A DNA stretch of 38,585 nucleotides from Muribaculum sp. (GCA_023664085.1 JAMPGE010000016.1:1-38585); one strand, 5' to 3'; positions 1 through 38,585 are shown, counted from the stretch's first letter. Translations and numbers: made by a program. The notes: generated by a model from the letters alone, not told the origin.

Positions 1-2
1 TG

Positions 3-296
3 CGCTTCCATGTCGGAGACCACGCAAAAACTCAAATTCAAGAAGCCTTTTATGCTTGCCTTGATACTTACGCACCAACTATCATCGCAAATAGAACTCC
101 GAAGCTGTGGGATCTAAGACGTAGACTTTCAGTTAAGGAAGCAAAACGTCTGCAAGGATTCCCAGACGATTTCATCATGCCTGTGCTTGATTGCCATGCA
201 CTAAAACAGTTAGGCAATTCTGTAAGCGTTCCCGTTATTCAACTCATTATGCAGTCTATGATAAAAGCGTATAATGATAATATTGCCGGCGAATGA
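3..296 (+). CDS. C5-cytosine DNA methyltransferase, 3' end (partial at window edge)
   Basis: An open frame enters from the left edge and ends at the TGA at 294-296, giving about 97 C-terminal residues. It shows conserved motif IX of C5-cytosine methyltransferases (LSVKEAKRLQGFPDDF) followed by motif X (ALKQLGNSVSVPVI), the part of the fold that closes the S-adenosylmethionine site. The catalytic PC motif and the target-recognition domain lie outside the window, so the methylated sequence cannot be predicted. The stop codon overlaps the start of the McrB-like gene in ATGA, so the two are translationally coupled in one operon. In such cassettes the methyltransferase protects host DNA from the downstream nuclease. 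Confidence 0.93.
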   Translation, partial: RFHVGDHAKTQIQEAFYACLDTYAPTIIANRTPKLWDLRRRLSVKEAKRLQGFPDDFIMPVLDCHALKQLGNSVSVPVIQLIMQSMIKAYNDNIAGE

Positions 297-3199
297 AATA
301 TATTAATCTTACATCTCTTGTCGCAGCGTATCAACGCAATGCAAAAACAACCTCTAATAAATTTTGGGGTGTTTTAGGCATATTGTATGCCATCCGAGAG
401 AATATTCTACCTGGAAAGTCTTACTCTTTCAACCCAGACCTTACCGCTCAATTCCTTGAAAACCTTTTTAACCTCGGAGAAAAAAAGGAATATTCAGGGT
501 CACGTAGTAAATATTATGCTATGTTTTCAAAGGTGTGGTTTGAAAGATTAGGCTCACTCATGTGCAGTGAGCAACCCAACTTTTTTGACGTGGCTGCATG
601 GTTCTTCCGTAGGGAAGAATTTTCATCAAATCCATCTCAATCTGATTTGATGAATCTTTTCTCTCAATATACAGGTTTTTCTACCCATCAAATGAAAACT
701 CTATTTTCGTTTGAGCCAAGAGAAATTCAATATAACGATGTCTTGTATAAGGACAGCCAATTGCTTTCCGAATTAAGCAAATTAAATTCCAACCCCAACA
801 ACTACACATCTGTTACCGCAGAGGGTAAATTTATTAAATCAAGTCCAGGCGCGTTTGGAAGCGCACCCTTCATCCAAACTCTATACTCCGCGCAGCAATC
901 TACTGAATGTTTGTTTCTTACGCAATTTCCTATATTTGATTACTATTTTACTGAAAATTCATCAGAAGAAATTGTCCGTCAGAAACCAATCTCAGAAACT
1001 GAGACTGTCGTAGAGGACTCTACCCTTAAGCAATTTGCCTACAAATTCTTTAAGTACCTTTATGACCTTGATAGATTTTCTGCTTTTTGGAACTCTGCCT
1101 TTAACGGCACCGGGTGGAATGACGCTACCTTTAGAACCATAAAAGATTCTGAAAAGGGCATTTACCTTACGGGGTTCTTACGTGCGGACAAGAATGACGA
1201 CGGCCAATATTTCCCTAATGGTTTTGAACTGGATGGTCATACATGGTTTTTGTCTACTAATTGGTGTAAACAGGAATTTGTTCCTGACACAAACAGTAGG
1301 CACGGCCTATCTGCAATTGGTATGCAGAGGTTGATAGAATACTTCTATCCCTCCCACTCTATGGAAATTTCAGAAAGCGGATACCGTTTAATCCGAAATA
1401 TTCCTCCTACGAAGTCTTATCAGTCCAAGATTCTTCCTGAATTTTGGAATCATGTTGGCCAAGCCACTCTTGAGGTTGATGCGAACTTCTCTAAACTGCC
1501 TCTTTATTATCATAAAGGCCATATTCGAGTACGTACCAATTATGGAGGAGCATGCAATTTCTCTGTTGGTTTCTATGATGATAAAAGTAATCGTGTCAAC
1601 AAAGATGTTTCTTTTATTTATGATGGTGTTACAGGTTCGGACAATGAACATCTTTTCTTTCTTGACACCGATATCAGAGACACCACAGCATTTATAAGAT
1701 TCATTCCCGTTTTCAACGAAGCATATCAAGGTTTATTCCAAATCTCAATTGAAGGTGAAACATACTCCTTCCTTGATTTAAGAGAAAAACCAACTGAACC
1801 GTATCGCAGCAAGAAACGTCGGCAAGTGATTTATTTCGGCGCTCCCGGAACTGGTAAGTCGTATGCGGTTAATAGCATTGTAAAAGCGGAGGCTCCTAAT
1901 CGAAATGTTCGTACAACGTTTCATCCGGACACTGATTACTCATCTTTTGTTGGTTGCTTCAAGCCTACCATGCGAGATGGGAATATTGAATATTCTTTTA
2001 CCCCACAAGCATTTGTCAATGCATACATCGGAGCGTGGAGTGACTTGTCCAAGCCCTTCTACCTTGTGATTGAGGAAATAAATCGAGGCAATTGCGCTCA
2101 GATTTTCGGTGATATATTCCAATTACTTGACCGTAATTCTTTCGGTGAATCAAACTATGGAATAAAACCAGACACTGATTTACAATCATATATCTTCAGC
2201 AAGTTAGGACTCCTTTCTAATCTTCCGGAAGAAATTCGATGCGGCTCTGAAATGCGGCTTCCCGCTAACTTGTTCATATACGCAACTATGAACACTTCAG
2301 ACCAATCTCTTTTCCCCATTGACTCTGCTTTCAAACGCAGATGGGATATGCGATATACCGCAATTAAGCCGGGAAAGAAAGACCATACACTCATTGTCGG
2401 TGGCCACCGTTACAATTGGACGTCCTTCATTAGGAAAGTAAACGAGCGTATATATAATCTGACAAAGTCTGAGGATAAACAACTGGGATATTGGTTCATT
2501 CAGCCTGACGACGACGGTAATATTGATTGGGAACTTTTTGTCAGCAAGGCTATCTTTTACATTTGGAACGATGTAGTGAAAGATTATGCCTCCATGGAGA
2601 AAGAAGATTCTCCATTCGGCAAAAAATTCTCCTTCTCTACATTCTTTGATGAAGACGGCAATCCTATAATTGACCAAACCGTGGCTTTTCTTGACGCTCT
2701 TGGTGTAGAGAAAGTTCTCGCAAATCCTCAGTCTTCAAATATTCAGGATAATTTAGACGATGATATGGAAGGGGACGAAGTAGATGACCTCAACGAAACT
2801 TCTTCACAAGGTAAGTCAACCGGGTCTAAATTTTCCTATGTGCTTGACGGTGAGAATTTCTCCGGCATAGGTAAAGCCATCATCGCCATTGTCAACAAAC
2901 TTGGAGAAAATTTCACCTTTGATGAAATTGCAGATTCGTTCAATCGTATTGTTAAGAAAACACACAAAAATGGTCCTGCTATCATGGCTCAACATCCGTC
3001 TGGGTTGAATCCCGACGAAAACGGACGTAACCGATGGTACGTTAATCCTTTCAAGGACAAAAACGGGAAAGAGTTCAGTCTAATATCTCTATGGCCTGAT
3101 TCTTATTTCGACCGTATTAAGGATTGGGTTGAATCTTATCCTGACCTTTTCCCACAGGGTTTCAAGCAAGTTCAAAATAAAATTCCCTCTGATGAATGA
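293..3199 (+). CDS. McrB-like AAA+ NTPase, motor subunit of the restriction system
   Basis: 968 residues. The AAA+ core carries Walker A GAPGTGKS (about 516-523), an McrB-type Walker B LVIEEINRGN (about 591-600) and the sensor/arginine-finger stretch MNTSDQSLFPIDSAFKRRW (about 666-684), all typical of McrB family GTPases. The roughly 500 residues before it are not recognised and should hold DNA recognition, as in McrB and LlaJI-type motor subunits. After an acidic linker (about 825-850) there is a C-terminal module of about 100 residues. The start ATG overlaps the methyltransferase stop, and the stop overlaps the next gene's start, both as ATGA. The inferred role is nucleotide-dependent assembly and translocation that activates the nuclease encoded next. 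Base composition is more AT-rich than the core genes to the right, consistent with a mobile defence cassette. Confidence 0.9.
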   Translation: MKYINLTSLVAAYQRNAKTTSNKFWGVLGILYAIRENILPGKSYSFNPDLTAQFLENLFNLGEKKEYSGSRSKYYAMFSKVWFERLGSLMCSEQPNFFDVAAWFFRREEFSSNPSQSDLMNLFSQYTGFSTHQMKTLFSFEPREIQYNDVLYKDSQLLSELSKLNSNPNNYTSVTAEGKFIKSSPGAFGSAPFIQTLYSAQQSTECLFLTQFPIFDYYFTENSSEEIVRQKPISETETVVEDSTLKQFAYKFFKYLYDLDRFSAFWNSAFNGTGWNDATFRTIKDSEKGIYLTGFLRADKNDDGQYFPNGFELDGHTWFLSTNWCKQEFVPDTNSRHGLSAIGMQRLIEYFYPSHSMEISESGYRLIRNIPPTKSYQSKILPEFWNHVGQATLEVDANFSKLPLYYHKGHIRVRTNYGGACNFSVGFYDDKSNRVNKDVSFIYDGVTGSDNEHLFFLDTDIRDTTAFIRFIPVFNEAYQGLFQISIEGETYSFLDLREKPTEPYRSKKRRQVIYFGAPGTGKSYAVNSIVKAEAPNRNVRTTFHPDTDYSSFVGCFKPTMRDGNIEYSFTPQAFVNAYIGAWSDLSKPFYLVIEEINRGNCAQIFGDIFQLLDRNSFGESNYGIKPDTDLQSYIFSKLGLLSNLPEEIRCGSEMRLPANLFIYATMNTSDQSLFPIDSAFKRRWDMRYTAIKPGKKDHTLIVGGHRYNWTSFIRKVNERIYNLTKSEDKQLGYWFIQPDDDGNIDWELFVSKAIFYIWNDVVKDYASMEKEDSPFGKKFSFSTFFDEDGNPIIDQTVAFLDALGVEKVLANPQSSNIQDNLDDDMEGDEVDDLNETSSQGKSTGSKFSYVLDGENFSGIGKAIIAIVNKLGENFTFDEIADSFNRIVKKTHKNGPAIMAQHPSGLNPDENGRNRWYVNPFKDKNGKEFSLISLWPDSYFDRIKDWVESYPDLFPQGFKQVQNKIPSDE

Positions 3200-4905
3200 A
3201 ACTTCTGATTGAGGATTTTCCGTACCCTGCCGACAAAGTCAAAGGACTTTTAGGGGGCGACCAGCCGTTTGAGACAGACGGCTTTTGTCGCATCCGCAAT
3301 GTCGGCTATTACTATAATTCCTCAATCAAAGATTGCGTTTTCGTTCTTCCCAAAGTCATTCTTGATTATAATGAGAATGACAAGGAAGAAACCGTTTTTC
3401 AAGAGTTCCATCCAACAGACATTATAGACGTTGATCAGAGTTTCCGCGATGAACGCTTGACCTCTGAGCAACGTGACTTTATCTATAGTCTCTCTACATG
3501 GATTTACCGTTCAATCGCTGAGTTCGCTCGATTGAACGAAGAATTGCCGGAAGAACAACGCTCTCGTATTATCTACCGTAAGCAATTCTCCAGTGTCAGT
3601 CTCAACGGCCAAAATACCGATGCCACATTGATTGACATTATTCTCTCGCTCATAAAATTCGCTAATGAAAACCGCGACTTCTTCATGTTCATTATCAAGA
3701 ACATTCATAGCGGTTTTAACAAAATCCATTGGAATAAGACAATTGCCACTAAGCAAGCTATCGTCCATAAAGGCGTTCCTCATTATTTTGAGGTCGTAAA
3801 TAAGAAAAAGCAAATCAACTTCGATGAAGAATTGCTAATCCTGTTTTTCTCAATTCTTCGTTATGTTCGTGATAAATACGGTTTTCCCGTTAACATATCG
3901 TTCAACTACGAATTGATTACCGGCACAAAATTTGAAGGCCTACTCCAGGGTTTCGGCAAGGCAAGACTCTTGCAGATAAAATACAAGTATTTTTCTGACA
4001 AGGCTCTCCAACTTTGGAATCTCTGCTATTGCTTCTTTGCAATGACAGAACAGATGGCCGCGAAACCGAGCGAGTCAGAGTATCTTTTTGTCTCCAATTA
4101 CAATATCGTTTTTGAGACGATGATTGATGAATTGATTTCCGACAAAAATATACCGTCGGCACTTCGCGACCAACGCGACGGAAAGATTGTTGACCACATC
4201 TATCCGTATGCCTCGCTCATCTCGCCTGATAATATTTACCATATCGGAGACAGTAAATATTACAAGATTGGAGGTGCCGTCCACGGCAACTCCGAGTATA
4301 AGCAATATACTTATGCTCGAAATGTTATTCATTTCAATCTTGACCTATGGCTCCGATATGGGGAAGGCGAAGCCCGTCAGAGGGGTGCATTGCCGTACGT
4401 TGACTCTATGACCGACGGCTACAACGTTACGCCCAACTTCTTCATCAGCGCAGAGGTTGACAAGGATTATGATTATACCAAAGACGGCGTACATCTCCGC
4501 AAGAATCACAATGGGAAGAATTATGCCATGACCCGCCACTTCAATAATCGATTGTTTGACCGCGATACTCTGTGGCTATCTCACTACGACATAAACTTCC
4601 TCTATGTTTTGGCGCTTTTCGTTTCTCCGAATCAAAGTCAGCGTGACGATTTCAAGGAAGAAATGCGCCACCGCTTCCGTCATCAAATAGTTGAACTTCT
4701 AAAAGCCAAATACTTCTTTTACAAGTTCAATTCATCCGACCATGCCGAGATGGAAGCTTTTGTTAACGTTAATTTCAGAGAACTCACCGGCAAACTTTTT
4801 CACTTCAACGATACACTGCTCATGGCTCTTGAAAAGAATGATGAAAAGACTACCGAATACCAGGATAAATTCTCCGGCTACTTCTCCTCTTACGAAATAT
4901 CATAA
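3196..4905 (+). CDS. LlaJI/McrC-like restriction endonuclease subunit
   Basis: 569 residues starting four bases inside the upstream stop (ATGA). The N-terminus (MKLLIEDFPYPADKVKGLLG) and overall length fit the LlaJI family of restriction subunits. A PD-(D/E)XK-type active site is visible as ISPDNIYHIGDSKYYK (D345, then D352-S353-K354), which resembles the D-x-K of McrC. The expected role is DNA cleavage once the McrB-like partner has bound and translocated. The gene order methyltransferase, McrB-like, LlaJI-like matches LlaJI- and BsuMI-type systems, in which the nuclease cuts unmethylated DNA, rather than the methyl-dependent McrBC of E. coli. The family call is from motif recognition; specificity is unknown. 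Confidence 0.85.
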   Translation: MKLLIEDFPYPADKVKGLLGGDQPFETDGFCRIRNVGYYYNSSIKDCVFVLPKVILDYNENDKEETVFQEFHPTDIIDVDQSFRDERLTSEQRDFIYSLSTWIYRSIAEFARLNEELPEEQRSRIIYRKQFSSVSLNGQNTDATLIDIILSLIKFANENRDFFMFIIKNIHSGFNKIHWNKTIATKQAIVHKGVPHYFEVVNKKKQINFDEELLILFFSILRYVRDKYGFPVNISFNYELITGTKFEGLLQGFGKARLLQIKYKYFSDKALQLWNLCYCFFAMTEQMAAKPSESEYLFVSNYNIVFETMIDELISDKNIPSALRDQRDGKIVDHIYPYASLISPDNIYHIGDSKYYKIGGAVHGNSEYKQYTYARNVIHFNLDLWLRYGEGEARQRGALPYVDSMTDGYNVTPNFFISAEVDKDYDYTKDGVHLRKNHNGKNYAMTRHFNNRLFDRDTLWLSHYDINFLYVLALFVSPNQSQRDDFKEEMRHRFRHQIVELLKAKYFFYKFNSSDHAEMEAFVNVNFRELTGKLFHFNDTLLMALEKNDEKTTEYQDKFSGYFSSYEIS

Positions 4906-5035
4906 ATCGCAATGAAATCATTCAAACTACTCATACATATGCTTCTCCTTTCCATCGGGAGAGCGAATATAAACTCTACGTCTATACGTTCAAACGAAAT
5001 TCTTAGTTAATAATTTTCATGTATATGTCAAGCAA

Positions 5036-5206
5036 ATGTTCAAAGCAATGGAACGACTGCATGAATTATCAATAAATCCCACAGGCAACTTATCAATCTA
5101 TTCATCAAACTGCAATAAAGCCGTCGAAGAATATACATCTGCATTGTCAGATTTGACCAATGAATCTGACATAGACTTCTCCGAATATATGAAAGACGAA
5201 GATTAG
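5036..5206 (+). CDS. possible small acidic protein (56 aa)
   Basis: A short reading frame lies 130 bases after the nuclease gene and translates to 56 residues (MFKAMERLHELSINPTGNLS...EYMKDED), ending in an acidic tail. No family is recognised and no ribosome site is visible, as is usual here. It could be a small accessory protein of the restriction cassette, a remnant of a larger gene, or chance. An even shorter frame of 32 codons at 4912-5010 is less convincing. The rest of 5207-5427 holds no gene; a short GC hairpin (GCGGCA/TGCCGC, 5296-5311) may end the cassette transcript. Confidence 0.3.
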   Translation: MFKAMERLHELSINPTGNLSIYSSNCNKAVEEYTSALSDLTNESDIDFSEYMKDED

Positions 5207-5427
5207 ATGCCAAGTCCAACCTTCAATCAGCAATAAACCATCAACCGCGCGTTCTTCGCACCAATATTAATGTTTGATTTAAGTTTCGGGGCGTTGCGGC
5301 ACCGCTGCCGCGCTTTCGTATATCAAGACTGAGATCTCGTCCGTAAGACTTCATCCTCTCATGGACTACAATTGATGGTCGGACTCGATTTTTTAGTTTT
5401 CCGGTGTAGAAATCTGAATTTTTTTTC

Positions 5428-5435
5428 TAACTTTG
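5428..5435 (+). promoter_or_regulatory. -7 promoter element for the DUF5606 gene
   Basis: TAACTTTG matches the Bacteroidota -7 consensus TAnnTTTG and lies 35 bases before the start codon, giving a leader of about 30 bases. No good -33 TTTG is seen at the expected distance. Confidence 0.5.
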
Positions 5436-5470
5436 CACTGAATTTCAATTAGAATTAATCGTAAAGCATT

Positions 5471-5917
5471 ATGTTACGCCAGATAATTTCCATCACCGGC
5501 AAGCCCGGTCTGTTTAAGATTGTGTCTCATAGCAATCGCAACATCATCGTGGAAGACCTTATCTCCAAGAAACGCTTCCCCGTATCAATGCGCGACAAAC
5601 TCGTGTCGCTCGGAGACATCGCCATGTATACTGACTCCGGCGACAAGCCTCTAAGTGAAATCCTTGATCTGCTGTATGCAAACCGCAAAGGAGAGAAAAT
5701 TGATGTGAAGAGCCTTTCCGCCACCGGTGACCTTCGCCCTCTCTTCCGCGAAGTTATACCCGACTTCGATGAAGACCGCGTATACGACAACGACATCAAG
5801 AAACTCTTCAATTGGTACAATATACTTACTGAAGCCGGCTTCACAGAATTCTCCGCCAAAGAAGAAGAAGAAAATAAAGAAGCATCCGAAGAAGCCGAAC
5901 AAGACAACAAGGCATAA
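5471..5917 (+). CDS. DUF5606 family conserved protein
   Basis: 148 residues. The N-terminal half (MLRQIISITGKPGLFKIVSH...VSMRDKLVSLGDIAMYT) matches the conserved Bacteroidota family DUF5606: a small barrel-like domain followed by a helical segment (about 55-125). The C-terminal 20 residues are a Glu/Lys-rich tail of low complexity. Function is unknown; it looks cytoplasmic, with no signal peptide or membrane segment. It has its own promoter and is followed by a strong terminator, so it appears monocistronic. Confidence 0.85.
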   Translation: MLRQIISITGKPGLFKIVSHSNRNIIVEDLISKKRFPVSMRDKLVSLGDIAMYTDSGDKPLSEILDLLYANRKGEKIDVKSLSATGDLRPLFREVIPDFDEDRVYDNDIKKLFNWYNILTEAGFTEFSAKEEEENKEASEEAEQDNKA

Positions 5918-5986
5918 TCCAGCAGTCCTTTCCGGTCATTGCGGATCTGCAATCAGCTGCTACGGTTGCGAAAATAAAGACTTACG

Positions 5987-6029
5987 CGTATGAGGTCAAA
6001 CTTTTGTTTGGCCTCATACGTTTTCTTTA
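5987..6029 (+). terminator. intrinsic terminator after the DUF5606 gene
   Basis: A 14-bp stem (CGTATGAGGTCAAA with TTTGGCCTCATACG, one G-U pair) with a 6-base loop, followed by TTTTCTTTA. Confidence 0.85.
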
Positions 6030-6101
6030 TTGAATAGAATGGCACATTTTTTGCTTCTTTATCAATAGCATTTGAATAGAATCTAAAAAAAACAAAACAA
6101 A

Positions 6102-6118
6102 CGGAAACCACGTTTCCG
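6102..6118 (+). promoter_or_regulatory. inverted repeat in the htpG leader
   Basis: CGGAAAC and GTTTCCG, perfectly complementary with a 3-base spacer, lie 23 bases upstream of the htpG start. This could be an operator or a small leader hairpin controlling a heat-shock gene. It is not a CIRCE element. The function is inferred only from position. Confidence 0.3.
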
Positions 6119-6140
6119 CATATAATATACTGTATAAGTT

Positions 6141-8174
6141 ATGACAAAAGGTAAAATCGGGGTTACTACTGAAAACATCTTCCCCGTAATCAAAAAATTT
6201 CTTTACAGCGATCACGAAATCTTTCTGCGTGAATTGGTATCAAACGCTATCGACGCCACCCGCAAACTCAAGACACTTGCCGCCTTTGGCGACTTCAAAG
6301 GAGAACTCGGCGAGATGAACGTTAAGGTCACCATCGACAAAGAAGCCGGCACACTCACCGTATCCGACCACGGCATCGGTATGGATGCCGATGATATTGA
6401 AAAATACATCAATCAGATTGCCTTCTCCGGAGCCGAAGAGTTCCTTGCAAAATACAAAGACAACGCCTCTACTATAATCGGACATTTCGGTCTGGGATTC
6501 TATTCCGCTTTCATGGTAAGCAAAAAGGTGGAGATTCGCTCCTTGAGTTATAAGGAAGGTGCCAAGGCCGTGGAATGGACTTGCGACGGAAGCCCCGAAT
6601 TTGAGATGAAGCAAATCGACAAAGCCGAAAGAGGCACTGACGTGATCCTCTATATCGACGACGACAACAAGGAATTTCTTGAGCAGCCGCGTATAGATGC
6701 CTTGCTGAAGAAATATTGCCGCTTCCTGCCCGTGCCCGTAATAAGCGGTAAGCAACAGGAATGGAAAGACGGCAAATATGTCAATTCTGACAAGGACAAT
6801 GTCATAAACGCCACCGAACCGCTTTGGACCCGTAAGCCCACCGAACTTTCAGATGAGGATTACGTCAGGTTCTATCATGAACTTGAACCGGGACAGGAGG
6901 ATCCGATGTTCTGGATCCATCTTAATGTAGACTTCCCGTTTACACTTACAGGTGTGCTCTTCTTCCCGAAGATCCACAACAATCTGGAGATCCGCAAGAA
7001 CAGAATACAGCTCTATAGCAATCAGGTCTTCGTCACGGATCAAGTGGAAGGCGTAGTGCCCGAATTCATGACAATCATGCAGGGTGTGATAGATTCCCCC
7101 GATATCCCGCTCAACGTATCGAGAAGCTATCTTCAGGCAGATCGGCGCGTGAAACAGATCTCTTCCTACATTTCAAAGAAAGTGGCTGAGAAACTCGACA
7201 AAATGTTTGTCGATGACCGAAACGCATATGAAGCCAAGTGGGACGATATCAAGATATTCATCGTATACGGAATGCTTACCGATGAAAAATTCTTTGAGCA
7301 GGCCCGCAAGTTCTTCCTCTTCAAAGATGTGGAAGGAAAGTACTATACCCTCGATGAATACAAAGCCCTCGTGGAAGCCAATCAGACCGACAAAGACGGC
7401 AACATCGTATACCTCTACGCCACCGATAAGACCGCGCAGTATTCCTACATTCAGGAAGCCCAGGATAAGGGCTACAACGTACTCTTACTTGACGGACAGC
7501 TCGATTCTCATCTCATGGCCATGCTTGAGTCCAAACTTGAGAAGACCCGTTTCGTTCGCGTGGACTCCGATATTCCGGAACGCCTCATTCCTAAAAAAGA
7601 TGACAAAAGTTCCGATCTGTCCGCCCTTCAACTCGACATTGCCGTAGATCTCTTCAAGAGTCAGATTCCGGAAATTGAAAACGCCAACTTCATCGTAGAA
7701 TGTCAGGCCCTTGATGCGAAATCAGCGCCCGCCGTGATCGCACAGAACGAATTCATGCGACGCATGAAAGAGATGGCCGAACTCCAGCCCGGCGGCGCCA
7801 TGTTCGGTTCTCTCCCGGATAGCTTCACCATGGTAATCAACACTGAGCAACCTTCCGTAAAAAAACTGATCGAAGATGCGGTGACGGCCCTCGACACGGA
7901 AGTGTCCGCTCTTCGTCAGCAAATCGACACCGCCAATGAAGAGATCACCAAAGCACGCAAAGAAGCCGGGGATAAGAAGGAGTCCGCTCCAGATCTCTCC
8001 GCTCTTGAGAAGACGGTGGCTGATGCCCGGGCCAAGAAAGAGAGTGTGATCGCAGCTTATGCATCGCAGCAACCCGTGATCCAACAGATCATTGATCTGG
8101 CCCTGCTTCGCTCCAATATGCTTAAAGGAAAGAGCCTGAGCGATTTTATCGACAGGTCCATATCTTTGCTCTGA
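6141..8174 (+). CDS. htpG: molecular chaperone HtpG (bacterial Hsp90)
   Basis: 677 residues, longer than the E. coli protein (about 624) but normal for Bacteroidota. The N-terminal GHKL ATPase domain shows ELVSNAIDATRKL, the ATP-lid region DHGIGMDADDIEKYINQIAFSG and GHFGLGFYSAFMV. The middle domain contains NVSRSYLQADRRVKQIS, which includes the conserved catalytic-loop arginine region. The C-terminal part includes a charged coiled coil (about 595-645) and dimerisation helices. It is a cytosolic ATP-dependent chaperone dimer. The start at MTKGKIGVTTENIFPVIK fits the family alignment. The gene is monocistronic between two terminators. Confidence 0.97.
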   Translation: MTKGKIGVTTENIFPVIKKFLYSDHEIFLRELVSNAIDATRKLKTLAAFGDFKGELGEMNVKVTIDKEAGTLTVSDHGIGMDADDIEKYINQIAFSGAEEFLAKYKDNASTIIGHFGLGFYSAFMVSKKVEIRSLSYKEGAKAVEWTCDGSPEFEMKQIDKAERGTDVILYIDDDNKEFLEQPRIDALLKKYCRFLPVPVISGKQQEWKDGKYVNSDKDNVINATEPLWTRKPTELSDEDYVRFYHELEPGQEDPMFWIHLNVDFPFTLTGVLFFPKIHNNLEIRKNRIQLYSNQVFVTDQVEGVVPEFMTIMQGVIDSPDIPLNVSRSYLQADRRVKQISSYISKKVAEKLDKMFVDDRNAYEAKWDDIKIFIVYGMLTDEKFFEQARKFFLFKDVEGKYYTLDEYKALVEANQTDKDGNIVYLYATDKTAQYSYIQEAQDKGYNVLLLDGQLDSHLMAMLESKLEKTRFVRVDSDIPERLIPKKDDKSSDLSALQLDIAVDLFKSQIPEIENANFIVECQALDAKSAPAVIAQNEFMRRMKEMAELQPGGAMFGSLPDSFTMVINTEQPSVKKLIEDAVTALDTEVSALRQQIDTANEEITKARKEAGDKKESAPDLSALEKTVADARAKKESVIAAYASQQPVIQQIIDLALLRSNMLKGKSLSDFIDRSISLL

Positions 8175-8233
8175 TCGCTAAATCTCCTCTCCCAATTCTG
8201 CTCACAGGATGGATCAAACAATATAACCGACAA

Positions 8234-8276
8234 GAATCCGGAAGTATGCGTAACGCAAACTTCCGGATTCCTGTTT
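8234..8276. terminator. terminator between convergent htpG and the permease gene
   Basis: A perfect 12-bp stem (GAATCCGGAAGT with ACTTCCGGATTC), extended inside by TGCG/CGCA after one mismatch, is followed on + by CTGTTTTT. It sits between the htpG stop and the end of the opposing gene and probably works mainly for htpG. Confidence 0.8.
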
Positions 8277-8295
8277 TTATGAGAATAGCTACAGT

Positions 8296-9567
8296 CTACT
8301 CTCTGCTCAGCACCCGAGCCGGAGACACCGAGGCTATGAATCGGGAGGGAAGGATCAATACAAAATAACTTATGAGAAGCACCCCTGCATTCAAGGCCAC
8401 CACCGCCGGCCAACTGATTTCCACAGGCACGAAATCTATATAATACGCGTCCGGATCAAGCGGTACAAAATGTGTGGCTTTCTGCACCCAAAGCAAGCCT
8501 ATACCTATCACATCGCCCACGATAAGTCCCAGCAAAGCCACTCTGAGCGCAAGGTATACAAAAACCCTCCGAAGACGGGCAGCAGGGGCTCCCAGAGACT
8601 TCATAAGGGCAATGAATCTCTTCTTATCGACTATGATGATCAGCATCCCGGAAATAAGAGTGACACACGACACGAACGTCATCAACGTGAGTATTATCAC
8701 CACGTTCATATCCAGCAGATCCAGCCAACTGAAATAGTTGCCGCTGGTCTGACGAAGACTCTCCACCCGGTAGGGACGATACACCAGACCGCTGGCATAT
8801 GCCTCAATCAGATCATGCTGCAGATCGGTTGCCACCTCCTCATCATTCACTGTAGGCAAGGTCCGGATGCTCAGCGAAGTGCCCTGATTCGGGCCGAGAC
8901 CGCCTATTTCAGACAAGGTCTTCGGAGAACCGAAGATATACAGATCGTCATAGGAATCGAAATGTGAATTGTAAATACCCGTGATCCGCATACGTCGCAC
9001 CCTTATCTGGTCCGTCATGAAATATACATCCACCCGGTCGCCCGCATGCAGACCGAGCTTATCAGCCGCCACGCGGGAAATCACCACACGGTTGGCAAGA
9101 GAATCTTCCTTGATTTCCCCATCGGGATGCAATGCGAATTCCGGCAAGGAGCCCTCTTCCATCGAAGCAGACAAAAGATCCGTTATATAACTGCCCGCGA
9201 GAGTCTTCATATAAACACCCTTGAAGTCGGAAGGAGTCTTGAGTATGGCCGGAGCCGTGATCTGAATGCTATAGTCGGCAATAGCCGGATTGCTGTCAAG
9301 AATACTTTTGAGAGAAGGGGACAGCGAGATCAGGTTTGAACCCTCGGAGGCATCTGTGCCCGAAGCCACAGTAACGTTGATATTGGCGTTGAATCCTTCC
9401 AACTTAGACACTATCTGCTGCTTAAAGCCGGTCACGATGGCAATCGCGGCAAGCATTACGACCACGGAGAGCGCCACTGCAACGGTAGCGACCCTTACGG
9501 CAGGGGAGGTCTTTCGCCTGCCGGCAGAAGCAGAAAGCCTGCGGGCCAGAAAAAAGGAATAATTCAT
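8296..9567 (-). CDS. FtsX/LolC-E-type ABC transporter permease
   Basis: About 423 residues from the chosen start MNYSFFLARRLSAS; an in-frame ATG seven codons upstream (9588) is possible. The layout is a short cytoplasmic N-terminus, a first membrane helix (VATVAVALSVVVMLAAIAIVTGF), a periplasmic MacB-like domain of about 200 residues, then three C-terminal helices beginning with NVVIILTLMTFVSCVTLISG. This is the 4-helix FtsX topology of LolC/LolE, which with a LolD ATPase releases lipoproteins from the inner membrane; no ATPase gene is adjacent. Bacteroidota carry related permeases with other roles, so the lipoprotein function is inferred. Confidence 0.85.
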   Translation of the reverse strand: MNYSFFLARRLSASAGRRKTSPAVRVATVAVALSVVVMLAAIAIVTGFKQQIVSKLEGFNANINVTVASGTDASEGSNLISLSPSLKSILDSNPAIADYSIQITAPAILKTPSDFKGVYMKTLAGSYITDLLSASMEEGSLPEFALHPDGEIKEDSLANRVVISRVAADKLGLHAGDRVDVYFMTDQIRVRRMRITGIYNSHFDSYDDLYIFGSPKTLSEIGGLGPNQGTSLSIRTLPTVNDEEVATDLQHDLIEAYASGLVYRPYRVESLRQTSGNYFSWLDLLDMNVVIILTLMTFVSCVTLISGMLIIIVDKKRFIALMKSLGAPAARLRRVFVYLALRVALLGLIVGDVIGIGLLWVQKATHFVPLDPDAYYIDFVPVEISWPAVVALNAGVLLISYFVLILPSRFIASVSPARVLSRE

Positions 9568-9669
9568 AAAAAAACGTCTATGAAACAAGCTCTCATTCCT
9601 CCAGAGTCCATCTCATGAACAGACTCTGAAAACAACTTAAATTTTTAAGCAACGGGGCTTTTGAAAGTA

Positions 9670-9677
9670 CAAAATTA
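9670..9677 (-). promoter_or_regulatory. -7 element for the permease gene
   Basis: On the - strand the sequence reads TAATTTTG, a full match to TAnnTTTG, about 100 bases before the permease start. No clear -33 TTTG. Confidence 0.4.
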
Positions 9678-9715
9678 AGAAAAGAGTAGATTTTTTTGAA
9701 ATTATTCTGATTTTT

Positions 9716-9747
9716 TTTGGTAGATAGTTTGGGGAGTGTTAATTTTG
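9716..9747 (+). promoter_or_regulatory. promoter of the gcvT-gcvH operon
   Basis: TTTG at 9716-9719 and TAATTTTG at 9740-9747 are separated by 20 bases, close to the Bacteroidota pattern TTTG-N19-TAnnTTTG. The predicted start near 9754 leaves a leader of about 100 bases before gcvT. The promoter lies back to back with that of the permease gene. Confidence 0.5.
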
Positions 9748-9854
9748 GGGTAAAATTCCGGGGCAAATGTTCCGACACCTTATTTCTAACCATTGAATAG
9801 CCCTGCGGACTACGGCGTCCGGCGGGAAATTCAACAAAAACAATATAACAACTA

Positions 9855-10949
9855 ATGGAAGAAACCATGCAGAAGACCTGTCTTCACGACCGCCATGTGA
9901 AGCAAGGAGCCCTTATGTCACCTTTCGGCGGATTTGATATGCCGATCCAGTATGCCGGTATCACCGAAGAGCACAACGCCGTGCGTCAGAACGTTGGTGT
10001 TTTCGACGTTAGCCATATGGGTGAAGTGAGAGTGAAAGGTCCTGAAGCATACAAGTTTGTAAGCCACATCTTCGTAAATGACGTCACCGGAGCTCCCGAC
10101 GGACAGATTTTTTACGGCATGATGTGTTATGAAAACGGCGGCACCGTAGACGACCTACTTGTATACAAAGTGCACGATGACGAATACTTCCTGGTAATCA
10201 ATGCTGCCAACATCGCCAAAGACGTAGACTGGATCATGAAAAACGCCGAGGGATTCGATGTAGTAGTCACTGATGAAAGCCCGAAATATGCAGAGGTAGC
10301 CATTCAAGGCCCCAAAGCCGAAGACACTGTGGAAAGTGTACTCGGTCTGGCAGTAAGAGATATTCCTTTCTATAATTTCAAGACCTTCGACATCGATGGC
10401 GAGGAAATCATCGTAAGCCGCACAGGCTACACCGGAGAGGACGGCTTCGAAATATATGGCTCCGCCGACTACATCATCAAGGTATGGGACAAACTCATGG
10501 AAGCCGGAGTACAGGCATGTGGTCTTGGCTGCCGCGACACTCTCCGTTTCGAAGTGGGCCTGCCCCTATACGGTGACGAACTCAGCGCCGACATCACACC
10601 GATAGAAGCAAGCCTCAGCATGTTTGTAAAACTCGACAAACCTGAATTTATCGGCAAAGAAGCTCTGGCCAAACAGAAAGCCGAGGGCGTGAAACGTCGC
10701 ATTGTGGGCATTGAGCTCGAAGGCACAGCCGTGCCTCGCCACGGTTATCCGGTGCTCGCGGAAGGCAAGCAGGTCGGAGAAGTCACCACTGGCTATAAAT
10801 CCATCTCCACCGGCAAGAGTGTGGCCATGGCCATGGTCGACAAACCGTACGACAAACTGGGCACACCCGTGGAAATCCAGATACGCAAGAAGACCTTCCC
10901 CGGCAAAGTGGTGAAGAAACGTTTCTATGACAAAAACTACAAAAAATAA
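9855..10949 (+). CDS. gcvT: aminomethyltransferase, glycine cleavage T protein
   Basis: 364 residues, the usual size for GcvT. Conserved stretches include [44 protein letters not shown] and [20 protein letters not shown], followed by the C-terminal barrel domain ([17 protein letters not shown]). The enzyme takes the aminomethyl group from lipoylated H protein and makes 5,10-methylenetetrahydrofolate plus ammonia. An ATG four codons downstream ([10 protein letters not shown]) is an equally good start. It is the first gene of the cluster, and gcvH follows after 11 bases. Confidence 0.97.
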
Positions 10950-10960
10950 TAACACAAAAA

Positions 10961-11341
10961 ATGAGCAAGATTCTTGACAATCTCCGCTATGCGGATTCCC
11001 ATGAATGGGTTAAAGTGGATGGCGACATCGCTACCGTTGGTATCACTGATTACGCACAGCACGCCCTCGGCGACATCGTATACGTAGACATGCCCGAAGA
11101 AGGTGATGAAGTGACCGCCGGTGAAGATTTCGGCGCCGTAGAGTCCGTAAAGGCTGCCAGCGACCTTATCTCTCCCGTTAGCGGCGAGGTAGTGGAAGTA
11201 AACGCTGCCCTCGAAGATGAACCGGGCCTTCTCAATGCCGATGCCTTCGAAAACTGGATCATGAAGGTAAAACTCAGCGATCCCGCTGAGGTAGATGCTC
11301 TGCTTGATGCCGCGGCTTACGCTAAAATCTGCGAAGAGTAA
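10961..11341 (+). CDS. gcvH: glycine cleavage H protein (lipoyl carrier)
   Basis: 126 residues. The lipoyl-attachment site lies in GAVESVKAASDLISPVSGEV, with lysine 64 as the acceptor. The N-terminal RYADSHEWVKVDGDIATVGITDYAQ is typical of H proteins. It shuttles the aminomethyl group from P protein to T protein and electrons to lipoamide dehydrogenase. It follows gcvT by 11 bases and is separated from gcvPA by 253 bases with strong secondary structure. Confidence 0.97.
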   Translation: MSKILDNLRYADSHEWVKVDGDIATVGITDYAQHALGDIVYVDMPEEGDEVTAGEDFGAVESVKAASDLISPVSGEVVEVNAALEDEPGLLNADAFENWIMKVKLSDPAEVDALLDAAAYAKICEE

Positions 11342-11360
11342 TCCATAAACCCCATATACG

Positions 11361-11402
11361 GGTCGGAATCCCCGGAGCAACGGAGCCCCGGGGCATCCGG
11401 CC
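11361..11402 (+). terminator. GC-rich hairpin after gcvH
   Basis: GGTCGGAATCCCCGG pairs with CCGGGGCATCCGGCC with a few internal mismatches. No T-run follows on +, so it may be an attenuator or RNA-stabilising hairpin rather than a simple terminator. Confidence 0.45.
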
Positions 11403-11423
11403 CGATTAACTTTAAGAACTAAG

Positions 11424-11556
11424 CATCCGTCTTATAGTTAAAATCCAAACATTTGGACTACAGTGAGTTGACGAAACCAATGGACAAAATTCGCTGCAAG
11501 TGCTCAGTACGGATGTCTGGAGTCCCTTTGTAGGTTGATATCAACCTCCTTGGGCT
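11424..11556 (+). ncRNA. structured intergenic RNA candidate between gcvH and gcvPA
   Basis: Nested complementary segments suggest folding. CATCCGT (11424-11430) pairs with ACGGATG (11509-11515) and encloses TCCAAA-CA-TTTGGA (11444-11457). Next, GAGTCC pairs with GGGCTC around the perfect palindrome AGGTTGAT/ATCAACCT (11532-11547). It resembles no glycine riboswitch that I can recognise. It could be a cis-regulatory leader for gcvPA or an inserted repeat. Confidence 0.3.
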
Positions 11557-11577
11557 CGAATCAAATTTATTACTTTG
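11550..11577 (+). promoter_or_regulatory. possible gcvPA promoter
   Basis: TTG at 11550-11552 and TTACTTTG at 11570-11577 (7 of 8 to TAnnTTTG) with 17 bases between. The predicted transcript would start only about 10 bases before the gcvPA ATG, which argues against the upstream in-frame TTG as start. Confidence 0.35.
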
Positions 11578-11594
11578 ATAGTTCATATAAAATA

Positions 11595-12917
11595 ATGACT
11601 AATAAATTTCTGCCCCACACCGAGGAAGACATCAAAAAGATGCTCGACAAGATTGGTGTGGATTCAATCGACGCTCTTTATAGCGACGTCCCCGCGGAAG
11701 TAATCTTCAACCGCGAGTATGACATACCTTCCGCCATGTCGGAAATCGAACTTCGTCGCCATTTTGAAGACCTCGGTAAGAAAAACCGACGTCTCACCAT
11801 CTTCGCCGGTGGTGGCGCTTATGACCATTACGCCCCCTCCGCCGTAAACCACATGCTGCAACGCAGCGAATTCTATACGGCATATACTCCTTATCAGCCC
11901 GAAATCTCACAGGGTACTCTGCAGTATATCTTCGAGTATCAAAGCATGATTTCCGAACTCACCGGCATGGAGGCTACCAACGCCTCAATGTACGACGGAG
12001 CCACGGCTACCGCTGAATCCATGTTTATGATGGTGGGTAGCGCCAAAAAGAAAAACCGCGTACTGCTTTCCGATACTCTTTCCGAACGTGTGATCAACGT
12101 GGTTAAGACCTATGCCGATTTCCATGGCGTGGAACTCACCGTAGTAGCAGGAAAAGACGGTGTCACCGACCGCGAGGCCATTTCATCGGAGATCGCCAAA
12201 GGAGACGTAGCCGGAGTGATTGTGGCACAACCGAACAAATACGGTGTGATCGAAGACTTCTCCGGCCTTGCCGATGAGATTCATGCCGCCAAGGGCTTCC
12301 TCACCATCAATGCGGATCCCTCCACGTTGGCAGTGCTTCGCACTCCCAACGAATGGGGCGCCGACATCGCCTGCGGCGACGGTCAGTCTTTGGGAATGCC
12401 TTTGCAGTTTGGCGGCCCTTATCTGGGATATATCTCCTGCGGCAAAGGTATGCTCCGCAAAATGCCCGGACGTGTGGTAGGCGCTACAACCGATGCCGAT
12501 GGCAAACGCGGTTTCGTACTTACTCTTCAGGCTCGCGAGCAGCACATACGTCGCCAGAAAGCCACTTCCAATATATGCTCTAACCAGAGCCTTATGGCCC
12601 TTTACGCCACTATATATGTAGCGCTTATGGGCCCCGAGGGACTCAAGGAAGTGAACCGTCTTAGCTGCGACGGCGCCCATTACCTTTACAACAAACTGAT
12701 AGCCACAGGGAAATTCACCCCGGCTTTCGACAAGCCCTTCCTGAAAGAGTTCACTCTCAAGACCGATCTTGACATTGACAAACTCAACGACAAACTCCTT
12801 AAGCACGACATCATGGGCCCGCTTAACATGGGAGATGGCTTAGTGAGCTTTGCCGTAACCGAAAAACGTACAAAAGAGGAAATCGACAATCTTGTAGCGT
12901 TAATCAATGAGGATTGA
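11595..12917 (+). CDS. gcvPA: glycine dehydrogenase (decarboxylating) subunit 1
   Basis: 440 residues from ATG 11595 (MTNKFLPHTEEDIKKMLDKIG, the usual family N-terminus); an in-frame TTG at 11535 would add 20 residues that do not look conserved. Family stretches are FAGGGAYDHYAPSAVNHML, YTPYQPEISQGTLQYIFEYQ, DGATATAESM and the C-terminal RREQHIRR-like segment (REQHIRRQKATSNICSNQSL). This is the N-terminal half of the split P protein; with gcvPB it forms the PLP-dependent decarboxylase that loads lipoyl-GcvH. gcvPB follows after 19 bases. Confidence 0.96.
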   Translation: MTNKFLPHTEEDIKKMLDKIGVDSIDALYSDVPAEVIFNREYDIPSAMSEIELRRHFEDLGKKNRRLTIFAGGGAYDHYAPSAVNHMLQRSEFYTAYTPYQPEISQGTLQYIFEYQSMISELTGMEATNASMYDGATATAESMFMMVGSAKKKNRVLLSDTLSERVINVVKTYADFHGVELTVVAGKDGVTDREAISSEIAKGDVAGVIVAQPNKYGVIEDFSGLADEIHAAKGFLTINADPSTLAVLRTPNEWGADIACGDGQSLGMPLQFGGPYLGYISCGKGMLRKMPGRVVGATTDADGKRGFVLTLQAREQHIRRQKATSNICSNQSLMALYATIYVALMGPEGLKEVNRLSCDGAHYLYNKLIATGKFTPAFDKPFLKEFTLKTDLDIDKLNDKLLKHDIMGPLNMGDGLVSFAVTEKRTKEEIDNLVALINED

Positions 12918-12936
12918 CCGTTAAGAATTTACAATC

Positions 12937-14397
12937 ATGAAATATTACGATAATTTGATTTTCGAACTGTCTCGCCCCGGTCGTAAAGGCTATGAACTCC
13001 CTGCCGACAACTATGGAGTGGACGGTGCTTCTGAAATCCCTGCCAACCTTAAGCGCTCTGAGAGTCTTGACCTCCCCGAAGTGAGTGAACTCGACGTAGT
13101 GCGACACTATACCAATCTCTCCAACAAGAACTTCGGAGTTGACACCGGCTTCTATCCATTGGGCAGCTGCACAATGAAATACAACCCCAAAATCTCTGAA
13201 GAACTGGCCCTGTCGGCCGATTTCGCCTCTCTTCACCCCCTTCAGAATCCCGACACTGCCCAAGGCGCTCTCGAACTTTATTACAACCTTCAGCACGATC
13301 TGGCTGAACTCGCAGGCCTCTCGGAATTCACACTCAATCCTTACGCAGGTGCACACGGTGAGCTCACGGGGCTTATGGTGATGCGCCAGTATCACCGCAG
13401 TCGCGGCGACAACAAGCGCACCAAAGTCATCGTGCCCGACTCTGCCCACGGCACAAATCCGGCTTCCGCCATGGTGGCCGGTCTGGAAGTGGTGGAAGTT
13501 AAATCGCGTCCCAACGGCTCTATCGACATCGAAGATCTCAAGCCGCTTCTCAATGACACAATCGCCGGTATCATGATGACCAATCCCAACACTCTGGGTA
13601 TGTTTGAGACTGAAATCATGGACATTGCCAAACTCGTACACGAAGCAGGCGGTCTGCTCTATTACGATGGAGCCAATCTCAACCCGCTTCTTGGCAAGGT
13701 GCGTCCCGGCGATATGGGCTTCGACATAATGCACATTAACCTGCATAAGACTTTCTCCACACCTCACGGCGGTGGCGGTCCCGGTGCCGGCCCTGTAGGT
13801 GTGCGAAAAGGTCTTGAGCATTTCCTGCCCAATCCTCAGGTTAAAAAAGACGACAAGGGACACTTCTATGTGCAGTTTGACAAGGACAGTCTCGGCAGCA
13901 TCTCTACTTTCTTCGGAAACTTCGGCGTGCTCATGAAAGCCTACGCCTATATCCTTAGCCTCGGCAAGGAAAACATCAAGAATGTAGGCCCGCTCGCCAC
14001 TCTCAATGCAAACTATATAAAAGAGTCGCTTAAAGATGACTATCTGCTCCCGATCACCGGTGTTTGCAAACACGAGTTTGTATTCGACGGTCTTAAGGAC
14101 AAATCCACAGGCGTCACCACTCTCAACGTGGCCAAACGTCTGCTTGACTACGGATTCCATGCTCCCACCATCTATTTCCCGCTCCTCTTCCATGAGTCGA
14201 TGATGATTGAGCCGACCGAGACCGAAAGCCTTGAGACTCTTGATGAATTTATCGAGGTAATGCATAAGGTGGCAAAGGAAGCGCGTGAAACTCCCGATGA
14301 CGTTAAGAATGCACCTCTCACCACTCTCGTCCGTAAACTCGATGAGACAGGAGCCGCCAAGAATCCCGTGCTCACCTATAAGTCGATGAAGGCATAA
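12937..14397 (+). CDS. gcvPB: glycine dehydrogenase (decarboxylating) subunit 2
   Basis: 486 residues, the PLP-binding half of the split glycine decarboxylase. The Schiff-base lysine is in HINLHKTFSTPHGGGGPG (lysine 271). Other family stretches are PLGSCTMKYNP, PYAGAHGELTGL, DSAHGTNPASA and TNPNTLGMFE. The stop codon shares its last base with the ATG of lpdA, so translation is coupled. Split PA/PB decarboxylases are the common form in many bacteria, in contrast to the single-chain E. coli GcvP. Confidence 0.97.
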   Translation: MKYYDNLIFELSRPGRKGYELPADNYGVDGASEIPANLKRSESLDLPEVSELDVVRHYTNLSNKNFGVDTGFYPLGSCTMKYNPKISEELALSADFASLHPLQNPDTAQGALELYYNLQHDLAELAGLSEFTLNPYAGAHGELTGLMVMRQYHRSRGDNKRTKVIVPDSAHGTNPASAMVAGLEVVEVKSRPNGSIDIEDLKPLLNDTIAGIMMTNPNTLGMFETEIMDIAKLVHEAGGLLYYDGANLNPLLGKVRPGDMGFDIMHINLHKTFSTPHGGGGPGAGPVGVRKGLEHFLPNPQVKKDDKGHFYVQFDKDSLGSISTFFGNFGVLMKAYAYILSLGKENIKNVGPLATLNANYIKESLKDDYLLPITGVCKHEFVFDGLKDKSTGVTTLNVAKRLLDYGFHAPTIYFPLLFHESMMIEPTETESLETLDEFIEVMHKVAKEARETPDDVKNAPLTTLVRKLDETGAAKNPVLTYKSMKA

Positions 14398-15746
14398 TGA
14401 ACCATAGCGATCTTATTATAATTGGAGCCGGCCCCGGTGGATATGAATGCGCCCTCGATGCCGCCAAACGCGGCATGAACGTGACGCTCTTCAACGGTGA
14501 CCGTCTGGGAGGCACTTGTCTTAATGAGGGCTGCATCCCCACCAAATGCCTGTGCAGAAACGCTGAAGTCATCGCCACGTTCAAGAACGGTGAGGAGTTC
14601 GGTATCGATGACTTTTCCTTCAGCGTGGATTACAACAAAATCCTCGAACGCAAAAACGACGTCACCTCCAAGCTTCGCGACGGAATCGCTGCAATGCTTA
14701 AAGCCGCCAAGGTAAATGTGGTGGATGCCGTGGCCTCCTTTAAAGACGCCCACACGGTCGTTGCCAACGGTGAGGATTATTCCGCCGACAATATCATCAT
14801 CGCTACCGGAAGCACTTCCCGCTCTCTGCCGATTCCCGGCCATGATCTGGAGTGCGTGATGGATTCCACGGATATTCTAAACAAGGATTACGTGCCGGAA
14901 TCCCTCACCATCATCGGCGGCGGTGTGATCGGTATGGAGTTTGCCTCAATCTTCAGCCAGCTGGGCTCGAAGGTAACCGTAATTGAGTTTATGAAGCAGA
15001 TTCTGCCTCCTTTTGACGCCGATATCGCCAAAAGACTCAAGCAGGCTCTCTCTAAGAAAGGCGTGAATATAATCACAGCGGCCGCTGCCAAGAAGATTGA
15101 ACAAAACGCCGACTATGAGATTGTGGTCACCTATGAGTACAAGGGCAAAGAAGAAACAGTGGTATCCTCAGATCTGCTGATGGCCGTAGGCCGTGCTCCC
15201 CGCGTGCAGGGTCTGAATCTTGAAGCCGCCGGTGTGGAATATTCTCCCAAGGGTATTCCAGTGGACGACAATATGCGCACCAACGTTGCCAACATCTACG
15301 CCATCGGTGATGTCAATGCCCGTATGATGCTCGCTCATGTGGCTACGTTCCAAGGCTTTCGTGCATTGAACGCCATTCAAGGCAAAGCGGATGATATTCG
15401 TTTCGACATCGTGCCTTCCGCGGTATTCACAGTGCCCGAATGCGGCATGGTGGGTCTCACCGAAGAGCAGTGCAAGGCTCAAGGAATCGAGATTGTGAAA
15501 GGTCAGAGTTTCTTCCGTGCTAACGGTAAATCTCTCGCTCTGGCGGAGCCCGAAGGCTTATGCAAGCTTATTTTCCGCAAGGAAGACGGCCTTTTGCTTG
15601 GCGCACATATCATGGGTGTGGAAGCCGCCGATCTGGCACAACAGTGCGCTGATATGATGAATTACGGTGCTACCAAAGACAGTATGCGTCAGATCATTTT
15701 CAGCCATCCTTCCGTGAGCGAAGTCATTATGGCTGCACTCCACTAA
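14397..15746 (+). CDS. lpdA: dihydrolipoyl dehydrogenase (L protein)
   Basis: 449 residues. FAD site GAGPGGYEC near the N-terminus, redox-active disulfide GGTCLNEGCIPTKC (Cys41 and Cys46), NAD site IIGGGVIGMEFASIFSQLG, second FAD motif YAIGDVNARMMLAHVA, and catalytic His437/Glu442 in HPSVSE at the C-terminus. It reoxidises the dihydrolipoyl arm of GcvH. The start overlaps the gcvPB stop by one base, so it is the last gene of the gcv cluster and is probably dedicated to it, although it could also serve 2-oxoacid dehydrogenases. Confidence 0.96.
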   Translation: MNHSDLIIIGAGPGGYECALDAAKRGMNVTLFNGDRLGGTCLNEGCIPTKCLCRNAEVIATFKNGEEFGIDDFSFSVDYNKILERKNDVTSKLRDGIAAMLKAAKVNVVDAVASFKDAHTVVANGEDYSADNIIIATGSTSRSLPIPGHDLECVMDSTDILNKDYVPESLTIIGGGVIGMEFASIFSQLGSKVTVIEFMKQILPPFDADIAKRLKQALSKKGVNIITAAAAKKIEQNADYEIVVTYEYKGKEETVVSSDLLMAVGRAPRVQGLNLEAAGVEYSPKGIPVDDNMRTNVANIYAIGDVNARMMLAHVATFQGFRALNAIQGKADDIRFDIVPSAVFTVPECGMVGLTEEQCKAQGIEIVKGQSFFRANGKSLALAEPEGLCKLIFRKEDGLLLGAHIMGVEAADLAQQCADMMNYGATKDSMRQIIFSHPSVSEVIMAALH

Positions 15747-15770
15747 TAGTCCGTCTCTATCATTTATATA

Positions 15771-15810
15771 AATACAGGATATCCGCAATCGGGTATCCTG
15801 TATTTTATTT
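15771..15810. terminator. terminator after lpdA (convergent spacer)
   Basis: A 14-bp stem (AATACAGGATATCC with GGGTATCCTGTATT, one G-U) and a 6-base loop, followed by TTTTATTT on +. On - it lies just after the end of the hydrolase gene and may serve both. Confidence 0.82.
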
Positions 15811-15832
15811 GTGGGAGCATGGAAATTCTCTC

Positions 15833-16471
15833 TCAGAGATATGGATTGTAGCGGAGTTCGCGAGCTATTGTAGTGGATGGTCCATGACCCGGATATACCT
15901 TTGTAGCCTCAGGAAGCGTAAGCAGTTTGTCTCTGACTGCATTAATGAGCTGCAAGTAGTCGCCTCCCGGGAGATCAGTTCGCCCCACACTCCCCTCGAA
16001 GAGTGAGTCTCCGCTGATAACGAATCCATCTTTTTCATCGTATAGCGCGATACCCCCGGGAGAGTGTCCGGGTACAGCCAACACCTTCAGCTCGCCTTCT
16101 CCGATTTTAATTATATCTCCATCCTTCAAGTCCCGGTCTATCTTGATTGCATCCACATTGAGGGACAAGCCAAACTGACGTGCCTGCTGATCGAGGCGAT
16201 CTCCCAAAAAGGCATCGAGCGAAGATGCACTCACTCGCGCTCCATACTTCTCGCCCAGATATTTATTTCCGATCACATGATCTATGTGAAGATGCGTATT
16301 GACGATGCCTTCCACGTGCAGGCCGTTTTTCTCCACAAAACGGCTTAATGCTTCTTTTTCAGCCGCGTCCATCATTCCTGGATCTACCACTATGCATGCT
16401 AACGTGGCCGGATCGTAGACTACGTATGTGTTTATGCCAAACAATGCAAACTGAAATATCGCTACTTTCAT
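15833..16471 (-). CDS. metallo-beta-lactamase-fold hydrolase (glyoxalase II-like)
   Basis: 212 residues. The zinc motif THLHIDH supplies His60, His62, Asp64 and His65. It is followed by PGHSPGGIALY, SGDSLFEGSVGRTDL and PGHGPST, the full metal-ligand set of hydroxyacylglutathione hydrolase-like enzymes of the YcbL type. The substrate is probably a thioester or a similar small metabolite; it is too short for a full glyoxalase II with its C-terminal helical domain. It lies 71 bases downstream of rsmG on the same strand and may be cotranscribed. Confidence 0.9.
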   Translation of the reverse strand: MKVAIFQFALFGINTYVVYDPATLACIVVDPGMMDAAEKEALSRFVEKNGLHVEGIVNTHLHIDHVIGNKYLGEKYGARVSASSLDAFLGDRLDQQARQFGLSLNVDAIKIDRDLKDGDIIKIGEGELKVLAVPGHSPGGIALYDEKDGFVISGDSLFEGSVGRTDLPGGDYLQLINAVRDKLLTLPEATKVYPGHGPSTTIARELRYNPYL

Positions 16472-16542
16472 ATCCTAAACATTTTTACAGACCGTAAATA
16501 GCCCGGCAAATTTCCTTTTAGACAAATCAGTAAATGAAAAGA

Positions 16543-17169
16543 CTACATCATCGGGGTATATACTATTTTTTTTGTCTCGAAGAAGGGCTCGTCAAACCAT
16601 TGGGAGATATTCACCAACTCGCTTTGAGACGCCTCATTAACCAATTCAGCCTGAAGATCGCCCCCTTTAAGAGTAATAACGCCGTTGGGAAGCGCATTGT
16701 GCGCTTCCCGCGAAATATTCTTTTTTACAAGCCTTATTATATCATTCTGATCCATTACGGCTCTGCTTACTACGAAATCAAATTTCTCATGACATTCACC
16801 GATATCTCCATGCTGAATACTCACATTTTTCAGGTCTATACGCTCAGCAATGTCTTGGGCCACTTTTAGCTTCTTTCCGATACGGTCTACAAGGTGAAAA
16901 TGTACGTCCGGAAAAAGAATTGCCAGCGGGATTGCTGGAAAGCCGCCGCCTGTACCTAAGTCAAGCACGCGCGATCCCGGAGTAAAGCTGATGAATTTCG
17001 CGATGGCGAGTGAATGAAGTATATGATTTGTCTCAAGATTGTCTATATCCTTGCGGGAAATCACATTTATTTTGGTATTCCATTCCGGATAGAGTGTCAT
17101 TATAAGTGCGAACCGATCTTTTTGCCTTTCGGCGAGATGAGGAAAATATTTTATTATTTTTTCTATCAT
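16543..17169 (-). CDS. rsmG: 16S rRNA (guanine-527-N7) methyltransferase RsmG
   Basis: 208 residues. The S-adenosylmethionine site VLDLGTGGGFPAIPLAILFP and the preceding NVISRKDIDNLETNHILHSLAIAKF are characteristic of RsmG (GidB). VDRIGKKLKVAQDIAERIDLKNV follows as expected. It methylates G527 of 16S rRNA. The metallohydrolase gene follows it; comEC lies upstream with a 126-base gap that contains a promoter-like -7 element and a repeated motif. Confidence 0.95.
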   Translation of the reverse strand: MIEKIIKYFPHLAERQKDRFALIMTLYPEWNTKINVISRKDIDNLETNHILHSLAIAKFISFTPGSRVLDLGTGGGFPAIPLAILFPDVHFHLVDRIGKKLKVAQDIAERIDLKNVSIQHGDIGECHEKFDFVVSRAVMDQNDIIRLVKKNISREAHNALPNGVITLKGGDLQAELVNEASQSELVNISQWFDEPFFETKKIVYTPMM

Positions 17170-17188
17170 TGGGTTAATTAGTTAATAA

Positions 17189-17220
17189 AGTGATCTAAAC
17201 TTTTTTCGAAAATCAAAGTA
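17189..17220 (+). repeat. copy B of the AGTGATTTAAAC motif
   Basis: Reads AGTGATCTAAAC, then a T-run, then CGAAAATCAAAG. Closely similar sequences occur at 25838-25871 and 35805-35839 (both on -), and the 13-base core occurs at 22176-22188 (-). It lies in the leader of rsmG, on the opposite strand. Confidence 0.6.
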
Positions 17221-17255
17221 CTGTTTAAAATTGATGTGTGAGGAGATCTTGTTTT

Positions 17256-17263
17256 CAAAGTTA
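17256..17263 (-). promoter_or_regulatory. -7 element for rsmG
   Basis: TAACTTTG on -, a full match to TAnnTTTG, with a predicted leader of about 80 bases that contains motif copy B. No clear -33 element. Confidence 0.4.
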
Positions 17264-17295
17264 AATATTTTTTGTGAAACCACGCCCCATATTCT

Positions 17296-19275
17296 CTATC
17301 TAATTGCGCGCCAAGGGCCGCTCCTTCGCAGACTATGATATGCATAATGAAGGCTGTCTGCTTCCTTTATCAGTTTATCTTCCCGCTTGCGGCGTAAGGA
17401 TGTGTGAAACACGAGTAATGGCCCCCTATGCAAAGGGATACCACCTGATCCTACATAATTAGGCTTCATCAATTGGGCGAGTCTGCCTTTATATCTTCCG
17501 TTGATAATAATTATATCCGGAGTGGATACCAAGCCTGTAGCGTCAGGTATGTCTACGTTGATTATCTCCATGCCATGACGCCGTATTCTGGAAAGGGATC
17601 GGGATGGAAACACTATGGTCTCTTCATTTTTATCGATATATGATGCCAATGTGACGCAATCATATGTATCACGGATTATTATACCGCTGCTTTCCATTGA
17701 TTTTTTATGAAACGGGAGGATTACCAAAGAGAGCACCGATAAAATTGCACAGCCTAAAATACTTATCTTCCTATATTTATGTATATGGATAGCTATTGCT
17801 GTCAATACCAATGCTGCAGACCATAATACCACAGATATCCAGCCGGGCGATATTGAGAGGGTAGTGGCGCCATCGGCCGATAAGAACTGCAACAGAGTTT
17901 CAAATCCATCGTGCAGCTTATTAAGGATCAAGGCTGTGATATCTGAATGATGTGGAATAGTGATCATGATCAATATGTGGAGTATGGCAATCACTACAAA
18001 GCATGGCATTGCGGGCAATGCCATAATGTTTGAAGGCAGAAACATCAAAGGGATTTTCTCAAAATAATAAGCGCTGAGCATCCAGGTGGCAAAAGTTACC
18101 GACAGGGTCGCAATCACAGCTCCGTTGAGTTTGTATAGACGAGGATGTGTTCGCCTGTCTATCACATTCAGAGGATTGGCAAATGCAATCAGCGAAGCCA
18201 CACAGGCCACGCTCATTTGGAATCCGATGTCGAATATTGCGAATGGATTAAACAGTAAAATGAAAAACACAGCCCATAATAATGATGAAAACGCCGGTCG
18301 CGGACGCTCAAGAATTATGGCTATGAAAGCGAATGTGGCCATAATGGCCGCCCGTGCGGCAGAGGGACCAAGCCCTGTGAAATATACATATGCCCATATC
18401 ACAGGAATTGTGGCAGCATACCTCCATTTGTATAGACCCAGAAAATTGAGAGGAAATAAAAGAGAAAAGATAATGATTGTTATTATGCCTACGTGCATTC
18501 CGCTTACCGCGATAAGGTGAGCCGTCCCCGTATCGCTGTAAAGCGAACGTCGTTCTGATTCCATATAATCCTTATCAGCGAGCAGCATTGTGATGAGAAA
18601 CGAGGAGGCATTGCGACTTAGGCCACTGTTTTCTATCTCTATCTCAAGCTTATCACGCAGTGAAGAGGCACGACTGCGAAGGGTCGCCTTAGAACTGATT
18701 TTTTGCAATGAAGAGGAGGATATTGAAATCTGTCCGGCAAAGCCTTTATTCCTCATTAAGTCGGCGTAACCATTGTTGAGGAAATTGGGATTATCTACCA
18801 GCGGAGATATATTGTGGGGGAAGACAACGATATCACCGGGATTAAAACCCTTGTCGTCACTTTTTATCAAGATCTTAAGATTCCGGGGACGCAAAGTGAC
18901 TCCTCCCGGATAAGAGATCGAATTGACCGTTGCCGTCATGCGGTCTCCCCCCGTAAATCGTCTTAAATCTTCTATATGAGCCTCCACCTGCGCATTAGAG
19001 TCGGTGGAGGGGATCTCGCCCGGACGATACCACTGTGAGGTAGCGGAGCCTACACCAACGAAAAGGGCCGCAAGCCATATCAGATGCAAGTGTGATACTT
19101 TATAAGCTCTTATCGGAGTATTGCCGTATAAATGAAGCGTCAGGTAAAGAATCAGGGAAGCGGATATAAGAAAGAGCGGCAATATCCACCCGCCGAACTG
19201 TTGGTTCAGAAGTATACCTGCGGTCAAGGCCAGAGGGAGGACGATTATGTGGGGTCTTGTGTCCATATTTGCCAT
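17296..19275 (-). CDS. comEC: ComEC/Rec2-family competence membrane protein
   Basis: 659 residues, or 656 if the ATG at 19266 is used. The N-terminus has two or three membrane helices and a soluble OB-like DUF4131 region (about 85-200). The Competence core follows with the signatures AVSGMHVGIITI and GLGPSAARAAIMATFA and about eight further helices. The C-terminal about 125 residues are soluble but lack the HxHxDH of a metallo-beta-lactamase domain, as in other short Bacteroidota ComEC proteins. The role is passage of single-stranded DNA across the inner membrane. The start overlaps the end of aroE by about 30 bases, indicating one operon. Confidence 0.9.
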   Translation of the reverse strand: MANMDTRPHIIVLPLALTAGILLNQQFGGWILPLFLISASLILYLTLHLYGNTPIRAYKVSHLHLIWLAALFVGVGSATSQWYRPGEIPSTDSNAQVEAHIEDLRRFTGGDRMTATVNSISYPGGVTLRPRNLKILIKSDDKGFNPGDIVVFPHNISPLVDNPNFLNNGYADLMRNKGFAGQISISSSSLQKISSKATLRSRASSLRDKLEIEIENSGLSRNASSFLITMLLADKDYMESERRSLYSDTGTAHLIAVSGMHVGIITIIIFSLLFPLNFLGLYKWRYAATIPVIWAYVYFTGLGPSAARAAIMATFAFIAIILERPRPAFSSLLWAVFFILLFNPFAIFDIGFQMSVACVASLIAFANPLNVIDRRTHPRLYKLNGAVIATLSVTFATWMLSAYYFEKIPLMFLPSNIMALPAMPCFVVIAILHILIMITIPHHSDITALILNKLHDGFETLLQFLSADGATTLSISPGWISVVLWSAALVLTAIAIHIHKYRKISILGCAILSVLSLVILPFHKKSMESSGIIIRDTYDCVTLASYIDKNEETIVFPSRSLSRIRRHGMEIINVDIPDATGLVSTPDIIIINGRYKGRLAQLMKPNYVGSGGIPLHRGPLLVFHTSLRRKREDKLIKEADSLHYAYHSLRRSGPWRAIR

Positions 19276-20021
19276 GCCCGTTCTGCCTGAAGGTGAAGCA
19301 TGCGAAGCCCGTTGACGCTTATAGCTCCGCGTGCGGAAGCCTTTTGCATGAATAGAGTGTTTGAAGGATTGTAAACTAAATCATAGCATACATGGTGCTT
19401 CGTGATACTTTCATACGGCACAGGCGGACACGCGTCCACGTCGGGCCACATTCCCAATGGAGTGGCGTTGATGATCAGATGGATATCCGCCACCAGCTTT
19501 TCGCTCAGCTGCGAGTAGCTGATTACATCACTCTGTCCGGAAGGGGAGAACCCTCCGACCGGAGATCTTGACACAATCGTGGATTCAATACCAAGATTGT
19601 GCAACCCTGCTTCCACAGCCTTTGAAGCGCCGCCAGACCCTAAGATCAAGGCTTTTGTCATCGAATCGCAAAGATACGGACGCAGAGATTCCGTAAAACC
19701 ATATATATCGCTATTATAACCTTTAAGAAACGATTTATCCCCGTGACGCGACACTTTCACTACATTTACGGCGCCTATTGCGGCCGCCTCCGGTGAGATA
19801 TCATCAAGATATGTCAGAATCTGCTCCTTGTAAGGCACTGTGACGTTAAATCCCTTAAGGTCGGGATTATTCCGTATCACATCCACAATGTTTTCAATGT
19901 CGGGAATAGGTATCAAACGATATTCGGCATCGATATTCTCGATGCCGAATTTTTTATTGAAGATCTCGGCAGAAAAAGAGTGTCCCAGTTTCTTGCCGAT
20001 GAGTCCGAAGAGTGCTTTCAT
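19245..20021 (-). CDS. aroE: shikimate dehydrogenase
   Basis: 258 residues. GLIGKKLGHSFSAEIFNKKF is the shikimate-binding N-terminus. Catalytic Lys65 is in FNVTVPYKEQ and Asp105 in GYNSDIYGF. The nucleotide loop is ILGSGGASKAVEAGL, followed by NATPLGMWPD. It reduces 3-dehydroshikimate with NADPH in the aromatic amino acid pathway. It begins 10 bases after the M13 peptidase gene and runs into comEC, so its transcription is probably driven from upstream of the peptidase. Confidence 0.96.
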   Translation of the reverse strand: MKALFGLIGKKLGHSFSAEIFNKKFGIENIDAEYRLIPIPDIENIVDVIRNNPDLKGFNVTVPYKEQILTYLDDISPEAAAIGAVNVVKVSRHGDKSFLKGYNSDIYGFTESLRPYLCDSMTKALILGSGGASKAVEAGLHNLGIESTIVSRSPVGGFSPSGQSDVISYSQLSEKLVADIHLIINATPLGMWPDVDACPPVPYESITKHHVCYDLVYNPSNTLFMQKASARGAISVNGLRMLHLQAERAWQIWTQDPT

Positions 20022-20031
20022 CCAATTGTAT

Positions 20032-22059
20032 TTACCAGATTATCACCTGCTCTTCAGCCGGGCGATACATTTTGTCGCCTTTCTTGATCTTGAAGGCTTC
20101 CATGAAGGGGGCGATATTGCGCAGGGTGACGTTCACTCGATTGCTTCCCAGAGCATGGGGGTCGGTCTTTGTGCGGGACAACACTTCTTCATCGCGGATG
20201 TTTGCCGCCCAGAGGTTGGCATAGGCAAGATAAAATCTTTGTTCGGGTGTAAGACCATCTATTTTCTTCTGCTTTTTGCCCTTCTGGGAATTCTTGTAAG
20301 CCGTCATGGCCACACGCAATCCTCCCTGATCCGCGATATTTTCTCCGAGAGTGAACCGTCCGTTGGCATGCACACCGGGAGCCACTTCCACCGCATCAAA
20401 CTGGGCCACCAGCCTGTCGGCCAATTCGGTGAACTTTTCGGCATCCTGGGGCTGCCACCAGTCCTGAAGATTACCCTGTGCGTCGTATTGTCGGCCTTGA
20501 TCATCAAATCCATGGGTCATTTCATGGCCTATCACCACTCCGATCGCACCATAGTTGCAGGCATCATCGGAATTGGGGTCGAAATAAGGAGGCTGCAGGA
20601 TGGCTGCGGGGAAGCATATTTCGTTGCTGACAGGTGAATAGTAGGCATTCACCGTCTGAGGCGTCATGTGCCATTCGGTCTTGTCTACAGGCTTGCCGAG
20701 CTTTTCATAATTGTCTCTTGTATACCATTTGGACGCATTGTATACATTTTCCAGATACGTCTTGGTCGGATCGATCTCTATGCCGCTGTAATCTTTCCAT
20801 TTGTCGGGATAACCGATCTTCACGGTGAATGTGGCAAGCTTTTCATGTGCCCGTTTTTTTGTGTCTTCACTCATCCAGGTAAGGCCGTCGATATGTTCGC
20901 CAAGCGCACCGCGCAGATTCTCCACAAGGGTTTTCATGTAGATTTTGTTCTCCTCAGGGAAGTATTTGCCTACATAAAGCTGACCGAGAGCTTCACCAAG
21001 CATAGAGTTGGGTATTTCCATAGCACGTTTCCAACGGGGCTCCTGCTCTTCCTGACCACTCATCACGCGTGAGTAAAGTTCGAAAGACGCATCGTAGAAG
21101 TCATCGCTGAGCAGTGAAGTGGAGTCCGCTACAATTTCATATGCGAAGAAGTCTTTCAGTTCCTGGTCAGTCAACGTGGGAAGGAGTTGGTTTACGTAAT
21201 CAAGGAATGCAGGAGAAGAAACGTTGGCTTTGTCAACTCCGTTTATGTCAAGGGCAGCGAAGTAAGTATCCCAGTCAATATTCGGGTAGCGCCCTTTGAT
21301 CTCATCGAGACTCATCATATTATAGCGCAGAGAGGGTTGGCGGCGCTGCTCGCGGGTCATCTTATGCTCGGCAAACCCTTTTTCAATCTTGATCACAGTG
21401 TGCCATATTCGCTCGGCGTCTTCTGCAGAATATCCGGCAAGTGTCATTATGCGTTTCACGTACTTCTCGTAAGCATCCATGATTTTACGGTTGGTCTCAT
21501 TATTCTCCAGATAATAATCGCGGTCGCCAAGACCAAGTCCGGTCTCTCCGATGTGCAGTATATTCATATCGGAGTTTTTCAAGTCTCCTCCCACTCCTGT
21601 GCCGAAAATTGTGGTGGTGATTCCATCGTGGATCCAGGCTATTGTCCGGGTGAGGTCCTCACGCTTGAAGTTTTCGATACGATCAAGCATCGGACGCAAA
21701 GGAGCCGCCCCTTCCCGATTGAGGCGGACGCTGTCAAGACCCATCATATAGATGTCGCATACCTTCTGGGCGTTGCTTCCTTTCACCTTGGATTCCGGGT
21801 TTTCAGAAAGATTCAACACGAGCTCTTTGAGCTGTTTCTTTGCGTTCTCACGAAGCACGTCGAAGGTACCGTAGCGTGAAAATTCAGCGGGCAGAGGATT
21901 TGCTTTCATCCATCCGCCGCAGGCATACTGATAAAAATCGTCGGCCGGTCTTGCGGTAGGATCAAGGTTTGATTTGTCAATCCCATGTCCGTCGCCGGCG
22001 GCCGCCATCAGAAGGGGAGCCCCCAGCATGGCGGTAAACATGATTTGTTTTAAATTCAT
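20032..22059 (-). CDS. M13-family metallopeptidase (PepO/neprilysin-like), exported
   Basis: About 675 residues from the chosen start MNLKQIMFTAMLGAPLLMAAAG, which gives a clean signal peptide; in-frame starts further upstream (to 22146) would add up to 29 residues. The M13 N-terminal domain begins at DPTARPADDFYQYACGGW. The zinc site is VIGHEMTHGFDDQGRQYD (HExxH), with the third ligand in GENIADQGGL about 57 residues later, and the C-terminal CRW-like end is replaced by YRPAEEQVIIW. It is probably a periplasmic or surface oligopeptidase. The first part of a likely operon with aroE and comEC. Confidence 0.94.
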   Translation of the reverse strand: MNLKQIMFTAMLGAPLLMAAAGDGHGIDKSNLDPTARPADDFYQYACGGWMKANPLPAEFSRYGTFDVLRENAKKQLKELVLNLSENPESKVKGSNAQKVCDIYMMGLDSVRLNREGAAPLRPMLDRIENFKREDLTRTIAWIHDGITTTIFGTGVGGDLKNSDMNILHIGETGLGLGDRDYYLENNETNRKIMDAYEKYVKRIMTLAGYSAEDAERIWHTVIKIEKGFAEHKMTREQRRQPSLRYNMMSLDEIKGRYPNIDWDTYFAALDINGVDKANVSSPAFLDYVNQLLPTLTDQELKDFFAYEIVADSTSLLSDDFYDASFELYSRVMSGQEEQEPRWKRAMEIPNSMLGEALGQLYVGKYFPEENKIYMKTLVENLRGALGEHIDGLTWMSEDTKKRAHEKLATFTVKIGYPDKWKDYSGIEIDPTKTYLENVYNASKWYTRDNYEKLGKPVDKTEWHMTPQTVNAYYSPVSNEICFPAAILQPPYFDPNSDDACNYGAIGVVIGHEMTHGFDDQGRQYDAQGNLQDWWQPQDAEKFTELADRLVAQFDAVEVAPGVHANGRFTLGENIADQGGLRVAMTAYKNSQKGKKQKKIDGLTPEQRFYLAYANLWAANIRDEEVLSRTKTDPHALGSNRVNVTLRNIAPFMEAFKIKKGDKMYRPAEEQVIIW

Positions 22060-22303
22060 ATCGTTGATGGTATTAGAGGTAGTTACTTTCATTCTTTTCA
22101 TATTCTCCTTAGTAATCTGTATTCCCCAATAAGAATGTAAATTCAATGATAAGATAATGGCCTAAGATGCCAAACAGTTTAAATCACTAACAACACTTCA
22201 TATTCCAACTGGGAATCAATATCATACAAATACAGATGAATTTAGTTTGAATTATTACTAATAATATTGACATTTAGAAGGAAAATATTATTAACAATAT
22301 ATA

Positions 22304-24271
22304 TTATTTTGTTTCCATTGCGTCCAGCTCAGATTGCGCTATCTCCCATATCGACATCGCGTTCTCAAGTTTATATTTGGCGTCGGCGTAATCTTTCAGC
22401 AAAGTATCGTCCGCTTCTCCGGAAGACAACCGTCGCTCTATCCCGCTCATTTCATTTTCAAGTCGGGACACTTCCGCCTCCGCGAGTTCTACATTCTTGC
22501 GCGCTTTTCGCAATATCCTGTCTCGCTCTTTTTGCTCGGCATAACTGAGTTTGCGGGGCTTATCTTTTTCTTCCTTCCGCTCAGTTGTCTGCGGCGTCTT
22601 TACTATACTCTCCGCTTCTGTATCTTTTCCAGAACTGCCGGCTCGCTCAATTTCGTGAAGATCCTCCATTCGCTTCGTGCGGAGAAAGTCATAGATGCCT
22701 CCTATGTTTTCTGTAACTTTTCCGTCGTGGAATTCATAGACTTTTTCCACAAGGCCATCGAGAAATTCCCTGTCATGACTCACGGCTATAACCGTACCTG
22801 TGAAATCACGTATCGCCTCTTTCAACACATCTTTTGTCCGCATATCAAGATGGTTGGTCGGTTCGTCAAGGATTAGGAAATTCACCGGCTCGAGAAGTAG
22901 CTTTATCATGGCCAATCTGGAGCGTTCACCACCGGAGAGCACCTTTACTTTTTTGTCGATGTCTTCTCCTGCGAAAAGGAAAGCCCCAAGAAGATCCCGT
23001 ATTTTCAAACGTATATCTCCGGTAGCCACCCTGTCGATCGTTTCAAATACGGTTAGGTTCTCATCCAAAAGCTGAGCTTGATTCTGAGCAAAATAACCGA
23101 TCTTTACATTATGGCCGATCTTTATTACTCCTGAGTAAGCCACATCGCCCATAATACACTTCACAAGAGTGGATTTTCCTTCTCCGTTTCGCCCCACAAA
23201 TGCCACCTTTTCCCCTCTACGGATCGTGAATTCTGCATGATCAAATACTTGATGCTCTCCGTATGCTTTACCCACATCTTCAAGTATAAGAGGGTAGTCG
23301 CCACTTCTTTCTGCTGGCGGGAATTTAAGACGCAATCTTGAATTGTCCACTTCGTCCACTTCTATGGGCACTATCTTCTCAAGCATCTTTATACGGCTCT
23401 GTACCTGCACTGCTTTGGTGGGTTTGTACCGAAATCTTTCGATAAACGCTTTAGTGTCGGAGATAAGCTTCTGCTGGTTTTCATACGCACGCATCTGCTG
23501 CTCCACGCGTTCTTTGCGCAGTGCCACAAAATCGCTATACTTTACCTTATAGTCGTAGATCTTACCGCAATTAATTTCTATTGTGCGATTGGTCACATTA
23601 TCAAGAAATGCCCGGTCGTGGCTTACGAGCAATACTGCTTTGGCTTTATCCTTCAGAAATGTCTCAAGCCATTGTATGGATTCAATATCCAGATGGTTGG
23701 TAGGCTCATCGAGTAAGAGCAGGTCACAATTACGCAGGAGGATCTTTGCAAGTTCGATTCGCATACGCCAACCTCCGGAAAATTCAGACGTGGCTCGCCC
23801 GAAGTCTTTCCGCTTGAAGCCGAGTCCAAGAAGTGTCTTTTCTGCTTCAGCTTCCATGTTGCCCCCATATTCCATCTCAATGCGCTCCTGAAGATACTGC
23901 ATCCGATCGAAAAGCTTTTGATAGCCTTCAGTGTCGTAATCCGTGCGTATCTCCAGCTGATGAGCCACGTCATCAAGCTCCGCCTTCCGTCTCATTACTT
24001 CACTGAAAGCCTTGAGCGTCTCTTCGAGCAAAGTAGTCTCATCAGCAAGATGCATCTGCTGAGGAAGATACCCTATGGAAAGATCCGATGGATGGTTCAC
24101 ACCTCCATGCGTAGGCTCTACATGGCCGGCAAGAATTTTGAGGAGTGTGGATTTCCCCGCCCCGTTCTTCCCCACCAATGCCATCTTATCGGTCTTGTTG
24201 ATTACAAAACTCACATCTTGAAAAAGGGGACGTGCGGAGAATTCCACTCCGAGTGAATTTACAGAAATCAT
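22304..24271 (-). CDS. ABC-F family ATPase (Uup/EttA-like)
   Basis: 655 residues with two ABC domains and no membrane segments. Domain 1: GKNGAGKST (about 34-42), SGGWRMRIELAKIL, DEPTNHLDIESIQWLE. A linker (about 240-300) is rich in charged residues. Domain 2: GRNGEGKST, LSGGERSRLAMIKLLL, DEPTNHLDMRTKDVL. The C-terminal tail (about 545-650) is a predicted coiled coil, typical of Uup-type ABC-F proteins. These act on ribosomes or on DNA intermediates, not in transport. The start codon lies only five bases from a strong -7 element. Confidence 0.93.
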   Translation of the reverse strand: MISVNSLGVEFSARPLFQDVSFVINKTDKMALVGKNGAGKSTLLKILAGHVEPTHGGVNHPSDLSIGYLPQQMHLADETTLLEETLKAFSEVMRRKAELDDVAHQLEIRTDYDTEGYQKLFDRMQYLQERIEMEYGGNMEAEAEKTLLGLGFKRKDFGRATSEFSGGWRMRIELAKILLRNCDLLLLDEPTNHLDIESIQWLETFLKDKAKAVLLVSHDRAFLDNVTNRTIEINCGKIYDYKVKYSDFVALRKERVEQQMRAYENQQKLISDTKAFIERFRYKPTKAVQVQSRIKMLEKIVPIEVDEVDNSRLRLKFPPAERSGDYPLILEDVGKAYGEHQVFDHAEFTIRRGEKVAFVGRNGEGKSTLVKCIMGDVAYSGVIKIGHNVKIGYFAQNQAQLLDENLTVFETIDRVATGDIRLKIRDLLGAFLFAGEDIDKKVKVLSGGERSRLAMIKLLLEPVNFLILDEPTNHLDMRTKDVLKEAIRDFTGTVIAVSHDREFLDGLVEKVYEFHDGKVTENIGGIYDFLRTKRMEDLHEIERAGSSGKDTEAESIVKTPQTTERKEEKDKPRKLSYAEQKERDRILRKARKNVELAEAEVSRLENEMSGIERRLSSGEADDTLLKDYADAKYKLENAMSIWEIAQSELDAMETK

Positions 24272-24276
24272 GGTTG

Positions 24277-24284
24277 CAAAGATA
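24277..24284 (-). promoter_or_regulatory. -7 element giving a near-leaderless ABC-F mRNA
   Basis: On - the order is TATCTTTG-CAACC-ATG. TATCTTTG is the best form of the Bacteroidota -7 element, and transcription usually begins about 7 bases after it, here at or within the start codon. No convincing -33 TTTG. Confidence 0.5.
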
Positions 24285-24375
24285 GCAATTTTTCGGGAGA
24301 TTACATATTGTAGTTGACCGATCCATGAGTCCTATTGCATAAAAAACGGATCCCTTCTGCCATTACTGCATATTT

Positions 24376-24408
24376 ATAACAAAAACCGCGACTCTGTAAA
24401 TCGCGGTT
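24376..24408 (-). terminator. terminator after the LRR gene
   Basis: AACCGCGA and TCGCGGTT form a perfect 8-bp stem with a 9-base loop; on - it is followed by TTTTGTTATAAA. Confidence 0.7.
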
Positions 24409-24515
24409 CTCATTGATTAATCGAGGGGGTAAGTCAAGTTCTGTAGATATTCATGAAAGGGGAGTCCTTTGCGTACCTTCCTCTCTTTTCTTTAATATAA
24501 ATAGGTGAGACAACG

Positions 24516-25580
24516 TCAATCAAAGTCGCTCCATTCACCTACAATTTGCATAAGATTGTCATCTCCTTCCGTACGCAAGTCGTTAAGCATATCATTATTT
24601 GTGATATTAAGCCATGTCAACATCGGACAGAAGCTTACATCAAGTGTGATCAACTGATTGTTGGCAACGTTGACTCTTTGCAGGAAGTTTTGGCCGGATA
24701 GGCTCAGGTAAGTAAGGTCATTCCATTCAAGACTCACTACAGCCACATTCGGGCAATCGGTGAGATTAAAGGATGTCAAGTCATTATAAGGAGCGTAGAT
24801 ATCATTAAGACGGGTGCAATTATTTACGGCAAGGTCCGTCATGTGATTGTCGCTGCAATATAACGTATATAGTGCAGGAAGATTCTGAAGATAAAGTTTC
24901 TGAATCTTATTGCTCATCACATTTAGATTTTTTAATTTCTCAAGTCCTTCGAGCGTGATATCTGTAAGGTCATTATATCCCGCATATATTGTGGTGAGAT
25001 TCTGACAACCTGCCACCGTCAATTGCTCAAGACCATTGCTCATACAATTAAGATATTCAAGATTGGCAGCATTGCTTACATCAAGCTCCGGGATACGGTT
25101 GCCCGAAATATTGAGGCGTCGCAGAAGGGGAGTGCCTCCTAATTCTATCGAACTCAAAGCATTTCTATACACTTTCAGCACCTGCAGCTGCGGACATCCG
25201 GTGATATCTACACTTGTAAGTCGATTTCTGCCGGCGTTTACCTCCATAAGGGCACTGTTGTTGCTCAGTACCAATCCGGTAAGTTTATTATTACTCACAT
25301 TGACTTTCTCCAAGGCCGGGAAATTACTTAAATTTAAGTCTCCGGAAAGGTCCTTCCCGTGCCAATCTATTGCAGTGACATGTCCGTTAGTCACAGTGAT
25401 GCCGGGGCATCCTGCATAATTACTCCCGACCATTCCGAGAGCCTCCGCATTGTTTCCGCCTTTGGCTGCTGTCTGCTCAAGGAATGCCTTCAAGCTCTTC
25501 ATCTCATTCTTGGATATATTTTGAGCCATTCCAAGAGTGAATGCTAACAAGGTAGCTAATAGAAAGATAGTTCTTTTCAT
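24516..25580 (-). CDS. secreted leucine-rich-repeat protein
   Basis: 354 residues. The first 20 (MKRTIFLLATLLAFTLGMAQ) form a signal peptide without a lipobox cysteine. From about residue 70 to 335 there are about a dozen repeats of 20-23 residues of the form LxxLxVxxNxLxxLxLxxCxx, the internalin-like type common in Bacteroidota. There is no catalytic domain and no visible sorting domain at the C-terminus (ends GEWSDFD). The role is presumably protein binding in the periplasm or outside the cell. The gene stands alone, with its own terminator. Confidence 0.88.
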   Translation of the reverse strand: MKRTIFLLATLLAFTLGMAQNISKNEMKSLKAFLEQTAAKGGNNAEALGMVGSNYAGCPGITVTNGHVTAIDWHGKDLSGDLNLSNFPALEKVNVSNNKLTGLVLSNNSALMEVNAGRNRLTSVDITGCPQLQVLKVYRNALSSIELGGTPLLRRLNISGNRIPELDVSNAANLEYLNCMSNGLEQLTVAGCQNLTTIYAGYNDLTDITLEGLEKLKNLNVMSNKIQKLYLQNLPALYTLYCSDNHMTDLAVNNCTRLNDIYAPYNDLTSFNLTDCPNVAVVSLEWNDLTYLSLSGQNFLQRVNVANNQLITLDVSFCPMLTWLNITNNDMLNDLRTEGDDNLMQIVGEWSDFD

Positions 25581-25837
25581 AACTTTTCGTTTTGATGTGT
25601 TTTAAATAGCTTTTGCAAACTCTGTCAATTCCGATATATTAAAAAAACAGACTATATTGCAATTTTCGAAAGCTTATATTTGGAAAAGCACTAAATAGAA
25701 GCACTCTTCAATAAACTTTTCATTTTCTTAACACTCAAGTATTTTAATATGTTCACGATTATAGCTTTTATTTGCATTTTTATCACTGTAGACAACTTCA
25801 TTAGATATTTTATGCATAAGAGTCGTCTTTTATGAAC

Positions 25838-25871
25838 ATTTCTTTGGTTTTCGAAAAAAGTTTAAATCACT
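25838..25871 (-). repeat. copy A of the AGTGATTTAAAC motif
   Basis: On - reads AGTGATTTAAAC, T-run, CGAAAACCAAAGAAATG. About 260 bases upstream of the LRR gene. The rest of 25581-26042 is AT-rich and holds no gene that I can support. Confidence 0.6.
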
Positions 25872-25944
25872 ACAATCTAAAAGTTTATGACTAAACAATT
25901 TGCGAATCAAATTTGTTTGAATAATAAATAAGCCGATGTATAAG

Positions 25945-26020
25945 AGTCCGTCTCATAAAAAATTTAACTTTAGGGGTCGCAACCTTGAGTCGATTTTGGG
26001 TTTTGACGGAGTGAGCAACC
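25945..26020 (+). repeat. solo or degenerate end of the GAGTCCG repeat family
   Basis: Begins GAGTCCGTCTCATAAAAA and continues TTAACTTTAGGGGTCGCAACC, matching the left end of the 161-bp inverted-repeat element at 32365. It is preceded by TAA, fitting a TNA target. The matching right end is missing or decayed. Confidence 0.6.
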
Positions 26021-26042
26021 TATTAGTTTTTATATTTTACAA

Positions 26043-26285
26043 ATGATTTCAGCAGCGATACTCTTAATTTTGAAAATCATAGCCGTTATTGCATTAATGG
26101 TGGGGATGGTCATAATTTTATTGGGCATCGGTCATTTGTACCGTAAAGATGATGCCAAAGAAGCAATCGAAACCTCAAAATTAAAAAAAGACATAAAAGA
26201 AAAGGATTATGTTATCTCTCGGCATAGTGTATTTAATGGTTTCCTTGTAAGAAATATCGTTAAAAAAAATGCATCACACAAATAA
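26043..26285 (+). CDS. small membrane protein, unknown function
   Basis: 80 residues: one strongly hydrophobic segment (about 3-30, ISAAILLILKIIAVIALMVG) followed by a charged, Lys-rich tail (RKDDAKEAIETSKLKKDIKEK). No family recognised. The codon pattern and the membrane-helix-plus-charged-tail layout look like a real protein, but the gene is isolated. Its last 12 codons lie in a sequence that is repeated directly downstream, so the C-terminus may be recent. Confidence 0.5.
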   Translation: MISAAILLILKIIAVIALMVGMVIILLGIGHLYRKDDAKEAIETSKLKKDIKEKDYVISRHSVFNGFLVRNIVKKNASHK

Positions 26286-26318
26286 AGCATCACACACACC
26301 AAATATCGTTAAAAAAAA
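26252..26318 (+). repeat. 49-bp direct duplication at the end of the small ORF
   Basis: AAATATCGTTAAAAAAAA occurs at 26252-26269 and 26301-26318, and GCATCACACA-like sequence is repeated between and after the copies. This is consistent with slippage or short tandem duplication. Confidence 0.65.
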
Positions 26319-26343
26319 GGATCCCACAGAGAAAATGAATCCC

Positions 26344-26386
26344 TGAAGAAAAATCGTAAGCATACGGTAACGTATGTATGCTTACG
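26344..26386 (-). terminator. strong - strand terminator in the uvrA downstream region
   Basis: A perfect 11-bp stem CGTAAGCATAC/GTATGCTTACG; an alternative inner stem CATACG/CGTATG with a GTAA loop is also possible. On - it is followed by ATTTTTCTTC. It lies more than 500 bases after the uvrA stop, so it ends either a long uvrA 3' region or an unseen transcript. Confidence 0.6.
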
Positions 26387-26485
26387 AAAAAATACCTATC
26401 CAATCCACTTTCAAAATCCTAAAGCAAATTAAGCAACGATAAGAAAATAGTAATTCAACTAAAATCAAGTAACGTGAAGCACTCA

Positions 26486-26504
26486 GAGTCCGTCTCATAA
26501 AAAA
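26486..26504 (+). repeat. solo GAGTCCGTCTCATAAAAA end
   Basis: Same terminus as at 25945 and 32365, in the same orientation, preceded by TCA. Nothing beyond the first 19 bases matches the other copies. Confidence 0.55.
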
Positions 26505-26700
26505 AACAGAAATCACTGAATTTTGAGAAACAGAAAATTGAGTCTCAAATTACAATATGGAATCCGAACAGTAATAGGGAATCCGAACAATAAAACGGAA
26601 TATTCAATCTAAAGTCTATTTAACATAATGCGGATTATCGGTTTTTATGGGATTGGACCTTCTGCCTTTATATCTTCCAACACATTTAACTTTCATATTC

Positions 26701-26745
26701 AAGTTCGGCAAGAAATTAACCTCTTGCCGAACTTGGGCTTTTTAT
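26701..26745 (+). terminator. strong orphan + strand terminator
   Basis: A perfect 13-bp stem AAGTTCGGCAAGA/TCTTGCCGAACTT with an 8-base loop, then GGGCTTTTTAT. The only + gene upstream ends 415 bases earlier. Across 26319-26904 no protein-coding gene is visible, so this may end a noncoding RNA. Confidence 0.75.
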
Positions 26746-26904
26746 AGATAGAACAGAATATATATGTGCTTTTTAGGGAATATAATTTTAGATTCAATTT
26801 GGCAGCTCGAAGAATGAGTAATGGAGCTCCATTATTATTGATGAGAGATGGCGAAGTGAACTAAACTTATTTTTCATAAAATGTGCTTATATTTTCCGTT
26901 TTAC

Positions 26905-29751
26905 CTATAATTCTTTTCGCAGATATTTAGCCGTAATGGTGTCTTGCCGGCTTACTTCTTCGGGCGTGCCTTCTGCTATAATGCACCCTCCGTCCCGGCC
27001 ACCTTCCGGCCCAAGATCTATAACATAATCCGCATTCTTTATAATATCCAGATTATGCTCTATTATTATTACCGTATTCCCTTTATCCACCAGACGCTCA
27101 ATTATATCCATGAGAATTCGGATATCCTCGAAATGAAGTCCCGTGCTCGGTTCGTCAAGAATAAACATGGTATTGCCCGTGGCCTTTTTTGCCAACTCGC
27201 TGGCAAGCTTTACCCGTTGATTTTCGCCACCGCTCAGTGTGCTCGATGGCTGTCCGAGTTTTAAATATCCCAATCCTATATCCTTAAGCACCTTTATCTT
27301 ACGAATAATTGATGGTACATTCGAAAAGAAATCCACGGCCTCATTCACCGTCATCTCGAGCACATCCGAAATACTTTTTCCCTTATAACGCACCTCCAGA
27401 GTTTCTCTGTTATAACGCTTGCCATGGCAATCTTCGCAAGGCACAAGTACGTCCGGAAGAAAGTTCATCTCTATAGTGCGATAGCCGTTTCCCTTGCACG
27501 TCTCACATCTTCCGCCACTCACATTGAATGAAAAGCGACCCGGCTTATATCCTCTTATCCTGGCCTCGGGAAGTTCTACAAAAAGTTTACGGATATCTGC
27601 AAAGACACCGGTATAAGTAGCTGGATTTGAGCGGGGTGTACGCCCCAGTGGAGACTGATCCACTGTCACTATCTTGTCAATATAATCCAGCCCTTCAACC
27701 TCCTTATAAGGCAATGGTTCCTTTAGGCTATGATATAACTTTCGGCTGATGATGGGCTGCAATGTGCCGTTGATTAAGGAAGACTTCCCTGAGCCGCTCA
27801 CTCCTGTCACACATATGAATTTTCCCAAAGGTATATTTAAATCCACATCTTTGAGATTATGGCCCGAAGCTCCTTTGATGCTGAGAATCTTTCCATTACC
27901 CGGGCGTCTCCTGGATGGGACCGGTATACTTCGCTCCGAGCGTAAGTAAGCTCCGGTGAGAGATTTAGCCTTACATAGATTTTCAGGCGTACCGGCAAAC
28001 ACCACCTCTCCCCCGTTCACACCCGCTCCGGGTCCCATATCGATAATATAGTCAGCCTTCTCCATGATTTCCCTGTCATGCTCCACCACAAGCACCGTAT
28101 TGCCTGAATCCCGCAATAGTTTCAGACTTTCAATCAGACGGTCATTATCTCGCTGATGCAGCCCGATGGAAGGCTCGTCAAGAATATACAGCACATTTAT
28201 CAGTTGTGAACCAATTTGAGTAGCCAGACGTATTCTTTGACTCTCGCCACCACTGAGAGTAGCACTGGCTCGGTTTAGAGAGAGATAATTAAGTCCTACA
28301 TTAAGTAAAAAATGAATCCGGCCTTTTATTTCTTTAATAATTTCACGCGCCACGGCAAGTTGACGGCCCTTAAGTTTTGTCTCAAGACCGTCCACCCATT
28401 GTGACAGTTCAGCTATGTCCATCGCTGCCACTTCAGCAATATTCTTATCATCAATATAATAGTGCAACGATATCTTATTCAGACGCTGTCCATGACATTC
28501 CGGACATATAGCCTCTGTATAAAACTGTCCACTCCATTTATTGGCAGCAGACCCGGCCTCCTCACCCGTCTGCATCTCTATGTAGGATATTATGCCTTGA
28601 TAACTCGCATCATAATAGCGCGTGGCCATCGTTTCATTCTCAAGACGAAGCCTTACGTCAGTACCCTCAAGGATATCTGTTATGGCCTCTGCAGGCAGCT
28701 GTGAGATTGGAGTCTTTACAGTCTTGCCATATAATTTACATATAGCCTCTATCTGCCAGAATATTAATGAATTTTTATACTTGCCAAGAGGTATGATTCC
28801 TCCTTCGGCTATTGATTTGCTTCTATCGGGCATTATCTTGTCTTCATCGATTATATTGACCTTCCCAAGGCCTTTACATCGTCGGCATGCTCCTTGGGGC
28901 GAATTAAACGAGAAGTCGTGGGGCGCCGGTTCGGGATACGACAAACCATTTTCCGCATCCATCATTGTCTGAGAGAAATGCCTCACTCTGTCTGTTTCCA
29001 CATCAAGTATAAGCATTTGCCGGTCTCCCTGCTTTAGGGCAGTCTCAATGCTGGCGGTGAGCCGTTGCAGGTCTTTGTCGGAAGCCCTGAATCTGTCTAT
29101 CACCAATTCTATTGTATGGTTATGATATCTGTCGAGCTTTAATCCGTAAGTAAGTTCGCGGAGTTCTCCGTCGATACGAACCCATATATACCCCTTTTTT
29201 CTAAGATTCTCAAAGAGTTCCTTATAATGACCCTTTCGGTTTTTTACGATTGGAGCCAATATATATATCTTCCTGTCTGTATATTCGGCAAGAATCATTT
29301 CCATGATCTTTTCCTTGGTATACTTCACCATGGGCTTGCCGCTTATATAACTTCGGGCCTCTCCAATTCGGGCATACAAAAGACGCAGATAATCGTAGAT
29401 CTCCGTAGTGGTGCCTATCGTACTCCGTGGATTTTTGTTGACTGTTTTTTGCTCTATGCTAATCACAGGATTCAGTCCCGTTATTTTGTCTACATCCGGT
29501 CGCTCAAGACTCCCAAACATATTGCGCGCGTAGCTTGAGAATGTCTCGATATATCGTCTTTGCCCTTCCGCGAAAATAGTGTCAAATGCAAGTGATGACT
29601 TGCCGCAACCGCTTAGTCCGGTAATTACGGTCAGTTTGTTATGGGGTATTTGCACGTCTACATTTTTAAGATTATGTACCCGCGCTCCCAACACTTCTAT
29701 TTGATTAGGATCTTCAACAATTCCGTATTTATTATCTTTATCAGAATTCAT
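26905..29751 (-). CDS. uvrA: excinuclease ABC subunit A
   Basis: 948 residues, normal length. First ATPase: [23 protein letters not shown] (Walker A about 45-52), and [19 protein letters not shown] with [13 protein letters not shown]. Second ATPase: [43 protein letters not shown]. Zinc modules are [10 protein letters not shown] with CPECHGQRL, and [11 protein letters not shown] with [10 protein letters not shown]. UvrA dimers recognise bulky DNA lesions and load UvrB in nucleotide excision repair. The gene is flanked on both sides by repeat-rich spacers, and no TAnnTTTG promoter is apparent in the first 80 bases upstream. Confidence 0.97.
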
Positions 29752-29837
29752 TTCTCTTGCTTTGTTTGTTCGGTCTGAAAAATCTCCTCATTTTGTTGAT
29801 TTATCATCCATATTTATCCCTTGAATATTTTAATTCT

Positions 29838-29983
29838 AATGTCACTAAAATAAGAGTTCTCACTACATCGCCTCTTCGAGGCTCATTTTACTTATCTTGC
29901 CGATCCCCAGGCTAAAGCCTGGGGTTAACCACGAATCCCGCCTCTCCGAGGCGAGCCCCGACAGTTCTTAATTTAGTGACATT
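29838..29983. mobile_element. 146-bp inverted-repeat element with three internal hairpins (MITE/REP-like)
   Basis: The ends are AATGTCACTAAA and TTTAGTGACATT, with homology continuing about 6 bases further in. Inside are GCCTC-TTC-GAGGC (29870-29882), CCCCAGGCT-AAA-GCCTGGGG... (29905-29924) and CGCCTC-TCC-GAGGCG (29939-29953). There is no coding capacity. It resembles miniature transposable elements or REP-type palindromes. Target duplication is not clear. Confidence 0.65.
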
Positions 29984-30078
29984 AATTTTAATTCCTATTT
30001 CATCTTCTATCTTAAAACAATATTCTCAACTATTGCTACCTATATGCATCCATTATTACTACCAACATACTGCTCTTA

Positions 30079-30556
30079 AATTTCAATTGAGTTTTTTAAG
30101 TTTTTTCCTAATTTCAATCCCTATTTTTTACGTCCGGTTTTGAATTTCAATTGAGTTTTTTACTCCGTTTTTTCCTCATTTCAACCTTCAATTTATACCA
30201 CCCGGTTTTGAATTTCAATTGAGTTTTTTGCTCCGTTTTCCCTGATTTCAACCTTCAATTTATACCATCCGGTCTTGAATTTCAATTGAGTTTTTTGCTC
30301 CGTTTTCCCTGATTTCAACCTTCAATTTATACCACCCGGTTTTGAATTTCAATTGAGTTTTTTGATCCGTTTTCCCTGATTTCAACCTTCAATTTATACC
30401 ACCCGGTTTTGAATTTCAATTGAGTTTTTTGATCCGTTTTCACTTATTTCAACCTTCAATTTATACCATCCGATTTTGAATTTCAATTGAGTTTTATGCT
30501 CTGCTTTTCCTGATTTCAACCCTCATTTATTCCATCCGATTTTGAATTTCAATTGA
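30079..30556 (+). repeat. 67-bp tandem repeat array, seven units plus a partial
   Basis: The anchor TTTCAATTGA recurs at 30081, 30145, 30213, 30280, 30347, 30414, 30481 and 30547, giving spacings of 64, 68, 67, 67, 67, 67 and 66. Each unit continues GAGTTTTTT-GCTCCGTTTT-CCCTGATTTCAACC and ends CCGGTTTTGAA. The whole unit is conserved, so there are no spacers and it is not a CRISPR array. Units in the middle are nearly identical and the outer ones are degenerate. No reading frame runs through it. Confidence 0.9.
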
Positions 30557-30704
30557 TGAAGTTGTCATCCTGTGAGGAAACTCAAAAATCTGGAAATTGA
30601 TTACTTCTATAGTAAAAGGAAGTATTTCTAAATTGAAATAATATGCAGATTTTAGGGGTGCGGCCTGACACACCTTAATACATCAAAAGGGAAAGGCCTC
30701 TTTA

Positions 30705-32081
30705 TTAATTGGTAGTACCTCCACCGTTGATATTCGTATTAATATTATGACGGATGATGTTGATGTCCCCACTCTTTTTATATTCTTTGCCGTCAGCGCC
30801 AGTAGCCTTTATTACGTAATAATAAACTCCCGGACCTACTGTCTTGTTACCACGCTTACCGTCCCATCCTTGCTCGGGATTATCAAAGTGGAAGATTTCG
30901 TGACCATAACGATCAAAAATCCAGCAGTCGAAATCTATAATACTTCTGTAACTCACTTTCCATTCATCATTTACGCCATCTCCATCGGGTGTAAATGCAT
31001 TCGGACATTTCAAATCCGAACTTCCTATGTTTACGGTAAATGTCTCAGACATACTTTCACAACTACCATCGGCATTGCTTCCTATAAATCGGAGATAAAA
31101 TGTGCCCTCCTCATTGAAAGTATAATCCAACTCTTGCTCATTGAATCGATATTCTACGGAATTGAAATCTGGATCCCCGCTCATCTGCCATTCATTATGC
31201 ACTACCCCCTCCGTGGTCTCTGCCTTAAACAGAATCTGAGCTGGTGCGGAGCCTCCAAGACCAGTACTCTCGGTCTTAATCTCATTGCTTTTATAGCTTT
31301 CGTCATTGGTCGTGTCTCTACCAGTCTGCTCGGCCGTTGCCTGTACGCTTACTGCAGTAGGTTGCACCACTTCACTCTCCTTGCTTTGAATCCAATTCCA
31401 TTCTTTCATGAATCGATCTCCCGACACCGTAAAATACGTGGCACAATATGCTGGTGGATTAATTATTACCTCACCTTCAATACTTTCTGCATATTTGGTC
31501 TTGGTAGTGCGATAATAAGAATTTATCTCACTATCCCATTCCTGAGTGTCATACTCTATTTCTATCTCTCTATTCAAAGTGCGCTGCTGACCATTGATTG
31601 TGTAATAATGAATTGGGGATGCACTTGCCGTCACATTCAATACACTATAATCACAGTTGGATTCTGAAGAAGGCACCACACTGCTTATTGCAAATTCATA
31701 TGGCTTATAATTAACTATCCAACAGTAATAACGCTTGTCATCTTCTTCAAAAATATAGCCTATATTCCCCACAAGGCTTGGGATTATCACTCCTTCTGAG
31801 GCGGTTTCTATCTGTGTTAGTTCTTCTGCAAATCCACCTCCGAGATTACTATAGCTATAGACCTTTACCGCCTCAGGATGGTCCGTATGATAAACTGCAC
31901 GAACTCCTTGAGTATCATATACTACAAATATATTGTCTAGACCGGTATTGCGATCTGGCGTTAAACCTATCACTCTTAAACTATTGCCCTCAAAACTAAT
32001 ATCAGCTACCGAAGCAAAACCTGTAGTGGCAAACATAAGAGTGCTGTAGAGTGCAAATCTGCGTATTGGAAACGTGCTCAT
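30705..32081 (-). CDS. secreted protein with type B type IX secretion (gliding-type) C-terminal domain
   Basis: 458 residues from ATG 32081 (MSTFPIRRFALYSTLMFATTGFAS, a signal peptide); a TTG five codons upstream is less likely. The middle part (about 255-350) looks like a PKD/Ig-like domain (EGTFYLRFIGSNADGSCESMSETFTVNI). The last 100 residues are the CHU_C/gliding-motility C-terminal domain: CPNAFTPDGDGVNDEW, WIFDRYGHEIFHF, GWDGKRGNKTVGPGVYYYVIKATGADGKEY. This domain directs export by the type IX system and surface attachment. The ligand or role is unknown. The secretion machinery is not in this window. Confidence 0.9.
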   Translation of the reverse strand: MSTFPIRRFALYSTLMFATTGFASVADISFEGNSLRVIGLTPDRNTGLDNIFVVYDTQGVRAVYHTDHPEAVKVYSYSNLGGGFAEELTQIETASEGVIIPSLVGNIGYIFEEDDKRYYCWIVNYKPYEFAISSVVPSSESNCDYSVLNVTASASPIHYYTINGQQRTLNREIEIEYDTQEWDSEINSYYRTTKTKYAESIEGEVIINPPAYCATYFTVSGDRFMKEWNWIQSKESEVVQPTAVSVQATAEQTGRDTTNDESYKSNEIKTESTGLGGSAPAQILFKAETTEGVVHNEWQMSGDPDFNSVEYRFNEQELDYTFNEEGTFYLRFIGSNADGSCESMSETFTVNIGSSDLKCPNAFTPDGDGVNDEWKVSYRSIIDFDCWIFDRYGHEIFHFDNPEQGWDGKRGNKTVGPGVYYYVIKATGADGKEYKKSGDINIIRHNINTNINGGGTTN

Positions 32082-32186
32082 TTTCTTGTATCTCAAAACC
32101 TTACAAAATTTAAGTTTTAAATCTCAGACTTTGGCATAAGAGAGGCATATGTATATATAACGGAGATCTAATGTTAATTATTTTGA

Positions 32187-32301
32187 TAAGTAACCGTACA
32201 AATTAAATGCATACTATATACGCAGGGATTTTTTGGCCATGCAGATAGTATGCAAGATTTCCATAATTTTATTATATCGTTTTAATTTGAACAGTTACTT
32301 A
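32187..32301. mobile_element. 115-bp MITE-like element flanked by TA
   Basis: The left end AAGTAACCGTACAAATTAAA (32188-32207) and the complement of the right end (32281-32300) agree at 18 of 20 positions. A second inner inverted repeat, GCATACTAT/ATAGTATGC, lies at 32209-32217 and 32245-32253. Both ends have TA, as expected for TA duplication by IS630/Tc1-type enzymes. No coding capacity. Confidence 0.6.
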
Positions 32302-32364
32302 ATTCATTCATCCGAATTGTGTAGCACGGCTAGCGCAACCTAATCTCTCATTTATCTCGTCTTA

Positions 32365-32525
32365 GAGTCCGCCTCATAAAAAGATTAACTTTAGTGGCAG
32401 CTTATTTTTGGCCAATTTCTTTCCATCCCTTCAGGTCACAACCGAAAGGTTGCTCCCTTGTGGATAAAAAGAAATTATCTCTATAATAAGCCACTACTAA
32501 AGCTGAATTTTTATGAGACGTATTC
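32365..32525. mobile_element. 161-bp inverted-repeat element with 3-bp TTA target duplication
   Basis: Ends: GAGTCCGCCTCATAAAAA on the left and, on the opposite strand at the right, GAATACGTCTCATAAAAA. Imperfect complementarity extends inward through CTTTAGT-GGC, TTAT and AATTTCTTT to an apex at 32434-32457 (GGTCAC-AACC-GAAA-GGTT-GCTCCC). TTA flanks both sides (32362-32364 and 32526-32528). No open reading frame. The TNA target and GAG terminus resemble the IS1031 group of the IS5 family, so it is probably moved by such a transposase; none is in this window. Confidence 0.75.
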
Positions 32526-33302
32526 TTAATCTCTCGGAATAAAAGTTTCAAATGTGGAATCATCATAATAAATCATGATTTGTACCACCTTCCTTGGATT
32601 TTTACTAATTTTTGCTATTTGCTCTTCTAGTTTTTTATTTTTTAAGATAAGGTCAATATACTCATTCTCTGTGATTTTATCTTTGTTTTCCGTAAGAGTT
32701 AGAGGGGATTCCTTGCTATTTTTTTTTGCATCTTTGTATCTGGACACATTTCGTAGATTCTCAGCTTCTGGATTCTCTGTAAATTCTGAGTTTTTATTTT
32801 GAAATGAATTGATAGATGAAAAATCTCCTGAGTCTCCTTGATAAGCCGAAGAAACACTCCGTGAATGTGTAGACTTCTCGGGCTCGTCAAATCCAAATCT
32901 TATACTGCCAGAAGCTAATCCTTCATGATTGTAGGAGCCAAGAGTGTCTACACCCGAAGTCATCTGATCGTATCCCTCATTATCAAGATCTATTTTATCC
33001 TCAGTATCTATCCGGCCTTCCTGAAAGGTTAAATTACTGTTAACCTTTTTAGATGAGCCATAGTATGACTCTGAAGAATTCAACATGCTACCTTCTCCGA
33101 AGAGCAACCATAACACATTTAATTCCGGATAGGCATTGTGAATTTGAGAAATAAAAAGATCACTGATCTTCTTATTTCGTCCGGTAAGAAATTGAGATAA
33201 AGAGGGACGGGGAATCTGACTCTGATCTGCAAATTGAGAAGAGGAAATTCCCTTAAATTCTATGAAGAGTTTTAGACGAGTGGCTACATTTTCTTCTTTC
33301 AT
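32526..33302 (-). CDS. HTH (XRE-type) transcriptional regulator
   Basis: 258 residues. The N-terminal 65 form a lambda-repressor-like helix-turn-helix (ATRLKLFIEFKGISSSQFADQSQIPRPSLSQFLTGRNKKISDLF). A conserved WLLFGEGSML follows, as in many Bacteroidota XRE proteins. The middle (about 80-205) is Ser/Asn-rich and probably disordered. A short coiled coil (about 215-240) precedes a terminal beta segment. The gene has its own promoter and palindromes, suggesting autoregulation. Its TAA stop codon is exactly the TTA target of the element downstream. Targets are unknown. Confidence 0.82.
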   Translation of the reverse strand: MKEENVATRLKLFIEFKGISSSQFADQSQIPRPSLSQFLTGRNKKISDLFISQIHNAYPELNVLWLLFGEGSMLNSSESYYGSSKKVNSNLTFQEGRIDTEDKIDLDNEGYDQMTSGVDTLGSYNHEGLASGSIRFGFDEPEKSTHSRSVSSAYQGDSGDFSSINSFQNKNSEFTENPEAENLRNVSRYKDAKKNSKESPLTLTENKDKITENEYIDLILKNKKLEEQIAKISKNPRKVVQIMIYYDDSTFETFIPRD

Positions 33303-33328
33303 ACGATTTGGATTTCTAACTTTTGAGT

Positions 33329-33366
33329 TTGTAAATTTACAATTTTTTCGTTAGAATACAAAATTA
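33329..33366 (-). promoter_or_regulatory. promoter and operator of the HTH gene
   Basis: On -, TAATTTTG (33359-33366) is a perfect -7 element, about 57 bases before the start. Between them lies the perfect palindrome TTGTAAATTTACAA (33329-33342), placed like a self-repression site. Further TTTGCAAA-type sites are upstream at 33393, 33433 and 33674. Confidence 0.5.
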
Positions 33367-34431
33367 AATATTACAAATTTTACAATATTTAATTTTGCAA
33401 ACCAAAATCCGCATGAATATAACTTAGATAATATTTGCAAATTTGTATTTATACACATACTTAAATCTAATACATGGATATAATAGATAATAAATACTTT
33501 AATTCTCCACTTATTATAAATACACAAACATCAGCTTAAATTTTAAATTAAAATTATAGTCATGCTTCAATTTTTTATGCTATTATTCATTATGTCAGTT
33601 AATTATATGTTATATGAAAATATGTTAATTGGTATTTTTTACATTTTGAATTAGTTGCATATGTAATATTTAGTTTTGCAAACACCTCCCCTCTTATCTC
33701 TGTGATTTGCATTATTTAATTATTTTCATTGACAGTGTTTGATTATCTGTTTACATTATTATCATAATTTGGTTTTGTTACCAGTTGCATTTGTATGTAT
33801 CGATTTACATTTGCATTTTACAAATCTGAGCTTTGGCGAGTCGGTGTTTTTGACCAATTTGATCATCTCAGGCATCCTACCCCTTAAATATCTCTCCCCT
33901 TTTTTATTCAGTGAATCCTTTTCACGATTTTCCAAAATGTAAATTTTGAATTTTTCCTTACCATTTTCCGAGATGCTTCAATTTTTACATTATCAACTTG
34001 CTATCTTTCCTATATTAATTAAATATCTCATTGAAAATGTGATATTTAAACTCACATAATTTTTCGATCTATTCGATTCGAATTACAAAACAATCTGCGG
34101 TTTTATGCAAGTACCAGTAATGTTTGGCCTATTTTAGGTTATCATTATCAATAGACTATCCGGTTCTTCCTCCTTCGTATGCTGTTTGATTACCATATTT
34201 ATCTTTATATGCCAAGTTATCCTACATGACAAAATATATTCTTGTAAAATGAGAAGGAGCATCCCCGTTAGGATAATTGATCTGTAATTTAAAATAATTG
34301 TTTTATCATTCCTACTCTTGTCTTGAATGCAACCTGATCCCTACATAGATCCTTCTTGCCAAAATACCCGGAGGCCTGATCTTGAGTTTTAGAAAATGTG
34401 ATGATTGATGTATAACAAGATTAATACGTAT
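33367..34431. other. AT-rich spacer without supported genes
   Basis: This interval holds no reading frame with protein-like composition. Visible structure: TTTTGCAAAC at 33393-33402 and 33674-33683, ATTTGCAAAT at 33433-33442, an imperfect hairpin ATGTAAATTTTGAA/TTCAATTTTTACAT (33937-33990), and TTATCCTA/TAGGATAA (34217-34224 and 34269-34276). Confidence 0.5.
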
Positions 34432-35520
34432 TCATTCAAGGAGCAAGTAGATTGATGAGTTCTCAATCAGCTTTTGCGATCCGAATACGAGTTTTTTATG
34501 CTGATCTTGTTCGAAATTTGTAATCAATTGATTATCCGTAATATAAGCGAAATCGCTGAGATTCCCGTTTTTTAGATCTTTCTTAATAGTGGAAAGATTT
34601 TTCCCATTTTCATTTTTCGTTAAATTTAGAATCATTCCCTTAAATTGAATTCCTTCCTCTTCTGAATTACAATTTTTAATTTTCGAAATAGTGAAATCGT
34701 GATATTGTTTTATGATATATTCTAAAACCTGTGATTCTTTCTTGGGATTACTTACCCATTTTATCTGGACTTTCTTTTCTTCCTTATTTATGTTAACAAA
34801 GACAATGGTCTGGATCTCTTCAAACGTTTTCAGTATAAAAAATTCTTCATCTTCGGAAATGCCTATTTCTTGAAGTACCGTATACCAATCCTCTTCGCTA
34901 TGTATGATTGATGAATGGGATTGTAGTCTCTCAAATTGATAAAGATGGGAAACTATTGAAGACAGATTATTAAGATCCAACATACTGCCTGAAATAACAA
35001 AATCATTAGATAAACAATTTGTATTCAAAGAATTAGACACATATTTACCCTTACCATCATATATCTTTATTTCCCTATATGAGAATGCACGATTAAAACC
35101 CAATTTGGAATAATATTTTACAAGATTTTCATTTGCCGGAATAAGAAAAACGAAATCATAGTTATCTTCCTTTGCAATAGAAATAACCCTATTAATAAGT
35201 CTTTGCATAATCCCTTTATTCCTATATTCCGGAAGAGTTGCGAGGCCACATAGATATAGAGCTTTGGGTAATATTTTTGAATAATTACCTCCACATTTAT
35301 GGTCTATAATTTCCTCTTGAATGATTCTAAATGAATATGGAATTGCCTGTAAAATTCCGACAATATTATTGTCTTCTTCATGAGTCAAAAAGTATCTTTC
35401 ATTATAATATTTATCAAATATTAAAGAAACATATTCAATTTTATCTTTAAAAATTTCCTGCCATATTTGCTTCATGATATGTGCTTTTGAATGATGCTGA
35501 TTTAAGGAAGTATGCTGCAT
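34432..35520 (-). CDS. GNAT-family N-acetyltransferase
   Basis: 362 residues; a start at MKQIWQEIFKD (35475) is also plausible and would remove 15 residues that look unconserved. The N-terminal half carries the GNAT fold: YLCGLATLPEYRNKGIMQRLINRVISIAK holds the acetyl-CoA-binding R-x-x-G-x segment, and FLIPANENLVKYYSKLGFNRAFSYREI follows as the usual motif B region. The C-terminal about 190 residues are not recognised but may be a second, degenerate acetyltransferase lobe. Substrate unknown. It stands alone in an AT-rich, repeat-laden region. Confidence 0.82.
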   Translation of the reverse strand: MQHTSLNQHHSKAHIMKQIWQEIFKDKIEYVSLIFDKYYNERYFLTHEEDNNIVGILQAIPYSFRIIQEEIIDHKCGGNYSKILPKALYLCGLATLPEYRNKGIMQRLINRVISIAKEDNYDFVFLIPANENLVKYYSKLGFNRAFSYREIKIYDGKGKYVSNSLNTNCLSNDFVISGSMLDLNNLSSIVSHLYQFERLQSHSSIIHSEEDWYTVLQEIGISEDEEFFILKTFEEIQTIVFVNINKEEKKVQIKWVSNPKKESQVLEYIIKQYHDFTISKIKNCNSEEEGIQFKGMILNLTKNENGKNLSTIKKDLKNGNLSDFAYITDNQLITNFEQDQHKKLVFGSQKLIENSSIYLLLE

Positions 35521-35651
35521 TTTTGTAATTAGTTATATTATTAAATCAATGTTAAAAGACAATACTTATATCTTTATTTTAAAATAATTCTATACATTCA
35601 AACAATAATATTGGATATCGATTATACTTTTAGTATTTCCGATATAAAGAT

Positions 35652-35839
35652 GTGATTAAAACTTTTTTCAAATGCAATATTTATTAAGATTTGGAGCAGA
35701 TTTTCATTATTGAAGAGGGAGCATAGCGGGCTATGTGACCGATGAAACAATGAAAAGATGCCCAAATATTAATCAATATTGCGTTTGAAGAAAACATTTT
35801 TAAACACTTCTTTAGTTTTTGTAAAAAGTTTAAATCACT
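35652..35839. mobile_element. inverted-repeat element with GGGAGC/GTGACC apex
   Basis: The left end GTGATTAAAACTTTTTTCA pairs with a right end that reads GTGATTTAAACTTTTT on -. Inner arms AAATGCAATATTTATTAA and (opposite strand) AAACGCAATATTGATTAA match, then GATTTGGAGCAGATTTTCAT against TATTTGGGCATCTTTTCAT. The right arm has about 33 extra bases. The apex is GGGAGC-ATAGC-GG-GCTAT-GTGACC (35717-35740). No coding capacity. Contains copy C of the AGTGATTTAAAC motif (35805-35839). Confidence 0.65.
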
Positions 35840-37199
35840 TCATAAATAAAAAAGAATTTGCATGAGATCTAATTATTATATAAACAAATATTTCAATTTT
35901 AATGTTGTACAAAATTAATATTTTTTTACAACCAATCATATCATTTTCAACATTATCCTATAATTGTAGGATAATGCCTAAGGATATTTAAACGATAAAG
36001 ATATTATTATTACCATATATTGATATAAGTTTATAAATAAATTATATTAATTCCTATATATACCCTATCCTGATAACGAGTTTCCCCCGTTATAAAAAAC
36101 TCAGAACATATATAGTTATTCAATACTGTCTTGATATAGTTATAACTATGAATCTCATCACGATAACCATTCCTCCCATAATTCCGGGACAATGAATATT
36201 GTGTGTAATGATTAGAATAAATCTTCCACTGAGTAGAGTAAATCTACTTCTGCATCCACTCGTCTAAATTCCCTATCCATTTTGTATTATTTAATGGATA
36301 ATAATCAAATCTTACTACCGACTAATAATATGCAATTTTTTATTCTTTATCATCTCATCGTTTACATTTTCTCATTATTATATTATTGTGTTTATATATT
36401 ATTCTACTTTTATATTTATTATATATTTATAACATTATCTGTTAGCAATATATTATTATTAGTTGTTTATTTTTCATATATTTATACACATATATTTTTT
36501 TATTCTATAATGTTTATATTATTATTAATATTTTGGACTCCATGTTTTGTTATTTTGATGATTTTTTGTTTGTATTTTTTAATTATTATATTTAATAGAA
36601 TATAGGCATACTCGCATATATTAATTTATACTCAGCGTAATATTTTTATTATATATTTTTATTTTATATATTCTTTTGCGTTTATATTATTTAGCGTAGG
36701 TATTTTATTATTATTTATTTATTTATTGTTATTATTTTCAGATGTATCATTGTTATAATGTTGTTACATCTGTATTATTTTATGCCTATACATTTATGAT
36801 GTTAATATACAATATTCTTTATACGTTTTATTTCTGTCTTGTTATATTATTAGTTTATGCAGAAAACGAAAACCCATCTGATTTGGCACTGCCGGCTCGG
36901 AAGTGGCAAGCCACGTCATTACCATCAATCCAAAGCATCAAAAATTGATCTTTCATCATTCATATGAACTTACGCTGCAACTAAGCATATCGCTTATTAG
37001 TAATATATCTGTATTGTATTCTATATTACCAATATGTCTGAATTTGACCAGGTCAAGCTCTCATGACGTCTCAACCATCTATGGCAAACAGATATGATCA
37101 GCTCGTCAAAGATAAAGACTCATCGGAATTATAATGGGGATTAAATAGGTATTCTACGCTTGTGGTGCTTTAGTATTTATCGGTTCAATCCTTGTGAAA
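35840..37199. other. very AT-rich gene desert
   Basis: Composition is extremely AT-rich to about 36860 and then returns toward average. Open frames here are Tyr/Ile/Phe/Leu-only translations of A/T runs and are not supported. Palindromes: CATTATCCTA/TAGGATAATG (35951-35976, 26 bases with one mismatched pair), ATAGTTATAACTAT (36136-36149) and CAGATGTA/TACATCTG (36739-36772). Confidence 0.5.
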
Positions 37200-37490
37200 C
37201 TATTTGAGTGGGTCTGCGCAGTATTGGGGGCGGCCGCAGAGTAGGTAGTGCTCGCCGCGCCATACGCTGTCGAAGTGTTCCATTGCGGATTCAACAAGAA
37301 TGGGGTCATCCATGAAAATGCCGGCTTCAAAGTTGCGTCGGGTTGGACTTTCCATGCCCATTCCGGCTCCGGTGAGGTTGGCTGAGCCGATATATGCCCA
37401 TTGACCGTCGATGACTATAATCTTGAAATGGACGCGAGGACATAGCATCCGTTCAAGAACCGTTTTCAAGTTTGGGTAACGGTCAAAGTC
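37200..37490 (-). pseudogene. phospholipase-D-like protein, 3' fragment
   Basis: The frame translates from about DFDRYPNLKTVLERMLCPR and contains the second half of an HKD motif: CPRVHFKIIVIDGQWAYIGSANLTGAG, followed by NFEAGIFMDDP, typical of PLD-fold proteins. The last 90 or so residues are intact to the stop, but the N-terminal HKD half is absent. Upstream the frame meets a stop and the sequence changes to rtcB. A TTG or internal ATG could in principle start a short product, but it would lack half the active site. Confidence 0.8.
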
Positions 37491-37648
37491 TCAATAACGC
37501 ATCCAGACCCGGCATGAACGTCGGGCATTATGCGTATCTTCTTGTCGGAGAACACATCTATCGAAAGCAGAGTCTTTATCTGCACCAAAGCATTCTCCTC
37601 AATATTGTCCGTGAATATCTTCATGTCATATCCTTCTATAGTCTTCAT
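37491..37648 (-). pseudogene. rtcB: RNA ligase RtcB, 5' fragment
   Basis: MKTIEGYDMKIFTDNIEENA... reaches KIRIMPDVHAGSGCVI, the N-terminal metal/GTP-site segment of short RtcB ligases (family form MPDVHxGxGxxIG). After Ile52 the expected glycine-rich continuation is lost; the frame reads ETLTVTQT and stops at 37466. About 85 percent of a normal RtcB is missing. The break is joined directly to the phospholipase-D-like fragment, so a single deletion probably removed the 3' end of rtcB and the 5' end of the next gene. Confidence 0.8.
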
Positions 37649-37718
37649 AACAAATTCTTTTTGAGTAAAAAGTTATGCCGACACTACGTAACCCTTTTAC
37701 GTAGCAACGGCAAAATTA

Positions 37719-38140
37719 CTATTGAGGTGTATCAAAAGCCGATACAGGTGGAAAACATTTGTCTTCATCTTCATCGTATACAGATTCTCCGGTGAAAATG
37801 TTGGTGTGCTCGTTGGCGCAGCATTCATTCTGCCACCATACCTCAGGACTCATTGTCAGATGGCCGTCCTTGCCCATGATGACAGTATATTCCTCGTAGT
37901 CAATATAGTCAATCTGTATACGTAGATCGACTCTTTCAAAACCTGCAGATACTTCTGTGCCAAAGAGGGTCATCAAGCCTTCCCTCTCGTACAAGAAATT
38001 GTCAAACGAGGAATAGTCTTTTACAATCTCCATGAAACCGGCATGACGTTGGCGCATTTTCGAGAGGCCTTTCTCTCTCAGTTCATAAAAAACCTAGCCC
38101 ATTTACGGCGCTTTTCTGGGTCAATGTTTCTCTTTGCCAT
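37719..38140 (-). pseudogene. hypothetical protein gene with a frameshift in a T6 run
   Basis: ATG at 38138-38140 opens MAKRNIDPEKRRKWARFF and then stops after two codons. One frame over, YELREKGLSKMRQRHAGFME continues for a further 120 residues to the stop at 37719. The two frames meet at six T (positions 38087-38092 on +, as A); seven T would restore one protein of about 140 residues. Its middle is acidic (VDLRIQIDYIDYEEYTVIMGKDG). No family is recognised. The break may be mutation, phase variation, slippage or sequencing error. Confidence 0.6.
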
Positions 38141-38261
38141 TTTTTTGGGGGGTATTGTTATTGTTTATGATTTGTGGCTTATGGAACGTCGATTTTTAAT
38201 CAACCCACTAAATTTTTCAACATACAAGTTTATAGAGGCGAATGAAAATTGCCGTTCCATT

Positions 38262-38432
38262 TCAATCCCACCATATGTGAAATGCATGCTGGCGGATGTA
38301 GCAATAGAGGCGATGGGCCTTGTGCCAATAGAAGTCTCTGCCGATGCTGAATTTCATGTTTTTGTCCGTTTCTGCTTTGAATCGCTCCAAATCTCGTCTG
38401 CTTACCGGATAACCGACATCTCGGATATTCAT
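38262..38432 (-). CDS. short hypothetical protein or fragment (56 aa)
   Basis: Translates to MNIRDVGYPVSRRDLERFKAETDKN... and ends in HAFHIWWD. The middle part KFSIGRDFYWHKAHRLYCYI looks protein-like, rich in aromatic and basic residues, and is not expected from chance. No family is recognised. It may be a complete small protein or the truncated start of a larger one, in keeping with the decay of its neighbours. Beyond it, 38433-38585 shows nothing that I can support. Confidence 0.4.
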   Translation of the reverse strand: MNIRDVGYPVSRRDLERFKAETDKNMKFSIGRDFYWHKAHRLYCYIRQHAFHIWWD

Positions 38433-38585
38433 CCCCAAGATTTTATATTAGGCTTCGCTCCAAAGCCAAACTGTCTCAAAAATAAATAAGTTTTATATGT
38501 TCATTAATTTTTATCAACTACTTAGAAAAAAATTACTCATCTTTGACAGTTGTCGAGGAAGATATAGTCCCCTTATCCTCTTATT

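Follow-up and report, generated by a model that had tools for sequence, protein, structure and literature searches.

Two short elements in a contig of Muribaculum sp. carry the tip of a specific hairpin fold. Hundreds of copies, spread over several bacterial phyla, have retained this fold despite different termini, and it is traceable to the two ends of insertion sequences that bear an IS5-group transposase gene. Among the explanations considered below, we favour on balance that these elements are IS5-derived MITEs in which the hairpin reads inward from the nearest end, is maintained as a fold of one strand and acts as RNA. MITEs of a known IS family are the familiar part of this result; the new part is the conserved interior, for which we found no description.

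Two elements with a shared apex

The window, i.e. the whole stretch of 38,585 nucleotides that was analysed (GCA_023664085.1, JAMPGE010000016.1:1-38585), contains two short MITE-like elements with terminal inverted repeats and no transposase ORF. The first, of family A, spans about 161 bp (32365..32525, GGGAGC on the - strand) and is defined by its inverted arms (32364-32382/32508-32526) and a single-hairpin fold. Its terminal inverted repeats, obtained from the inverted-arm search and from reading the sequence, are GAGTCCGCCTCATAAAAA on the left (32365..32382, + strand) and GAATACGTCTCATAAAAA on the right (32508..32525, read on the - strand). Reading of the sequence also revealed TTA on both sides (32362..32364 and 32526..32528), a possible target-site duplication; TTA or TTAA flanks occur in several relatives and have decayed in others, and no clear duplication was discerned for family B. 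The right TTA doubles as the stop codon (TAA on the - strand) of a 258-aa ORF without a Pfam match (32526-33302), so that the insertion target overlaps this stop codon. A 348-bp element at G000:C18 represents family A with both hairpins; 32400-32526 aligns to one of its halves at 84%, and the element at 32365 corresponds to that half, which has the type 1 hairpin, together with the terminal repeat of the opposite side.

The second element, of family B, spans about 193 bp (35649..35841, + strand) and was delimited by its inverted arms and by its genome copies, of which 8 further near-full-length ones with at least 90% identity are present in this genome. The left terminal inverted repeat lies at 35649..35672 (+ strand; arms 88% complementary) and the right one, found by the inverted-arm search, at 35818..35841 (- strand). 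Fragments of both families are also present in the window, namely a family A left end broken inside the apex (GAGTGAGCAACC; 25943..26021, + strand, 91% to positions 1-79) and a family B right end without hairpin (25829..25874, + strand, 87% to positions 150-195).

In each element the two halves are mutually inverted and the apex is the tip of a long foldback, with fold z-scores against shuffled sequences of -10.2 for the element at 32365 and -8.8 for the one at 35649. The sequence-only reading had claimed that two apices here combine identical flanks with different but paired stems, and this is exact at both sites: the first reads GGGAGC-AACCTTTCGGTT-GTGACC, enclosing AACC-TTTC-GGTT (32434..32457, - strand), and the second GGGAGC-ATAGCGGGCTAT-GTGACC, enclosing ATAG-CGGG-CTAT (35717..35740, + strand). 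The pattern matched twice in the window and never in 100 shuffles, and the flanks do form the tandem G.A opposition that had been described. A covariance model scored the two apices at 36.9 bits (over 32423-32467) and 55.3 bits (over 35707-35750), respectively, and found nothing else convincing in the window. The outer flank of the 32434 apex is degenerate, with an extra U after GTGACC and AA replacing the first GA; at the 35717 apex, GAAGA/GATGA flanks bring the tandem G.A motifs to three.

Structure and covariation of the apex

The extended apex, 5' GANGA-GGGAGC / 3' GTGACC-GANGA, comprises two, often three, tandem G.A/A.G motifs between standard pairs, one fixed G.U, a freely covarying stem and an unconserved loop. 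Its non-palindromic letters (the G.A mismatches and the G.U) are identical across families while the surrounding pairs change on both sides. Stems in other genomes of the genus are ATAGC/GCTAT, ATATC/GATAT, AATGC/GCATT, GATGC/GCATC, AACC/GGTT and AGC/GCT, and the length of the N12 is constant across all these variants.

Stem covariation, which had been predicted together with a call for a statistical test, was assessed in an alignment of 63 diverse sequences. These were drawn from the 121 of 128 sequences that have at least three of the four stem pairs (all four are formed in 105 of the 128); the 12 flank letters were preset by the search pattern and the outer columns were unselected for pairing. 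The prediction held, with 81.3% of the cells paired compared with 57.2% after shuffling, and a covariation score of 0.571 compared with 0.155 for shuffled and at most 0.145 for slid controls. Both-sided changes were frequent in the N12 stem and also outside it, reaching 27-33 sequences each at columns 17-20/25-28 and 8/37. The covariance model additionally recovered the variants GGGAGC..GTGACT and AGGAGC..GTGACT, which place a G.U and an A-U at the pair preset as G-C.

Below the apex, many type 1 hairpins (e.g. L114, L181, L145) share a second conserved feature, an A that bulges out between two G-C pairs and is followed by a 1x1 mismatch (GAG/CC). Regarding terminator features, the stem is long and interrupted, and a T run is found only at the base, where it complements the A run of the terminal repeat. 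A coding reading of the apex (GS....VT) was dropped because the N12 is unconserved and constrained by pairing.

Distribution across genomes and phyla

The 2.16-Mb genome of the window contains 11 copies of the exact pattern GGGAGC-N12-GTGACC with a paired N12 and 31 copies according to the covariance model. They fall into several families with different termini, which are family A (GAGTCCGTCTCAT...), a GGCCCCGACTCAT... type, family B (GAAGTGATTTAAACTT...) and family C (GAAGTTGTCTAAACTT...). Families A and B are each present in several dispersed copies, and most copies of one family inside one genome have identical apices. A common neighbour, which had been proposed as something to look for, did not emerge, as no gene or transposase recurs beside the single-hairpin copies.

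When 85,000 species genomes were scanned, Bacteroidales made up the majority among the matches listed. Paired long-stemmed copies, again among the matches listed, were found in Methylomonas, Thiomicrorhabdus, Verrucomicrobia, Deltaproteobacteria and other Pseudomonadota as well as in Myxococcales, Coriobacteriales, Eggerthellaceae and Candidatus Gallimonas. Model matches per genome amounted to 61 in Porphyromonas somerae, 56 in Pullibacteroides, 49 in Methylomonas, 25 in an Alistipes, 19, 16 and 12 in three proteobacterial genomes and 9 in a verrucomicrobial one. Culturable Bacteroidales with the motif include Porphyromonas (species other than P. gingivalis), Prevotellamassilia and Dysgonomonas. 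The genome search that had been suggested thus took the motif far beyond the two sites of the window, and neither of the outcomes named beforehand as contrary, a motif restricted to two sites or unpaired stem changes, appeared; stem changes were nearly always paired.

Among 198 genomes sampled evenly across the phylum, strong matches were confined to this genome, a patchy distribution as is known for mobile DNA. Carriage by phages was rejected, since only 6 exact matches were obtained from 2.9 million viral contigs, and a plasmid search for copies of the Methylomonas element returned none. Rfam gave no family above the gathering threshold and only chance-level matches at a relaxed one. The hairpins are often located 10-60 bases from contig ends (e.g. 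G015:C1, C4, C6, C22; G332:C4, C19, C90), which suggests that the repeats break assemblies and that copy numbers are probably underestimated.

Probable derivation from IS5-group insertion sequences

Many larger elements contain two apices in mirrored arrangement, each reading inward from its own terminal repeat, and usually pair one GGGAGC..GTGACC with one AGGAGC..GTGACT. In four of them the two hairpins flank IS5-group transposase sequence: L366 of this genome (867 bp), L369 (935 bp), L375 (899 bp) and L370, the largest (1,271 bp, with a 38-bp inverted repeat and two stops). L359 holds a fragment of an IS5-group transposase, and L367 has one hairpin beside an open transposase stretch of 218 codons that is cut by the contig end. 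The transposase belongs to NF033580 (NCBIfam), with DUF4096 and DDE domains. The genes of the two-hairpin elements are all broken or shortened, and the best open one (L367) ends at the contig edge. In these few cases, the type 2 hairpin (base GGGTCGCAG) is 5' of the transposase gene in four elements (L366, L369, L370, L375) and the type 1 hairpin (base GGGCGG or similar) is 3' of the gene in the same four and in L367.

Family A-type ends and hairpins flank the NF033580/DUF4096 sequence in these four elements. According to our analysis, the elements of the window are MITE-like and very probably arose by deletion from insertion sequences that carried an IS5-group transposase gene, the match of shared ends to transposase-bearing elements being of the family A type and not direct for the termini of family B. 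The earlier suggestion that unrelated elements share the apex therefore stands as far as the different termini are concerned but not as to unrelatedness, as the carriers in the genus fit IS5-group deletion derivatives.

The hairpin as a general IS5 feature was rejected: it was absent from four IS5-type genes with long open frames in the genus (38-45% identity) and from the five plasmid IS5-family elements examined, and hence appears confined to a subset of IS5. A search for NF033580 in 18 hairpin-bearing genomes of other lineages yielded few weak matches, none of them beside a hairpin. Element ends in other lineages (CTAG followed by GAGCG..., TTAA followed by GTGGC...) are nevertheless IS5-like in appearance, CTAG/TTAA being the target type of IS5. 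In Prevotellamassilia timonensis, a search of terminal-repeat pairs for an autonomous element returned only MITE spacings. Family B also has derivatives of 58-62 bp with both ends and no hairpin at several sites (L289, L291, L293, L298), which suggests that mobility probably does not depend on the hairpin. At a further locus (L281/L297, G000:C4:27354-27551), a family B element has sequence resembling family C in place of its middle part, apparently through nested insertion.

Probable folding of one strand, more likely as RNA

A structure maintained by the folding of one strand tolerates G.U and not A.C, while a constraint on double-stranded DNA is expected to leave both in equal numbers. Isolated mismatches on the GGGAGC strand in the arms of 131 dissimilar elements comprised 136 G.U and 42 A.C, counted with a scoring that treats the two alike (184 and 74 in an initial version). 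The corresponding p of about 1e-12 assumes independence, and the counts come from related families and are non-independent; the terminal repeats as a control contained too few mismatches to inform. The excess of G.U points to folding of the GGGAGC strand as a single strand, although strand-biased deamination could be another source of it. That selection acts on the RNA or single-stranded DNA structure, as had been surmised, agrees with the covariation, with the G-C/G.U/A-U series at one pair and with this asymmetry, and from these sequence comparisons we regard selection on one folded strand as highly probable. The acting molecule is probably RNA rather than single-stranded DNA, the strand asymmetry itself fitting both.

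In these insertion sequences the gene is separated from each terminal inverted repeat by a structured hairpin about 110 nt long, whose fold is conserved on whichever strand reads inward from the closer end. Regarding function, we posit that the hairpin would act in cis as RNA, in inward read-through transcripts: transcription invading from a host gene on either flank would begin with the folded strand, whose structure would then limit downstream events, i.e. transposase read-through from one side and antisense or end-disrupting transcription from the opposite side. The fold may work through a protein bound at the G.A motifs. Such a role as a kind of insulator can be put forward only tentatively. 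The idea of blocking expression by read-through from outside promoters is shared with the transposase mRNAs of IS10/IS50-type elements, in which fold-back inhibition hairpins serve this purpose; in contrast to those, the hairpin described here is present at both ends and has conserved apex letters.

The mirrored, inward placement fits a structure of the transcript as well as an end-recognition structure of single-stranded DNA, in which the GGGAGC strand would become accessible while the element replicates or transposes and would serve the transposase or a host protein as a binding site. Hairpins of IS200/IS605 and attC are used in this way, as folded single-stranded DNA. Mirrored hairpins next to the terminal repeats are what an end-recognition site would be expected to show, a bias toward host transcription is absent, and the one-strand mismatch asymmetry is explained equally well. 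The fixed G.U and the tolerated G.U at the outer pair are, however, more natural in RNA, derivatives without the hairpin have spread as well, and DDE transposases of elements with terminal inverted repeats act on double-stranded ends. We consider the end-recognition reading unlikely and prefer the insulator-type role in transcripts, itself tentative.

Being structured and present in many gene-adjacent copies, the hairpin might also be a small regulatory RNA or a host-regulatory element spread by MITEs. The copies are intergenic and unbiased in orientation, with co-directional neighbours on the left in 55/99 and on the right in 51/99 cases, which makes a host-selected role unlikely and also gives no indication that host transcription matters. 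Together with the lack of a shared neighbour gene and of an Rfam family, this renders the regulatory explanation improbable. Still less probable is the binding of a protein to double-stranded DNA, either extruded as a cruciform or as a plain duplex: the arms are long and could extrude, but a cruciform or duplex offers no reason for the predominance of G.U over A.C, and a plain duplex none for pairing of the variable N12. The least probable explanation is that of ordinary MITE foldbacks, with arms that are a by-product of MITE formation and a tip inherited from one ancestor, which would agree with the commonness of long-foldback MITEs and with the mostly identical apices of family copies within a genome but not with the invariant G.A and G.U letters amid covarying pairs, the asymmetry of mismatches between strands and the occurrence of the same apex in several phyla.

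It is conceivable, though we would not count on it, that the hairpins represent an undescribed class of structured RNA with interleaved tandem G.A motifs, placed at both ends of an IS clade and its MITEs in several phyla, and that the transposase, or else a host protein with wide conservation, binds this RNA to control transposon activity.

Comparison with known systems

Bacterial MITEs are usually regarded as degenerate ends without a conserved interior. The present elements resemble IS5-family MITEs in being shorter than 500 bp, non-coding and multi-copy, in having terminal inverted repeats and TTA/TTAA or CTAG ends, and in being derivable from elements with an IS5-group transposase; they differ by a hairpin that is conserved in sequence and structure and common to different termini and several phyla. 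Literature on a conserved apex in IS5 or MITEs was not found in a search covering mostly openly accessible journals.

With IS200/IS605 and REP/RAYT, the elements share a structure that adjoins each end of the mobile element and is conserved on one strand. IS200/IS605 elements are recognized by the absence of terminal inverted repeats and by same-strand hairpins, and the elements described here have neither: they possess terminal inverted repeats, a DDE instead of an HUH transposase, and mirrored hairpins of about 110 nt with G.A motifs. REP/RAYT systems consist of palindromes of 20-40 nt and a RAYT HUH transposase, compared with 160-350 bp and terminal repeats here. The bridge or seek RNA of IS110/IS1111 (PMC11187229) is likewise a structured non-coding sequence within an insertion sequence, but belongs to a DEDD element free of terminal repeats, and the short unconserved loop of our apex shows no sign of a guide loop. 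QMITE2, Chunjie, BOX, RPE and SPRITE (PMC10969869) are also multi-copy and intergenic, with transcripts that would fold; the comparison is with their description, which, in the part of that source considered here, includes no apex shared across families or phyla.

Should the hairpin function as RNA, Rfam would be lacking a class of structured transposon RNA; should it function as single-stranded DNA, a DDE element would pass through a single-strand step, which is unexpected. Both readings are testable in the culturable Bacteroidales, and the covariance model offers a direct route for annotating such elements.

Other repeats

Further repeats were seen in the window and in other genomes. At 30080-30560, a 67-bp unit (GAATTTCAATTGAGTTTTTTGCTCCGTTTTCCCTGATTTCAACCTTCAATTTATACCACCCGGTTTT) is repeated in tandem about seven times; a CRISPR array was rejected for this region because the entire unit is repeated, which makes it a minisatellite. 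Another inverted-repeat element (TAATGTCACTAAAATAAGA ... TCTTAATTTAGTGACATTA) with GCCTC..GAGGC hairpins lies at about 29838-29990, and its AATGTCACTAAATTAAGAACTGTCGGGG also adjoins family C copies of this genome (L319, L326, L332). A Coriobacteriales locus (L133) contains two hairpins in direct orientation, at 2359 and 2483, that are 124 nt apart and lie just upstream of AGAGTTTGATCCTGGCTCAG, the start of a 16S rRNA gene.
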